From: Pseudomonas poae
Lineage (GTDB): Bacteria > Pseudomonadota > Gammaproteobacteria > Pseudomonadales > Pseudomonadaceae
Assembly: GCA_004000515.1 (NCBI GenBank)
Contig: CP034537.1
Coordinates: 1 to 64,000, forward strand
DNA: 64,000 nt
Direction: 5' to 3'
Below, piece by piece: positions 1 to 64,000 of the stretch. The notes under the pieces were generated by a model that saw nothing but the letters and a program-made list of their open reading frames with translations, made no database searches and had not been told where the DNA came from. Each line of letters begins with the position of its first letter. The stretch's first letter is position 1. The position numbers and the translations under genes are program-made.

Positions 1-8
1 CTACCAGA

Positions 9-257
9 ATGACCACCACCACCATCAACTTCGCAGGCTTCACCGGCTTTTTTGGGCCGCGGGGCAGCTCCGCGCGAGCTTCAGTGCTTGATGGCGGTGG
101 CGTCTGGACAGACCTCGAAAGCGGCCCGCGACCTGGGCGTATCGCCAGACACCGTGGACAAGCGCCTCTTGTCGCTGACTACGAAACTTGGCGTCACTCG
201 CCGCGCAGCTCTTGTAGCGAAAGCGTTCTCGCTTGCTTGATCAAGGTGGCGGTGTAA
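9..257 (+). pseudogene. LuxR-type helix-turn-helix small protein, frame-broken
   Basis: A reading of about 82 residues carries a C-terminal LuxR/GerE-like helix-turn-helix (ASGQTSKAARDLGVSPDTVDKRL) with no receiver or ligand domain, so it is a DNA-binding-only regulator such as occurs in prophages. The start near 9 and the stop at 255-257 belong to one frame, while the HTH lies in another: a T-run near 50-55 seems one base too long and a G is missing near 236. It is the first gene of a row of small phage-like genes ending in the integrase at 3438. The target is unknown. The HTH call is fairly sure. Confidence 0.6.
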
Positions 258-410
258 TTCTAACCCCGAGCCGCAGCATCAAAGAAGACGGCGATGTTCG
301 AAGGCGTCTTTATCGCCTAACCCAAACCTGATTTTCGCGAAAGCCAACAACGCGGCCGGGATTCGTTCGGCCTCGAAAAGATTCACCAACCCACGAAAGA
401 GGAAACACCC

Positions 411-842
411 ATGTTCGGTATCGGTAAAGCTGTTTGGCGCCAAGCGCGCCGTCAAAACTGGAAAACCGCGACCTGATGCAAGCCATCGTCGGCGGCTGCC
501 TGCTGGTCGCTGCGGCTGACGGTGAGATCAGTAAAACGAGTCGGCGCAAATCGACATCCAGATCCGCGCCAACAAGAACCTTGAGCACTTCGGCCCGGAA
601 ATTACCAGCACGGTGAACCTCTATACCGAGCAGCTCCAGGCTTCCTTCCGCATCGGGCGCATGACGATCTTGCGCGAGATCCGCGACATCAAAACAACCC
701 GGCGGATGCCGAGGAGGTGTTCGTGAACATGCTGGCCGTGGCCGAAGGTGATGGCGATATCAGCACCCAGGAGATGAAGGTCCTGGGCGAGGTGGGTAAC
801 GAGCTGGGCCTGCGCCTCAAAGACTTCGGTATTGAGGCGTGA
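411..842 (+). pseudogene. TerB-like (tellurite resistance family) protein, frameshifted
   Basis: Joining three frames gives a protein of about 144 residues with the TerB-like signatures LMQAIVGGCLLVAAADGEIS near the N-terminus and EVFVNMLAVAEGDGDIS near the C-terminus. These are the two acidic metal-binding-like repeats of the TerB fold. The natural start is the ATG at 411, after a ggaaacacc leader, and the stop is at 840-842. TerB-like proteins are often small phage or plasmid cargo; involvement in tellurite resistance is not implied by the fold alone. Its stop overlaps the next ORF at 839. At least three single-base frame breaks are needed to read it. Confidence 0.65.
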
Positions 843-1047
843 AACAGCGCACTCGCCGGCTGCTGATTATTGCCGTGGCGATCTTCGCCCTGGTGGTGAT
901 CATCAGCAGCATCGCCAACCGCGGCGCCTGCTCCTACTACGGATACCAGCTTGATCGAGAAACCCGCTACGCCCCTTTGTGGGCTGCATGGTCAGGACCT
1001 CGAACGGCTGGGCTCTCCGTAGCGAGCTGCGCACAACACAGCAATGA
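839..1047 (+). pseudogene. Small single-pass membrane protein, frameshifted
   Basis: The ATG overlaps the TerB-like stop, suggesting translational coupling. The N-terminus is KQRTRRLL followed by a hydrophobic segment (IIAVAIFALVVIISSIA), giving an N-in single membrane helix, then a short soluble tail with one Cys. A one-base break near 975 moves the frame, and the repaired tail ends at the TGA at 1045-1047. The family is not recognised; such proteins are common in Pseudomonas prophage clusters. Confidence 0.45.
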
Positions 1048-1097
1048 GCTTCATGGGGTGGTGCTGCGCCACCCCATCACCAGCAAGGAGTTGGACC

Positions 1098-1387
1098 ATG
1101 TTGATCCTCACCCGCAAGCCAGGCGAAGTAATCCGCATCGGCAACAACATTACCGTCACCGTCCTCAGCGTTCAGGGCCAGCAAGTTCGCCTGGGCATCG
1201 ACGCCCCGAAAGGCGTCGGTGGACAGAAAGAGATCGCGATACGCAAAGCTGGTGAAGTGCAGGCGCCTTCCGCTGGCGAACCGCTGTATGCCAACCGCAC
1301 TGAGGTCGAATGGCGCGAACTGCTGGCGGCCGAACAAGCGGCAAAATCAAGCCTTCCACGGAGGCCGGCAACCATGCAAGCAACTGA
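1098..1387 (+). pseudogene. csrA: CsrA/RsmA-family carbon storage regulator
   Basis: The N-terminal 50 residues match Csr[16 protein letters not shown], then [22 protein letters not shown]. CsrA dimers bind GGA motifs in mRNA leaders and control translation. It carries a tail of about 40 residues beyond the usual 60-residue protein, as seen in accessory copies on phages and ICEs. The ATG follows an aaggag Shine-Dalgarno at 1085-1090. As sequenced the frame runs on into the next gene to 1703; a single missing base near 1340 would restore a stop at 1385-1387. The CsrA core is clear, the 3' end is inferred. Confidence 0.75.
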
Positions 1388-1985
1388 TCGAATCACCCTG
1401 GTGCTGCGCGCCAAAGAAGGCGACACACTCGAGCAAGTCATGCCGTTCGTTCAGCTCGGCGCACCAGTGTCCATCGGTCGCGGTCTGGCGGTGATAGCCG
1501 GCGCCAGCGACGAAGACCTGCAGATGGTGCTGGACCAGGAGCGTGACGAGCGCCAGTTAGCAGGAAGCACTCGGCGCGGCCACTCACCTTGCTGCGCACG
1601 CTCAGGAGATGTTCGACCTGCTGGCGCGCATCAACACCAAGTGCGGCGGTCTGGATGCCGCGCTGGGTCACGGCATCGAGCCAAGCGAACAGATGTGGAC
1701 TGAGTCGCGAGAAGCGATGGAAGCCATCTGGGATCTGCTCGACAAGGTGAAAGCCGCCGAGGCCTTCGGGGTGGCCACGTCTATGCACATTGATGACCGC
1801 GTGAAAATGGCAGCGAACGCAAAGCGCTACGAATGGCTGCGCGATCGCACCGCATTGAGGATGCCGACAACGACATCATGGTGGTGCGTGGAGACCAGTA
1901 TTTCGACGGCGATGAGCTTGATCGGGAGATTGATAACGCCCTACGCCTGGCCCGCCTGGAGGAGTTGCACCCATGCGCCGACTGA
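1374..1985 (+). pseudogene. Phage-type hypothetical protein(s), frameshifted
   Basis: The ATG at 1374 follows cggagg at about 1359. The frame encodes [20 protein letters not shown] and continues to ISDEDLQ-like sequence, then breaks near 1562. The frame entered there is open through [16 protein letters not shown], a good ATG at 1609, and ANAKRYEWLRD, a motif common in short Pseudomonas prophage proteins. After a further break near 1855 it ends VVRGDQYFDGDELDREID, with a stop at 1983-1985. It may be one gene or two (the second starting at 1609). No function can be assigned. Confidence 0.4.
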
Positions 1986-2389
1986 TCACCATAGCCCTGC
2001 TGCTGATCATCGGCCAGGCCGCCGCCGCCGGCGAGCAGGTCATCAGCGTGCAACATGACAGCGCGCGCGGCGTCACCTGCTGGATCGTGAACAACGCAGG
2101 GATCAGTTGCTTGCCGGACAGTTCGCTCCTACAGACACCCGCCAGCACCACCACCGACGAAAGCCAGCCTGCACGGGCTTCTCTGGCAACTTCCATGTGC
2201 CAAAGCGAGCAACTGACCGCCGCCCCACCCCACGGCAAAATGGGCTCCAGTTATGAGCCGCCGCAACGGTACAAAGGGCCAGCGCCTGATCGAGCTGTTC
2301 AACGCCCTGCAGCGCCGAGAAACCACGTTCGGCCAGATCTACGCGATGTCGGCATCGTGCGGCATCGATGCCCGCCGGGTGCTGGCTGA
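1973..2389 (+). pseudogene. Small secreted protein of prophage cluster
   Basis: It starts with a clear signal peptide (MRRLITIALLLIIGQAAAAG, cleavage after AAA) and continues with a short mature part containing two Cys (VTCWIVNNAGISCLPDSS), which could form a disulfide in the periplasm. It overlaps the preceding stop by 13 bases. The low-complexity C-terminal half after about residue 50 is probably out of frame, so the true end is likely near 2200-2250. Family unknown. Confidence 0.4.
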
Positions 2390-2420
2390 CCATTTTCAGC
2401 GAGGTCATGGTCGTGCGTAA
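2253..2420 (+). CDS. Small hypothetical protein (55 aa), prophage cluster
   Basis: An intact 55-residue frame starting MSRRNGTKGQRLIELFNALQ and ending with HFQRGHGRA. It is basic and predicted helical, possibly nucleic-acid binding. Its 3' end overlaps the start of the HNH endonuclease gene at 2407, as expected for tightly packed phage genes. No family is recognised. Confidence 0.4.
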   Translation: MSRRNGTKGQRLIELFNALQRRETTFGQIYAMSASCGIDARRVLADHFQRGHGRA

Positions 2421-2920
2421 GGATGGGATCGGCCGTAGATGGACAGAGCAAGAAGTTGCCCTGTTAACCGAGCTCTATCCTCTGACGCCCATGCCTGAGA
2501 TGGAAGCGAAGGTGGGCAAGACTGCCGGCCAGATCAAGAACAAGGCCACAAACCTCGGACTAAAGCGAGACCAATCGATCCTGGGGCAACTCGCTTCAAG
2601 CCCGGCCAAGAATCCCATAACCGGATCGAGGTCGGTGAGCGCAGGGACGACGGACGAAACATAAGGATCAAGCTCCCGTGCGGGACATGGGTTCTTGAGC
2701 ACCGCTGGGTTTGGGAGCAGGCCCACGGCCCGATTCCCGACAAGTGTGTTGTCGCTGCACGGGATGGAAACAGACGTAACACCGACTTGGCCAACCTGAT
2801 GCTCGTGACGAAGGACAGGCATTGGAGGCGCAACCAAATACGCAAATACCCGCTGAATTGCAGGACGTGATCCTGGCCCAGCAAGACCTCAAGAGAGCAA
2901 TACGGGAGAAGAAATCATGA
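2407..2920 (+). pseudogene. HNH endonuclease with N-terminal HTH, frameshifted
   Basis: Residues 1-60 (RWTEQEVALLTELYPLTPMP ... TAGQIKNKATNLGL) form a SANT/HTH-like DNA-binding region. After frame breaks near 2590 and 2660 the same gene reads LEHRWVWEQAHGPIPDKCVV, then ARDGNRRNTDLANLMLVT, the HNH_3 pattern (H-x-W-E-x-HGPIP ... N-x-x-DL-x-NL). In canonical members the residue before DGN is H or KD; here it is AR, which may weaken metal binding. It ends at 2918-2920, overlapping the next ATG at 2917. The role is DNA nicking or cleavage, probably phage or homing related. Confidence 0.65.
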
Positions 2921-3164
2921 AGAACAAACTGAGCGACCTGCGGGACCACCTTTTGCGCAGCTTGAGGCTGTGCGCGAAGCGTCCGATGAGGACTTGGCCA
3001 AGGAGGTATCGCGCGCGCAATCCGTATCCGACATCAGCCGCGTATTGATCGAAAGCGCCAAGGTTGAGATCGACTATTTCCGCCACATAGGCGGCGAGAA
3101 CAGCGCAAGCAGTTTCATTGAGTCGAAGCCGGCGCTGCCTCCAGGAAAGGTTACGCGCCAATGA
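2917..3164 (+). pseudogene. Prophage hypothetical protein, one frameshift
   Basis: The frame from the ATG at 2917 (MKNKLSDLRDHL) joins, after one missing T near 2953, to EASDEDLAKEVSRAQSVSDISRVLIESAKVEIDYFRHIG. The result is an 82-residue acidic helical protein. Similar proteins are frequent next to HNH endonucleases in Pseudomonas prophages, but the function is unknown. It shares an ATGA overlap with the HNH gene. Confidence 0.45.
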
Positions 3165-3231
3165 TCACGAAGAAAGCCGCGACGCCATCCGCCGATAACA
3201 GAAACGTGTCGCGACACGAGCGGAGGTAGGT

Positions 3232-3426
3232 ATGTTTCTGACAGCAGAGGAAGTTGCCGACCTGACGGGCTATAAGAAGCCAGGAGCACAGATAAAGTGG
3301 CTGACCGCCGAACGCTACGGGTTCGCGGTAGGTGGTGATGGTCACCCGAAGGTGCTGCGCCAAGTTGTCATTGGGCGGCTGGGTGGTATTCAATCAAGGA
3401 AGGGGCCGGAGCTTCGGCTGGGTTGA
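3232..3426 (+). CDS. DUF4224 domain protein (integrase-associated)
   Basis: An intact 64-residue protein, MFLTAEEVADLTGYKKPGAQ ... KVLRQVVIGRLGG. This is the DUF4224 fold, a MerR/AlpA-like short winged HTH found immediately before phage integrases; an excisionase or recombination directionality role is plausible. It has an ggaggtaggt Shine-Dalgarno at 3221-3230. It lies 11 bases upstream of the integrase, consistent with a xis-int pair. One of the few genes in the first 4 kb with no frame break. Confidence 0.7.
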   Translation: MFLTAEEVADLTGYKKPGAQIKWLTAERYGFAVGGDGHPKVLRQVVIGRLGGIQSRKGPELRLG

Positions 3427-3437
3427 GGTGAAGATCG

Positions 3438-4421
3438 ATGCGTCCGCGCAAGAAGGACCGGCACCTGCCGGCGTGCATGTACCAAAAGCATGGCGCTTAT
3501 TACCTGGTCCGCAAGGGCAAGTGGAAGCGCCTGGGCACCGACTTTCAGGCATCCCTGGCAGAGTACGCCAAGTTGCTGGACAAAGGCACCCAGGGCGGAA
3601 TGCCCAAGCTGATCGACGATGCGCTCGAGCATATGCGTACCAGAACGAAGCCACCACTTAAGCCGAATACGCTCAAACAGTACGAGGCTGCGTGCGAACG
3701 CCTGAAGGAAAACTTCGCCGATTTCGAGCCCGCGAGGTACTTCAGCGACACGTCGTCGCCCTCAAGCTGCACATGGCGGACACCCGAATATGTCGAACCG
3801 GGTGATCTCGGTGCTGCGGGCAGTGTTCACCTACGCCCTGGAGCAGCAGATCGTCGATTCGAATCCTGCATTGGCGTGCGCCGGCACCTGGAACACAAGC
3901 GCGACCGATACATCACCCACGGTGAATTCCAGGCCATCTGCGCCAACTCCAGCGCAAACATGCGGGTGATTTACGAGATGTGCTATCTGACCGGGCAGCG
4001 GATTGGTGACGTCCTGGCTATCCGCCTGGCGGACATCAGCACCGAAGGGATCGCCTTCAAGCAGGAAAAGACCAACGCAAGGCTATTGGTACAGATGACA
4101 CCCGACCTCGAGGAGCTGATTGCCCGGGTCAAGGCGCTACCACGGAAGATCCGGGGCCTTACACTATTCTGCTCCCGCGCGGCGGCAAACCAGTGCATTA
4201 CAGCTCGGTAAAGGATGCCTTCGCCATAAGTTGCCGGAAGGCCGGCGTGGAGGACGCCAGCCTTCACGACCTGCGCGCCAAATCCTTTCCGATACCGACG
4301 ACCAGGGCAACGATGCGCAAAAACTGGGTGGGCACACCGACGCCAAGATGACGCAGCGTTATCTGCGCCTGCGCAAAATCAACGTAGGTCTCCGCCCACA
4401 ATGCCTAAAAAATCCCTGTAG
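3438..4421 (+). pseudogene. int: Phage tyrosine recombinase (integrase), frameshifted
   Basis: An N-terminal arm-binding part (MRPRKKDRHLPACMYQKHGA, YYLVRKGKWKRLG) is followed by a SAM-like core-binding region (KPNTLKQYEAACERLKENFADF). The catalytic part has box I LTGQRIGDVLAIRLADI with the catalytic Arg, then LHDLRAK (HxLR), the GHTDAKMTQRYLRLRK segment with the catalytic Tyr, and a basic tail RRSPPTMPKKSL ending at 4419-4421. At least four frame breaks (near 3740, 3830, 4185 and 4290) disrupt it. It would integrate and excise the preceding prophage-like gene row. No att site was identified. Confidence 0.75.
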
Positions 4422-4780
4422 TATTGGACAGCTAACCATTGTCAAAAGACAGTAAGAGCTGAAAGCCCCGTATGACAGATCTCTCCAGCCACACCCCGAT
4501 TGTGCAGCAGTAAAGACCTCCAATTGCCGCAGAACCTGCAGTATCAGGGCTTGCAGCTACATTTAGCCCCGCCTTCAGCGAAAACCATTTGGCATTGAAA
4601 GGCATCTTTTAGCCTGTGGTTTGCCCCAAAATGCCCCGCCTTTGTACGTCTCAGGCTTGGCATGTGCTTAACGTGAGCGAAAGTGGGTGATCCTTTTCCG
4701 ACGCTTTTTTGGTTTGAAAACGCGCCACAGCCCTATTCCTTAGGTATTAAATCGGTATCTGTTTAAACACAGAGACCCAC
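4422..4780. other. Gene-free stretch between integrase and AlpA gene
   Basis: No coding frame with family character was seen on either strand. An attachment site for the integrase would be expected here or at the other prophage end, but no tRNA-like sequence or clear direct repeat was found by eye. The T-rich stretch at 4692-4715 and the gtttaaac site at 4760 precede the AlpA-like gene and may include its promoter. Confidence 0.3.
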
Positions 4781-5028
4781 ATGCCGACACATACACCCAA
4801 AAAATACCTAATCAGCCACACCTCGCTGCAGCACTGCTTTGACAAGAGCCGTTCCGGCCTCGAAAAGCTCCGCGAAATCGATCCCAGCTTCCTCGCCCCA
4901 TCAAATTTGGTCTGAGCAAACAGGCTGGGGTCTACTTCGTCGTCGCGGAGGTCGAGGCCTGGCTGGAGCGCAAGATCAGTGAGCGTGATGATGTCGCACT
5001 GGATCTCGCCGGGCGAGAAGAGCAATGA
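4781..5028 (+). pseudogene. AlpA-family phage/ICE transcriptional regulator, one frameshift
   Basis: Joining two frames gives about 82 residues: KKYLISHTSLQHCFDKSRSG ... LREIDPSFPRPIKFG, then the AlpA-like VYFVVAEVEAWLERKISER with a wing and recognition helix. One C is missing from a CCC run near 4891. AlpA proteins activate excision or regulate integrase on integrated elements. It overlaps the start of the DUF3987 gene (ATGA near 5024-5028), forming a regulator plus replication-helper pair typical of small integrated islands. Confidence 0.6.
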
Positions 5029-6526
5029 CTACACGAGCAGATACCATCTTTCTTGGCAGAGATGCCCGCGCCGGCACTTGCCGCATACATGAACCCTAAC
5101 ATTGCGCCAAAGCCACTCCTAGCGGGTTGTCCAGGGTCATACCCTGGCGTGATGAACTATTGCCTACTGCTATTCAGGAGTACGTGCGGGATGTTGCTGA
5201 ACGTACCCAGTGCCCACCTGATTTTGTTGGGGTCGCGCTTATCGTGGCAGTCAGCACCGTAGTCGGGCGCAAATTCACCATCTACCCGAAACAAAACGAT
5301 GACTGGATGGTCGTTCCAAACCAGTGGGCGTCATCATCGGACGACCGTCTGCAATGAAAACGCCTGCACTCAAACAAGCCCTGCTTCCATTGCGCGCATT
5401 GGATGCCAAAGAGCGAGAACGCTACAGCCAAGCTCAAGCCGAGCACAAGGCCGCTAGCGAGTTTTACGACATGAAGCGCAATGCAGCCAGGTTAAAAGCA
5501 GAAAGCTTTACAGTGGTGGTGACGAGAATGCAGCTCAGGAAGAACTGAAACGTCACTCAAGCGAGAACCCGCCCCAATCCAGCGGCGCTACATCGTCAAC
5601 GACGCAACGATCGAAAACTCGGCGAGCTGCTCAACGAGAATCCAAACGGCCTAGTAGTTGAGCGTGACGAGCTGGGGGCTGGCTGGCAACGATGCAGAGC
5701 GAAGATGGCTCGGTTGCGCGAGCATTTTATTTGGAATGTTTCGACGGCAACGGCTCATTCACCTATGACCGTGTTGGCCGAGGAACCATTTATATCAAGT
5801 CATGTTGTTTATCGTTGATCGGTGGAATTCAACCCTCACGAATTGCGTCCCTCGTAAACGCTGCCGTCAGCGGCGAACTGGATGACGGCCTGATTCAGCG
5901 CCTGCAGCTGGCGGTATATCCCGACGATGTTCGAGAGTGGCGCTATATCGACCGTTGGCCGAACAAAATCGCCGCTGAGCGCGTCTCGGAGGTTATCGAA
6001 CAGCTCGACCAGATACCTGATGAGCCTCACTCTGCCCTCAGATTTACTCCAGAAGCGCAGGAGAAGTTTATCGCCTGGTATACCTCCACATGCAAGCAAG
6101 CCGGAGCGATCATCTTCACCCCATTGCAATCCCATTACCTGAAAATGCCGAAAACCATTGCAGGCTTGGCCCTCCTATTTGAGCTGATTGAAGGCGGACG
6201 GGAAGCCGTGGGCGCTAAGTCCACTGAACGCGCCATCAGCTGGGCGAAATACCTGATGAGCCACGCCCAGCGGCTGTACGGAGCGGCAATCAACGCACCA
6301 CTAATCGCTGCGCGACTGATTCTGGAGCGCCAGCAAGAAATTGCCCGAGGCATTTACTGCCCGAGAGGTGCGTCAGAAGGATTGGACGGGATTGGGCTCG
6401 CAAGACGCCGTGAATAATGCGCTCGCAATTCTGGTTGAACACGACTTCATCGTTGGCTACAAGGTTGCCGGTGAGAAAGGTGGCCGCCCATCGACACGCT
6501 ATGTCTGGCGAAAAACGTTGCCTTGA
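5024..6526 (+). pseudogene. DUF3987 domain protein (island primase/helicase-like), frameshifted
   Basis: The reconstructed protein (about 500 residues) contains VRDVAERTQCPPDFVGVALIV, VVGRKFTIYPKQNDDWMVVP, GVIIGRPSAMKTPALKQALL (a P-loop-like segment) and the C-terminal RFTPEAQEKFIAWYTSTC region. This is the DUF3987 layout found in prophage and ICE cargo, thought to be a replicative ATPase. The end is in another frame (EAFTAREVRQKDWTGLGSQD ... RPSTRYVWRKTLP, stop 6524-6526). Frame breaks lie near 5330, 5520-5690 and 6370. The exact start is uncertain; the ATG at 5024 overlaps alpA. Confidence 0.6.
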
Positions 6527-6720
6527 CCCGACGGGTGCACTCAAAGACCATCAAAGCCACCTACAAAACCTACGAAACTAAGTTCTGTAGGTTTGTAGGC
6601 ACCATTGCCTAGTTGGGAGAAGTAATTCAGCGCTCAAATTGACGTACCTGAACGCTGGAAACAACCGCCAGTACCTGCTAGCCGACCGCTTTGAATCTGC
6701 CGAATCAGGCCGGAGTCGGC

Positions 6721-6769
6721 CAAAAGCAGCCGCTCAAAGTTATCTAGGAAAGCCGGGGCGATTCAAACT
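6721..6769 (+). repeat. 49-bp repeat, copy 1 (left of oprB-gcd)
   Basis: This 49-base stretch matches 11626-11674 in direct orientation at 39 of 49 positions by eye, sharing a CGCTCAAA core and GGGGCGATTCA. The two copies bracket the oprB-gcd segment. The second copy continues into a perfect hairpin (11660-11688), whereas this one has only the left arm. Confidence 0.5.
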
Positions 6770-6777
6770 CCATTTGT

Positions 6778-8040
6778 TTAAAACGTCGCTTTGATCTGTA
6801 AGCCCACGGCCAAAGCGTTGCCTCTTTTTGCCGGAGAACGCTCCAGGCTCAATGTAGTACTGCAGGTCAGGACGCAGCAGCAGCCAAGGGGTGACCTGCG
6901 CGCCATAGTTAAGCTCAATCATCTGCTCGCCATTGTCGAGGTTGGCAATCATCTCGTATTCGCCGAAGCTGGTCGCCGCCGCTTCTTGTACATCACGCGT
7001 ACGGGAGTTGAGCACGGCCCGGCCATAACCCAAAGCAATGCTGTCATGCGGGCGGCTGGCAAAGGCTTTTGCTTAACCAGACCGACCAGCGACGCATTGG
7101 TGAGGTGGCTGCGTTGCTGGTGGCTGCCTGGCCGAAGAGGCGTAGCACCCTCGGGGTCTTGCTCATCCCTCCAGATTGCCTGGTCCATCAACACGTAAGC
7201 CCCGGTGCGATTGCTGCTTTTTAATTTTTTGCGAGTTAGAGCTGTCGTAGTACCAGCCGACTTTGTATTGGCCATTGAGAAAGGCGTTATTATTGAAGAT
7301 GGCTTCCAGAGGCAGAATGGCCCCGGTGGAGTCGTGGCTGGGCATGGAAAACGCTTCAGAGGGAAGGCTGTTGTGCTCTGGGTTGACCTGGAATACCGCG
7401 GTTTGCAGCGTCAGTGAGTCGTTGACGTCGTAACGCAACTCTCCACCCCAGTGGGCCGTCGGGTAGTTGCCCCACCCGCTGCCGCTGGACATGGTCAATG
7501 GGTGTGCACAAAAGCCGGCGCTCACAAAGTTGGTCAGGATCGGCATGCCACCAAAATCGGTGCCCATCACCATGTAACCGATTTTGGCAGACACGTCCGG
7601 AGAAAACAGATTGCGCTGGTAACTGAACTCGGTCAGTCGCGTGTATTCGCCACCGTAGTTTTCTTGCGCAGAAAGGCGGTTGCCGAGCAAGTCTTCCGTG
7701 GCGCTGTGGCCGCGACGGTCGTTAACCAGAATTTGCACAAATCCAGCGTCCGGGGTGTCCAGCAGTTTACTCAGATCAAACTTGGCGCCCACGCGTATTT
7801 GTTGCGCATAGCGCGTACCTCGCTTGATCCCGCCATGCAAGTTGGAAATCGTTTCAGAGCTGTAGTCACCGGTCAGTGTGATGCCCTTGTCCACCAGTTT
7901 TGGCGCTCCCCAATCGCCGGTTAGTGTCGAACGACTCATCAGGTCGGAAGTGTCAGCCAGTGCTGAAGTCGGGCTCAAGATATACAGCGACAAACCGCTG
8001 CACAGGCTGGTGGTCAGCAGCGCGCGGAAGAAAAAAACAT
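6778..8040 (-). pseudogene. oprB: OprB-family carbohydrate-selective porin, frameshifted
   Basis: On the minus strand the protein begins with a signal peptide (LTTSLCSGLSLYILSPTSAL-ADT) followed by SRSTLTGDWGAPKLVDKGITLTGDY, typical of the OprB N-terminal helix and first strand. It ends with LRPDLQYYIEPGAFSGKKRG and a terminal aromatic F before the stop at 6778-6780, as needed for outer-membrane insertion. OprB admits glucose and other sugars to the periplasm. It lies head-to-head with gcd, which oxidises that periplasmic glucose. Frame breaks: a T-run right after the ATG (7 instead of 8), near 7060, near 7230 and at 6800. Confidence 0.8.
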
Positions 8041-8865
8041 TGGGGTGTGCTCCGTTGCAAAAATTTTGGTGTATCGCTCAACGACACGCTGGCACGGCAG
8101 GAAACTGGCCCGCTTTAGCTTTTCTGGCCTGATACCGTCTTGAGAACTGCGGTGTCATAACCTGAACCCGCGCCGAGTTGATCCCTCCTTGGCTGTGCAG
8201 AGGGTGTCCATGAGCGGGTATATGACGGGGTGCGGGTGCTCGAAACCGTTCGGATGTTCGCTTCACATGACTAACAGGCCCTGAAAGTGGCAGGGCTGGT
8301 GAATGTCATCCCGTGTGAGCCGTAAGGCTAAGTTTATGTCGATATTATTTTCAGATAAATCCAGGGAACTAAGAAACATTATTGGGGAGACAGTAATAAT
8401 CGCGGTGGCGATATCCGGCCTTTCGCTTGCAGAAACGGCGATCGTTAGTGTTCAGCGCTTATTGCTTTTGAGGTCACTCGCACGTCAAAAAAGAAAACAT
8501 TTGGGGCTTCAACCCCCTCCTTACCATGGATTATTACTGTTTCACCAACAATGTTTCTCAAACCTTTGGATTTATCCCAAGAAGCACCTGTATAAACTAG
8601 CTCAGAGTCTTCAGCTCACTCTCGGAACGTCGAGCCAGCAGTGCCCGGACAAACACCTTCCGCGTTTCGTAGAGCCTTCGGCATATTCATTGCGACTGCA
8701 GCAACCTGCTACACTGATTGCCGGTGCTCGCTTGCTGTCGGCAGGGCGGTAGTTCTGATTCCAACACCTGCCATGCCCAGTCCTGTTCGGGTTGAACTGA
8801 ACATTTGACCCAGCTGTTCGCACAGCGTGCGGGCAGTTTTGTATTCACCATAGAGCATTCACTAA
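8041..8865. other. oprB-gcd divergent intergenic region
   Basis: This 825-base region carries the presumed divergent promoters of oprB and gcd. An open frame exists from 8336 (MSILFSDKSRELRNIIGET), but it has a composition break and no recognisable family, so it is not called. The piece 8276-8297 (ggccctgaaagtggcagggctg) is a weak imperfect repeat. No operator could be assigned with confidence. Confidence 0.3.
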
Positions 8866-11299
8866 ATGACGAATGACCAACCATCTCAAACTTCAAGACG
8901 CTCAATGAGCACTATCGCGAGGGTACTCTTTTCCCTATTTGTATTTGCCGTGGCACTAGCTTTGATTTATGGCGGGGTCAAACTAGTGGCGCTGGACGGG
9001 TCAAGTTATTACTTGATCGCAGGCTTGACTTATCTCGTACTGGCGGCACTATTTCTGTTTCGCAAGCGTTCGGGTATTACTCTCTCTGTTGCCATATTCC
9101 TTGCGACCTGTGCCTGGGCCTTTTATGAAGTGGGTCAGTTCAGCTATTGGGAACTGCTTCCACGCTTGGTCATTCCTGCCATCATCCTGACACTCAGCCT
9201 GTGGGTCGGCGCCGCATTGCCGGACACGTCCTTGAGCACCCGGCGCGCCGCTAACCGGTTCGGGTTTGCCGTATTCCTGGCACTGGTCGCGACATTTATT
9301 GCTGCGTTCTACCCGCACGGCGGGATCTCGAACCCGGTCGCCGCCACTGACGCACCCAAGGCAGAAGAGCCCTCCAACGTCCCTGAAAACTGGGAGTTCT
9401 TTGGGCGTAATGCCTCGGGAACACGGTTTGCTCCTTACACGCAAATCACCTCGGACAACGTCAAGGACCTGCAGGTTGCCTGGACCTACAGAACAGGTCG
9501 TCGCACCACAGGTGCCGGCGCGGTGTAGATGAAAATACACCGTTGCAGATCGGCAATGTTCTGTACTCGTGCACACCGGAAAACCTGATTACCGCCCTGG
9601 ACGGTGATACCGGGACCCCGCTCTGGAAATTCGATCCCAAAGCCAAAAGCGAAGAGCACGTGACTTGCCGCGGCGTGGGTTATTACGACATCGATAAAGA
9701 CGACAGCCTAAGCGCTGAAGTCAAGGCGTCATATGGCAATGAGCAGCAGTGCCGCCAGCGTATACTGGTGTCGTCTGTGGATGCCCGTTTGTTTGCGGTT
9801 GATGCGCATACCGGCACCCTGTGCCCGAGCTTTGGCGACAACGGTTATGTCGATCTCAAGAAAGGCATGGGCCCGACTGAAAACAGCAAGCGCTATCACC
9901 CCACCTCGCTGCCGGTTGTCATGGGCCACCTCACCGTGGTCGGCGGCTGGGTACGGGACATTGTGGCGGGCGAACCTTCCGGTGCCGTACGCGCATTCGA
10001 CGTTCTGACAGGTGCGTTGGTGTGGGCCTGGGATGTAGGTGCACCCGAGGGCAAGAACGCAGTGGCAGACGATCATCAGTTCGCTCTGGAGACGCCTAAC
10101 GTCTGGACAATTCCGACCTACGATAAAGCGTTGAATCTGGTCTACCTGCCTACGGGCAATGGCCCGCCCGACTACTGGGGTGGTGATCGCAACCAGGTTA
10201 AAGAGAAGTTTGGTACGGCCGTTGTTGCAGTCGATGCATCAACCGGTAAAGCCAAATGGGTTTATCAGATCGTTCACCACGACGTCTGGGACTATGACCT
10301 GCCTTCGCAGCCTGTGCTCTATGACATCAAAACGCCCAGGGCGAGAAGACTCCGGTCTTGATCCAGACCAGCAAGACAGGCAACATTTTTGTGCTGGATC
10401 GCCGTACCGGCAAGCCGGTTACAGAAGTTGAAGAGCGTGCGGTTCCTACCTCTCCAGCAGCAGAAGGCGAGCACCTGTCGCCTACCCAACCGTTCTCGGT
10501 CGGGATGCCGACCATTGGTGTCGACCCGCTGACCGAGAAGTCGATGTGGGCGTGACAACTTTCGACCAACTGTATTGCCGGATCATGTTCAAAGACTCCG
10601 TCTACCTGGGTCCGTTTACACCGCCAAGTGAAAAACCGTACATCGAATGGCCTGGCTTGCTGGGCGGTATGAACTGGGGTGGTATCTCCATCGACGAAAA
10701 CACCGGCATGATGTTCGTCAATGACATGCGCATGCCGCTGCGGATGTCACTAGTCAAAAGGAAGACACCAAGAAGTTCAACGTGTCGACCGATGAAGTCC
10801 CGGGTTTCATGGGAACCATTCGCCCACAAGTCGCCGGTATCTATGGCGGGGTGAAAATCGACATTCTGCAGTCGCCACTGGGCGTACCGTGCAACACACC
10901 TCCCTTCGGCAGCATGAGCGCCATTGACCTCAACACCCAGAAACTGGTCTGGCAGGTTCCGTTGGGCACCGTCCAGGACACTGGCCCTCTGGGGATCAAA
11001 ACGCACATGCCAATCCCGCTGGGCATGCCAACACTGGGTGGCCCGACCTCAACGGCATCTGGCCTGGTGTTCTTCGCCGGCACCCAGGACTACTACCTGC
11101 GAGCGCTGGATTCGGCCACCGGTAAAGAAGTCTGGAAAGCCCGCCTGCCGGTTGGCGCGGTTGCAGCCCGCTGATCTACAAATCACCCAATACCGGGAAG
11201 CAGTACGTAGTCATCTCCGCAGGTGGCATGAGCCACTCGCCTGATGTCGGTGACTACATCATTGCCTATGCATTGCCGGACAGCATCATCCAGAAATAA
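8866..11299 (+). pseudogene. gcd: Membrane-bound PQQ-dependent glucose dehydrogenase, frameshifted
   Basis: The protein has four to five N-terminal membrane segments (for example VLFSLFVFAVALALIYGGVK, LFRKRSGITLSVAIFLATCA), then the PQQ beta-propeller: NWEFFGRNASGTRFAPYTQI, PVVMGHLTVVGGWVRD, YLPTGNGPPDYWGG, HHDVWDYDLPSQPV, FVLDRRTGKPVTEV and GGMSHSPDVGDYIIAYALP, stop 11297-11299. It oxidises periplasmic glucose to gluconate and passes electrons to ubiquinone. Five breaks (about 9525, 10334, 10550, 10760, 11167) are all single-base contractions of a homopolymer (G, A, G, A and C runs), a pattern typical of base-calling error. Confidence 0.9.
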
Positions 11300-11323
11300 C
11301 CTCTTAATTGACGTTAACTCAAA

Positions 11324-11357
11324 TGGCCCGCCTGCTCTCCAACAGGTGGGCTTTTTG
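11324..11357 (+). terminator. Rho-independent terminator of gcd
   Basis: A GC-rich hairpin (gcccgcctg / caggtgggc) is followed by a TTTTT tract, 25 bases after the gcd stop. Confidence 0.75.
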
Positions 11358-11465
11358 TTCTATACCAGTTGTTGTTCGGCTTCGGCCTAAATAACGCATT
11401 AAATTTTGTGCTTGTTACGAGAAGAGGACTTCGACTGATCTCATAGGTCCGGTAGTCTGCTTTCG

Positions 11466-11627
11466 GCCCAGGCTGTGTAAAACGTTTTCGGTGCGAAAGT
11501 TACTCAAAACCAGACTGGAAACCGCGCTTCTACCCAAATCCACATCTGCTGATGTGCTGATGAATTCAGATTTAACGCAGAAGCGCGCACTTCGAATTTG
11601 GCGACTCGTTTTACACACTCTGGGCCA
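11466..11627. mobile_element. MITE-like element with IS1182-type terminal inverted repeats
   Basis: It begins GGCCCAGGCTGTGTAAAACG and ends CGTTTTACACACTCTGGGCC. These inverted termini match the ends of the IS1182-family copies at 33790 and 43439-45104 (GGCCCAGAGTGTGTAAAA). The 162 bases have no coding capacity. A non-autonomous derivative of a related IS is the simplest reading, mobilisable in trans by the transposase at 43600. Confidence 0.6.
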
Positions 11628-11688
11628 TAAGCAGTCGCTCAAATGTTTCTACGAAACCAGGGGCGATTCAATCCGAATGAATCGCCCC
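11626..11688 (+). repeat. 49-bp repeat copy 2 with strong hairpin
   Basis: The second copy of the repeat at 6721 occupies 11626-11674. It ends in a perfect 11-bp stem (GGGGCGATTCA 11660-11670, TGAATCGCCCC 11678-11688) with a 7-base loop. It could act as a bidirectional transcription barrier or as a target palindrome for the adjacent IS-like elements. Confidence 0.5.
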
Positions 11689-11752
11689 TTGATTGTAGGC
11701 ATACCCAATCGTCCGCTTTTGGCCGTTAGCGACGGCCTGACTTCGACCGTCG

Positions 11753-12382
11753 CTATACATGGTCAAACCTCGGTCTGCTCTGCCATTTCAAGGCGTCGTC
11801 GACCTCAATCCCAAGATATCGAACGGTGCTCTCCAGCTTCGTATGGCCAAGCAGAAGTTGAACGGCCCGCAAGTTCTTTGTCCTGCGATAGATCAGTGAT
11901 GCCTTTGTAGGTCTCATTGTGTGAGTGCCATACATGGCCGGATCAAGGCCAATGGCTTGCACCCAGCCTTTGACGATACGAGCGTATTGACGAGTGGATA
12001 GATGGTCTGAGGTGTGCAGCCTGCTCGGGAAAAGGCAGTCCTGGCTACGGAGCTGGGCTTGGTGTATCCAGGCCGCGAGAGCAGACCGTGTTTGCTCAGT
12101 AATTTCGAACTGCACTGGTCGCTTCGTTTTCTGCTGCATAACCATTGCTCGTGATGACACATGCTCGCCATGAGCAACGTCGCATACACGGAGCTTGGTT
12201 AAGTCGCAGGCTCGAAGCTTGCTGTCGATGGCCAGATCGAACAAAGCCAGATCCCGGGTTCGTTCTGCAAGCTGAAGCCTTACTCGGATGGCCCAGATAT
12301 CTCTCAGCCGGAGCGGGGTTTTCTGTCCGACCAACTTTCCTTTGTTCCAGGGCCGGCGGGTGCAGGTAGCAGTGATGTTCAT
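11753..12382 (-). CDS. Short site-specific tyrosine recombinase (209 aa)
   Basis: An intact 209-residue protein starting MNITATCTRRPWNKGKLVGQ. It keeps the catalytic set of tyrosine recombinases: box I Arg in DSKLRACDLTKLRV, HTMR as HxxR, His in LLLGHTKLESTVRYLGI and the nucleophile Tyr in VRYLG. It lacks the usual N-terminal core-binding domain, being about half an integrase. The start is supported by GGAGGA upstream, which lies inside a near-palindrome at 12389-12407. It is the only gene of the flanking inverted-repeat element. The activity is likely self-mobilisation by strand exchange at the repeats; this is inference. Confidence 0.75.
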   Translation of the reverse strand: MNITATCTRRPWNKGKLVGQKTPLRLRDIWAIRVRLQLAERTRDLALFDLAIDSKLRACDLTKLRVCDVAHGEHVSSRAMVMQQKTKRPVQFEITEQTRSALAAWIHQAQLRSQDCLFPSRLHTSDHLSTRQYARIVKGWVQAIGLDPAMYGTHTMRPTKASLIYRRTKNLRAVQLLLGHTKLESTVRYLGIEVDDALKWQSRPRFDHV

Positions 12383-12388
12383 GGCAAG

Positions 12389-12407
12389 TCCTCCACATGT
12401 GGGAGGA
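12389..12407. promoter_or_regulatory. Near-palindrome over the recombinase Shine-Dalgarno
   Basis: The sequence TCCTCCACATGTGGGAGGA is an inverted repeat with one bulged base. On the minus strand it contains the GGAGGA ribosome-binding site of the recombinase gene. It could be an autorepressor operator or a hairpin hiding the site. Confidence 0.35.
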
Positions 12408-12476
12408 CAAGCATGGCTAGCCAGAGAAGTGGTCGCTAACCGGCCAAAAGCGGACGATTGCTGGCAGGTATTCAAG

Positions 12477-13389
12477 CTATGTCCCCAGGCCCTGGGGAAA
12501 TAGCTTGGGGTTTGAGAAAGCCTGCTTAAGGTGGTCGTACACCAATCGCACCCGCTTCGATACAGGACCCTGCTGCGGGCGGTATATGAACAGATCCCAT
12601 GGTGCTGGAGCGTGATCAGCCAAAACGGCAACCAGCTTTCCTGACCGCAGATGAGGCTCAGCCAGATAGGCAGGAATTTGGCCAAAACACATGCCTGCCA
12701 GGGTGGCTTCCAATTCCGTATCTGGATCATCACAGATAAGCGCTGGCTGCCTGGGCGCGAACGTTTGCCCGTCGGCAAATAGCCAAGGCCAAGGGCGGCC
12801 ATTTTCCGGTCGATCAGGACTGAAAGTGGCAGCTTAGCTAAGGCATCCAAAGATTTAGGTGGGTGTCTTTGGCCTATGAGAGACGGGCACGCGACAACGT
12901 AAAACGGCACGGGAGCTAAGGCACGTGCAACGTAGCGCCGGTCGCGAATAACCCCACCCGGATACCAATATCGATATGCGCTTCAACGGCATCAGTCATC
13001 TGATCTTCCAAGCGGAGATCGAATTGCAGGTCAGGATGTGCAGCGGCCAGGGGCTGAAGAAACGGTATTAGGAAGCGCCTGCCAATAGCATGTGGAGCCG
13101 TAATCCCCACCCTACCTGACAGCTCAGGCTCCGTCCTGTGCGACCGGAATAGCGTATCGAAATGATCCAGAGCTGACCTGGCATCTTTGGCGTAATCCTG
13201 ACCGAAAGCAGTGATGCTCACCTGGCGGGTATTGCGGTGGAACAGTGATTCGCCAAGCTCAGTTTCCAGGGCTTGAATGGCTCGAGTCACCCCTTGTGGG
13301 GAGATGCCTAATCGAGTTGCCGCTTCGCGGAAGCTACCTGCCTCTGCTGCTGTGCAAAAAATCCTAACCATCTCCATGCGGTTAAGCAT
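12477..13389 (-). pseudogene. LysR-family regulator of the divergent SDR gene, frameshifted
   Basis: The start at 13389 (MLNRMEMVRIFCTAAEAGSF) is supported by GGAGGGGCAAC upstream. The winged HTH follows (FREAATRLGISPQGVTRAIQ). The effector domain continues through GRVGITAPHAIGRRFLIPFL and, after a G-run contraction near 12965, DRRYVARALAPVPFYVVACP. A second break near 12805 is again a missing G. It ends FSNPKLFPQGLGT at 12477. Length (about 304 aa) is normal. It is divergent from the SDR at 13534, the usual layout for a LysR regulator and its target; direct CCATTTATT repeats at 13400 and 13441 lie in the shared promoter. Confidence 0.8.
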
Positions 13390-13533
13390 GTTGCCCCTCC
13401 CATTTATTCCATTTTCAGGAATAGCATAATCCAATCATTTCCATTTATTGAGATCAATCATGGGTCTAAAGTTTGCGCACTGCCAGGTTAACCAGCCATG
13501 GCGAAGTACAAACCCGCCGATGAGGTTCTCAGC

Positions 13534-14277
13534 ATGAGCAATAACATTTCTGGAAAAGTTGTCGTTATCACCGGTGCCAGTAGCGGCCTGGGTGAGGTTA
13601 CTGCACGCCACCTTGCTGCGCTTGGCGCTCGCGTAGTGCTGGCTGCACGTCGCAAAGATAAACTCGACGCATTGGTGGCTGAGCTGACCAATGCAGGTGG
13701 TCAGGCAATCGCGTATCAGACCGATGTTACCTCTCAGGAAGAGGTCAAAACGCTCATTCAAGGTGCCGTGGACACCTACGGTCGCATTGATGTACTGATC
13801 AACAATGCCGGACTGATGGCGATTGCACCGCTCAGCGATACTCGCACTGACGAGTGGGATCGCATGATCGATATCAACATCAAGGGTCTGCTGTACGGAG
13901 TCGCGGCTGCATTGCCAGTCTTCCAGAAACAAAACAGTGGTCACTTCATCAACATCGCATCGGTTGCAGGCCTGAAGGTGTTCAGCCCAGGTGGCACCGT
14001 GTACAGCGGCACCAAGTTTGCTGTGCGGGCTATCTCCGAAGGACTGCGTCACGAAGTCGGTGGCAGCATCCGCACCACGACTATCGAACCGGGCGCCGTG
14101 GACTCCGAACTGAAATTCGGCAGCACCCACCAACAGAGCCGCGATTTCGTGGTGGACTTCTACAAGCATGCAATTCCCGCCGAATCGGTCGCTCGAGCTA
14201 TCGCCTTCGCAATTGAGCAGCCTGCTGACGTGGATATTAACGAGATCGTTCTGCGCCCAACCGTGCAGGAATTCTAA
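13534..14277 (+). CDS. SDR-family NAD(P)-dependent oxidoreductase
   Basis: An intact 247-residue classical short-chain dehydrogenase. It has the cofactor motif TGASSGLG near residue 14, NNAG at about 90, catalytic Ser in NIASVAGL, and YSGTK with the catalytic Tyr and Lys at about 158-162. The Arg-rich ARRKDK after beta-2 suggests NADP preference. The start at 13534 (MSNNISGKVV) follows a gaggttctc leader; an upstream in-frame ATG at 13498 is less likely. It is divergent from a LysR gene, its probable regulator. The likely substrate is an aldehyde or ketone; specificity is not readable. Confidence 0.85.
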   Translation: MSNNISGKVVVITGASSGLGEVTARHLAALGARVVLAARRKDKLDALVAELTNAGGQAIAYQTDVTSQEEVKTLIQGAVDTYGRIDVLINNAGLMAIAPLSDTRTDEWDRMIDINIKGLLYGVAAALPVFQKQNSGHFINIASVAGLKVFSPGGTVYSGTKFAVRAISEGLRHEVGGSIRTTTIEPGAVDSELKFGSTHQQSRDFVVDFYKHAIPAESVARAIAFAIEQPADVDINEIVLRPTVQEF

Positions 14278-14285
14278 TGAGTTGA

Positions 14286-14311
14286 GGGCCTGTCTCTTCG
14301 GCGTCAGGCCC
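14286..14311 (+). terminator. Hairpin after the SDR gene
   Basis: GGGCCTG and CAGGCCC form a 7-bp stem nine bases after the SDR stop. There is no T-tract, so termination strength is uncertain. Confidence 0.35.
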
Positions 14312-14333
14312 CGCTTATCTGGAGTGAAAAGCG

Positions 14334-14560
14334 GTGAGTGCCACATGGCCCGGAAGAAAGAAGCAAGCGCTCGATGTAGGTGCTGAATGCCCTGCTATTG
14401 TTCAGCAGCTTGCAGCTGTTAGTGGGGCTGACAACGGATTGATGGCAACGGTTATGGAGAGCTATCTACGGAAGAGTTTCCCAGTAGCGAAATCAGGAGC
14501 GATTCGCAGAACAAGTCCATTGACGAGACCACCTCCATCGTCCGCTCCTACCTGCGGTAG
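14334..14560 (+). pseudogene. frmR: Decayed FrmR-type formaldehyde-responsive repressor (C-terminal part)
   Basis: Two frames joined near 14482 read ALDVGAECPAIVQQLAAVSG, ADNGLMATVMESYLRKSF, then DETTSIVRSYLR to the TAG at 14558. This matches the CsoR/FrmR helical fold from the conserved Cys (GAEC) to the C-terminus. The N-terminal helix with the second formaldehyde-crosslinking residue is missing. The LESH motif is MESY here, so the conserved His is replaced by Tyr. It lies 60 bases before frmA, the gene FrmR normally represses. The fragment is probably non-functional, leaving frmA without its repressor. Confidence 0.6.
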
Positions 14561-14595
14561 AGGCACCAGGGTGCCCTCGGTGAGGGAAAATTTAG

Positions 14596-15729
<1,134 letters not shown>

Positions 15730-15772
15730 CCGCCCACTACCCATTCAACGCCAACCACCAAGGAAATTAATC

Positions 15773-16170
15773 ATGTCCACTCCTGTCATTTCTGGCGATG
15801 GCATCTTTTCGCACATCTTTATCGGCGCTGACGACCTTCAGAAGTCGGTCGCGTTCTTCGACGCCGCTCTGGTGCTCTTGGCATCAAGAACCTCGGTCCT
15901 TTCAACAACGGATGGGTACTTTTCGGTCGCGAAAAGCCGGCTTTCATCATCGCCCGCCCGGGCAATGGTGAAGCGCCTTCCAGCAACGGCGTGACGATCG
16001 GCTTTGCGGCCGCCACTCCCGCTGAAGTGGATGCCTTCCACGCCGCCGGCCTTGCCGCAGGCGGCACTGACGAGGGCCAACCTGGCGCACGTGGTCACCT
16101 GCCGGGTGCCTATGCGGCCTACCTGCGTGATCCGGCGGGCAACAAGGTCTGCTCGTACACCTTCGTCTGA
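15773..16170 (+). pseudogene. VOC-family (glyoxalase/bleomycin resistance-like) protein, one frameshift
   Basis: It starts MSTPVISGDGIFSHIFIGAD and, after one missing G near 15873, continues LGIKNLGPFNNGWVLFGREK, then VTIGFAAATPAEVDAFH and AAYLRDPAGNKVCSYTFV. This is a single VOC module of 132 residues with the His and Glu/Asp positions of metal-dependent glyoxalase-fold proteins. It directly follows frmA, as in other mobile frmRA-VOC clusters, and probably handles a glutathione or aldehyde adduct. It is followed by a strong terminator. Confidence 0.75.
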
Positions 16171-16274
16171 AAGCAAGGAAGCTGAGAGCGTTCTGACAGG
16201 GTCAGCACAAGCCTCTATTATACGGCGAGCCTGTTAGATGGACTGTGTAACGCGGTGCCTGCTCATGAAGATCG

Positions 16275-16309
16275 GCCCGCAGCCATGTGTGAAACGCATG
16301 GCTGCGGGC
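16275..16309 (+). terminator. Strong rho-independent terminator after frmA-VOC
   Basis: A perfect 13-bp stem (GCCCGCAGCCATG 16275-16287, CATGGCTGCGGGC 16297-16309) is followed by ATTTGTTTT. It separates the frmA-VOC unit from the DUF3422 gene. Confidence 0.85.
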
Positions 16310-16337
16310 ATTTGTTTTGAAGCGTGCTTTTCAACCA

Positions 16338-17688
16338 ATGAGAAATGAGGTCGTTAAGAAAGAGCCGGCCAATATCAATACGACGACCGTACAACCCACC
16401 CCGACCGCCACCGTGTACGGCATGCCGGCCTATGCCGATCGTGCTGCAGCTGTGGGTGAAGTGCATGCGCGCCCGCATCTGTTGCTTCAGGCCCCCGCGG
16501 TATATTGCAGCTCTCTTTCATGACCGAAGGCGACCAGGCCAGGGATCAGATGGCGATGAGCGAGTTATCTCATCGCTTCGGCGTTGCCGAGCCCGACCAC
16601 GCTACGCCGCTACACGGCGTGACATGGGATGAGGGAGACCTTCACTGTGAAAAGCACACCGAGTTCTCTACGTATCTCTGGTGCGCTTCGCTGGATTCCA
16701 AGACGGAGAGCCTTGCGGAGAAAATCCCTTCAAACATGGATTTGTTCCTCCGGGCCCGGTCGTATCCGGCATCCGCTTGAGACTTCTTCCGTGGATGCCA
16801 GAAACGGAGAAGGAGGCTGATCGCTTCGATCCTGCCAGCCTGTGCTACTCGCTGGTAGAGAACGGCTCTGCCGCCATCTTGACCGACTTCCGACAGGATG
16901 AGGATGGCCTGACGCAGATCCTCATCCTTGCTCGTGATTTGACCCCGGCGCGGGCAGGTGCGCTGGCTCAACGTCTATTGGAGATCGAGACGTACCGTAC
17001 CTTGGCGTTGCTGTCTCTGCCGTTGACGCGATCGATGACGTCGGAGCTGCGACGCATGGAGTCGCGCCTTGCAGCGATCACTGACGAGATGTGTACGAGT
17101 TTGGTAGAACGCCGCGATAGCGACGTGCTGCTTTCCGAATTGACCGGTCTGGCCGCCGAACTGGAAGCTGGCGTCGCGGCAAATCTCTATCGCTTCGGCG
17201 CCAGCCGTGCCTACTACGAGATCGTCGAGGAAAGGCTGGCTGCGCTTTCAGAAGTGGCCGTATCCGGATACAGCACCTGGGCGGACTTCCTGCAGCGTCG
17301 CATCGCTCCAGCCATGCGGACGTGCCAATCCGTAAAGGAGCGCCAGGCCAAGCTCTCCGACAAACTGACCCGAGCCATCGCGTTGCTGCGTTCGTGGATC
17401 GACGTCGAACTTGAACGCCAGAACCGCGATCTGCTGGCTTCGATGAACAACCGGGCCAAGTTGCAATTGCGCCTTCAGCAAACCGTCGAAGGCCTGTCGG
17501 TCGCGGCAATTTCTTATTACGTCGTGAGTCTTCTCGGCTACCTGCTCAAGGGCATTCCGATCGTTCACGACAGCGTGGCGCCGGTGATGGCGGTTCTGGT
17601 ACCTGCGGTGATGCTGACGATCTGGTGGATCGTCCGCAGGATAAGACACGCCCACAGCGACACGGCGGCGGAAGAGAAATCTTCCTGA
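16338..17688 (+). pseudogene. DUF3422 family membrane-anchored protein, frameshifted
   Basis: The N-terminus includes VHARPHLLL, characteristic of DUF3422. The middle (FGVAEPDHATPLHGVTWDEG, FSTYLWCASLDSKTE) and the long helical C-terminal half follow. Near the end lie two hydrophobic segments (AAISYYVVSLLGYLLKGIPI and VAPVMAVLVPAVMLTIWWIV), so it is anchored in the inner membrane with a large cytosolic part. Breaks near 16500 and 16780 disrupt it; the last 335 codons are open. Function is unknown. It is a recurrent partner of frmA-VOC on mobile DNA. Confidence 0.75.
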
Positions 17689-17747
17689 CGAGCTGCCGTC
17701 CTGGCGCGCGATAGCTGCGCCGTCCGTTTGAACAGAGGAGAACAACA

Positions 17748-17792
17748 TGCCAAGCAATTCTTTCGGTGAATCCTCTTGTACCGCTGCGGCCT
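17748..17792 (+). other. Recurrent SFGESS leader, orphan copy truncated by IS5-like DNA
   Basis: After GAGGAGAACAAC an ATG opens MPSNSFGESSCTAAA over 45 bases, identical to 24809-24853 at the start of the UvrA-like gene. At 17793 the sequence switches to the broken end of an IS5-family transposase in the other strand. The leader thus sits 60 bases after DUF3422 with no gene of its own. A third, diverged copy opens the NhaA gene at 22919. Confidence 0.6.
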
Positions 17793-17986
17793 GCATTGAA
17801 GCGTTTGTAGACCTTATTCCAGTAGCCAAACGCCTTGGGCAGGTCTCTCCAGGGACATCCCGTGCGCATGCGGTACAGCATGCCCTCCACGGTCATTCGT
17901 AGATCACGCTTGTTGTAGATGGCCTTGTGCAGCAGAATTTCCCGCAGCTTCGACCAATGCTCATCGCTGAGCAGTAATCGGGGCAT
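17793..17986 (-). pseudogene. IS5-family transposase, N-terminal fragment
   Basis: On the minus strand MPRLLLSDEHWSKLREILLH ... RDLRMTVEGMLYRMRTGCPW, RDLPKAFGYWNKVYKRFN matches the N-terminal DUF4096 region of IS5-family transposases. The frame then runs into the leader sequence at 17792 and loses similarity, so the DDE catalytic domain is missing. A possible terminal repeat (GGGTCTGTTGCCATTTCGC on the minus strand) lies near 18060-18078. This is IS debris. Confidence 0.75.
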
Positions 17987-18143
17987 TGCAAGCTCGTATC
18001 GATGTTGGGTCAGAGCTTCAACGATACGGGCTTGCTCTTATAGATCAATGGGTTAGCGCGAAATGGCAACAGACCCTAGCAAACCAGTTCAAATAACGTG
18101 GCGCAGTAGTTTTATCAGGTCCAAATGCGCCGTTTGGCCTGCG

Positions 18144-19121
18144 TCAGTTTCCCGGCGGTCTCCAGCTGTGCATCGACCCAAACGCTTTCCATCCGCGACA
18201 CCCTGCACCACAGGCTCGCAGGGTCGCCCCATCCGAATACCCGACCTGTGCGGCGACCTGATCGACGCTGGCGTTTCCGGTGCGCAAGAGATGGACGGCA
18301 TGCTCCACGCGCAGGTCCTGGAAATACGACAGCGGTGTCTTGCCCAAAACGCTTTGCAGCCGCCGCGCCAAGGTGCGCTCGCTTGTGCCCGCGGCGCTGG
18401 CCGCCTCGGCGAGCGAGAACCCCTTCGCGAGCCGACTTCTGGCCCAGCACTCGAAGCGCTCCACCATCGGGTCGGCATGCGCAAGGTGGTCGGGAATCAC
18501 GAACTCGGCTTGCGAACTGCGTGCCTCGACCAGCAGATAGCGTGCCACCAGGGCCGCCAGCGCCGGACTGCGCCCGCGGATGATGCGCAAGGCCAAGTCG
18601 ACGTGGGCCAAAGCGGCACCCGCGGTTGTGAAGCGTGTCGAGTTCACGATCATGCGTGACTCGTCCAGCGTGACGTTCGGATAGCGCTGCCGAAACATCG
18701 GCCCCAGCCACCATGACGTCGTCGCACGATGCCCATCAAGCAGGCCGCTCTCTGCAAGCAAGAAACTACCGGAGCAGGCGGCACCAAGGTGCGCGCCAGC
18801 GGCGGACCACTGCTGTAGCACGGCGACCGCATCGGGCACGTCGGGGCGTGTGAGCCGAGCCGAGAGCGTGTCAGGCATCTTTTCACCAAACGCGGGCACG
18901 AGCACGACGTCTGGTTCCGGCACACCACGCGCAGTGACCACGGGGACCGTCAAGCCTTGCGCAGTTCGGATGCGACGCCGCACGCCCACCAGCGTGAGCT
19001 CTATGTGCGCGGGAGCCTGTGGCAGCGAGCCCGACATCGCATTGGCCAAGCCCACTGTGTCGGTGAGCGCCGCAAGCCCCAGATCAAACACGCCATCACA
19101 AACAAGGATGTGGATTTTCAT
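18144..19121 (-). CDS. GlxA-type AraC-family transcriptional regulator
   Basis: An N-terminal DJ-1/PfpI-like domain (MKIHILVCDGVFDLGLAALT; nucleophile-like Cys in LGAACSGSFLLAESG) is followed by an AraC-type double HTH (LAEAASAAGTSERTLARRLQ; VDQVAAQVGYSDGATLR). The natural start is probably 19121; the longer N-terminus begins in AT-rich promoter DNA. The last 20 residues look out of frame (a base change near 18215), so the true stop may differ. It is divergent from the ABM gene at 19236, the likely target. Ligand unknown. Confidence 0.8.
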   Translation of the reverse strand: MKIHILVCDGVFDLGLAALTDTVGLANAMSGSLPQAPAHIELTLVGVRRRIRTAQGLTVPVVTARGVPEPDVVLVPAFGEKMPDTLSARLTRPDVPDAVAVLQQWSAAGAHLGAACSGSFLLAESGLLDGHRATTSWWLGPMFRQRYPNVTLDESRMIVNSTRFTTAGAALAHVDLALRIIRGRSPALAALVARYLLVEARSSQAEFVIPDHLAHADPMVERFECWARSRLAKGFSLAEAASAAGTSERTLARRLQSVLGKTPLSYFQDLRVEHAVHLLRTGNASVDQVAAQVGYSDGATLRACGAGCRGWKAFGSMHSWRPPGN

Positions 19122-19235
19122 GGCAACAATGATATCAATGTTGTCATTATTGTCTATAGAGATGGCTGTCATGAAGACTTAGACTGCAGGCTCGTCGATC
19201 CATTCATCTAACCCAGTTACCCAAAGGATTACAGT

Positions 19236-19538
19236 ATGACCAAGCTCGCCCTGTTTGTTCGCCTCGAAGCCAAACCCGGCCAGGAGGCTGCGCTTGCCGA
19301 CTTCCTGGCCAGCGCACTGCCGCTCGCCAACGCCGAGTCCGGCACCACTGCCTGGTTCGCATTGAAGTTTGGCCCTTCGACGTTCGGTGTGTTCGATGCC
19401 TTTGCCGATGAGGCAGGTCGCCAAGCACATCTGAACGGCCAGATCGCCGCGGCCTTGATGGCCAACGCCGCGACCTTGCTCAGTTCTCCGCCCAATATCG
19501 AGAAGGTCGAACTGCTTGCAGCCAAACTGCCTGCATGA
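19236..19538 (+). CDS. Antibiotic biosynthesis monooxygenase (ABM) domain protein
   Basis: An intact 100-residue protein. MTKLALFVRLEAKPGQEAAL, then ALKFGPSTFGVFDAFADEAG match the ABM/YgiN dimeric ferredoxin-like fold. Such proteins oxidise quinols or protect against reactive quinones and aldehydes without a cofactor. It lies 114 bases from the divergent GlxA-type regulator. A second ABM gene lies at 36151-36444. Confidence 0.8.
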   Translation: MTKLALFVRLEAKPGQEAALADFLASALPLANAESGTTAWFALKFGPSTFGVFDAFADEAGRQAHLNGQIAAALMANAATLLSSPPNIEKVELLAAKLPA

Positions 19539-20150
19539 CAACCCGGCCTTGACCAAATCAGGTCACGCTGCAGGATGGGGCACAAGCTCTACGCAGCGAT
19601 CCCCCCTCGATTGCACTTGCCCAGGGAGCTACCTTCCACAGCGATTGGGGGCAATATTGCAGCCAGAACTTCCAAGCTGCGTCAGCAAGCAGGGGCAACA
19701 TCAGGGCTGGCTGTGATGTTCCGATTCGTCGGGTAGTTATCGAGAAGTACCGACTGTTTGCAACGTGTCGGTACCGAGAGCCGTCTGGGCGAGCCAGATT
19801 TCCGGCCCATTGGAAGTCCGCAGTCCGCAAGCGCGGATCGATCGAGCGATTTGTTGAAAATCAACGACCTAGCATCGGGCCGTTCGGGCTAGTGAGGGTT
19901 TCTGGGGGGCGTAACGATTCGAACTCCTGCAGGGGCTCGGTGGGTGGAACCCTGCGCCAAACCTATGTAACTCAGCGCCTTGCGACCGCTGCAAACTCCT
20001 GCGGAAAGGTGCGGAATCCGGACCTTGATGCCCGCAATCCTACCAGTTCTGCCCTGGTCGGGTCACCAACCGAGCGCATCAGACAGGGCGCCAGTTCTAT
20101 TCCCGTTTGGGAATTGAACCCGCGTCAGCATCCACTCATCCGACGTTCGA
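19539..20150. other. Gene-poor junction DNA
   Basis: No frame with family character was seen on either strand. Two stretches (19905-19935 and 20095-20125) resemble tRNA 3' ends at first sight, but the stems do not pair (see rejected items). Base usage changes around 19870. It is probably remnant DNA between acquired blocks. Confidence 0.35.
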
Positions 20151-20530
20151 TCAGGCGGTGACGAACCGCTCCCGAAATGCTCGCCGGACCTGGTCGTAAG
20201 GCACAGGGCTGGTGGCGTGCGGGACCAGCGCGCTTCTGTCGCCGATGAGGTAGTTGATCCGGTAGGTGCAGTTTCCGGAGGGGTGCAGCATGCCGGCAAT
20301 CACCCGGTCGGGATTCAGAACCCGCTCCTGGATCAGGCGGTCCAGCACGCTCTGGACCTACGGCCCCAAGCCAACGAACATGGCATCTTTCAGTTCTTCG
20401 ACTTCCGCCGCGAAGTGCTACAGCAGGTACTTCCTCAGCAAGGGGTGCTTGGTCATATCCGGTGAGCCACGGTAATCGTCGTCCTTTACGAATACCGGAT
20501 AGCGCAGACATTGATTTTCGTGCGTTAGAG
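20151..20530 (-). pseudogene. 3' fragment of an unrecognised conserved gene
   Basis: On the minus strand the pieces LRYPVFVKDDDYRGSPDMTK, HPLLRKYLL, HFAAEVEELKDAMFVGLGP and RVIAGMLHPSGNCTYRINYL, ending VRRAFRERFVTA, follow each other in one frame. In-frame stops replace single codons (near 20412 and 20359) and there is no start. The HPSGNCTYRINYLIGDRSA block looks like a conserved functional core, but the family is not recognised. It overlaps the end of the LysR gene by six bases, so an insertion or deletion removed its 5' part. Confidence 0.45.
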
Positions 20531-21422
20531 AGGGCCTCGCTGCCCAAAAGCCTCACGCGCAAACTCCAAGAAAGCTGCGCAGCTTTGGAGTCATTCTTCG
20601 GTCAGGGGCATAGAGGATGTGCATTGCGGTATTCGGCACCGGGTACTGCGGCAACAGACGCACCAGTGTCCCATCGCGCAGTGCATCGCTAACCAACTCT
20701 ATCGGCTGTAGAACCACGCCTAGACCAGCTACAGCCGCTGCCAGCAGTGGATCACCTTGATTGATCGTTAATTTGCTTGTAATAGGAACATCTATACGCC
20801 CCTCCGGGCTGTCGAAGCTCCAGTGTGAGCGGCCATCAGAATAGGTAAACCCCAGACATTCCTGCTGCTGTAGATCCCACGGATTGATGATGGGAGGGCG
20901 ACGTGCAAGATAGGACGGCGCAGCGCATAAAACCATCTGATAGGGCTCCAGTGGCAATGCCTTCAACCCACTGCTCGCCAGCTCGCCGATGCGAAATACC
21001 ACGTCGTAACCATCATCAACGATATCGACCAGTTCGTTCGATAACGTTAGGTCAACAGACACCTGAGGATACCGAACCATGTATTCCAGCAGGCGTGGCG
21101 AAAGCGTGCGGATTCCGAACGTGACCGGCGCGTTGATGCGAAGGCGGCCGCTTGGTGTGCCCCGAGTGAGGGCAGCCAGGCTCTCGGCAGACTGCATGTC
21201 TGCAAGGATCAGTTTTGCTCGCGGGTAGAACGCCCTGCCGAAGTCGGTGAGGCTTTGCCTGCGCGTAGTCCGGTGCAGCAGGGAAACACCCAGATGTTGT
21301 TCGAGCATTTTCACCTGTTTCCCTACCAATTGAGGGGACAGATTCAGGTCGTCCGCAGCGGCGCTGAATGAACCCAGCTCAACTGTTTTGACGAACGTGG
21401 CCATCTGGGTCAGGCGATCCAT
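20525..21422 (-). pseudogene. LysR-family regulator divergent from quinone oxidoreductase
   Basis: The start is the ATG at 21422: MDRLTQMATFVKTVELGSFS, with HTH AAADDLNLSPQLVGKQVKML. The effector domain includes GRLRINAPVTFGIRTLSPRL and DGYDVVFRIGELASSGLKAL. The open frame stops at 20553; one extra base near 20561 separates it from the expected tail FAREAFGQRGPL, stop 20525. Length (about 300 aa) is normal. It is divergent from the MDR gene at 21559, which it probably controls, perhaps sensing a quinone or other electrophile. Confidence 0.8.
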
Positions 21423-21558
21423 TATAAACACTCTGTTTCTAGTAATACGCCATCGTAGGCATTTATCTAGCGCCAACCAATGACTAAATTTTGACACCTT
21501 TCGAGTGCCCGGATACCTTCCGGATGTACGTCGAGGCCCATTGATAAACGAGGTATTT

Positions 21559-22550
21559 ATGATGGCACGCATTGTCAGAATTCATGAATACGGTGACGCC
21601 AGCGTTCTGAAGCTGGAAGATCTGGAAGTATCGGCACCAGCAGCAAACGAGGTGCAAATTAGTGTTAAAGCTTTTGGCTTGAACCGAGCCGAAGTGATGT
21701 TCCGCAATCACGCATACCTACAAGAAGCGGAGTTCCCCAGCCGCTTAGGCTACGAGGCCGCAGGCATCGTAACGGCAGTTGGAGCGACGTAACCGAGATC
21801 ACGATTGGTGACTCGGTCGCTCTGATCCCACCTCTGGATATTGCTCGCTGGGGCACCTACGGCGAGTTGGCCAATGTACCGGCCCACCTGGTGGTAAAGA
21901 GCCCTGAGAACTTGTCCTTTGAAGAGGCTGCGGCGTCTTGGATGCAGTACGTCACCGCCTGGGGGGGATTGATTGAACAGGCGAAGCTACGTCAGGGCGA
22001 TTTTGTCATCGTTACCGCCGCGTCAAGCAGTGTTGGCTTGGCCGCCTTCCAAATGGCTCGTATGGTCGGCGCCACATCGATTGCGATCACTCGAACTCAC
22101 GCGAAGAAGCAAGCCCTACTTGATGCAGGCGCTGCGCATGTCATCGTCAGCGATGAAGAGGATATCGTCGAGCGTGTTATGACGATAACTGCCGGTCAAG
22201 GCGCTCGCGTTGTATTCGATCCTGTAGGCGGGCCGTCCTTGGAACCTCTCACGCAGAGCATGGCGCGGGGCGGAATTTTGCTGGAGTACGGCGCACTTAG
22301 CTCTGAACCGACACCATTCCCACTGTTTACCGTGCTGGGCAAAAGCCTGACTTTGAAGGGCTATCTCTACGCAGAGATTGTGGCCGACCCTGAAGCCCTA
22401 GAGAGAGCAAAGGTTTTTATTCTGCAAGGGTTGGAGTCCGGTGCGTTGCGCCCGATCATCGCAAAGACATTCACACTTAGCGACATCCAGGATGCCCATC
22501 GTTTCCTTGAAGCCAATCAGCAGATCGGCAAGATCGTGGTAACTGTCTGA
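21559..22550 (+). pseudogene. Zinc-independent MDR quinone oxidoreductase, one frameshift
   Basis: The medium-chain reductase fold starts MARIVRIHEYGDASVLKLED. The substrate-domain motif RLGYEAAGIVTAVG breaks at 21790 (one missing base), and the frame resumes in TIGDSVALIPPLDIARWGTY. The nucleotide motif ASSSVGLAAFQMARMVGA is present, and it ends QQIGKIVVTV. It lacks the zinc-binding Cys cluster, as in NADPH:quinone reductase (QOR). It is a paralogue of the intact gene at 36543. It is divergently paired with a LysR gene. Confidence 0.8.
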
Positions 22551-22918
22551 CCAGCAATTATGGGGCTGAGAGCGTAATCCTTCGGCCCCGATTCAAGCCA
22601 GCCCTGATGACCGCTTTTGGCCGATTCTGTGTATCCGTCCGGCCAACACACCTTCTTGGCCCCGACGCCAAGGCGATGGTGTCCACCTGATTTAAGTGGA
22701 CACCATTTCTAGCCTTTATGCCGCTGGGCAAACCTATTTTCCCGAGGAGTGGCGCGGCCGGGTTGGTATCAGCCAACGGACAGAGGTGTTGAGCGCAGGC
22801 TGGGAGAAAGACTCGCTTGGCTGCGCTCGCTCGATGATGAGACGCCGCCAGAGGCGGACGCCTGATCGGTCCCTCCGAAACCTGCCCATCGTGATCTCAC
22901 AAACTACAGGATAAGCAC
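22551..22918. other. Intergenic region with inverted repeat upstream of nhaA
   Basis: A possible terminator (ggggctgag ... ttcggcccc) lies at 22563-22588. A perfect 9-bp inverted repeat, GGTGTCCAC (22678-22686) and GTGGACACC (22696-22704), resembles an insertion-sequence end. The last 20 bases (AACTACAGGATAAGCAC before the ATG) match those before the UvrA-like gene (24789-24808), so this is a shared 5' region for leader-bearing genes. Confidence 0.5.
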
Positions 22919-24783
22919 ATGCCAGCCTCTTCTTTTGGTGAGTCCTCGGCGCATATCAGACGGAGACGCGTTGCCCACTATCTACGCACGGAGTCTGGCG
23001 CTGCGGTGCTGCTGGTGATCGTCACGGTTGTGGCGCTCGTGTGGGCGAACTCGCCGCTATCTAACGCCTATTTCGAGTTGTGGCACCTAGACGTCGGGTT
23101 CAACTTCGGGCCACTGCGCCTACACATGGATCTGCATCACTGGGTCAACGACGGCCTGATGGTCGTCTTCTTCTTCCTGATCGGACTGGAGGTGCGTCAG
23201 GAGTTCGCCCACGGATCGCTCCGTGACCGCAGCCGTGCCCGCCTCGCCCTGATCGCGGGGGTCACGGGAGTCGTGCTTCCCGCGCTGGTGTATGTCCTGA
23301 TCGTGAAACTAGCCGGAAGTGAGGGCCTGCACGGGTGGGGTGCGGTGGTCGGCACCGATACGGCGTTCATGCTGGGCACCTTGGCGATCGTCGGCCCGCG
23401 GCTATCGGGTCAGTTGCGCGTGTTCCTGCTCACCCTGACCGTGGTCGATGACTTCCTCGCAGTGTCCATCATCGGCATCGTCTATAGCGAGGAGATCCGG
23501 ATCGTCCCGTTGCTTATCGCCCTCGCCAGCCTCGTTGGATTGTGGTTGTTGGGGCGCACCCGCCAGTGGCGGGCGACGCCGTATGTGTTGATCGTGATCG
23601 TGCTGTGGTTCGCAACCGTGTATTCCGGCATCCATGCCTCCCTCGCCGGGATGGCCGCGGGGCTGCTGATCCCCGCCTATGCGACGCAACGTCACGGGGT
23701 CGTTGCGGCAAGACAGTTGTTCCGTGACTTCTGGCAGTCTCCGAGTGCCGCATCGGCCCGCGCGGTGGACTGCGGGCTGTCCCAGGGTATCTCGGTGAAT
23801 GAGCGGCTGCACGAGTTCCTGCGGCTGCCGACGGCGCTGCTGATCGTGCCGGTGTTCGCCTTGGCGAACGCCGGGGTGGACCTGCGTGGCGGGCTGCTCG
23901 CCGAGGCCTTTGGCTCGCCAGTCACGTGGGGCGTCATCGCAGGGCTCGTGCTCGGCAAGCTCCTGGGCATCGGGCTCACCACGCTCGTCGCCATCCGTCT
24001 CGGCCTGGGCCGGCTGCCCGAGGGCGTCGGGGTGGGGAGCGTGTTCGGTGGGGCGGCGCTGTCCGGGATCGGGTTCACCGTGTCGCTGCTCATCATCGGG
24101 CTCGCGTTCGGCACGACCTCGGACCTGGGCCGCCAGGCGACGGTCGGCGTGCTCGTGTCGATGGTGTTCGCCACGTTGCTCGGGTGGCTGATATTCAAGG
24201 TCGCCGCTCTCAAGTGGGGGGAGGAGACTGCCGATTTGCCGATGGTACTTGAGCCACCAGTCGATCCGGAAGTCGATCACATCCGCGGTCCGGAGGACGC
24301 CCAGCTCACGCTCGTGGAGTACATTGACTTCGAGTGCGCGTACTGTGCACACGCCACCGGTTCGTGGGACGATCTGCGCGCCCACTTCGGGGACGACCTG
24401 CGGTATGTGGTGCGCCAGTTGCCGCACCACCCCACGGGCCGATCGCCGCGCGGGCGTCCGAGGCGGCATCGAACCAGGGGATGTTCTGGCCGTGGCTGGA
24501 CTTCGTGTTCACCCGTCAGCATGCGCTGGAGCGAGAGGACTTGATCGGCTACGCCGCCGAGCTGGGTCTTGACATCGATCGGTTCATCGCGGATCTCGAC
24601 AGTCCCGCAGTGATAGAGCGTGTCGAGCGTGACCTCGTCAGCGCGGTCGCCAGCGGTGCGCACGTCACTCCTACGTTCTTCATCCAGGGTCGTCGTCTGC
24701 TCGGCAGTTACGACGCCCGCACTCTCACCGCAGTGCTCGAAGCCAGTCGCCGCGGCCCTCGCACTCAGGAAGTCCCGTCCTGA
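22919..24783 (+). pseudogene. nhaA: NhaA Na+/H+ antiporter fused to DsbA-like thioredoxin domain
   Basis: Residues 1-10 (MPASSFGESS) are the leader shared with 17748 and 24809. NhaA follows: LIGLEVRQEFAHGSLRDRSR, VGTDTAFMLGTLAIVGPRLS, the ion-binding pair DD in LTVVDDFLAVSIIGIVYSEE, and GIGFTVSLLIIGLAFG. About 11 membrane helices are predicted. After residue 440 comes a thioredoxin fold with CAYC in VEYIDFECAYCAHATGSWDD and the cis-Pro loop VTPTFFIQG. A C-run contraction near 24440 breaks the frame once. NhaA-thioredoxin fusions are typical of Actinobacteria, and its GC-rich codon use supports transfer. It exports Na+ in exchange for H+. Confidence 0.85.
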
Positions 24784-24808
24784 GCGGGGCGAACTACAGG
24801 ATAAGAAC

Positions 24809-27461
24809 ATGCCAAGCAATTCTTTCGGTGAATCCTCTTGTACCGCTGCGGCCAGCGGCCTCGTGCAGGTGCGTGGCGCGCGCGAGAACAACCTCAAAGA
24901 GGTGGACGTCTCTATCCCGCGGAATGCGCTGGTGGTGTTCTCGGGTGTCTCCGGCTCCGGGAAGTCCTCGCTGGCCTTCGGCACCATCTATGCCGAGGCA
25001 CAGCGACGCTATTTTGAGTCGGTGGCCCCCTATGCACGGCGCCTGATCGACCAGGCGGGCGTGCCGGACGTAGATGCGATCGACGGCCTGCCACCAGCGG
25101 TGGCGCTGCAGCAGCAGCGGGGGTCCAGCAATGCGCGTTCCTCCGTGGGCAGTGTGACCACCCTGTCCAGCCTGGTGCGGATGATGTATTCGCGCGCCGG
25201 CACCTATCCCGCCAACCAGCCAATGCTGTACGCCGAGGATTTTTTCGCCGAACACGCCGCAGGGGGCGTGCCCGGCCTGCCACGGCTTGGGTCATGTGTA
25301 CGAGGTGACCGAGGCGCTCATGGTGCCCGACCCCTCCCTGAGCATCCGTGAGCGGGCGATTGCTTCCTGGCCACCCGCCTGGCAGGGCCAGAACCTGCGC
25401 GACATCCTGGTCAGCATGGGCTACGACGTTGACCGGCCGTGGAAGGACCTGCCGAAAAAGGATCGCGACTGGATTCTGTTCACCGAGGAAACACCAACGG
25501 TGCCGGTGTACGCCGGTTTCACGCCTGCCGAAACCCGCTCCGCGCTCAAACGCAAGATGGAGCCGAGCTACATGGGCACCTTCACCGGCGCCCGGCGGTA
25601 TGTGTTGCACACCTTCGCCAATACCCAGAGCGCGCTGATGAGAAAGCGCGTATCCCGGTTCATGGAGGGCAAACCGTGCCCTACCTGCCACGGCAAGAGG
25701 CTCAAGCCCGAAGCGCTGTCGGTCACCTTCGCTGGGGTGGACATCGGCGCGTTTATGCAGATGCCGCTGGACCACTTGGCGGCATTGCTCGAACCCATCG
25801 CACAGGGCGATTTCCGCGCCCATGCAGCGGGTGCGGCTACGGACAAGGAAGCGACCCGGCGCGAGCGTGCCGAACGCGCTGCCACCGGCCATGCGGTCCA
25901 TGCGGTATCGCCCGACGTGCGCCATACCTCCGCGCTGTCGGAAGAAAAGCGCCTCGCCGCACAGCGCCTGGCTGGAGGTGTGATGGCGCGCCTGCGCCAA
26001 CTGCGCGAGCTAGGCCTGGGCTACCTGACGCTGGACCGGGCCACGCCGACGCTTTCGGCCGGCGAGTTGCAACGCTTGCGGTTGGCCACGCAATTAAGTT
26101 CCCTGCTGTTCGGCGTCGTGTACGTACTCGACGAACCCTCGGCGGGCCTGCATCCCTCCGACAGCCAGGCCCTGTACGATGCACTCGACCGGCTGCGCGA
26201 CGCGGGCAACTCGGTGTTTGTGGTGGAGCACGATCTGGACCTGATGCGCCGCGCGCAATGGCTCGTGGATGTCGGGCCGGATGCCGGGGAGCGTGGCGGC
26301 CGCGTGCTCTACAGCGGCGAGCCGGATGGCCTGCGCAAGATTGCCGAATCGCGTACTGCACGTTACCTGTTTGACGAAATTCCCGCACCCGGAAGCCGAG
26401 CACGCGAAGCGACCGGCTGGTTGGAGCTGCAGGGCATCCACCGCCATAACCTGCATGGCGTGGATGCGCGCATTCCGCTGGGCGTGCTGACAGCCGTTAC
26501 CGGCATCTCTGGCTCCGGCAAATCCAGCCTCATCGCGCAGGCCCTGCCGGAATTGATGCTGCTGCACCTGGGCCACGAGCCTGAAGACGATGCCGCCGAA
26601 AGCGCCACCAGCGAAGGGCCGGCAGTGGTCGAAGCGACCGGCGGCCATCTGGCGGGCGACGTGGACGCCATACAGCGCCTGGTGCAGGTTGACCAGAAGC
26701 CGATCGGGCGCACGCCGCGGTCGAACCTGGCTACCTACACGGGTCTGTTCGACCATGTGCGCAAGCTGTTCGCCGCCACGCCCGATGCTCGACGCCGCCG
26801 CTATGATGCCGGACGGTTCTCGTTCAACGTCGCCAAGGGGCGCTGCGAGACTTGCGAGGGCGAGGGTTTCGTTAGCGTGGAACTGCTGTTCATGCCCAGC
26901 GTGTACGCGCCGTGCCCGACCTGCCATGGCGCGCGCTACAACGAGGCCACGCTGAAGGTGCAGTGGAACGGGCGCAACATCGCCGAGGTGCTGCAGATGA
27001 CCGTGGACGAGGCCAGCGAATTCTTCGCGGGTGAAGACGCGGTGGCAAGGCCCCTGCAACTGCTGCGCGACATCGGACTGGGCTATCTGCGCCTGGGACA
27101 ACCAGCCACTGAGCTTTCCGGTGGCGAGGCGCAGCGCATCAAGCTGGCGACCGAGCTTCAGCGCAGCCAGCGCGGCCGAAGCCTGTACGTGCTCGACGAG
27201 CCGACCACCGGGCTGCACGCGTCGGATGCCGACCGGCTGCTGGTGCAGTTGCAGCGCCTGGTCGATTCCGGCAATACCGTAGTGATGATCGAGCACGACA
27301 TGCGTGCGGTGGCCCAAGCCGACTGGATGATTGACGTAGGGCCAGGCGCGGGCGCTGCCGGCGGCAGCATCGTGGTGGCGGGTTCCCCTCAGCAGGTGGC
27401 CCGAAAGTCTGGCAGCCGAACCGCTCCGTTCCTTGCACGGGAGTTGGCGCGGGCCGAGTAG
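24809..27461 (+). pseudogene. UvrA-like ABC ATPase (class II UvrA paralogue), one frameshift
   Basis: After the leader MPSNSFGESSCTAAA, two ABC modules follow: Walker A GVSGSGKSSLAFG near residue 55 and GISGSGKSSLIAQ near 570. Signatures are LSAGELQRLRLATQL and LSGGEAQRIKLATEL, with Walker B YVLDEPSAGLH and YVLDEPTTGLH. Zinc fingers are CPTCHGKR and CETCEGEGF ... CPTCHGARY. At about 884 residues it is shorter than housekeeping UvrA. Class II UvrA paralogues are linked to DNA-binding-drug tolerance rather than to UvrBC repair. One T too many at about 25244 splits the frame. Confidence 0.85.
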
Positions 27462-27540
27462 CTTAGTTTGCCAAATGTTGCCAGCTTCGCGGGGCATTGA
27501 TCGTCGCCATACGGTGGTGACGGTCGCTGCCCGAGTCGCG

Positions 27541-29382
27541 TCATCCTTCCTGAGTCAGAGCAAGATAGGGATTGTTGGGCGGTATTTCGGCGAATACCAA
27601 GGACCCATTTTCGAGGAGGTAGCCATGCAGTCGGCGGGACTTCCTCGGGCCCGTGACTTCACAGGTCCAAATGTTCAGGCCATTTGGGTGCTTGCGGTGT
27701 AGCTGCAGTTTCTAAAAGCGCTTTTGCACCCACTGCCAATCCGGTTGCTTGTCTTGCCTGACCAGCGCATCCACCTGGGGATGTTCCTGCGCATAGCGCT
27801 GGAACACGCCGGGACTGACCAGGTAGGCGGTGTCGCTCACCGTATGCACGAGCGCCTTGGCGTCGTTGATGATGAGTCGCCGCGCGGCGACTCCCTGTTG
27901 CAGCCACGTCATGAAATGCTCCCCGGATGGTATCGCGACTGTTGGAGTTGATGCAGGTCCAGGCGCAGGGGTAAGTGGCAAGGGAGACGCTGCGGCTGTG
28001 GTTGGGGCAGGGACTTTCTCCACTGGATCTTCACCCTTCCCCATGTCGGCCGTGCCATCCAATCCAACCATCGCCAGCATGTCCTCCATGACGTCAGGCA
28101 CGGGCGGGGCCGCAGTCGGCAAGGCGGTATCGCTGCGAGGGCATTCCCAAGGGGGAGTCTCCTGACCTTCGGGTGCTGGCTGCCCCACGACCGCGGGCGG
28201 TGTGCCTGGTGCACCGCCGTTGATTTCCGCTGGCGTCGTGTCGATCGCCACCGTGCCTGCGAAAAGCGCTGGCCGCTCGCCGGATTCCCAGATCAGCGCG
28301 GGCGCGAGGCGCAACAGGGTGAACGAGTAGGACCAGCCGGTCGCACTGGTCACGGTCGCGCGCCAGACCGCCTTGCCGTCTGAGGTAGGCTGGAGCATGC
28401 CGTGGTCCTGCAGCACGTTGAAGACGGCGGTGTTGTTCGCAGGAATGCCGTCGATCCCCTGAGACAGCAGGTGCGCGCGCAGCTTGTCCGAGACAGTCTT
28501 GCTCACCAGCCACAGCCCATCCTCAGTGAGCCAGCCATCGGAGGCTTCCGGCTGATTCAGCTTCAACTGTTCCTTGAGCAGGAAGCGCAGCCCGTCCAGC
28601 AGCTTGCGTTGCAGCGCGTGCCTGGGCGCGGCCATGGCGCGCGCGGGATCGCCGCCCAGTTCCTGTGCCACAGAAGCGCGATCAGCCTGCACGACCAGTT
28701 CACCCAGCACGCCGGCGTGCTCGTACTGCCCGGCCAAGACGTAGAGCAATGGTGCCCACAGAGACGGATAGCCGCTGAGCCAGTCTAGGAGCGGACCATC
28801 GAGCAATTGGCGGTAGAGCAGCCCTGTTGCGGCGCTGTGCAACCGGTACTCGCGGTCTTCGCGGTAGCGGAAGCGGTACGACTGGTGCAGCGGGCCGTGC
28901 CAGGGATGCCACAGCGAGCCGTCTGCCAGCTCGACCAGCAGATCGACGGCCACCTTGCCGATGTCGTGCAGCAGCGCGGCGTAAGCAACGGCGGCGGTCC
29001 AGGCTTCCGACTGCGCCGCCTGGTCTTCGGGGCTGGCGCCGATGGGCAACAGATGGGACTGCCGCAGCTTGAGCGCATAGGCGACGATCTCCAACCCGTG
29101 ATCCAGCATGCCGCCGGGGTAAGCGTGATGATGGCTCTCGGAAGCGGGGAATTGCTGGACCAGCTCGGCGTAGCGCTCCAGCGGCGTGCGGTACAGCGTG
29201 GCGAACTGCCGGCGCGACAGCGACGTGCGCTGCCAGATGTGTTCCAGCAGCTTCTGTCGGCGCGGTGTCGCCAGCAGCGATGCGGCCGATTCGGGCCGTA
29301 GCAGCCCTTTGGGGAGGTCGGTGGCGGGCGCTGGTGATGGGGCAGTGACCGGAGGCCGTTTTCGCTGGAACAGGGAGAGCAT
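27541..29382 (-). pseudogene. ICE MobH-family relaxase (TraI_2), with in-frame amber codon
   Basis: It starts at 29382 (MLSLFQRKRPPVTAPSPAPA). The TraI_2/MobH N-terminal region includes RQFATLYRTPLERYAELVQQ, SHHHAYPGGMLDHGLE and an HD-type HDIGKVAVDLLVEL. A Pro/Ala-rich linker follows, then a C-terminal domain GEHFMTWLQQGVAARRLIIN. A TAG at 27712-27714 interrupts the frame, after which the sequence continues in the same frame (KLQLHRKHPNGLNIWTCEVT ... NNPYLALTQEG) to a TGA at 27541. Loss of the last 56 residues by a point change is the simplest reading. It nicks oriT of an integrative conjugative element; no other transfer gene is adjacent. Confidence 0.8.
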
Positions 29383-29559
29383 GTGGGTGTCCTCTGGGGG
29401 GCCGGCCGGGATGCCTTTTCGCCTTTTCGAGGTAGGGCCTTTCCCCTTGCACTCCCATTCCCTTGCCTTTTCGGCCCTTTGGCCTTTAACCGCTTCGGTA
29501 TAGCGGGAAATGGGATGCGGCTCCAGCGTCAATGGGGAACCCGCTGGAGTGGAATGGTC

Positions 29560-30050
29560 AGCGTCCTTCAGGTCACGCTCGATGCCGTAGAGCTTGTTGA
29601 TCAGGCTCAGCGCCACGTCGGCACGCCCAGTCTTGCCCTTGGGCTGCACCTTTTGGGCTTCGACGAACTTGCGTCGCGCATGCGCCCAGCAGCCCAGGCG
29701 TTCGATGCCGTCGCGTGCAGCCACGGCGTTGTAACCGGCGTAGTCGTCGGTCATCAGGTAGCCGCGGTAGCCATCGAGCAGGCGTAGCGGCACCTCCTGC
29801 GCGCGGCTGGCTGTGTAGTCGAAAAGGATCACCGGCTTGTCCGGCGGCCCACCGCTTTGCACCCACATCCAGGATTGTGCCGAGGGGTCGCGTCCCGGTT
29901 CATGCAGCACCTGCAAGCGCGTTTCGTCGCAGTGCAACACGGGGTAGTCCAGCAGCTTGTCGCGCATCAGGTTGAGCAACGGTTGCAGTTGCTCGCCACT
30001 TTGGATCACCCAACGCGCCAGGGGCTGGCGTGGGATGTCGACGCCGTGGC
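29560..30050 (-). pseudogene. IS66-family transposase (TnpC) internal fragment
   Basis: The block IPRQPLARWVIQSGEQLQPL, DYPVLHCDETRLQVLHEPGR, GYLMTDDYAGYNAVA and LGCWAHARRKFVEAQKVQPK is the DDE core of IS66 TnpC. The first half and the C-terminus are missing. By chance it continues in frame into the relaxase upstream region, giving one 815-codon open frame from 30159 to 27712 that is not a real gene. The orientation and adjacency suggest IS66 inserted just before the relaxase. Confidence 0.8.
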
Positions 30051-30320
30051 GGCTGCCCCTAAAGAAGGTTGGCCGTAGAAGAGCACTTGAAGGGCTTCGC
30101 GTCCCTCTCTGGAGTGTGCTGTCTTTTGCGTGTACAGCCCCTGGTTTCAGCGTTGTCAAGTGGCAGTTTTGCTATAGGAGCGTTTTTTCCGCGCACCGCA
30201 TCACTGGTAATGCTATTCGATCACTCGAAGCTTCGGATGATCTGATCGTTATTTGGTCAGATTGCTGTTTTTGACATCGGCAAAGACTGAAATCAGTCAG
30301 AAATACAAGGGTGTGCAGCC

Positions 30321-30626
30321 CTAGATTCTTTCTTGCAGCGCCTTGAAGAAGGCATCGATATTCTCATCGTGGCGTTTGTAGTAGGTCCAGGGGCCGATCC
30401 GCTGCGATGTCACCAATTGCGCGCGCTGTAGAGCTGCGAGATAAAGCGATGTCGTTGACTGCGAGAGGCCCGTGCGCTCTTGGATGATACTGACGCACAC
30501 GCCTACCGTTTCTGGGTCGACTTCCTGCTCGGGAAAGACTGTCCTGGGATCCTTGAGCCAATTGAGGATGGCAAGGCGCGTCGGGTTCGCCAATGCTTTC
30601 AGGGCTTCGTTGACGTCAATAGTCAT
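30321..30626 (-). CDS. ArsR-family HTH regulator (module 1)
   Basis: It is read from the ATG at 30626: MTIDVNEALKALANPTRLAI, with winged HTH TGLSQSTTSLYLAALQRAQL and wing VTSQRIGPWTYYKRHDE. There are no Cys pairs in the HTH, so metal sensing is unlikely; such members sense electrophiles or redox state. It is downstream of the LLM oxidoreductase and has its own promoter region with TCGATATTTAGATAT at 30649-30664. The same motif occurs before the OYE gene (32951) and near 33239, so it probably represses the whole unit and itself. Confidence 0.8.
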   Translation of the reverse strand: MTIDVNEALKALANPTRLAILNWLKDPRTVFPEQEVDPETVGVCVSIIQERTGLSQSTTSLYLAALQRAQLVTSQRIGPWTYYKRHDENIDAFFKALQERI

Positions 30627-30648
30627 GAATTTTTTGAGACCTGTTTTT

Positions 30649-30664
30649 TCGATATTTAGATATC
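30649..30664. promoter_or_regulatory. Candidate ArsR operator before arsR module 1
   Basis: TCGATATTTAGATATC is an imperfect palindrome with related sites at 32951-32967 (upstream of OYE) and 33239-33253. It lies 23 bases upstream of the arsR start on the minus strand. Confidence 0.5.
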
Positions 30665-30763
30665 TTCCTGATTCGCGCATCAAATTGGAAGGCTTCGCCA
30701 TGATCTCTGCGCGCCTGCCCGTCGCAATGACGGGCTGGTTTGGACTGGAATCCTATTGCCCTG

Positions 30764-31747
30764 TCAGGTAGGACTATCGGGCACCTGTGCGCCGAATTGC
30801 GGGACGATATGTTTGCCAAGTTCCTCGATAACCTCTGCTGCGGGGCGTTTACCATACTTGAGGTTCAGGATGACGTGATCTACACCGATTTCCTGAAGTG
30901 TATCCAGCAAGGCCCGCAGGTGGTTACGTCCCAGTCGGAATCCTAGATGGATAGGCGAGGGTGGCGTGGATGGGTGTTCGTCCAGGTCGATATACAGCGA
31001 TTGCAAGAACGGCTTGTAGATAGTGCCACATTGTTTAGCCGTTTCCTGTCGCCAATCTTCCACGATGAGTCGCTGCATTTTTTGGCGGACGTGGATAGTT
31101 GATCCATCCATGGCTTTCACGCGCGATCCAATCGAGCGGCTGGCGGCTGTGTCCGGTTACGAATAGCGGTATTTCCCGAGTCGTAGGTTTGGGAACGAGA
31201 TCGGCCCCCAGTAACTCGCCGTGACTCCAGCGAATGGGCTCGAAGTGTGTTCGATGGGCTTGGCGTATCACATTGAGGTTTTCTTGAAAGGTCTCGCCAC
31301 GCTGTTCTGGATCAATGCTGAATGCGGGAAACTCCACGGGACGATCGCCAGAGGCTACTCCCAGGAGCAAGCGACCTCCGCTCAACTGATCAATGCTCGC
31401 TGCGGCCTTTGCCGTGTGCAAGGGATTACGCAAAGTAAGGGCGATGGAGGCGGTGCCTAGTGCGATTTTTGTTGTATGGGCTGCCATGTAGCCCAGATAC
31501 ACCAAGGGTCGAAAACCTGGCCGACATCGCCGAAGCTTGGGTCCCTGAGTGGGACGTCGCGAAACCAGAGCGCCGAAAAACCAAGTGCCTCTGCACGTTT
31601 GGCCAGCGCGACCTGATCTAGCATGCTCGGTGTATCACCTTCGAAAGCCTCCAGGGGAAAGAACAGCCCAAGGCTTAGATGACCCTGCCTGAAGGTTCGT
31701 TTGAATCCCCTATGCTCTTGGTAGGGGATCGTGCTCGGTTGGTACAT
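30764..31747 (-). pseudogene. LLM-class flavin-dependent oxidoreductase, frameshifted
   Basis: Starting at 31747 (MYQPSTIPYQEHRGFKRTFR), the frames join to give LALGLFFPLEAF-like and ALGFSALWFRDVPLRDPSFG, then HTTKIALGTASIALTLRNPL, RLLLGVASGDRPVEFPAFS and DHVILNLKYGKRPAAEVIEE. This is a bacterial-luciferase-fold, F420/FMN-dependent oxidoreductase. Breaks near 31480 and 31095 split it. It follows the OYE gene by 66 bases in the same direction, so both are probably co-transcribed. Substrate unknown. Confidence 0.75.
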
Positions 31748-31813
31748 GCTTAACTTCCTCGGTCAACAATCGCTGAGCCACGCCCCTGAGTTATGGGGCG
31801 TGGCATTGAGCGT

Positions 31814-32937
31814 TTAGGATTTGTAAGTCGGGTAGTCGGTGTAGCCTTTATCGGTACCGCCGTACATGGTGCTTGGATCAACTGGGTTAAGCGGCCAGTT
31901 GTTGGCGATACGAGCGGGCAGGTCGGGGTTCGCAATGAAGGGGCGGCCAAAAGCGATCAGATCGCCCCAGCCAGCTTTTATCACGCGATTTCCTCGTTCA
32001 GCGGTGTACTTGCCGGCATAGATAATCTTGCCGCTGAAGGTCTTACGAACAGCTTCCCGGAACGTCTCAGGCAGCTCGGGTGCGTTTTCCCAATCGGCTT
32101 CGGCGAGCGACAGGTAGGCAATGCCCACTTCCTCGAGGATCTTCACTGCCTCGATGTAGGTTTGATGAGGATCTTCTTCGACTAGACCAAGGTAGACGCG
32201 GTCTTCGTCTGTGGTCGCGAACAGCGGGGCGAAGCGAACGCCAACGCGCTCCTTGCCGACCACACCAGCAACAGCGAGGGTGATTTCGCGCAGGAAGCGA
32301 AGACGGTTCTGCAGCGAACCGCCATATTCATCATCACGCTGGTTGGTATGGGCCGAAATGAACTGGTTTACCAGGTACCCGTTCGCGCAGTGAAGCTCCA
32401 CCCCGTCAAAACCTGCGTCCAAAGCATTTCGGGCTGCTTGGGCGTAGAGCTCAACCAGTTCCTTTACCTCCTTGGTGGACAGGGCTCGTGGGGTCGAAGG
32501 GTCGGCCAGTGTACCCGTGCCGGGGCCAGTTTCGATGAACACCTTGACGTTGTCCGCGCGGATGGCTGATGGCGCGACGGGCGCTTCACCACCGGGTTGC
32601 AGCGATGTGTGCGACACGCGGCCCACATGCCAAAGTTGAGCAAAGATCACCCCCCTTCGGCGTGAACAGCGTCGGTGACCTTACGCCAGCCTTGTATCTG
32701 TTCCGGGCTATGAATGCCAGGTGTCCAGGCATAACCCTGTCCTCGGGGTTCGATCTGTGTGCCCTCGGTCACCATGAAGCCAGCACCGCTGCGCTGACGG
32801 TAATAGGTGGCCATTAGGTCGTTCGCAATATTGCCGGGTTGGGAGCTGCGCGAGCGCGTCAGTGGCGGCAGAACGATACGGTTCTTAAGGGTGTATGGGC
32901 CCAGCTGAGTGGTTTTGAAAAGTTCTGATTGTGACAT
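31814..32937 (-). pseudogene. Old Yellow Enzyme family alkene reductase (NemA-like), one frameshift
   Basis: The start at 32937 (MSQSELFKTTQLGPYTLKNR) is preferred over the ATG at 32952, which lies inside the operator motif. FMN barrel motifs include IVLPPLTRSRSSQPGN, TEGTQIEPRGQGY, QLWHVGRVSH, VELHCANGYLVNQFISAHTN and IAFGRPFIANPDL. One break near 32650 (a C or G run) splits the gene. OYEs reduce activated alkenes, nitro compounds and quinones with NAD(P)H. It is transcribed towards the LLM gene and arsR. Confidence 0.8.
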
Positions 32938-32950
32938 TTCGTTTACCTGC

Positions 32951-32967
32951 ATATCTAAAATATTCGA
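32951..32967. promoter_or_regulatory. Candidate ArsR operator before OYE gene
   Basis: On the minus strand this is TCGAATATTTTAGATAT, similar to the site at 30649. It overlaps the upstream ATG at 32952 and ends 14 bases before the preferred OYE start. Confidence 0.5.
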
Positions 32968-33191
32968 TGTTATAAGTCAAAAAACATGGATCAACGAGGT
33001 CAGAAGAGCCCGAGCGGTCCAGGTCACGAAGGCGCGCTGTGCGCCCTGCACCGCGCGGGCGACGTCGGCAGCTGTGGCGTTGATAATGTCGAGGGCTTCA
33101 CCGTATTTGTCCGAAACTCACTGGTTGTCAATAAACAGGCCGTAGCTGCTGTCGGGAAGGTGATTCGGATGGGTATCGCTGGAATCTTTCA
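32960..33191 (-). pseudogene. Aldehyde dehydrogenase, N-terminal remnant
   Basis: On the minus strand MKDSSDTHPNHLPDSSYGLF IDNQ is followed by a TGA codon where Trp is expected, then VSDKYGEALDIIN and ATAADVARAVQGAQRAF. This is the N-terminus of an aldehyde dehydrogenase (GLFIDNQW ... ATAADV) with an internal deletion between the two blocks. The rest of the gene is absent. A TCGATATTCATATAT site lies upstream at 33239-33253, so it once belonged to the same regulated unit. Confidence 0.55.
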
Positions 33192-33789
33192 TGGGACTAC
33201 CTCCTGGGGTTTCTAGCGCGGTTATGGGTAGACTATTCTCGATATTCATATATGTCAATATATTAATATTGCTTCCGGCACGTACGCATGGTTCCACGCC
33301 CTTGCAGCTCACTTCTGGATCAGCTGGGAGCGCGCCGTGCTTCGCGCCAGGGTTGCCTATGCAGCCAGCTCCCTTGATTTTTTCATCAAGGAGGCTGGTT
33401 GCATCAGGTATTGATGTTTGCGTTGATGTGCAGATGAAGTTAGAACGGCGCGTCAATATCGATGACGCTAATCAGCTTCTGATTGACGAATTCCTTGATG
33501 CCCAAAGCCTGCAAGCGATGCTGACTTTTCAAAGCTGAGAGATACAGTGCCTGCTCGAATGCGTGCGGACGCCGTGGCCCTTAATGATCAGCGAGACTTG
33601 GATCGTAGGTCTGAGGTCGCTGACGGCTGAGGTGATGTGGTCATTTCAGCGGACAATCAGAGGAATTCCTCAGGCCATAGAGCGTTTGTATCTAGCTTTG
33701 GTTTCGATAGCGGCTTCTAACTTTACGTCGTGGATGCCCGGGTGTCTGTTATGTAATATTGCGCACATGGGTTGCTCACTGGCAGCTTG
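33192..33789. other. Intergenic region with AT-rich promoter-like block
   Basis: The block 33235-33275 is markedly AT-rich (attctcgatattcatatatg, then tcaatatattaatattgc) and carries a third ArsR-like site (33239-33253). A minus-strand remnant (QALGIKEFVNQKLISVIDID, 33435-33525) might be the end of a lost gene. No other gene was seen before the IS1182 end at 33790. Confidence 0.35.
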
Positions 33790-34965
33790 CGGCCCAGAGT
33801 GTGTAAAAACGCCCGTACAAACCCTTGCTATGATTTCTGAGACTGTCATCGCAAGGGACGCCCATGAAACGGTTTATCCAGGGTGAACACCGAGGTCAAA
33901 GCACCTTACTCCCCGAAAGCCTCGACGATTACGTCAGCGATACCAACCCAGTGCGCGTGGTCGACGTTTTCGTCGACGAACTCGACCTAGCCACGCTAGG
34001 TTTTGATGGCGTCATTCCAGCCGAAACCGGAAGACCGGCTTACCACCCTGCGATCCTGCTGAAGATCTATATCTATGGCTATCTAAACCGCATTCAATCG
34101 AGCCGGCGTCTTGAGCGAGAAGCTCAGCGCAATGTCGAACTCATGTGGTTAACCGGGCGATTGATGCCCGACTTCAAGACCATCGCCAACTTCCGAAAAG
34201 ACAACAGCAAAGCCATTCGCGGCGTTTGCCGCCAGTTCGTTTTGCTCTGCCAGCAGTTGGGCCTTTTTAGCGAAAACCTGGTTGCCATCGACGGCAGTAA
34301 ATTCAAGGCGGTGAACAACCGAGACCGAATTTCACCAGCGCCAAACTGAAGCGGCGCATGGAAGAAATCGAGACGAGCATAAGCCGTTATTTGGCTGCGC
34401 TCGATGTGGCTGATCGACAGATTCCTAGCGCCTCCGCGCCAGACACTGCCAGCCTGGAAGATAAAATCGCCAAGCTCAAAGCGCAGATGAAAGAGCTTCA
34501 GGGGTCGAAGCTCAGCTCAACGAATCGCCAGACAAACAGGTTTCGCTGACCGACCCGGATGCCCGCTCAATGATGACGCGCGGCAGCGGTATCGTCGGCT
34601 ACAACGTGCAGACGGCTGTCGATACGCAGCATCACCTGATAGTTGCTCACGAGGTCACCAATAGAGGCTCCGACCGTGACCAGCTCAGTTCAATGGCGAA
34701 GCACGCTCGTGAAGCCATCGGCGCAGAAACGTTGTCGGTAGTCGCCGACCGAGGCTACTTCAAAAGCGAAGAAATCTTGGCCTGCCATGACGCAAACATC
34801 ACCGCCTATGTACCAAAGCCGATGACTTCAAGCGCCAAGGCAGAAGGACGGTTCAACAAAGATGCCTTCGTTTATGACGCGACGAAAAACGAATACACCT
34901 GCCCGGCTGGAGAGGCACTGATCTGGCGTTTCTCCAGCGTTGAAAAAGGCATGAATTCCTATTAG
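33790..34965 (+). mobile_element. IS1182-family insertion sequence, 3'-truncated copy A
   Basis: Its left inverted repeat, GCGGCCCAGAGTGTGTAAAA at 33789-33808, matches the ends of copy B (43439-45104). The transposase begins at 33864, and similarity to copy B stops near 34950, where the sequence changes to unrelated DNA. The last third of the gene and the right repeat are lost. Confidence 0.8.
33864..34965 (+). pseudogene. IS1182-family transposase, truncated and frameshifted
   Basis: It begins MKRFIQGEHRGQSTLLPESL like copy B, with AYHPAILLKIYIYGYLNRIQ and VAIDGSKFKAVNNRD. Compared with copy B it lacks one base at 34328 (CGCAAT reads CGAAT) and one G in the run at 34502. After EALIWRFSSVEKG it ends in unrelated codons. 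It is about 95 percent similar to copy B at the protein level in shared parts, so it is an independent, older insertion. It is inactive. Confidence 0.85.
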
Positions 34966-35089
34966 TTGGACGTTTCGGATGAAGTCGTTGACGGCTGGGT
35001 GATGGTCTTGCGAGACGATCTCAATAGGAGGCATTTCAAGGCGCTCACTGAATCGCTCATGGGCGCTACTCTTGAATCCAGCATTGGCT

Positions 35090-35116
35090 ACCTACCGCAT
35101 GAGCCGGTAGCCAGAT
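35090..35116 (-). terminator. Hairpin after the XenA-ZADH operon
   Basis: GGCTACC and GGTAGCC form a 7-bp stem around a 13-base loop just beyond the 35121 stop on the minus strand. No clear T-tract, so it is a weak candidate. Confidence 0.35.
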
Positions 35117-35120
35117 ACCG

Positions 35121-36140
35121 TCAGAAGCCCTCCAGAACGATCTTGCCCTTTGCCTTGCCGCTCTCCAGCAAGGCATGGGCGCGACGTAGGTTTTCGGCGC
35201 TGATACGCCCGTAGTTTTCGCCAACGGTGGTGCGCAACACACCCGCATCGATCTGGCGGGCCACTTCATTGAGGATGTTGTGCTGCTCCTGCATGTCCTC
35301 GGTCTCGTACAGCGAGCGCGTGTACATCAGCTCCCAGTGCAGCGACAGGCTCTTGCGTTTGAGCGGTACGACGTCCAGCGTGGCCGGGTCATCGATCAGG
35401 CCCAACCTGCCCTGTGGCTTCAGTGACTCGATGATCTGCTCGTAATGCCGATCGGTCTGCGTCAGGCTTGCGACGTAGCTGACCTGCGGAAGGCCGATGC
35501 GCTTGAGCTCTTCGCTCAGTGGCTTGGTGTGATCGATCACGTAATGGGCGCCGAGTTCGGTGACCCAGGCCTGGGTTTCAGGGCGCGAAGCCGTACCAAT
35601 GACGGTCAGGCCGGTCAACTGACGCGCCAGCTGAGTCATGATTGAACCCACCCCGCCTGCAGCGCCAATGATCAGCAGCGTTTCGCCACGGTCGGTGGTG
35701 TCGCGCGCTACGCCGAGGCGATCAAATAGCAATTCCCAAGCGGTCAGAGACGTCAGGGGAAGCGCCGCGGCCTGGGCGAACTCCAGCGACTGTGGCATCG
35801 ATCCGACAATGCGCTCGTCTACCAGCTGCAACTCACTGTTGCTGCCCGGGCGGATCAGCGACCCGGCGTACCACACCTTGTCACCGGGCTTGAACAGCGT
35901 TACGTCGGAACCGACCGACTTGACCACGCCGGCAGCGTCCCAACCGAGGATGCGCGGCTGTGTTTCGTCTGTATGCGGCACGTAGCCCTGGCGGACTTTG
36001 GTATCGACCGGGTTGACCGATACGGCCTTGACTTCTACCAGCAGGTCGCGCGGCCCCGGCACTGGCTCGGGTAGATCGATCTCCACGAGGGCGTCAGGGT
36101 TCTCAACAGGCAGACATTTGAAGTGTGCAATGGCTTTCAT
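35121..36140 (-). CDS. Zinc-binding alcohol dehydrogenase family / NADPH quinone reductase-like protein
   Basis: An intact 339-residue MDR protein: MKAIAHFKCLPVENPDALVE, VNPVDTKVRQGYVPHTDETQ, GWDAAGVVKSVGSDV and IIGAAGGVGSIMTQLARQLT (NADPH site). It lacks the structural-zinc Cys cluster. The family (adh_fam_1) includes quinone and enone reductases. It is the last gene of the xenA operon, 10 bases downstream of the ABM gene, so it is almost certainly co-transcribed. Confidence 0.85.
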   Translation of the reverse strand: MKAIAHFKCLPVENPDALVEIDLPEPVPGPRDLLVEVKAVSVNPVDTKVRQGYVPHTDETQPRILGWDAAGVVKSVGSDVTLFKPGDKVWYAGSLIRPGSNSELQLVDERIVGSMPQSLEFAQAAALPLTSLTAWELLFDRLGVARDTTDRGETLLIIGAAGGVGSIMTQLARQLTGLTVIGTASRPETQAWVTELGAHYVIDHTKPLSEELKRIGLPQVSYVASLTQTDRHYEQIIESLKPQGRLGLIDDPATLDVVPLKRKSLSLHWELMYTRSLYETEDMQEQHNILNEVARQIDAGVLRTTVGENYGRISAENLRRAHALLESGKAKGKIVLEGF

Positions 36141-36150
36141 TCGGAGCTCC

Positions 36151-36444
36151 TCAGGAGACGCGGTACATTTTCATGACGGAGAATTTTTCGGCGGCGCGTT
36201 CGATGACGGGCAGCGCTGCCTGGAAATGCGGGGTGGCCTCGTGCGCAGTCAGCGCCGCTTCGTCTCGCCACTGCTCAACCATATGGAAGGTGCGAGGCTG
36301 TTCTGCATCTTTATGAAAGTCGTATTGGATGCAGTCTGCTTCGGCGCGACTTGCGCCTTGCAGATCCTGCAGCGTCTGCTGGAGCTCATCTTCGGAGCCG
36401 GCCTTGGCGACCAATGTGGCAACCAGTGTGAGTGGGGTGGTCAT
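36151..36444 (-). CDS. Putative quinol monooxygenase (ABM domain)
   Basis: An intact 97-residue protein: TLVATLVAKAGSEDELQQTL, HMVEQWRDEAALTAHEATPH and VMKMYRVS match YgiN-like ABM proteins. GGAGGTTCG precedes the ATG at 36444. It lies between two MDR quinone oxidoreductases in one operon, fitting a quinol/quinone cycling or detoxification role. The family has no cofactor. Confidence 0.85.
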   Translation of the reverse strand: MTTPLTLVATLVAKAGSEDELQQTLQDLQGASRAEADCIQYDFHKDAEQPRTFHMVEQWRDEAALTAHEATPHFQAALPVIERAAEKFSVMKMYRVS

Positions 36445-36542
36445 CGAACCTCCTGTCTGTGCATGTGTGAGAGACGCATCGAGCTGGCATGGGCTTATCG
36501 ACAGTGACCCTACCGGCCATGCCGCGAAGACCTGCACGTGGT

Positions 36543-37532
36543 TTAAAGCGTTACAACAATCTTGCCCACCTGGGCATTCGATTCCATGTACCGGTGAGCC
36601 TCGGCCATCTCGTCGAAGCTGAATGTACGGTCGATTACCGGCTGCAGCTGCCCAGAGGCGAGCCCTTCGTTGATGAAGTGCTTGGCCCGTTCGAGTTTTT
36701 CTCGATCCTGGGTGATCTCGAACAGCTGATAACCACGCAGCGTCAGATGCTTGCCGAGCAGGTCCATGACCGACACAGGGATATCCCGAGTGTCCAAAGC
36801 GCCGTACTGGAAGAAGATGCCGTGGTTCGCCAGTGCCTTGAGCACCAAGGCCACTTCGGGCCCGCCAACGGGATCGAAGGCCATGCGAGCGCCTTTGCCA
36901 TGAGTCATCGTCATGACCTCGGCCACCATGTCCTGCTCCTGCGTCGCAATGACTGCCGCCGCCCCGGCCTGAAGTAAGGCCTCGCGCTTGTCGCTGGTGC
37001 GGGTCAGCGCGACAGGAACGGCGCCCACCATGTTCGCAATCTGGATAGCGGCAAGCCCCACGCTGCTGGACGCCGCACGGATTAGCACCGTCTCGCCGGC
37101 CTGCAGCCCACCAAGCTCGATCAGTGCGCCATAGGCAGTGACAAACTTCATCCAGGTCGCCGCTGCTTCCGTGAAAGAAAGCGCTTCCGGGTGTTTGACC
37201 ACCGCGTGAGCCGGCGCGTTGACCAATTCACCGTACAAGCCGTATTCGTCAAAGGAGAACGCGGGCACTACGCTGACCGCATCGCCAACAGCGAAGCCGA
37301 CCACACCGGGACCCACTGCAGATACGGTCCCAGCCGCTTCATAGCCCAGCATGGCGGGAAACGTCGGTTCGATGACGTACTGGCCTGTGCGGTACATCAC
37401 TTCAGCCCGGTTGATGCCGAGCGCCCTGACGTTGATTTGAACCTCGTTCGCGCCGGGAGCCGGCACGTCGATCTCGTCGATCTGGAGAACCTCCGGTCCA
37501 CCGGTGCGATGAAAGCGTATGACGCGAGACAT
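36543..37532 (-). CDS. Zinc-independent MDR quinone oxidoreductase
   Basis: An intact 329-residue protein: MSRVIRFHRTGGPEVLQIDE, MLGYEAAGTVSAVGPGVVGF and ASSSVGLAAIQIANMVGAVP, ending AQVGKIVVTL. It is a clear paralogue of the gene at 21559 (shared RAEVM, GYEAAG, ASSSVGLAA and KIVVT). There is no zinc-ligand cluster. It reduces quinones or enones with NADPH. It is the second gene of the xenA operon, separated from xenA by 126 bases. Confidence 0.88.
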   Translation of the reverse strand: MSRVIRFHRTGGPEVLQIDEIDVPAPGANEVQINVRALGINRAEVMYRTGQYVIEPTFPAMLGYEAAGTVSAVGPGVVGFAVGDAVSVVPAFSFDEYGLYGELVNAPAHAVVKHPEALSFTEAAATWMKFVTAYGALIELGGLQAGETVLIRAASSSVGLAAIQIANMVGAVPVALTRTSDKREALLQAGAAAVIATQEQDMVAEVMTMTHGKGARMAFDPVGGPEVALVLKALANHGIFFQYGALDTRDIPVSVMDLLGKHLTLRGYQLFEITQDREKLERAKHFINEGLASGQLQPVIDRTFSFDEMAEAHRYMESNAQVGKIVVTL

Positions 37533-37658
37533 AGCGTAATCCTCAGCTATCTATCGGAAGGGCCGAGCCATGAGCGGCCCAGCCAGGTAGCCACCAGCGC
37601 ACATCGGCGCTGAGGCAGCGGGCGATTAGGCCATGACGGCCGTCTTCGCCCCGACGGA

Positions 37659-38750
37659 TCACTTGTAGCGTTCAAGCCAGTGGGCATAGGGAGCCGGCAA
37701 GGTCCAGGACGCACGCTCTACGCCCAGCTCTTGGGCGGCAAGATAGGACCAATTTGGATTGGCCAGATGTGCTCGCCCAATCATCGCCAAGTCCAGCTGA
37801 CCGCTCTTGACCGCTTCTTCGGCAACGCTTGGCGTGCCGAAGCCCCATGCCGAAGCCACTGGTATCCCCGCCTCACGCTTCACGCGCTGGGCAACTTCGC
37901 CCATGAAGCCAGGCGCCCAGGGAATGTTGGTTTCAGCGATGGTGAAACCAATGCTGACGCTCAGCAGATCCAGGCCACCATCTTTGAAGCGACGTGTCAG
38001 TTCGATAGCCTCGGTCAGCGTCTGTTCGTCCCGGCCGTCGTATTCGATAACCCCTAGACGAGCGGTTAGCGGCAGGTGCTCCGGCCAAACCTCACGAACA
38101 GCCGCCAGCGTTTCAAGCAGGAAGCGGCTACGGTTGTCGAAACTGCCGCCGTAGGCGTCATCGCGATGGTTGGAGTGTTCGGAAAGGAACGACTGGGCCA
38201 GATAACCATGGGCGAAATGCAGCTCCAGCCACTCGAAGCCAGCGTCACGCGCACGGCGAGCGGCTGCGACGAAATCCTCACGCACACGGGCAATGTCTTC
38301 CAGCGTCATGGCTTGCGGCTGCTTGGCCAGGTGACCGCCAAAAGCTATGGCCGATGGAGCGATGGTCTGCCAGCCACGGGCGTCATCTTCAGCGATGTGG
38401 TCATCACCTTCCCATGGACGGTTTGCGCTTGCCTTGCGACCGGCGTGGGCGATCTGCAGGCCGGGGACCGAGCCGGCTGCCTTGATCGACTGCACCACCG
38501 GTACGAAGGCCTGGGCCAGCTCATCGTTCCAAATACCCGCACAGCCAGGAGTGATCCGCCCTTCTGGCGCTACAGCGGTTGCTTCGACAATCACCAACCC
38601 CGCCCCGCCACGCGCAAGGGAGGCGTAGTGAACACTGTGCCACTCGTTGATCAGGCCATCGTTTGACGAGTACATGCACATAGGGGGAATCGCAATACGG
38701 TTGCGAAGCGTGACGTCTTTAAGCGTGAAGGGTTGGAACAGCGCAGACAT
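37659..38750 (-). CDS. xenA: Xenobiotic reductase XenA-type Old Yellow Enzyme
   Basis: An intact 363-residue flavoprotein, the same length as P. putida XenA and highly similar throughout: MSALFQPFTLKDVTLRNRIA, IPPMCMYSSNDGLINEWHSV with the redox-tuning Cys at 25, QIAHAGRKASANRPWEGDDH, ELHFAHGYLAQSFLSEHSNH and the C-terminal APYAHWLERYK. It reduces nitrate esters, nitroaromatics and alpha,beta-unsaturated carbonyls with NADPH via FMN. It is the first gene of a four-gene operon and is divergent from an ArsR gene, with a palindrome between them. Confidence 0.92.
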   Translation of the reverse strand: MSALFQPFTLKDVTLRNRIAIPPMCMYSSNDGLINEWHSVHYASLARGGAGLVIVEATAVAPEGRITPGCAGIWNDELAQAFVPVVQSIKAAGSVPGLQIAHAGRKASANRPWEGDDHIAEDDARGWQTIAPSAIAFGGHLAKQPQAMTLEDIARVREDFVAAARRARDAGFEWLELHFAHGYLAQSFLSEHSNHRDDAYGGSFDNRSRFLLETLAAVREVWPEHLPLTARLGVIEYDGRDEQTLTEAIELTRRFKDGGLDLLSVSIGFTIAETNIPWAPGFMGEVAQRVKREAGIPVASAWGFGTPSVAEEAVKSGQLDLAMIGRAHLANPNWSYLAAQELGVERASWTLPAPYAHWLERYK

Positions 38751-38781
38751 TGGTTTCTCCGAGGGTTGTCTATTACGTTAA

Positions 38782-38797
38782 TTCGATAGTATTCGAA
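38782..38797. promoter_or_regulatory. Candidate ArsR operator between xenA and arsR
   Basis: TTCGATAGTATTCGAA is a near-perfect palindrome (TTCGA ... TCGAA arms) centred in the 49-base gap between the divergent xenA and arsR genes. It shares the TCGA-AT half-site seen at 30649 and 32951. Repression of both directions is the likely effect. Confidence 0.6.
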
Positions 38798-38799
38798 CT

Positions 38800-39135
38800 A
38801 TGGAGATAGAGCAAACCCGTGTATGCTTCGTTCATGCGCCCCTACAAACACCCTCCGTCACTGAATTCGTCCTCGAGCGTCTGCTATACGCCTTGAGCGA
38901 TCCTGTGCGCCTGGAGATCGTCCGACGCCTTGCCGAACTGGGCGAAGCCAGCTGTGGCGAATTGGACGGTGGCCGACCAAAGTCCACCATGTCCCATCAC
39001 TTCAGGGTGCTGCGAGATGCCGGGTTGGTCCAAACCCAAACCATCGGCACGACCCATATGAACTCGTTGCGCAGGGATGATTTGAACAATCGATTTCCTG
39101 GTTTGCTCGAGACGATCTTATCTCAGCGCGGCTAA
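38800..39135 (+). CDS. ArsR-family HTH regulator (module 2)
   Basis: An intact frame of 111 residues: LLYALSDPVRLEIVRRLAEL, SCGELDGGRPKSTMSHHFRV, LRDAGLVQTQTIGTTHMNSL. It is a winged HTH with a single Cys in the first helix-turn, a candidate redox or electrophile sensor; no metal-binding CVC motif. Because the first ATG sits three bases from the palindrome, the true start may be the GTG at 38818. It is divergent from xenA and is its likely repressor. Confidence 0.85.
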   Translation: MEIEQTRVCFVHAPLQTPSVTEFVLERLLYALSDPVRLEIVRRLAELGEASCGELDGGRPKSTMSHHFRVLRDAGLVQTQTIGTTHMNSLRRDDLNNRFPGLLETILSQRG

Positions 39136-39705
39136 GGCTGGCTTGAGAGTCAATTCATCGAGGAAGACGCTGAAGACGGCCTGCTTCGAAACCCTGGGCT
39201 CCAGTGAGCTCAGGGACTACCTCGCCGCTGACTGCGGAAGCATGACTAGTCCCGACGTAAACGCCTTACCCAGATGGCCTCAATCGAGCAGCTGGAGCGT
39301 TTCGCTTGTGCGCAGTATCGGTGGCTCGTCTACAGATTATGCCGCTTACGACAGGCCGCTAGTGGCCGATTGCTGCCCGTTACGAAGGGCTGCAACCGAC
39401 CCGTAGCTGCCCCTTGTGGTATGCAACTAACGACCAGAAGCAGCCTAGCAGGCAGACACGCGATCATCTGCTTCTAATACGCTGGTCTTGATCTACTCAG
39501 GATCAAGTCTGCCGTCGTGATCTATTATGCATTCTTTGTGTTTCATGTTTTTCTGCGTCTGACAGGTCGTCATCTCATGCTGAACAGGGTCACAGTGTGG
39601 GCCAGCCCCTACGTTCAATAAATTTCCGGCGATAAAACCGTCTGAAATCGAATTCCGAGTGCTCAGAGATCGGCCACCATTGTTGCTCTTACAGCGAAGA
39701 GAACC
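39136..39705. other. Gene-free stretch after arsR module 2
   Basis: No convincing gene was seen. Short frames exist but lack ribosome-binding sites and family character. A promoter for the 39712 gene may lie around 39640-39700. Confidence 0.3.
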
Positions 39706-39711
39706 ATGATT

Positions 39712-40164
39712 ATGAGCACAGATGCACAAACTATAGTCACCTTGTTGGATCAACAGTACGAACAGTTGCTTGTGGACGCGAGATGTCTGGCCGCAAGCTA
39801 TGGGGATGCGTCCATAAAGAAATATAAAAAGACCGGAGTTAAGTCTGTCGTGGCTGCCGTGTCAATCAAGCAAACGAGCCCTAATGCGTACTCGATTTAC
39901 TGGTGCAAATTGGTACCGCTGCAAGGACAAAAAAACAAATTCGCGCCGCTGACTATTGCCAAGGGGAATGGAAAACATAAATACCCGGCTTCCTCGTTCG
40001 AGTTTGTTGAATACACATACCGTCGCCTCGTTCTACAAGTTGAGAGTCGGCTTGCAGAGATTCGCCGAATTGCGAGCGAGAATCGTCAGCTACGTCGGAC
40101 GTTGGTCGCTTATGAGAAGAAGCTGTCTAGGTACCAAGCGCTTAATCATGACCCCCTCTATTAG
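39712..40164 (+). CDS. Plasmid/ICE-type hypothetical protein (possibly MobI-like)
   Basis: An intact frame of about 150 residues: MSTDAQTIVTLLDQQYEQLL, then a beta-rich middle (AAVSIKQTSPNAYSIYWCKL) and a basic coiled-coil tail (LQVESRLAEIRRIASENRQL, RRTLVAYEKKLSRYQ). The layout, an N-terminal helix, a small beta domain and a C-terminal coiled coil, resembles MobI-type auxiliary mobilisation proteins, but the match is only by feel. The region beyond carries a family of short repeats. Confidence 0.5.
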   Translation: MSTDAQTIVTLLDQQYEQLLVDARCLAASYGDASIKKYKKTGVKSVVAAVSIKQTSPNAYSIYWCKLVPLQGQKNKFAPLTIAKGNGKHKYPASSFEFVEYTYRRLVLQVESRLAEIRRIASENRQLRRTLVAYEKKLSRYQALNHDPLY

Positions 40165-40183
40165 GGAGGTAAGCGGCTGAGCA

Positions 40184-40466
40184 GCTATAAGCAGTGCCGA
40201 ACAGATCTGGCCCGCTTGTAAATCCCGAAAGCCCCGAGCAGCTTGGTCTGGCGGGGCGTTATCTAATCAGCAGTGAACTCCGGCGAGACATGTTGCTGCG
40301 CTTGGTCGGGACAGGCATCGGGGGCGAGCTATAAGCAGTGTAGGGCGCTAAATCTACTTGCTGTCAGCTAGCATGCCCGTGCAGACAGGGGCGAAGGCCA
40401 TATTTGCTATTAGTAGTGACGCTTACGACCGAGTCAGCCGGCCAGCTGTGATCTGTATTAGCAGTG
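40184..40466 (+). repeat. Five short repeats, consensus CTATtAGCAGTG
   Basis: Related 12-13-base motifs occur at 40184 (gctataagcagtg), 40263 (taatcagcagtg), 40328 (gctataagcagtg), 40406 (gctattagtagtg) and 40454 (tgtattagcagtg), all on the + strand, 48 to 79 bases apart, in a non-coding stretch. Possible roles are plasmid iterons, oriT repeats or transcription-factor sites. A relative occurs near 48597. Confidence 0.4.
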
Positions 40467-40557
40467 AAAGGCTTCACTTTCATAAAATAAACATTGGTAG
40501 GTGTCGTTCTAGCTGTTACTTGTGTCGCGCAGCGTATGGCAAAGGTGATGCGCTACC

Positions 40558-40917
40558 CTAACTGCCTCCCTGCTGTTCGAATGCAATGCGGTTCATTACG
40601 CACATGGGGATAGGATATCCCTGAATGTGTGTCGTGAGGGCCTCGTTGCCTGCGATCACCATGATGCAGGAGAGACCTCTGCGGAAGCGCATTCCTCGTC
40701 CTGAGTAGTTGCGCGGGATGATCTCCCAGGATTCGTCGTCGTAGTAACAACCAACGATTTCTGACCAGTGCAATTGGATGCCCGCGCCCATTATGCCTAC
40801 TGGGGTCAGGCAGAAAATTTCTATTTGAGTTTCCTGCTCAAGAGGTACAGCGTAAACCCGACCGTTTGGTGCGATAGGTGGAAAATATTGCCCGTTACTG
40901 AGGTGACGAAATTCCAT
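40558..40917 (-). CDS. Hypothetical protein (119 aa)
   Basis: An intact frame on the minus strand: MEFRHLSNGQYFPPIAPNGR, then IEIFCLTPVGIMGAGIQLHW, GCYYDDESWEIIPRNYSGRG and IQGYPIPMCVMNRIAFEQQG. The start at 40917 is supported by GGAG eight bases upstream. It has several Trp and Tyr residues and no membrane segment. No family is recognised. It belongs to a row of small accessory genes on a plasmid- or ICE-like backbone. Confidence 0.55.
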   Translation of the reverse strand: MEFRHLSNGQYFPPIAPNGRVYAVPLEQETQIEIFCLTPVGIMGAGIQLHWSEIVGCYYDDESWEIIPRNYSGRGMRFRRGLSCIMVIAGNEALTTHIQGYPIPMCVMNRIAFEQQGGS

Positions 40918-41199
40918 GCTTGTGCTCCGGATAGATGAGTTCGCTAGACACTCTTTGGTAGCTTTCGGAAAACCCAAGATGAGATGTTGCCTGCGAGTCG
41001 GCGCACGAGTTTTAGCGTACTGGACAAGATAGCTCGCCACATGGGGGGCATGTCGCTGATCTAAACCCTTTGGCGCTCCGGTTACTTTCGCTATGGTACG
41101 GAAATTGATAGCCCTCCCCGAACTTATCCTCGACCTCATAGGCTTGGGAAAATACTTCATGTCGCAGCGTTAGAGTGCCTTGCCGATGGATTGGGTAGC

Positions 41200-41223
41200 G
41201 CCCGCTGCCAAGTGGCAGCGGGC
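41200..41223. terminator. Perfect GC-rich hairpin
   Basis: GCCCGCTGCCA and TGGCAGCGGGC form an 11-bp stem with a two-base loop. It lies just past the small membrane protein gene on the minus strand, so it could end that transcript. Confidence 0.5.
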
Positions 41224-41259
41224 GGTTTATTGCAGGTATCTGGTTGTTCTACTGAAGGT

Positions 41260-41379
41260 TCAATCGTCGCTGTGCCTCTTGTCCAGGTACGTTGCGACTA
41301 TATATCCAATTACAGCGGCGATAGTCAGCGCACTGATGACGGCAATCACGGCATATGCAAGCAACTCAAAACGATCCAT
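41260..41379 (-). CDS. Single-pass micro-protein, MDRFELL family copy 1 (39 aa)
   Basis: A 39-residue frame below the usual size cut-off: MDRFELLAYAVIAVISALTI, then AAVIGYIVATYLDKRHSDD. One hydrophobic helix (about residues 8-30) is followed by a charged C-terminal tail. It is homologous to 46444-46587: both begin MDRFELL, share AL-I-A-IGY and end the helix with YLDK-H. The start is at 41379. Conservation of a complete micro-protein at two loci argues that it is real. Function unknown; a membrane toxin, a small inner-membrane regulator or a conjugation component are possibilities. Confidence 0.6.
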   Translation of the reverse strand: MDRFELLAYAVIAVISALTIAAVIGYIVATYLDKRHSDD

Positions 41380-41453
41380 CCCCTCACCCCTTTTATTCGA
41401 TATAAGCCGAGTTTAAGGGCGTCTGATCTAATCCCAAATCTGCAGAGTGATGG

Positions 41454-42402
41454 CTAGCGGCTGGGACCGGCGGCCTCCGTCAGTGGGGTGGTTCGTGCAC
41501 CGACGTATGCATCAGTTTCCCAAATACGCAGATATCCGAGCTCATAAGCGAGCTGATTCCGCGCCTCTATATCCTCACCGTGGGGAGCGTTCCCCCCAAG
41601 AATCGGAGCTTTATGACCCGACATTTGCCAGTAAAACTCGCAGGCATATGCTGCTCGGCAATCATCAATACTTAGCCCATGAGCAAGTAAAAGTTCCTTC
41701 GCAGCAGGAAGGTTCTTTTGTTTCCATTTACGCCATGCCTCTAGCGTTGCTGGGTGGCCACGCCGTGGATTTTCAATTGCGGAGGCCTTCTCCAAGATAG
41801 TCATTTGCTCAGGGCTTGAGATATTAATAATCCGGTTGTCATATGGATCTTCACTGCTAATGACATAAAAAATTTTTTCTGCTACGGCGTCCTTCTGCGC
41901 ACTTTTTGCATCGAAGAAGAAAGCCTCTCGTAGCGAAACGCCCAAGTATCGAACTAGCCTGATTAACATTACTAGGTGTTCTGAGAGGTGAACTTGAATG
42001 TCTTCCATTGCGGCCTCGAACACCACTTGATCAAGGCTGCGCGGGACTGTAATCCGTGCATGGCTTGGAAAGCTAATATCAGGACTCACAACTTTCCAAT
42101 CACCATTAGTTGCAAGGTCCATCACCGAGCTGACTGTCTCAAGAAGGCTCACCGCGCATTGCTGCGACAGATTGCCGTTGTACGCCTGAGTGCAGAGTTC
42201 TTCGTCGTATTGCCGCACCAGTTTTTTTGACGTGCTCTAGGATATCCACCTCATGAGATTCCTTTGCGTAAATACTGAACTGGGTCCACTGCTGGTCGTG
42301 GATTGTGGCCTCGTGCTGACTGAGGCGGCCCCACCGGACTGCCTCTTTGAGGATCTCCGAGCCAGCTTTGCTCAAGTCCCGGTCAAAATGTTTCATGGTC
42401 AT
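41454..42402 (-). pseudogene. Hypothetical protein (about 315 aa), one frameshift
   Basis: The N-terminal frame (MKHFDRDLSKAGSEILKEAV, RWGRLSQHEATIHDQQWTQF) and the main frame (VRQYDEELCTQAYNGNLSQQ onward) join at a T-run near 42222. The main part is acidic and helical, with MLIRLVRYLGVSLREAFFFD and GHPATLEAWRKWKQKNLPAA, ending AAGPSR at 41454. GGAGGAATGACC precedes the start. No family is recognised; it is the largest unknown gene in this accessory block. Confidence 0.55.
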
Positions 42403-42621
42403 TCCTCCAATCAGCTCAGGTATTGAGCTCTGGTGGATAGGATGAGCAATAAAAGATTGTCTGAGGCTCGGTTTCAGTCGCTTTCAGCGTCTGAAATTAA
42501 CGAGCGCATCCATCCCGTAAACGGTCGTTTTGGGAACATCGCTCCTGACCATCATTTCCGACTTGGGATTCCCCGATTCCGTGTCACTTTTCCAGTACAG
42601 CAATCAGTGTGAGGAAAACAC

Positions 42622-43190
42622 ATGGGAAAAAGGATTGGGTACGCCCGCGTTTCGACCGACGACCAGAATCTGGATCTGCAGCGCGATGTGCTCACCCTGG
42701 CTGGGTGCAGCGTGATCTATGAAGAGACCATGAGCGGCAAGTCTGCGAATCGGCCAGAGCTGGTGCATTGCCTGAAAGCACTTCGCACTGGCGACACCTT
42801 GATCGTCTGGCGGCTCGATAGGCTTGGACGATCTTTACCTGACCTCGTTGGGATCGTAGGTCAGCTGGAGCGGGAAGCGGTGGGATTCGAGTCGATCAAT
42901 GAGCACATCGAGACCACCAGCGCGGCAGGAAAATTAATCTTCCATGTGTTTGCCGCCCTGGCCGAGTTCGAGCGCAATTTAATTCGTGAACGCACGAAGG
43001 CTGGTTTAGACGCGGCACGTGCTCGCGGCCGAAAGGGGGGCGCAAACCATCTCTGGATGAGCTCCAAACCCGTGAAATCAAAGCCCTACTCAGGGACCCG
43101 CATATCCATGTGACAGACGTTGCACGCAGATATGGCATCTCTCGCAGCACTCTATACCGGTATGTCGGCAGCGTCAGACCAGACAGATAA
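42622..43190 (+). pseudogene. Serine recombinase (resolvase/invertase), one frameshift
   Basis: It begins MGKRIGYARVSTDDQNLDLQ with the catalytic Ser in RVST, then DTLIVWRLDRLGRSLPDLVG and AALAEFERNLIRERTKAGLD. After a G-run contraction near 43038 the C-terminal HTH reads VTDVARRYGISRSTLYRYVG, stop 43188-43190. Length (about 189 aa) fits the Pin/TnpR group. It resolves cointegrates or inverts DNA in Tn3-like or plasmid elements. No res site was identified, and no Tn3 transposase is present. Confidence 0.85.
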
Positions 43191-43281
43191 ATTCCAGACG
43201 CTTCTATACTTGAAAACGAAACACTGCCTAAGCTAACGGGGTATTAACGAGGGGTCACCGGATAGTCTGGAGACATTCGAT

Positions 43282-43330
43282 GCCAACCAGGAGGAGCACT
43301 CAGTGAACCGCTTTACCTGGTTGGGGCTTT
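43282..43330 (+). terminator. Inverted repeat after the resolvase gene
   Basis: CCAACCAGG and CCTGGTTGG arms (43282-43290 and about 43315-43323) flank a 24-base loop and precede ggggctttgtc. It is a possible terminator or a recombination-site palindrome. Confidence 0.35.
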
Positions 43331-43438
43331 GTCACGGTGGGTAATTGCACAAAGTTGTCCACTCGTTTGCATTCGACCTGACTAGGCATTTGCATCGAAT
43401 TTGACCAGCACGCTTCGTGGCCATGACCGGCAGAGAAC

Positions 43439-45104
43439 GGCCCAGAGTGTGTAAAAACGCTCATAGCCTCATCGTCTTGGGTCATCGACGTTCGTTTGCT
43501 GAGCGATAGCACGGTCAATGTTGCGAGTCGCATCGATCGCGACCTGGAACACGTCAATGCGGTTTTTACAGCCTCTGGGATGGGCCAAAATCAGCCTTTT
43601 TAGGCCGACAGCGCCTTCATCAAACCGTGAGCACCGATGATTTTCATGACTCGTTTCATATTGTAGGCGAGCACATTCAAGCTCATCTCCGCACTCACCC
43701 CGGCCAGCTTTCGCGTCAGGAAGTGTGTCGCTCCCATCCATTGTTTGAGCGTCCCGAAGGGATGCTCAACCGTCCGTTTTCGGACTCGCATCATCTCTGG
43801 TGCTTTGCTCAGCCGATGCTGCATCTCCTCCAATACGTCTTCATGCTCCCAGCGTCGAACTCGTCGTTCCGTGCTCGGTGTGCACTGCGATTTCAACGCG
43901 CAGCCCTGGCATTTCGAACTCCAGTAACGATGTAATTTCAGGCCTTTTTCAACGTAGGAATAGTGCCAGATCAGCGCCTCTCCAGCCGGGCAAATGTATT
44001 CGTTCTTTGCCGAGTCATAGATGAAGGCATCGTTATTGAAACGCCCGTCAGCCTTGGCTCCAGAGGTCATCGGCTTGGGTACATAGGCGGTGATGCCTGC
44101 ATCGTGACAAGCCAGGATTTGCTCGCTTTTGAAGTAACCTCGGTCAGCCACTACCGACAACGCATCTGACGCCATCGCCTCGCGGGCTTGCTTAGCCATC
44201 GAGCTGAGTTGATCGCGGTCTGAACCGACGTTAGTCACCTCGTGCGCAACGATCAAATGGTGCTGAGTATCGACCGCTGTCTGCACGTTGTAGCCGACGA
44301 TTCCCGTGCCACGCGTCATCATGGAACGGCTGTCTGGATCGGTCAGTGAGACCTGCTTATCGGGCGATTCATTGAGCTGGATTTCGATCGCCTGAAGCTC
44401 TTTCATTTGAGTTTTGAGCTTGGCGATTTTCTCTTCCAGCCGCACGGCACTGGACTCGGAAGCTGTAGGTTCTTGCCGATCGGCAGCATCGAGTGCCGAC
44501 AGGTAACGGTTGATGCTCGATTCAATTTCTTCCATTCGCCGCTTCAGTTTGGCGCTGGTGAAATTGCGGTCGCGGTTGTTGACTGCCTTGAATTTGCTGC
44601 CATCGATGGCGACCAGATGTTCTCCGAACAGTCCCAATTGCTGACACAGCACAACGAACTGCCGACAGACGCCTCGGATGGCCTTGGTGTTGTCTTTTCG
44701 GAAGTTGGCGATAGTCTTGAAGTCCGGCATCAACCGCTCGGTCAACCACATCAGCTCGACGTTGCGTTGGGCTTCTCGCTCCAAGCGTCGGCTCGACTGG
44801 ATGCGGTTGAGATAGCCGTAGATGTAGATCTTCAGCAAGATCGCCGGATGGTAAGCAGGCCGGCCAGTATCGGCGGGAATGACACCTTCAAAACCCAGAT
44901 TGACCAGGTCAAGTTCGTCGACGAAGACGTCAACTACGCGCACCGGATTGGTATCGCTGACATAGTCGTCTAGGCTCTCGGGAAGTAAGGTGCCTTGGCC
45001 TCGATGTTCACCTTGGATAAAGCGCTTCATGGGCGATCCCTGCGATGAAATCCTCAGAAATCATAGCAAGTGTTCGCGAAGGTGTTTTACACACTCTGGG
45101 CCGC
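43439..45104 (-). mobile_element. Complete IS1182-family insertion sequence, copy B
   Basis: It is bounded by GGCCCAGAGTGTGTAAAA (43439-43456) and its inverse (45086-45103) and contains one intact transposase on the minus strand. Total length is about 1.67 kb. Flanking bases give no obvious target duplication, as reported for this family. Confidence 0.88.
43600..45030 (-). CDS. IS1182-family transposase
   Basis: An intact 476-residue transposase: MKRFIQGEHRGQGTLLPESL, YHPAILLKIYIYGYLNRIQS, a coiled-coil region (KIAKLKTQMKELQAIEIQLN), the DDE-domain pieces VVADRGYFKSEQILACHDAG and QCTPSTERRVRRWEHEDVLE, and a C-terminal RVRKRTVEHPFGTLKQWMGA with the catalytic Glu. It could mobilise the 162-bp MITE-like element at 11466. 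Copy A at 33864 is truncated. Confidence 0.92.
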   Translation of the reverse strand: MKRFIQGEHRGQGTLLPESLDDYVSDTNPVRVVDVFVDELDLVNLGFEGVIPADTGRPAYHPAILLKIYIYGYLNRIQSSRRLEREAQRNVELMWLTERLMPDFKTIANFRKDNTKAIRGVCRQFVVLCQQLGLFGEHLVAIDGSKFKAVNNRDRNFTSAKLKRRMEEIESSINRYLSALDAADRQEPTASESSAVRLEEKIAKLKTQMKELQAIEIQLNESPDKQVSLTDPDSRSMMTRGTGIVGYNVQTAVDTQHHLIVAHEVTNVGSDRDQLSSMAKQAREAMASDALSVVADRGYFKSEQILACHDAGITAYVPKPMTSGAKADGRFNNDAFIYDSAKNEYICPAGEALIWHYSYVEKGLKLHRYWSSKCQGCALKSQCTPSTERRVRRWEHEDVLEEMQHRLSKAPEMMRVRKRTVEHPFGTLKQWMGATHFLTRKLAGVSAEMSLNVLAYNMKRVMKIIGAHGLMKALSA

Positions 45105-45370
45105 AAGCAGCCACCTCCGGCGTCCATTCCTGACCAGCTCGCTCTACCGAACACATCTGGCGATCACGAGCACAGTTCACCGCCCTCATCCGCTGCCCAT
45201 TCAGCGCACTGCCCCTACGCTCTGGCAGGCGCATCGTTATCTGTCGACCGTTTCTCGTCAAAGCCCGAGCCGTCGCTTACGCGAAAATGCCAGATCGTCA
45301 TCTGACGCCGGTTTGTCGCTACCATTGGGGCTCCCCGTGAACAGATTGCCCTCAGGGGCGGCATCATACT

Positions 45371-45702
45371 GACATCACCCCTTCACAACGCAAATTACCC
45401 GGAGCAACCTCGTAAAAATGCTGAAAACCAGTATTCATGAGGGCTGCAACCACAACACCCCTTCACGACACCTCTTAACGACACCCCTTCACAACGCCAA
45501 TTTCCTAGCTGAAGCTCGTGAAAATGCTGAAACCCAGTATTCATGCGGGCTGCAGCCACAACACCCCTTCACGACACCTCTTAACGACACCCCTTCACAA
45601 CGCCAATTTCCTAGCTGGAGCTCTTGAAAATGCTGAAACCCAGTATTCATGCGGACTGCAGCCACAACACCCCTTCACGACACCTCTTAACGACACCCCT
45701 TC
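45371..45702 (+). repeat. 106-bp tandem repeat, about three copies
   Basis: Units start at 45415, 45521 and 45627, an exact 106-base period, preceded by a partial diverged unit from 45371. Each unit holds AAAATGCTGAAAcCCAGTAT, a GGGCTGCAgCC block and two CACCCCTTCAC runs. Differences between units are few, so the array is recent. The period is not a multiple of three, so the open frames across it are not coding evidence. Confidence 0.8.
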
Positions 45703-45890
45703 CGGCAAATCGGCAAGTTCCTCTATGGGAGGTGAAGCGTCAGACTTCCATAAGTAATAGATGAGAGGTGAGCCCTATTTTTAATGTGTCGCGAAGCGGA
45801 TGTCAGGGCCACCCAAAATCAGCTGATAATCGATTTGGGTTTTCGGAGATCAAGGGGAGACTGAGCTCACCTGCATCGAGGATTACCACC

Positions 45891-46318
45891 ATGAATCTGC
45901 TCGCCACCATTGCCAACCTGATGGCCTCAATCGCCCAGCCGACAAAACCGCTGTACACCACAGTGGTATATCCCACCAAGGTAAAGCGGTCGTGCTGCAT
46001 GACGATCTCAACATCCGCAGTGAGCGAACGTGGTACCAGTGTACAGAGTCGCTGAGCGGCAAAGAAGAGAAGTCGACCTACCCGTTCGATCTTCATATCG
46101 ACGATAACGCGACCTGTGTTGAGCCCGCCATACAGACTCAGACTGACAATTTCAGCCTGCACAGGAGTTTCATGGACTTGATGGACAACGGCTGGGTAAA
46201 CCCGGCCAACGGACTGCCGATGATGGATGGCTGCGTCGATGTCATGGGCAACGCTTATGGCATCGACTCCATGAGCGACGGTCTGTGGTTCGATCACGGT
46301 AGCGCGTTCGCAGACTGA
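45891..46318 (+). pseudogene. Hypothetical protein, one frameshift
   Basis: The start at 45891 reads MNLLATIANLMASIAQPTKP, continuing after a break near 45990 with VLHDDLNIRSERTWYQCTES, FDLHIDDNATCVEPAIQTQT and MDLMDNGWVNPANGLPMMDG, ending FDHGSAFAD at 46316-46318. About 142 residues, acidic, with no membrane helix beyond the weak N-terminus. Proteins with this central block are found on plasmids and ICEs, but no function is known to me. Confidence 0.45.
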
Positions 46319-46443
46319 ATCAGTTCCGCCAGTTGCCGGCGCTAGACAGCTGAACCAGGATGCGAAATTGCTGTGAGTTTCGGTACAGTGAATGAGTTGT
46401 TTAGACTCTGATGGCCTGATGGCCACCAGCATGGGAGAAGAAC

Positions 46444-46587
46444 ATGGACCGGTTTGAGCTACTGATCTACTCAGTGTTCGGCGTGCTCTGCGCCTTGGGG
46501 ATTACAGCCGCGATTGGTTACAAGATCGTCGTTTACCTGGACAAGCAGCACGACAACAGAGCACGCCCGAACTCGATTGCCGATTAA
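46444..46587 (+). CDS. Single-pass micro-protein, MDRFELL family copy 2 (47 aa)
   Basis: A 47-residue frame: MDRFELLIYSVFGVLCALGI, then TAAIGYKIVVYLDKQHDNRA and RPNSIAD. One membrane helix, cytosolic-type charged tail. The start is supported by GGGAGAAGAAC upstream. It matches the 39-residue protein at 41260-41379 in the first seven residues and in the YLDK boundary. A zinc-ribbon membrane protein gene follows 51 bases later, suggesting a two-gene unit. Confidence 0.6.
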   Translation: MDRFELLIYSVFGVLCALGITAAIGYKIVVYLDKQHDNRARPNSIAD

Positions 46588-46638
46588 TTGGATCTAGTGA
46601 GTGAGCAGGTCACGTGCCAAGTCAAAGAGGATGACATC

Positions 46639-46983
46639 GTGAGTAAAGTTGAATGCCAGTGCTGCAGGATGATGATGGTTCCAAAGGTGATCACCAGCGC
46701 GCCGTTCTACGTAAGCGGAGTTCCCCTAGGCGGTGGTGATCCCGAGTCATCTGTATGCCCCTTCTGCCTGTCGCCGAAATGGATGCTCACCGAGCGCCAG
46801 GCTCTGGCGGCTGGCAAGGCCAATGCAGAGTTCTACGGCATAATGGTTCTCGCCCTAGTAAACATCGTTGCCTTCGCTCGACTTGGGGAACTGGGTGGCG
46901 GGATAGTGCTTACTGCATCCGTCACAGCCTTCTTCCTACGCAGCAGAATTATCAGCGCGCTGCGACAGCGTTTGAGACGTTAA
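46639..46983 (+). CDS. Small zinc-ribbon membrane protein
   Basis: From the GTG at 46639 (MSKVECQCCRMMMVPKVITS) it runs about 114 residues. It has a four-Cys zinc ribbon (ECQCC near residue 5; CPFC near 43), then two hydrophobic stretches (FYGIMVLALVNIVAFARLGE, GGIVLTASVTAFFLRSRI) and a basic end. The GAGGATG Shine-Dalgarno supports this start over the upstream ATG at 46588. No family is recognised; the layout is of a membrane-anchored zinc-ribbon protein. Confidence 0.5.
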   Translation: MSKVECQCCRMMMVPKVITSAPFYVSGVPLGGGDPESSVCPFCLSPKWMLTERQALAAGKANAEFYGIMVLALVNIVAFARLGELGGGIVLTASVTAFFLRSRIISALRQRLRR

Positions 46984-47003
46984 ACCTGCTCGCCTCGCTC
47001 CCT

Positions 47004-47633
47004 TCAAACCACGTTACTGCATGTCATCTGATCGCGAATTTTAAGCACCGTTGTGGTGCTGCAACCTGCATGGCGAGCAGTAGCGCGAATACCCAGACCA
47101 ACGCTCAGCAGTTCACCGATGCGCTGATGTAGGTTCTTGTCAGCGGGCCGACCTTTGTAGGCGCCGGAGGCTTTTGCCCGAAGAATTCCCTGGGCCCGAC
47201 GCTCACGACGTTGCTCGTAGTCCTTGCGCGCAATAGCAGCCATCATTTCGATCATCATGCCGTTGATCGCGGCCTGCATTCGGTCAGTGAATTCGTCACC
47301 AGCCGTGTCTCTCATGCTCTGGTGGCTGGTCGGAAGATCCAGGGCGACAATACGCAGCCCCTTGGAATCAATCGCAGCCTTGAGTGCCTGCCAATCAACC
47401 ACCGGCAATCGGGAAAGCCGGTCGATACTTTCCAGCAGCAAGACATCCCCCTGTTGGGCATCCGATATCAGTCTCAACAGCTCTGCTCGGTCAGTCCTGG
47501 CGCCACTGGCGTTCTCGATGTATTGCGCAGCGATAGCCCTGCCATGGTCGGCAGCGAATTGTTGCAGAGCGTCACGGGCACGGTTGGCGTCTTGCTCAGC
47601 AGTGGACGCACGAAGGTAGGCGCGGACAAACAT
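47004..47633 (-). CDS. Recombinase family protein (serine recombinase)
   Basis: An intact 209-residue protein: MFVRAYLRASTAEQDANRAR (catalytic Ser in RAST), LLLESIDRLSRLPVVDWQAL, DRMQAAINGMMIEMMAAIAR and a C-terminal HTH GIRATARHAGCSTTTVLKIR. It belongs to the resolvase/invertase group often placed on plasmids and ICEs. It is convergent with the zinc-ribbon gene and next to an IS3 fragment. Confidence 0.85.
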   Translation of the reverse strand: MFVRAYLRASTAEQDANRARDALQQFAADHGRAIAAQYIENASGARTDRAELLRLISDAQQGDVLLLESIDRLSRLPVVDWQALKAAIDSKGLRIVALDLPTSHQSMRDTAGDEFTDRMQAAINGMMIEMMAAIARKDYEQRRERRAQGILRAKASGAYKGRPADKNLHQRIGELLSVGLGIRATARHAGCSTTTVLKIRDQMTCSNVV

Positions 47634-47744
47634 CAGATTTCCTTTCTCGTATCAGTTTGAGTGATGTTTTGCGGGCGTATCAGTTAGACCGTTACTTACA
47701 AATTCGAGCTTCAGAGAAACCTGACTCTCGGACGTATCAGCTAA

Positions 47745-48095
<351 letters not shown>

Positions 48096-48289
48096 CCACT
48101 ACACAGTGATTGATAATGGCTGAACGCTGGGGGTTGGCAGCCCGTCGTCGTGAATACAAAAAAGGCGGATAAGAGCGTACTTGCTTTGATCAACGGCATC
48201 GTCTGGCTCCGAGTATTCCCTACCGATGTATGCACAATAACCACGATCTCCGTATAGCGCGGCAGATTGGGGTCTTCGGTTCTGCTTCA

Positions 48290-48470
48290 TCGAGCAGCGC
48301 CGGTACCTCGGCCCCTCGATATAGCCGTATACGGTGCCATCTCGCCGCCAGCCACCTGACGCTTGATCTCGAGAAAGTCCGCTCCGGCACGGTAAGCGCT
48401 CGTAGCCGACCCGCGGCGAAGGCTGTGGCTGTGCTCATCTCCCGTAGCCTTGCCTCTCAGGCTCGTGTCG
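48290..48470 (-). pseudogene. Tyrosine recombinase, C-terminal fragment
   Basis: On the minus strand the reading HSLRRGSATSAYRAGADFLE and IKRQ, then after a G-run contraction GGWRRDGTVYGYIE, is the box II-III region of a tyrosine recombinase: HSLRRG as HxLR and the nucleophile region around YGYIE. It has no start and no N-terminal part. Its type is that of integrases on Pseudomonas islands. It shows that an integrated element was once bounded here. Confidence 0.5.
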
Positions 48471-48644
48471 CCTGGGTGGTATTAACGCTATCCCCATGCA
48501 GCGCAGCATTACCGACTAAATCCCTACTGCTAATGAGCAGAAATAAAGGTCGCTGCTCAGTCCGAGCTGCCTCTCACCAGCACGTAATGTCGTGGGCTGC
48601 TATCAGTGTATGGCCGAAGCAGACCGTTCTTCGATATTAACTTT

Positions 48645-49568
48645 TCAGCGATAGTTGTCCTTGAGGGCGTTGTGTATCGCGGTCGCCGCAATCGCCGCAT
48701 GGGCGACTCCAACACTCATCTGATTGAGCGCGTTGACTACATCGCCCGCCGCGTACAACCCTAGGACTGACGTGCGCTGGTCGGTGTCCACCACCAACTC
48801 GCCATCGCTCTCAAAAGTTACGCCGAGGCTTTTGGCCAATTCGGTCCGTGCGTTGGAGCCAAGCATCGGGTATAGGGTGTCGAAACTGAGTTCGTCGCCG
48901 TTAGCCAAGCGTAGCGCCACACGATGCCCTTTGATCTTGCGGATTTGCTCGATCGGTTCCTCGATGAGACGGACGCCTGCCTGTGCAATTTTGAGACGTT
49001 CGTCGTTGTCTAGTTCTCTGCCGCCCGGTTGCACAATAAGTGTGAGCTGGCGGGTGTAGGTACGGAGAAATAGCGCATGCTTGAAACCTTCCTCGGCGGA
49101 GGCGAGAAGAGCAATGTCCTGGTCGATGACATCGTATCCGTCGCAAATCGGGCACCAACGCACATAGCCACCGAGAGTGGCCTCACGTAGATTGGGTATC
49201 TCAGGAGTCTTATCAATAACGCCGGTGGCAAGAATCACAGTTGACGCAACAACGCGGTCATCGTCGATGTCGGCGATGAAGTCATCTCCTCGCTTTGATA
49301 GTGCTTTCACGGTGGCTCGTCGGACATAAACATTGTAGCGCTCTGCCTGATTGCGCAGCCGTGCCAACAACTCGGCGCCCGAAACACCTTGAGGAAAACC
49401 GGAATAGTTGTGCGTGATCGGGATCAGCTCCGCACGGCTCTGGCCGGCATCAACCAGGAGAACCTGTCGGAGATAACGCGCCAAATAGATAGCCGCCGTC
49501 AGCCCGGCAGGGCCCGCACCGACGATAAGGCAATCCACCACATGATATTGAGCCTGCTTGCTTGTCAT
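48645..49568 (-). CDS. NAD(P)/FAD-dependent oxidoreductase, thioredoxin reductase-like
   Basis: An intact 307-residue flavoprotein: FAD motif VDCLIVGAGPAGLTAAIYLA, HNYSGFPQGVSGAELLARLR, the redox pair CPIC in VRWCPICDGYDVIDQDIALL, and LGLYAAGDVVNALNQMSVGV at the FAD C-terminal site. The NAD(P) motif in the middle (ALLASAEEGFKHALFLRTYT) departs from the usual GxGxxA. Length matches short bacterial TrxR-like enzymes. No thioredoxin gene is adjacent, so the electron acceptor is unknown. Confidence 0.85.
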   Translation of the reverse strand: MTSKQAQYHVVDCLIVGAGPAGLTAAIYLARYLRQVLLVDAGQSRAELIPITHNYSGFPQGVSGAELLARLRNQAERYNVYVRRATVKALSKRGDDFIADIDDDRVVASTVILATGVIDKTPEIPNLREATLGGYVRWCPICDGYDVIDQDIALLASAEEGFKHALFLRTYTRQLTLIVQPGGRELDNDERLKIAQAGVRLIEEPIEQIRKIKGHRVALRLANGDELSFDTLYPMLGSNARTELAKSLGVTFESDGELVVDTDQRTSVLGLYAAGDVVNALNQMSVGVAHAAIAATAIHNALKDNYR

Positions 49569-50406
49569 CCGGCTTTCCTTCTGTTGCCGACGCTGCCGGA
49601 GCCAGAGTCATTTGGCAGTGAATTGAGGCGCCCAGTTCTAACTCCAAAAACTACTGTTTCAGGCGGTCAGACCACCGGCCAACTTGGTATCTATCATTCA
49701 TTTACCGAGCTGAAACGCTGTCTAAGTCACTGCGTAGCGCTGTCCGAAACTGATAATTAACGGTGTTGGCCTCGGCAGACGCAAGCATCTCGCCGTCTCG
49801 CGCCACGACCACGAACGGGTCGCCGGACGACTGTAAAACCGTCGTTTCCGGCAACCGATTAGTCATTTTTGACCGCGTACGATCATTTTGGCGTAAGCGC
49901 AGCCTCGGTCCCTCTAAAGTTGGCCATTTTCGAGACGCCCAGCCAGCGTACTTGCGCGGCGCCCCGATCAGACCGTATCTGGCGGTACCAAAGCGCGGAG
50001 CGGTCATATCCAACACATTGCACGGGGTATAATCGCTCCGCCGACCACGCGGCTCATCCGCGCCACGAGCAGGACAATACCGGCCATCATGCAGTTATCG
50101 AAATTAGCTCGAACAGAACGCTTTGGCCCATGTTCTGGTCTCGCAATGTCTCTACTGCTCTCAAACGATTTTGCTTCTCAACGCGCAGTGACAGAGGAAG
50201 AAGATCATCCGGACTCAAATAGTGCCTTTGCTTGCAGGTCTTTGGCCTATCTCGAATGGTTTTGGAAATCTATGGACCAAGCGCAGCATAGTTTTCGTCC
50301 AGTACCAGTTCACCGTGATATGCGCCGGCAGCGAATTACCGTCCAAACCGGCGCGGTTATTTCCTTCAAAGATACGGCGCACAGATCGACTTCGGCATCA
50401 CCATAG
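49569..50406. other. Gene-poor region before the copper locus
   Basis: No recognised gene. A minus-strand frame at 49702-50016 (LPETTVLQSSGDPFVVVARD) has protein-like composition but no family. A plus-strand frame at 50089-50400 is equally unassigned. Some sites may belong to decayed genes. Nothing more can be supported. Confidence 0.3.
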
Positions 50407-50796
50407 TCATGGCTTTTTATTCGCTTTAATCCACTGATCGAATACGGCGATTTCCTTCTTCTGTGCGGCAATTATGTCCTTGGCCATACGGAGCATCTCT
50501 GGATTTTTTCCGTTCTGGAGTTCGGCTTGCGCCATCTCGACTGCCATTTGGTGGTGCATGCGCATGTTGGCCGCGAAGTCATAATCCACATCACCAGTCA
50601 TGGACATGCCGCCCATTTGTTTCATCATCTTCGAATGATCCTTCTGCTCGGAAGGCATCTGCATCGCTTCGCTTTTCGTGGGTTCTGCGGCATTAGTCCA
50701 CGTCGGCGCTGCTGCCATTACCGCGACAGCCATCGCTACCACCCTCATCGACAAAGTGAACCGGCTAGAGCTGTTGTGCTTGATATGCTGTGACAT
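50407..50796 (-). CDS. DUF305 (CopM-like) periplasmic copper-binding protein
   Basis: An intact 129-residue protein with a signal peptide (RVVAMAVAVMAAAPTWTNAA). It is Met- and His-rich: EAMQMPSEQKDHSKMMKQMG, GGMSMTG and the DUF305 core FAANMRMHHQMAVEMAQAEL. AATAGGAGATTC precedes the ATG at 50796. CopM-like proteins bind Cu+ and Ag+ in the periplasm. It is transcribed with the Csp-like gene upstream. Confidence 0.85.
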   Translation of the reverse strand: MSQHIKHNSSSRFTLSMRVVAMAVAVMAAAPTWTNAAEPTKSEAMQMPSEQKDHSKMMKQMGGMSMTGDVDYDFAANMRMHHQMAVEMAQAELQNGKNPEMLRMAKDIIAAQKKEIAVFDQWIKANKKP

Positions 50797-50888
50797 TGTG
50801 AATCTCCTATTAGCGCCGAAGGGTTGGCACATGCATGCCATGGCTCCCGAACACGGAAATTGCTATTTCTGTACTGCATGGGGCTTGA

Positions 50889-51254
50889 CTAACTCTGGTC
50901 GCCAGCCATTTTTCGGCAGATCTCTGCGCATTCACGGCAGGCCCTGACGCAATCTTCCATACCACCGACCTGTTCGCAGCTCTTCACGCAAGCCTCACAG
51001 ATCTCGGCGCAAACCCCACAAACGTGGTGGTGAAAGGTGGAACCACTCAACAAGAAATTGGCCGACGTCTGACAGATCTCGGCGCAGTTGATCATTAGGC
51101 GAAAATGTTCGGCCTCAAGGTGTTTACCCCCCGCCTCAAGGCAATGGGTCATCACTGTATTCAGACAGGTTTTGTGGCAGTCGCTACACGCCTCAACGCA
51201 AGGCCGCAGGTATTGGTGAGTGTTTCTGTGAGAGGTAACCGGGGTGTCGCTCAT
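50889..51254 (-). CDS. Four-helix bundle copper-binding protein (DUF326, Csp-like)
   Basis: An intact 121-residue Cys-rich protein: PCVEACSDCHKTCLNTVMTH, LEAEHFRLMINCAEICQTSA, VCGVCAEICEACVKSCEQVG and DCVRACRECAEICRK. About 15 Cys line the core of a four-helix bundle, as in Csp copper-storage proteins. There is no signal peptide, so it is likely cytosolic (Csp3-like). It lies upstream of the DUF305 gene; a cop-box-like site at 51505-51520 lies in the promoter. Confidence 0.88.
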   Translation of the reverse strand: MSDTPVTSHRNTHQYLRPCVEACSDCHKTCLNTVMTHCLEAGGKHLEAEHFRLMINCAEICQTSANFLLSGSTFHHHVCGVCAEICEACVKSCEQVGGMEDCVRACRECAEICRKMAGDQS

Positions 51255-51504
51255 AGCTATGTTCTCCATTACATCCAAGGAAAGACAACACTAGCAGTGG
51301 TGCTGAGACCAGAGGCATTCGATAATTTCTATTATAAACAACTGATCATTTCAGACTGATCGCGGATGAGGATACTGCTGACAAACACCAAGCGTAACGT
51401 GAGCAAGATGCTGTTAAATAGCATTCAAGTAAGTGCATGCCCAAGGGCCAAGGGCTCATATTTCACCCTAGACCACGCTCGGCGGACAGTCGACTGAAAT
51501 TAAA

Positions 51505-51520
51505 ATTACATTTCTGTCAG
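51505..51520 (-). promoter_or_regulatory. Cop-box-like site upstream of csp-DUF305
   Basis: The minus strand reads CTGACAGAAATGTAAT. The same pattern recurs at 51643-51658 and 61133-61150 and more loosely at 52132-52148. It resembles binding sites of CopR/CzcR-type regulators. Confidence 0.6.
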
Positions 51521-51642
51521 CTCTTGGTTGGTTAACACTTCGTTGCGAATTGAGTTTAGTGCCGAACGTCACCTAATAACGAACGAAACACAAATCATAG
51601 GCGCGCATGTTAAGCATGCCCTTAATTGAGTGAAGACCTTGC

Positions 51643-51658
51643 CTGACAGATATGTAAT
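51643..51658 (+). promoter_or_regulatory. Cop-box-like site upstream of the DUF2790 gene
   Basis: CTGACAGATATGTAAT lies 74 bases before the DUF2790 start and close to a second half-site (TTTCTGACAG, 51670-51679). Confidence 0.6.
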
Positions 51659-51731
51659 GTTAACGGCAGCTTTCTGACAGGTATCATTAGCTACTCTCTA
51701 ACCATCAGTGAATTAGAGTTAGGAGAAGGTC

Positions 51732-52070
51732 ATGAAAACATTGAAGGCAATCATCGCTATTGCGGTATTGGCAGTTTCGTCCTTTGCCATAGCTGAGGGT
51801 GGAGGGGGTCGCGTCTTTGGTCGGATGATGCAAGAAAATCAGCAGGCGATGGAGCAATATGCCATCAAAAATGGTAAGGCCATACCTGAGGTTGTTCATT
51901 ACCAGTATGGTTTGAACCTTGATATCGCAAAAGTTATCAGTATGACCCCAACCACAGGATCTAGATACTGTGGGTTGGCCCCTTCGCGTATGACCTACGA
52001 AGACTCGAGTGGCAAGTTGAATACCCTCGAGTACCAAGTGCTGGTCAGCAATTGCCCTCATGGTGGCTGA
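51732..52070 (+). CDS. DUF2790 periplasmic protein
   Basis: An intact 112-residue protein with a signal peptide (KTLKAIIAIAVLAVSSFAIA). The mature part carries the DUF2790 core: VHYQYGLNLDIAKVISMTPT and MTYEDSSGKLNTLEYQVLVS, with two Cys (YCGL, NCPHGG) that probably form a disulfide. DUF2790 genes in Pseudomonas are strongly induced by copper. TTAGGAGAAGG precedes the ATG, and a cop-box-like site lies upstream. Confidence 0.85.
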   Translation: MKTLKAIIAIAVLAVSSFAIAEGGGGRVFGRMMQENQQAMEQYAIKNGKAIPEVVHYQYGLNLDIAKVISMTPTTGSRYCGLAPSRMTYEDSSGKLNTLEYQVLVSNCPHGG

Positions 52071-52131
52071 TCGCTTACGCTCCAAGTGCAGTAGAGAAAC
52101 TAAGGTTTATTTATGGAGTACCAAGTGGATA

Positions 52132-52148
52132 ATTACATTCCGCTGACA
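52132..52148 (-). promoter_or_regulatory. Degenerate cop-box-like site upstream of oprD
   Basis: ATTACATTCCGCTGACA reads on the minus strand as TGTCAGCGGAATGTAAT, one base off the spacing of the better copies. It lies 138 bases before the porin start. Confidence 0.35.
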
Positions 52149-52286
52149 AAAAAGTAATTTTTAGGTCATGCTGGCGTTATTTTAGATGTGAAACTATGCT
52201 GCTGCACGCAGGGTGTTCACCTGCATGCTTATAATCATAAAATATTTCACATTAAAACTCTGCCAAGCAAAAGCCTGGGGTATTAC

Positions 52287-53615
52287 ATGAATAATAATAA
52301 AAACTTTTATGGTCTTTCCCTCATTGCCCTTGGCATGAGTCTGGGGCAGGTTGCAGTGGCCGTTGAGCAAAAGCCAGAGGGGTTCATTGAGGGGAGCAGT
52401 TTTAACATTCTCAACCGAAATCTCTACTTCAATCGCGACTTTCGCAACGGTCAGTCCAGTCGAACGGGGAACGGTTACTCCGAAGAGTGGGCTCACGGAA
52501 TTATCGGACGTTTTGAGTCAGGCTTCACACAGGGCACTGTGGGCTTCGGCATTGATGCATTCGCAATGCAGGGGATCAAGCTTGACTCGGGTGATGGTCG
52601 TTCTGGAGCCGGTGGCACAGTAGACATCATGCCCTACAACAGCAAGGGTCAGCCTGAGGATACCTATTCAAAAGTCGGTGGAGCAGCCAAGCTTCGCTTG
52701 CTAGATACGGTCGTCAAGGTTGGGGACGTATTTCCTTCCACGCCTGTTGTGGCGTATGGGGACTCACGATTGCTGCCTGAGAGCTTTCGTGGCGCCACGT
52801 TTGCCAACACCAGCATTGAAGGCCTGACCTTGCAGGGTGGTCGCCTGCGTGCGATGAGCCAACCGAATTCAAGCAGCATGCGCGATGGTTTCGCTACGTT
52901 CTATGCAGGATCTGTAGACGCGCCTTGGATCGCCTACTTGGGTGGCGATTACACCGTTAACGAACATATCGGTGTGAGTCTCTATACCAGCCGCTTCAAA
53001 GATGTGTGGAACCAGTATTACGCTGGCACCACGTTAAGCTACCCACTTTCCGAGACTGTCGCGCTGATTGGTGGCCTGAACTACTACCGAGCAGTCGACG
53101 AGGGAAAAAAACTGCTGGGCAGCTTCGATAACAACATCTGGAGCGGTAAGACCGGTATCCAGTTTGGTGCCCATACGCTGACCGTTGGCTACCAGCGCAG
53201 CAATGGGGATGACGATTTTGATTACCTGCGCCAATCTGATTCTATTTTCCTGGATAACTCTATCCAATACAGCGACTTCAACTCCCCGAAAGAGCAATCC
53301 TTGCAGCTACGCTATGACTTGAATATGCAGCCCTTTGGCATTCCTGGCCTGAGCTTCATGACTCGTTACGCGAAGGGCTGGGATGCTGACTACTCGAATG
53401 CGAACAGCGTCTATATGCGCCGAGGAGCTGATGGCGCTCCACTGCAGGACCAGAAGCGTTGGGAGCGAGACATCGAGGCTAAGTACATCATTCAAGCCGG
53501 CTCTCTGAAAGACATGTCCTTCCGTGTGCGCCAAGCGACGACTCGGGCTACCGCCTTCGAATCAGATTTGGATGAGATTCGTCTGATTGTGGAGTACCCG
53601 CTGCAAATTCTCTAA
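52287..53615 (+). CDS. OprD-family outer-membrane porin
   Basis: An intact 442-residue porin. The signal peptide (GLSLIALGMSLGQVAVAVEQ) is followed by EGSSFNILNRNLYFNRDFRN, the OprD constriction-loop region, and by typical strand pairs GEEWAHGIIGRFESGFTQGT-like and SLQLRYDLNMQPFGIPGLSF, YAKGWDADY. The last residues (IRLIVEYPLQIL) lack a terminal F but end in a hydrophobic strand. OprD porins take up small carboxylates or basic amino acids; in this setting it may take part in copper-linked uptake. It has its own terminator at 53689. Confidence 0.88.
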   Translation: MNNNKNFYGLSLIALGMSLGQVAVAVEQKPEGFIEGSSFNILNRNLYFNRDFRNGQSSRTGNGYSEEWAHGIIGRFESGFTQGTVGFGIDAFAMQGIKLDSGDGRSGAGGTVDIMPYNSKGQPEDTYSKVGGAAKLRLLDTVVKVGDVFPSTPVVAYGDSRLLPESFRGATFANTSIEGLTLQGGRLRAMSQPNSSSMRDGFATFYAGSVDAPWIAYLGGDYTVNEHIGVSLYTSRFKDVWNQYYAGTTLSYPLSETVALIGGLNYYRAVDEGKKLLGSFDNNIWSGKTGIQFGAHTLTVGYQRSNGDDDFDYLRQSDSIFLDNSIQYSDFNSPKEQSLQLRYDLNMQPFGIPGLSFMTRYAKGWDADYSNANSVYMRRGADGAPLQDQKRWERDIEAKYIIQAGSLKDMSFRVRQATTRATAFESDLDEIRLIVEYPLQIL

Positions 53616-53688
53616 ATCGAGCATTAGCTACCTAGCTCACCAGGTACAACCCGTCTCTTTGTTACTCCTTTGGTTGGGGAGGCGGCTT

Positions 53689-53712
53689 AGGCGCCCTTGT
53701 GGCGCCTTTTTT
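53689..53712 (+). terminator. Rho-independent terminator of oprD
   Basis: AGGCGCC and GGCGCCT form a 7-bp stem with a CTTGT loop, then TTTTTT. A group II intron begins four bases later. Confidence 0.85.
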
Positions 53713-53715
53713 ATG

Positions 53716-54120
53716 GTGCGCCAGGCATGGCGCGTTGCGCGCAAGCGCAACCAGTTTGGCTGTGGTGGCCACACTGGTGGCTTGGAGGTGAAAGTCCTCT
53801 ACACACCCGGCAAGGGGGAAGTGTTAGCCAGAGGCAAGGGTGTCGCGGGTGACCGCGAATCTGAAGGAAGCCCGAGGCAAAATGCTGGCCTGACGAACAG
53901 GAAGCGGATTAGGCGGCACAGCGGGGTAAGGTAGCCATAATTGCCCAAGCCCAATACTTGCACGGAGCGCTGTGACGTAAATCCGACAGGCATAAGCAGG
54001 AAGGTCGCGCGAATTACTCTGGGAGATCTGTTTAGCCTGCCATGTGCTACCGGCATCGCGAGATGACGGGATGGGCGACAGAAGTCAGCAGAGGCCGTAG
54101 TAGCTGCTCGAAACCGGAGC
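53716..54120 (+). mobile_element. Group II intron, 5' RNA part without its reverse transcriptase
   Basis: It starts GTGCGCCAGGCATGGCGCG, the conserved intron 5' end, and continues with the conserved GGAGGTGAAAGTCCTCTACAC and GGGGGAAGTGTTAGCC segments of domain I, and with CAGAAGTCAGCAGAGGCCGT and GGAGCAATGAAGGGCTGAAC before the expected ORF. No reverse transcriptase frame follows, so domains IV-VI are lost. It sits directly after the terminator stem of oprD, the usual landing site of bacterial class C introns. Confidence 0.7.
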
Positions 54121-54209
54121 AATGAAGGGCTGAACCTGCCATGAGTGGATAGTCGGGTGTGATCTCTGCGGAGCGTAAAGCAGAAACTCCGCGTAGCGGG
54201 TCGAGACCA

Positions 54210-54575
54210 TCAGGAGGTAGGAGCCGGAAGCTCCGAGGGCCGGTCTGGGCGCTTAGATACCGCAGGCGACACATCAACGGAACCAAACTCGCTGACGCTA
54301 TTTGTCAGTAGGCAGGAAGCGTTGTGCACCAGCCGATCCAAAATGGCATCGGCCAAGGTCGGATCGACGATCAGCTCATGCCATTTGTCCACCGGCATAG
54401 AGCGGTCATCCAGCAGCTCCAGCATGTCGCGCCGTTGCTCGGCGGTAAACGGCACAAGCCCCCAGCCGAGGATCAGCAGATCGGTCTTGGCGTAGCTGTC
54501 CATCAGTTTCGCGAAGAGGTCTTCCAGAAGGTGTGGCAGGCGCAGGTAGCGTACTCTGTAGCCGTTGTACCCACG
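54210..54575 (-). pseudogene. IS21-family helper ATPase (IstB) fragment
   Basis: On the minus strand RVRYLRLPHLLEDLFAKLMD, SYAKTDLLIL, GWGLVPFTAEQRRDMLELLD and MPVDKWHELIVDPTLADAIL match the C-terminal half of IstB. The Walker B, normally LILDDWG, reads LILGWG. An internal deletion removes the YDRRSTLMTSQ stretch between DDR and MPVDKW. There is no IstA gene. It is inactive IS debris. Confidence 0.75.
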
Positions 54576-54774
54576 CCCTTGGAGTCGCCATGATCAGGTT
54601 CAGCCCAACGCACTGCCACCAGCGTCGATCTCTATCAGCCGTGTTTTGACGCAGTTCCGATAGAGTTCGATCACCGATTGATTATAAAGGTCGCCCCTGC
54701 CAGACCAAAAAATCAGACTGCTGGATGACGTTGCACAAACAATCATGGGGCGTGCAGTGGCGGACACAATCACT

Positions 54775-57700
54775 TCATAGCCTGCTTCCTTCCGAGGGTA
54801 TGGATTCAACCGCGAGGCGTCGGCGGCGCATCAAGCGGTAAGCTGCCGGGATGACAAACAGGGACAGTAAGGGCGCGGTGACCATGCCCCCGACCATGGG
54901 CGCAGCGATGCGGCTCATTATTTCGCTACCGGAACCGCTGCCCAATAGGATCGGTAATAGGCCAGCAATGATGACTGCCACCGTCATGGCCTTGGGTCGA
55001 ACCCGCTGCACGGCTCCTTCGCTAATTGCTGCTATTAGCCCACGCTCGGTACTGTCGCCGGCCTCTACACGTTCGGCCCAGGCGTTTTTCAAGTAGAGCA
55101 GCATGATCACGCCGAATTCGGCAGACACACCCGCCAGAGCAATGAATCCGACGCCGGTAGCCACCGACAGGTTAAAGCCGAGTAGGTAGAGGAACCATGC
55201 CCCACCAGTAAGGGCGAACGGCAAGGTGGCCATGATCAGCAAAGCCTCGTCGAATCGGGAAAACGTCAGGTACAGCAGCACGAAAATGATCAATAGAGTG
55301 GCTGGCACCAACATCTTGAGCCGTGCGTTGGCTCGCTCAAGAAACTCGAACTGCCCTGAGTAACTCAGGCTCATGCCTGGCTGCAGCTTGACCTGTTCAC
55401 TCACAACCCGACGTAGATCAGCAACCACTGAGGCAATGTCCCGGTCACGCACGTCGATATACACCCATCCGGAAGGTCGGGCATTTTCGCTCTTGAGCAT
55501 CGGCGGGCCTTCACTGACCTTGACCTTAGCCACCATCCCAAGGGTGATCTGGCTCCCCAGCGGGGTGTAGATCGGCAGTTGCTCCAGTGCGCCAAGCGAA
55601 TCACGCCACTCTCGGGGATAGCGCACATTGATCGGGAAACGGGCGAGCCCTTCAATGGTCTCGCCAACATTCTCACCACCAATAGCTCCAGCCACGATCG
55701 ACTGCACATCAGCGATATTCAACCCGTAGCGGGCAGCGGCTTTGCGGTCGATATCCACATCGATGTAACGCCCACCCGTCAATCGTTCAGCCAAAGCCGA
55801 ACTGATCCCCGGCACGTCCTTGGCCGCGCGCTGGACCGCCTGGGTGGCCGCATCAATCTCCGTCAAATTGGTGCCGGCAATTTTCACTCCAATCGGACTC
55901 TTGATCCCGGTGGAGAGCATGTCCATGCGGTTGCGGATCGGTGGTATCCAAATGTTAGTCAGCCCAGGGACGCGTACCACTCGATCCAGCTCTTCCACCA
56001 ACTTTTCCTGGGTCATGCCAGGACGCCATTGCTCGCGAGGTTTGAACTGAATAGTGGTCTCGAACATCTCCAGCGGCGCGGGGTCGGTGGCAGTTTCAGC
56101 GCGGCCGGCCTTACCGAAGACGTGTTCGACTTCGGGTACCGTTTTGATCAAACGGTCGGTCTGTTGCAGCAGCTGCGCCGCTTTCTGCGCAGACAACCCC
56201 GGCAGAGCCGAAGGCATATAGAGCAAATCGCCCTCGTCCATCGCGGGGAGGAACTCGCCACCCAAACGAGAGATCGGCCACAACGCACTGAGGAAAACCA
56301 TTAACGCGATTAGTAGGGTGACTTTGGGCCGATGTAATACCGCATCAAGGGCCGGCTGATAGATCCTGATCAACCAGCGGTTCAGCGGGTTCTGGTCCTC
56401 CTTGGGGATCCGACCACGAATCCAGTAGCCCATCAGCACCGGTACCAGAGTTACCGAAAGTCCGGCTGCCGCAGCCATGGCATAGGTCTTGGTGAAGGCC
56501 AATGGACCAAACAGCCGACCCTCTTGAGCCTCCAGGGTGAACACCGGGATGAACGATAGGGTGATGATCAGCAGGCAGAAGAACAGCGCCGGTCCCACCT
56601 CCGTCGCCGCTTCGGTTATCACATGCCAGTGACGTTCGCCCTTCAACTCCTCCCCAGGATGGGCCACATGCCAGGCCTCGATCTTCTTGTGGGCGTTCTC
56701 GATCATTACCACGGCGGCGTCGACCATGGCGCCGATGGCAATGGCGATCCCGCCAAGAGACATGATGTTGGCGTTGATTCCTTGATGTCGCATGACGATA
56801 AAGGCAATGAGCACCCCACCGGTAAAGAGATAATGGCCACCAGGGATGAACGTAGGTGCCAGAGAAATATCCCACAGACCAACGCGACGACGATGAACTC
56901 CTCGAGCAGCTTGTAGCTGAGGTTTTCCACGGCGCGATCGATCAGCTTGCTACGGTCATAGGTCGTAACGATTTCCACCCCTGCTGGCAAACTGCTTTTC
57001 AGGTCGTCCAGTTTGGCCTTGACCGCCGCAATGGTTTCGCGAGCGTTCTTGCCGCTGCGCAGAATCACCACGCCGCCGACGGCCTCGCCTTCGCCGTCGA
57101 GTTCAGTGATACCGCGACGCATTTCTGGCCCCAGCTGGATAGTCGCCACATCGCCGAGGGACACCGGCACCCCACCGGCACCGAGCTTGAGCGGAATCGC
57201 ACGAAAGTCGTTGAGTGTTTTCAGGTAACCGGAAGCGCGCACCATAAACTCGGTCTCTGCCATCTCCAGCACCGCGCCACCGGTTTCCTGATTGGCCTTG
57301 CCAATAGCTTCGGTCACCTCAGCCTGAGTGATACCGAGGCTGGCCAGCTTGAGTGGATCGAGTTGGACCTGATATTGCTTGACCATGCCACCCACGGTGG
57401 CCACCTCCGCAACGTTCGGCAGGGTCTTGAGTTCGAACTTGAGGAACCAATCCTGCAAGGCGCGCAGTTGCGCCAGGTCGTGTCCGCCACTGCGATCCAC
57501 CAGTGCGTACTGATAGATCCAGCCCACGCCTGTGGCGTCTGGCCCCAAGGACGGTTTGGCGGAAGCCGGCAGGCGGCTTTGGACCTGACTCAAATACTCC
57601 AGCACCCGCGAGCGGGCCCAATACAAATCGGTACCGTCTTCGAACAGCACGTAAACGAAGCTGTCGCCGAAAAAGGAATAGCCGCGTACGGTCTTGGCCC

Positions 57701-57932
57701 CTGGCACCGAGAGCATGGTGGTGGCCAACGGATAGGTCACCTGGTTCTCAACGATCTGCGGCGCTTGTCCCGCATAAGGGGTGCGGATAATCACCTGAAC
57801 ATCGGAAAGGTCTGGCAATGCATCGATGGGAGTGCTCTGAACCGACCAGACGCCCCAGACCGTGACGAAGATCGTCGCCAGCAGCACCAGAAATCGGTTG
57901 GCCACTGACCAGCGAATCAGTGCGGCGATCAT
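54775..57932 (-). pseudogene. cusA: CusA/CzcA-family RND copper/silver efflux pump, one frameshift
   Basis: It is read from 57932: [60 protein letters not shown], then after a G-run contraction near 56818 [20 protein letters not shown]. The CusA-type periplasmic part has [20 protein letters not shown] and [20 protein letters not shown], and the last helices end [20 protein letters not shown]. About 1,050 residues, a normal length. It pumps Cu+/Ag+ from the periplasm and inner membrane through CusC. It overlaps cusB by four bases (ATGA). Confidence 0.93.
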
Positions 57933-59404
57933 GGCTGACCCCCTAGTTTTTCCAGGCGTTCAACGCGTAAACCATCATCGGTTTGGCTAACCGATACCCT
58001 AACCTTGTCTCCCGTCTTGAGACCTTGAATGAGAGCAGGGTCAGCCAATGGGAAGGTCATGGTCATACCAGGCATGCCCAGAGTCTTGAACGGACCAAGG
58101 GCAATTGTTACGTCTTGGTTATTGATCTCGACGATCTGTCCATCCGCCTCATGAAAGCTGGAGGCTGCTGCGCTGGGTGGTGACATTTCCAGCGTGCTAG
58201 CAACAATGCCCTTGAGGCTGGCCTCGGAGTCGAGCAGAAACTGTCCGGAGGAAACCACCTGCTGGCCTTCTTTCAACCCCTTCAACACTACCGTCTTGCC
58301 TTCGTTTTCCTGCCCGAGTTGCACTTCCACGGGTCGGTAGCGACCAGCGTCTTCGGCGAGCATCACCAGGACGCGTCGGCCGGTGCGAATGATTGCCTCG
58401 CTCGGCACCCACAGCACGCTTTGTTCGGTCGAACGATTCAGGTGCACCTGGGCCGTCATACCCGGCCTGAGTCGCCCATCAGGGTTGGGCAGCTCGACCC
58501 GCACACGCACAGTTAGGCTGTCGGGGTTGGTTTCGGGCAGAATCGCGCTGACCGTGCCTTTGAGCACTGTCCCCGGAAAGGCTGGAAGGCGTGCTTCAAC
58601 CGCTTGCCCGACGATGATCGATCCGGCCTCCGACTCTGGAACGGCCACGGCCAGCCAGACGCTACTCAAGCCATTTACTCGAGCCAGAGTCTCGCCGGCC
58701 GCCACGGTCATACCCGAACGTACATCCAACGCTTGCAGCACACCGCTAATGGGGCTGGTGAGTGTCAGGACCGGCTGCGCCTTGCCGCTTCGCTCCACTT
58801 GAGCGATCAGCGTCGTCGGCATCCCAGTAAGGCGCAGACGTTGGCGTGCTGCCGCCAGCAAGTCGGAATCGCCACTGCGTTTGAGGGCAAGAAACTCTTC
58901 CTGAGCAGCGGCCCATTCCGGTACCAGGATATCGGCCAAAGCCGCATGGGCTTTGAGCACATCGCCTGGAGCACGGGCGTACACCCGTTCCACAAAGCCA
59001 GCAGCACGCGATTGAATCACTGCAACATCCCGCTCGTTGAATGCCAACACACCGACCACGTCCAAGCTGGAAGTAAGCACGCCGCGAGTGACTGTGGCCA
59101 GTCGCAAACCGAGATTCTGGGTCAGGCTGGGGTCGATACTGATGGCCGCACTGTCCGCTGCAGCATCAGCGTAGCGGGGCTTCAACTCCATATCCATAAA
59201 GGGAGACTTGCCTGGTTTATCGAACTTTTGCTGCGGGGACATCGGGTCGTACCAATACAGTACTTTGCGTTCGTCTTGGGTTTTAGGGGCCTGTTCGGCT
59301 GTGCTATCAGGCATGCGCTGTTGAGCGAACCAGTAACCGCCGGCAGCGCCCAAGGCAATCGAGAGACCTGTCAGCAAAGCCCCTTTCCAGATTCGAGTAC
59401 TCAT
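57929..59404 (-). CDS. cusB: CusB-family periplasmic adaptor with N-terminal metal-binding and C-terminal CusF-like domain
   Basis: An intact 491-residue protein. An N-terminal signal-anchor ([20 protein letters not shown]) is followed by a Met-rich heavy-metal-binding block [33 protein letters not shown]. The barrel-sandwich hybrid reads [20 protein letters not shown], with a C-terminal CusF-like domain [20 protein letters not shown] with the Trp-less Met pair. It links CusA to CusC and shuttles Cu/Ag. It overlaps both neighbours by four bases. Confidence 0.93.
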
Positions 59405-60657
59405 TGATTGGTGCCCCCATAAGCGAAATACAGGCGAGCACTGGTGAGGGCTCGCTGTTCTTCGAAGTCGATCTGTTTGAGGCGGGCCTCGATGAGTTCA
59501 CGTCGGGCAGTGATGACAGGTGCCAGATCGCTTTTACCGGCGCGGTAGCTGGCCATGGTCAGCCCGACTTTTTCCTTGGCCAGGGGTAACAGACTGTCCT
59601 GGCTGCGGTACACGGCACGATTCAGACGCTCGTATTCGGCCAGATCGTCCTCCAGTTGCTGGGTGTGTTCACGTACGAGAGCTTCGCGCTCGGCCTCCAA
59701 CTGATTCAGTTCAGAGTGTTTGGCGGCGATCTTCGGGTTCTGTCGGGACTCGGGAAACAGTGGCAGGTCGAACGTGAACTGCACGCTGACCATGTCGCCG
59801 AACTGACGGTTGCGGCGCTGGTAATCAAGCTCCCAACTCCAGTCGGACTGCTTTTCGGACTCTGCTTCACGGACCTTGGCCTGCGCTTCGCGAGTCATTG
59901 GCGCGTATGCCGCCAGTGCGGGGTGATATTGCAGCTTATGGGAATAACCCGAGGCGTCGATGGGCCATTCGGGCAAGCTGCCGACGGGCTGGTCATTGGC
60001 GGCCGGACCTATCCAGCGCCTGAGAGCCGCTTTGGCTTGTGCCCTCAAGCGGATCAGATCGTCCTGTTGTTCCGCCAACTGAGCCGCCTCCTGTTTCGGA
60101 GTTACTGCATCGGCAGGCTGAGCACGACCACCGGCGATCTGCGCCCGGACGGTATCAGCCAACAGACGGTTCTCACGGTAAAAATCCTGAAACAGCGCCT
60201 CTTTACGCTCGACGGAGTAGCTGCTGATCCAGGCCAGTGCCGTGGCCTGACGAACGTTCAGGCGCTCGACACGGCCTTCGGCCGCGGCTCGATCTACGGC
60301 CGCCTCGGCAACTTCGATACGCGCCCTACGCTTGTCACGATTGGGCACCTCCTGCATGACGCCGACCATCTGCATGGTCATGCCGTCCTGCTCGAGGCGC
60401 CAGCGGTCAGGGCCACCGATGGGATAGTCTTGTATGCCCAGCAGGAGCTTCGGGTCGGGTAGTTCTCCAGCTGGAATGGCGGCGCTGCTGGCCGCTTGCA
60501 GTTTGGCCGCTTGGGCGGTCAGCGATGGTGCATTGTTTTCAGCAAGGCGCAAGGCTTCGTCGAGTGTCAGGGGGGCAGCAAGGCTTGGCAATGCCAGCAC
60601 GCTTGCCGCCAGGGCAGCCACGAGGGGCCAACCGGTGCAGTAGCACTTGGGATTCAT
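59401..60657 (-). CDS. cusC: CusC/TolC-family outer-membrane efflux protein
   Basis: An intact 418-residue protein from the ATG at 60657: signal peptide MNPKCYCTGWPLVAALAASV-LALPSLAA, then LTLDEALRLAENNAPSLTAQ and two OEP repeats (ALFQDFYRENRLLADTVRAQ; LLPLAKEKVGLTMASYRAGK) that form the alpha-barrel. The Cys at positions 5 and 7 are in the signal region, not a clear lipobox. It is the first gene of cusCBA and overlaps cusB. Confidence 0.9.
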   Translation of the reverse strand: MNPKCYCTGWPLVAALAASVLALPSLAAPLTLDEALRLAENNAPSLTAQAAKLQAASSAAIPAGELPDPKLLLGIQDYPIGGPDRWRLEQDGMTMQMVGVMQEVPNRDKRRARIEVAEAAVDRAAAEGRVERLNVRQATALAWISSYSVERKEALFQDFYRENRLLADTVRAQIAGGRAQPADAVTPKQEAAQLAEQQDDLIRLRAQAKAALRRWIGPAANDQPVGSLPEWPIDASGYSHKLQYHPALAAYAPMTREAQAKVREAESEKQSDWSWELDYQRRNRQFGDMVSVQFTFDLPLFPESRQNPKIAAKHSELNQLEAEREALVREHTQQLEDDLAEYERLNRAVYRSQDSLLPLAKEKVGLTMASYRAGKSDLAPVITARRELIEARLKQIDFEEQRALTSARLYFAYGGTNQ

Positions 60658-60757
60658 GTTCACGATTCCTGTGATGATCCACTGCGCGTGTATTGGGCTC
60701 GCGCGCAGATATGCCATCCCGCGCCAGGGCGGGATGAGGCTCAGTGGGGTACAGGAA

Positions 60758-61099
60758 TCAAGCGCGAGGCGGTCGCCACACCCCGGAGGGAGCCTGAGTA
60801 GGCAGGGAGTCGCTGAAGATTGTTAGTATCTGCGGCCTGGACAAACGGGTGGCAGGTTTCCCAAGCGACACTTGTAGCAGACTGGCGCTCCTGCATTCCT
60901 GGCCGGGCTTGCAGGTTTTGCCGTGATCGGTGGAGCTGCTCATCTCGTGACAGCAGTCCTGGTTCATGTCACCCATCATGGTCATGCCCGTCGTTTTAAT
61001 CGGGCAAGGTTCTGTCGGTGACTGAATGCCCGCCATCCCGCTCAGGGGAAGCGCCAAGCTAATCAGAAAAATAAGGCAAAACCGCAGGTAGCGTTTCAT
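60758..61099 (-). CDS. Small periplasmic copper-resistance-associated protein
   Basis: An intact 113-residue protein with a signal peptide (KRYLRFCLIFLISLALPLSG). The mature part is Cys-, Met- and His-rich: CPIKTTGMTMMGDMNQDCCH, EMSSSTDHGKTCKPGQECRS. Proteins of this kind precede czc/cus operons in Pseudomonas and are likely periplasmic Cu/Ag binders. It is the first gene of the cus transcript; a cop-box-like site (61133-61150) lies 34 bases before the start. Confidence 0.75.
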   Translation of the reverse strand: MKRYLRFCLIFLISLALPLSGMAGIQSPTEPCPIKTTGMTMMGDMNQDCCHEMSSSTDHGKTCKPGQECRSASLLQVSLGKPATRLSRPQILTIFSDSLPTQAPSGVWRPPRA

Positions 61100-61132
61100 T
61101 GAGGGAGTCTAGTCGCTGGTGACGGGCTATAC

Positions 61133-61150
61133 CATTACGAATCTGTCAGG
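61133..61150 (-). promoter_or_regulatory. Cop-box-like site upstream of the cus operon
   Basis: The minus strand reads CCTGACAGATTCGTAATG, matching 51505-51520 and 51643-51658 (CTGACAG-N5-GTAAT). It is placed just before the gene at 61099. Confidence 0.6.
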
Positions 61151-61447
61151 TAGAACCAGCAGCAACGGCTGCCTTAATTTAGCGGCCTATCTATACGCAT
61201 GCTGATAAGTCAGGCTTCGTAAATGATTGTCTCGTGAGTCGGTAATGCCACGATAAGGATCACCGCAATGGGTAGAACCAGTGGACCGTGCCGAGAACAG
61301 CGCTCAACAACAGATAGATACCCGCCAAACACCTAGTATCCTACCGCCTATAAGTTTGTTGAGCAGATAGCTCAATATGAGCTCGCCGCAACAGAATCAC
61401 TGGACGCTGTAGATACACTTGCGGACGACAGCCAAGGAAACTGGAAT

Positions 61448-62584
61448 ATGTCCGAGACAATAGCTACACGTAGCATTCCCCGTACGGTCTGGGCGCTAGG
61501 TTTCGTCAGCCTGTTCATGGACTTGCCTTCAGAAATGGTTCATAGCTTGCTGCCGATGTTTCTGGTGGGTTCTCTAGGCGTCAGCATGATCACCCTGGGT
61601 CTGATCGAGGGTATTGCGGAGGCGACGGCCCTTATAGTGAAAGTATTTTCAGGTGCGATCAGCGGCTACTTCGGTCGACGCAAGGGCTTGCTGCTGGTTG
61701 GCTAGGGTCTTGCGGCACTCACCAAGCCGCTCTTTCCATTGGCTCACTCTGCAGAAATGGTGTTCACCGCACGCTTTCTGGATCGGATCGGCAAAGGTAT
61801 TCCCGGCGCTCCACGTGATGCCCAGGTCGCTGATGTATCGCCACAGCATATCCGTCGCTTGCTTCGGCTTACGTCAATCCATGGATACGATAGGGGCCTT
61901 CCTCGGGCCAGCAGTAGCCATCCGCCTGATGTATGCCTTCAGTGAAAACATTCCACTGGTGTTATGGATCGCGGTGAGACCGGCGTTGGTAGCAGTCAGT
62001 CTGATTTTTATTGGCGTCGATGAGTCCGAACACGAGCATTCAGCTCAGCGCTTTCGTTCACCCTGGCACGTTTTAGTGAGGACTTCCTGGTCTTGCGCGC
62101 TCAGCAAGCAGGGTTGTCTGCAACCTGGGTGCCGATAGTAATGGTGGTGATGGCCTTGTTCTACACACTCTCGGCCTACCCTGTGGGGAAGCTCTCTGAC
62201 CGTGTAAGTCGCACAAGTCTCCTCAGGGTCGGGTTGATGTTGCTGATCTTGTCCGATCTGGTTCTAGCCAGTGCCGAGTCCGTCTCAATGTTGATACTCG
62301 GCGTCGTCCTATGGGGACTTCATATGGGATTTAATCAGGGGCTACTGGCTGCGCTTGTCGCTGACACGACACCGGCAGAATTGAAAGGAACCGCTTTCAG
62401 GATTTTCAACCTGGTGAGTGGTGTATCCATGTTGCTGGCAAGCGGGATTGCGGGGTTACTTTGGCAAACGTATGGCTCAGCAATGACATTTTATGCCAGC
62501 GCGGTTTTTTCTGCGATAGCGCCCATACTGCTGATAGCACAACGTAGCAAGAGCACACATCGCTTGCATGATCACGGGCAGTGA
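61448..62584 (+). pseudogene. MFS transporter, decayed
   Basis: It begins MSETIATRSIPRTVWALGFV and has MFS membrane segments LFMDLPSEMVHSLLPMFLVG, TLGLIEGIAEATALIVKVFS, then a TAG at about 61703 in place of Tyr (VG-Y-GLAALTKPLFPL). It resumes FTARFLDRIGKGIPGAPRDA, IGAFLGPAVAIRLMY, and the last six helices LSATWVPIVMVVMALFYTLS onward to SKSTHRLHDHGQ. At least one middle stretch is shortened (near 62075) and frames shift twice. Substrate unknown; its place between copper genes suggests a metal role, but decay makes it inert. Confidence 0.75.
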
Positions 62585-62613
62585 TCATGCAAGAATCAAG
62601 GAAAGTTTGAAAC

Positions 62614-63081
62614 TTAGTTTGCCAGGTACTCGGCAATCACTTGGTCAGTACCTGCTTTGCTCAGGCCGATGACCTGATAAACATCCTGCTTCCCACCGAC
62701 CTCCATGCCAGGCGAGCCTGCCGGCATGCCCGGCACAGCTATCCCGATAAGGTCGTCGCGTTTGCTCAAAGCAACTATTTGCTCGGCAGGCACGTGGCCT
62801 TCAACAAACTTGCCGTTGATCACCGCGGTGTGGCATGACGAGAGACGCGGGGCAACACCCAGGCCCTGCTTGACCGCGCTCATGTTGGTTTCTACATGAT
62901 CAACGACGGTGAAGCCGTTAGCTTCAAGGTGCTGCATCCACTTCTTGCAGCATCCACAGTTAGCGTCACGATGGACGTCGATCGTCAGCGATTCTGCTGC
63001 ATGACCAGCGGAACTGATAAACAGAGCCGCGAATGCAGCGAGGCGAAGTGCCCGGCCAGGACGAAGAAAGTTATTTCGCAT
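62614..63081 (-). CDS. DUF411 periplasmic metal-binding protein
   Basis: An intact 155-residue protein read from 63081: MRNNFLRPGRALRLAAFAAL, signal peptide cleaved after GHAAE, then DANCGCCKKWMQHLEANGF with a CGCC metal site, GVAPRLSSCHTAVINGKFVE, and GIAVPGMPAGSPGMEVGG. DUF411 proteins accompany copper resistance operons. It overlaps the end of the cytochrome c gene by 11 bases, suggesting coupled translation. Confidence 0.85.
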   Translation of the reverse strand: MRNNFLRPGRALRLAAFAALFISSAGHAAESLTIDVHRDANCGCCKKWMQHLEANGFTVVDHVETNMSAVKQGLGVAPRLSSCHTAVINGKFVEGHVPAEQIVALSKRDDLIGIAVPGMPAGSPGMEVGGKQDVYQVIGLSKAGTDQVIAEYLAN

Positions 63082-63864
63082 GGGTCTGCTCCTTCCCATC
63101 AGCATGGGTATGAGTTTTTGGCTGATCCGCAGGAGCATCTGCACCCTCAGTATGAGCATGCTCAGTACTTTCATCCTGAGAGGGTGCTGCGTCTTCATCA
63201 TGAAGATGCGCACTATTTTTGTCGTCATGATGATCGTCGGACTCAGCTACTTCTTCAGCTCCGCCTGCATCATGATGTCCAGCGGCAGCCTCTTTTGACC
63301 GTCATGCTGTCCTTCATGGTTATGCATTTTGGTCTCGCCGCCACCGTGTTGGTGGCCATCGCTGCTTGCTGTCAGGGCCTTATATTGCTCTGCATCCAAG
63401 GTGGGAAGCTGCTGAAGAAAAGCAACCATCCCCCCAGATGTAGGGGTCGGCCATGCTTTTGCCCCAGGCTGGCATGCCTGTGGACTTGATACCGTGCTTG
63501 ATGATCCAGAAGGCGGCGGCTGGATTTCCATCAACGCCCAGTTTTGAAAGATTTGGAGGTGCCGGGTAAAGGCTTTTACTCAACTCGGTTCCAGCGACAC
63601 TCGGAGCCAGGTGGCAGCCAATGCACATTGAGTTGTAATTGCCTGCACCTGCACGAATGAGAGCTTCATCGCTTAGGTCGGGGACTTTAATGTCGCGTGA
63701 ACGCACTGCAATCGAGCGATCCCGAGCAGTGGACAGAAGTGCGTAAACGGGATCGGAGTGGGGTTCATCGGCCCCAACGTTGAACACACCAAAATGCACG
63801 ACGCCGGTCCCCATGATGACTGCACCACACCGGCAGCAGCCAACGTTTTTATTGTTCTTTTCAT
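63071..63864 (-). pseudogene. Cytochrome c with long His/Asp-rich C-terminal tail, frameshifted
   Basis: It is read from 63864: MKRTIKTLAAAGVV leader, then ADEPHSDPVYALLSTARDRS, a single heme site CIGCH in GAGNYNSMCIGCHLAPSVAG, and GIKSTGMPAWGKSMADPYIW with the distal Met. The tail after about residue 190 is GHQHGGGETKMHNHEGQHDG, then HHDDKNSAHLHDEDAAPSQD and THTHADGKEQTHAK, a strong Cu/Ni-binding-like region. Breaks near 63815, 63435 and 63285 split it. It sits between copB and the DUF411 gene in the same direction. Confidence 0.75.
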
Positions 63865-63873
63865 ATAAGGTTC

Positions 63874-64000
63874 TCAAAACCACATCCGAACACCTACGAC
63901 AAATCGCGCTTCGTTCGTATCCTCTCCTTCATCGCTAGCGAGGTCTGCGGTCTTGCCATAGGAGCGACTCCAGGTAACGCCGATGTAGGGGGCAAACTCG
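63874..64000 (-). CDS. copB: Copper resistance protein CopB/PcoB, C-terminal end (runs off the window)
   Basis: On the minus strand the last 41 codons read [20 protein letters not shown], then [20 protein letters not shown], the final beta strand of the CopB outer-membrane protein with a terminal Phe. The rest of the gene lies beyond 64000. It precedes the cytochrome c and DUF411 genes, presumably after copA on the far side. Confidence 0.8.

What the first reader, a model, noticed from the sequence alone, without database searches (positions are those of the whole stretch)
17748..24860. A recurring 5' coding leader (MPxxSFGESS) joined to unrelated genes
The same start occurs three times. At 17748-17792 and 24809-24853 it is identical over 45 bases (MPSNSFGESSCTAAA). 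At 22919 a diverged copy reads MPASSFGESS, where the core differs at synonymous third positions (TTC/TTT, GAA/GAG, TCT/TCG), as expected if the peptide is selected. The preceding 20 bases (AACTACAGGATAAG.AC) are also shared between 22899 and 24789. Downstream of the leader lie an actinobacterial-type NhaA-thioredoxin fusion, a UvrA-like ATPase, and at 17793 unrelated IS5 debris. Two copies end at the same base (after GCTGCGGCC). This looks like a portable promoter, RBS and leader module that captures foreign genes in frame, or a recombination target overlapping a start codon. The mechanism is inference.
Basis: partly seen in the sequence, partly recalled or inferred. Interest (0 to 1): 0.8.

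Follow-up and report, generated by a model that had tools for sequence, protein, structure and literature searches.

The report
Duplicated start of a uvrA-like gene
The repeated gene start is best read as the ordinary beginning of a plasmid-type uvrA-like gene, copied when a neighbouring antiporter gene joined the operon and left again as a short fragment beside a broken insertion sequence, rather than a travelling leader that captures genes.

Summary
The three copies are real: ATGs at 17747, 22919 and 24809. The leader is the native N-terminus of the uvrA-like gene: it sits on uvrA in relatives without nhaA (Comamonas and two same-genus genomes with rarA directly before uvrA) and, diverged, in Paraburkholderia, Moraxella and Acinetobacter. 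An Aeromonas caviae plasmid keeps the order adhC-VOC-DUF3422-fghA-oxidoreductase-rarA-nhaA-uvrA. The nhaA-thioredoxin gene sits between rarA and uvrA with a 49-bp direct repeat (uvrA ribosome-binding region plus about 10 codons) on both sides, so nhaA begins with uvrA's first codons; its Rhodococcus and Tsukamurella relatives lack them. All nhaA carriers read share one joint and one place in the operon, which points to one inherited event. Copy 1 is a relic: the upstream region of fghA joined at the start codon to 45 bp of this lineage's own uvrA, then cut into an internal piece of an IS5-family element. No promoter-like site was found on the + strand. In 398 same-genus and 369 same-class genomes the pattern hits outside the window are uvrA starts or unrelated frames. 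Ordinary operon rearrangement; low interest.

The parts
16359..17688 (+). DUF3422-family gene (frame broken in this assembly), the gene just before copy 1
   Evidence: tblastn to the intact Aeromonas gene, three pieces, 88-97%
17689..17746 (+). Upstream (ribosome-binding) region of fghA; fghA itself is absent here
   Evidence: The 60 bases before the ATG match those before Aeromonas fghA at 55 of 60; maximum of 200 shuffles 38; no fghA match in window 1-40000
17744..17791 (+). Copy 1: relic of the first 45 bp (15 codons) of uvrA plus the shared AAC before the ATG
   Evidence: 48 of 48 identical to 24806-24853; carries the AGC third codon seen only in this lineage
17792..18079 (-). Fragment of an IS5-family element (ISPa67), cut inside the transposase gene at 17792; similarity ends at 18079, apparently the element's end
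   Evidence: 95.5% over exactly this span to two plasmid records, one annotated ISPa67, the other a DDE transposase; the element continues past the break in Aeromonas veronii L047
22717..22865 (+). 3' end of rarA (5' part lost)
   Evidence: tblastn to RarA residues 389-437 of 437
22899..22947 (+). Left copy of the 49-bp direct repeat (uvrA ribosome-binding region and start), now the start of nhaA
   Evidence: Alignments of rarA-nhaA and rarA-uvrA spacers from relatives
22919..24783 (+). nhaA with C-terminal thioredoxin-like domain (frame broken in this assembly)
   Evidence: tblastn 92-94% to the intact Aeromonas gene; that gene scores above the TIGR00773 cut-off
24789..24837 (+). Right copy of the 49-bp direct repeat = native start region of uvrA
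24809..27461 (+). uvrA-like gene (frame broken in this assembly), the native owner of the leader
   Evidence: tblastn 91-97% to the intact Aeromonas gene; that gene passes the TIGR00630 cut-off

Best explanation
The leader is the native 5' end of a mobile uvrA-like gene. In an ancestral formaldehyde/stress operon (DUF3422-fghA-oxidoreductase-rarA-uvrA) a foreign-type nhaA-thioredoxin gene, without its own start, came in at the uvrA start. The event duplicated about 49 bp (uvrA ribosome-binding region plus about 10 codons), so that both genes are translated from the same kind of start, and the arrangement was then inherited. Later, in the lineage of this window, a rearrangement removed fghA, the oxidoreductase and most of rarA. 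It left the fghA upstream region joined at the start codon to a 45-bp fragment of the local uvrA, followed by an internally broken ISPa67 and genes foreign to the operon. Shown: the gene orders, the repeat, both joints of copy 1, and ownership by uvrA. Inferred: the direction of the insertion, that it happened once, and the molecular route (template switching or illegitimate recombination at short homologies).
For: Leader on uvrA with no nhaA beside it: Comamonas (L013) and two same-genus genomes (L040, L041) with rarA-uvrA, and L039 where uvrA is the only operon gene found in 19 kb. Diverged versions of the same N-terminus in Paraburkholderia, Moraxella and Acinetobacter uvrA. nhaA relatives in Rhodococcus (about 74%) and Tsukamurella (58%) lack it. 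All 7 rarA-nhaA spacers read end in the repeat (three same-genus genomes have a 7-base insertion in it), with the same joint (TCCTC then GGCG) into nhaA in the 6 copies set side by side. Copy 1 is identical to the window's uvrA over 48 bp, including the AGC codon not seen outside this lineage, and its upstream 60 bp are 55 of 60 fghA upstream sequence. The IS fragment starts exactly where the uvrA piece stops.
Against: Over the 29 coding bases of the repeat alone, nhaA copies differ from each other by 0-5 and from uvrA copies by 3-8 (within one genome 4-6), so these bases by themselves separate the two groups only weakly; the single-event claim rests on the shared joint and position. No intermediate was found: no genome with the fghA start region fused to a longer uvrA. 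Shinella has leader-nhaA without uvrA in the 8 kb read downstream, so replacement of uvrA followed by its re-entry is also possible. Two separate rearrangements both having an edge near the uvrA start is a coincidence this account does not explain.
Confidence: 0.88

Rival explanations
1. A portable promoter/RBS/leader module that repeatedly captures foreign genes in frame.
For: Three copies before three different sequences in the window; nhaA is of foreign type and fused in frame.
Against: The leader is on uvrA in relatives without nhaA; all nhaA carriers read share one joint; copy 1 has another upstream region; no + strand promoter-like site in 16500-25000; in 398 same-genus and 369 same-class genomes the hits outside the window are six uvrA starts and seven with no uvrA or nhaA match.
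Confidence: 0.03
2. The uvrA start is a recombination target (site-specific or hot spot) overlapping a start codon, used once for nhaA and once for the fghA/uvrA joint.
For: Two rearrangements have an edge at or near the uvrA start codon.
Against: The edges are not at the same base (the nhaA repeat runs from 20 bases before the ATG to codon 10; copy 1 is joined at the ATG and broken after codon 15). I did not search for a recombinase tied to them. Start-to-start joints are also what short homology around AACATG and selection for translation would give (inference).
Confidence: 0.06
3. nhaA first replaced uvrA behind the uvrA start (Shinella-like state), and uvrA re-entered later with its own start, giving the repeat without a target duplication.
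For: Shinella has rarA-leader-nhaA with no uvrA in the following 8 kb and no second repeat in the 200 bases read after nhaA.
Against: Needs two events; Shinella may equally have lost uvrA after the insertion. It differs from the best explanation only in the order of steps.
Confidence: 0.25

Closest known systems
Plasmid/ICE-borne uvrA-like gene in formaldehyde-detoxification (adhC-VOC-DUF3422-fghA) operons, as in Aeromonas caviae NZ_CP068231, Comamonas sp. NZ_CP101744 and the IncHI2A plasmid of Citrobacter NZ_CP022696
   Same: Largely the same genes in the same order, with the same uvrA N-terminus in the first two
   Different: The Citrobacter uvrA start is only faintly similar; Comamonas and Citrobacter have no nhaA there; the window has lost fghA, the oxidoreductase and most of rarA, and carries the uvrA-start relic and an ISPa67 fragment
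NhaA-thioredoxin fusions on Actinomycetota plasmids (Rhodococcus, Tsukamurella)
   Same: Same two-domain antiporter, 58-74% identity; in Rhodococcus a uvrA-like gene lies directly upstream
   Different: No uvrA-derived start on nhaA there
IS5-family element ISPa67
   Same: 288 bp at 95.5%
   Different: Only a fragment, cut inside the transposase gene and joined to the uvrA relic

Membership tests
UvrA (TIGR00630) | Score above the curated cut-off (729.8 bits) | tested here: met
   Intact Aeromonas orthologue 873.8 bits; the window's own broken frame was not scored
UvrA2 class | Lack of the UvrB-binding domain (recalled) | tested here: inconclusive
   The best profile stretch begins at residue 140 opposite profile position 263, which fits a missing segment; the domain itself was not examined
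NhaA antiporter (TIGR00773) | Score above the curated cut-off (254 bits) | tested here: met
   283.8 bits for the Aeromonas orthologue; the window's own broken frame was not scored
Portable leader or gene-capture module | The same leader on several unrelated genes in different genomes | tested here: not met
   Only uvrA, nhaA after rarA, and the copy-1 relic, in the plasmid records and sampled genomes searched
Portable leader or gene-capture module | A promoter carried with it | tested here: not met
   No sigma-70-type + strand site in 16500-25000 by consensus scan; other promoter types are not covered
Transposition with target-site duplication | Direct repeat flanking the insert, with a recombinase gene or terminal inverted repeats | tested here: inconclusive
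   A 49-bp direct repeat flanks nhaA, longer than usual for insertion sequences (recalled); between the repeats the window holds nhaA and 5 further bases, so no recombinase gene; terminal inverted repeats were not searched for

The most novel reading that the evidence does not exclude
The start region of this mobile uvrA gene is a preferred break or join site (short homology around AACATG, or a site acted on by an unknown recombinase), so that genes entering these stress operons tend to acquire the uvrA translation start.
Probability: 0.05. Interest if true: 0.45.

Novelty: new member of a known kind. Interest (0 to 1): 0.13.

Why it matters
It is a small example of how an incoming gene in a mobile stress operon can obtain a working ribosome-binding region and start codon by duplication of its neighbour's, and a caution that repeated gene starts beside insertion sequences can be relics. 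If the start region were truly a preferred joining site, it would offer a testable route for operon growth.

Tried and rejected
Portable promoter: the consensus scan found one site in 16500-25000, on the - strand, and none on the + strand. Peptide selection: no sign of it in the nhaA copies, where 11 of 15 pairs show more replacing than silent codon changes over codons 2-10; the uvrA copies are mixed; since replacing changes are the commoner kind by chance, this is no formal test. Wider spread: no exact match to the stricter pattern in viral contigs and no match to the 67-base start region in E. coli genomes at E 0.01. Seven pattern hits in other genomes (L029, L032, L034, L037; L044-L046) gave no uvrA or nhaA match by tblastn with ten operon proteins; the only matches were weak adhC ones in L034 and L037, and the frame of L044 was not printed by the script. 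tRNA attachment site: ARAGORN found no tRNA gene in the window. Papers: four full-text searches; the first three listed no paper, the fourth listed two unrelated ones, seen as listing and abstract start only; no paper was opened.

An argument dropped on checking: I first took the distances over 45 coding bases (nhaA copies 1-11 from each other, 17-23 from operon-group uvrA copies) as showing a single event. Most of that gap comes from the bases after the repeat, which are not homologous. Over the repeat alone the separation is weak, so the claim now rests on the shared joint, and the confidence was lowered from 0.90 to 0.88.

The corrected pattern was run on samples of whole genomes with the genome search instead.
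Full report
Observation. The corrected pattern ATGCCNNNNNNNTCNTTYGGNGARTCNTC occurs three times in the window, with a shuffled expectation of 0.08; a slightly looser one occurs three times in the whole genome with up to one mismatch. The first and third copies share 48 identical bases (17744-17791 and 24806-24853); the second and third share 17 of the 20 preceding bases.

Who owns the leader. BLAST of the 67-base start region of the third copy against 72,556 plasmid records gave 12 records and 17 places at E up to 10. Four of these records have E 2-5 and are taken as chance from the listing alone. The other eight hold 13 places. I read ten of them directly (S. stutzeri 3, P. aeruginosa 3, A. 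caviae 2, Comamonas C11 1, Shinella 1). The remaining three (two C. testosteroni, one Diaphorobacter) I know only from listings; two of them have no annotated gene under the match. In Comamonas the order is fghA-oxidoreductase-ZIP-rarA-uvrA, with no nhaA, and uvrA begins MPNPSFGESSCTAAASGLV. Two same-genus genomes also have rarA-uvrA with MPNPSYGESSCTAAA, and a third has the same start on a uvrA with none of the other nine operon proteins found in 19 kb (L040, L041, L039). More distant uvrA genes keep a diverged form: MPDHSFDRSS in Paraburkholderia, MKTHSFGEPN in Moraxella, MKIHSFGEHN in Acinetobacter. Citrobacter MSKKLFGAPP is only faintly similar, and the Sphingopyxis, Deinococcus and Rhodococcus starts do not show it. 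The leader is therefore uvrA's own N-terminus in this branch.

How nhaA got it. The A. caviae plasmid keeps the operon adhC-VOC-DUF3422-fghA-oxidoreductase-rarA-nhaA-uvrA, and two same-genus genomes do too (L038, L043). In all seven rarA-nhaA spacers read the spacer ends in the uvrA ribosome-binding region and nhaA starts with uvrA-like codons; in three same-genus genomes (L038, L042, L043) the repeat has a 7-base insertion. A direct repeat of about 49 bp thus flanks nhaA in the carriers read that also have uvrA. The four plasmid nhaA genes at 90% identity or more have it. The next plasmid relatives, Rhodococcus at about 74% and Tsukamurella at 58%, do not: the Tsukamurella gene has another annotated start, and the Rhodococcus gene, which has no annotated start and shows a break in frame near it, has no such motif in three frames of the 400 bases read. 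All six nhaA copies set side by side pass from the repeat into nhaA at the same point, TCCTC then GGCG. One joint in one operon position is what a single inherited event gives. The repeat's own 29 coding bases are too short to add much: nhaA copies differ from each other by 0-5 and from uvrA copies by 3-8. The nhaA copies have changed residues (MPDASLGESS, MPDSSFGESS, MSATSFGASS, MPASSFGESS), and the TTC/TTT difference is private to the window among those read.

Copy 1. The 60 bases before the ATG match the bases before Aeromonas fghA at 55 of 60 positions (maximum of 200 shuffles 38) and follow a DUF3422 gene, exactly where fghA stands in intact relatives. The uvrA piece is identical to the window's uvrA over 48 bp, including an AGC codon not seen outside this lineage, so it looks young; the S. 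stutzeri and P. aeruginosa uvrA genes differ from it by one base. After 45 coding bases it meets an internal position of an ISPa67-like IS5-family element, whose similarity ends at 18079. The same joint exists in the S. stutzeri and P. aeruginosa plasmids, so it is not an error of this assembly. Downstream lie genes foreign to the operon and then the last 49 codons of rarA; fghA, the oxidoreductase and the rest of rarA were not found in the first 40 kb of the window. The relic is most simply explained by illegitimate joining at short homology (AACATG) with later IS-associated loss, or by a short templated insertion; the data do not separate these.

Breadth. In 398 same-genus genomes (up to one mismatch, own genome included) 11 matched: the window's own, six with uvrA starts, and four with an unrelated frame. 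In 369 same-class genomes (own included) four matched: the own genome and three with no uvrA or nhaA match. The 144 relatives overlap the genus set. The nhaA copies of L038, L042 and L043 have more than one mismatch to the pattern and were read from the fetched loci, so the pattern search can miss diverged copies. Both draws are samples, and the one genome-contig scan was lost to a pattern error.

Verdict. The repeat is real; the portable-module reading is not supported beyond one in-frame takeover of a gene start. The remaining oddity is that two separate rearrangements have an edge near the uvrA start codon. Interest is low.

Noticed in passing
window 13900-27500: Reading frames of frmR, VOC, DUF3422, an alcohol dehydrogenase, nhaA and uvrA are broken relative to the roughly 98%-identical S. 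stutzeri plasmid, where these genes are annotated. Of 20 internal length differences, 16 are of a single base, many in short runs of one base. This looks like long-read assembly error rather than decay; the rest of the genome was not checked.
   Followed up: partly
L025 / L048 (Rhodococcus erythropolis pRhX5): The closest outside nhaA-thioredoxin gene lies directly downstream of a uvrA-like gene next to an alcohol dehydrogenase, the reverse gene order of the proteobacterial operon. The nhaA-uvrA association may be older than the insertion.
   Followed up: partly
L015 (P. aeruginosa pBJ86): Compared with the S. stutzeri plasmid, the block from nhaA-uvrA to the alkene reductase gene lies in the opposite orientation: a later inversion.
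   Followed up: no
window 24772-24790: A short inverted repeat (GTCCCG...CGGGGC) spans the nhaA stop codon just before the right repeat; the sequence after Shinella nhaA lacks it.
   Followed up: no
L042 (same-genus genome): Another deletion in the same operon: VOC lies 16 bases before the last 40 codons of rarA, followed by nhaA-uvrA.
   Followed up: no
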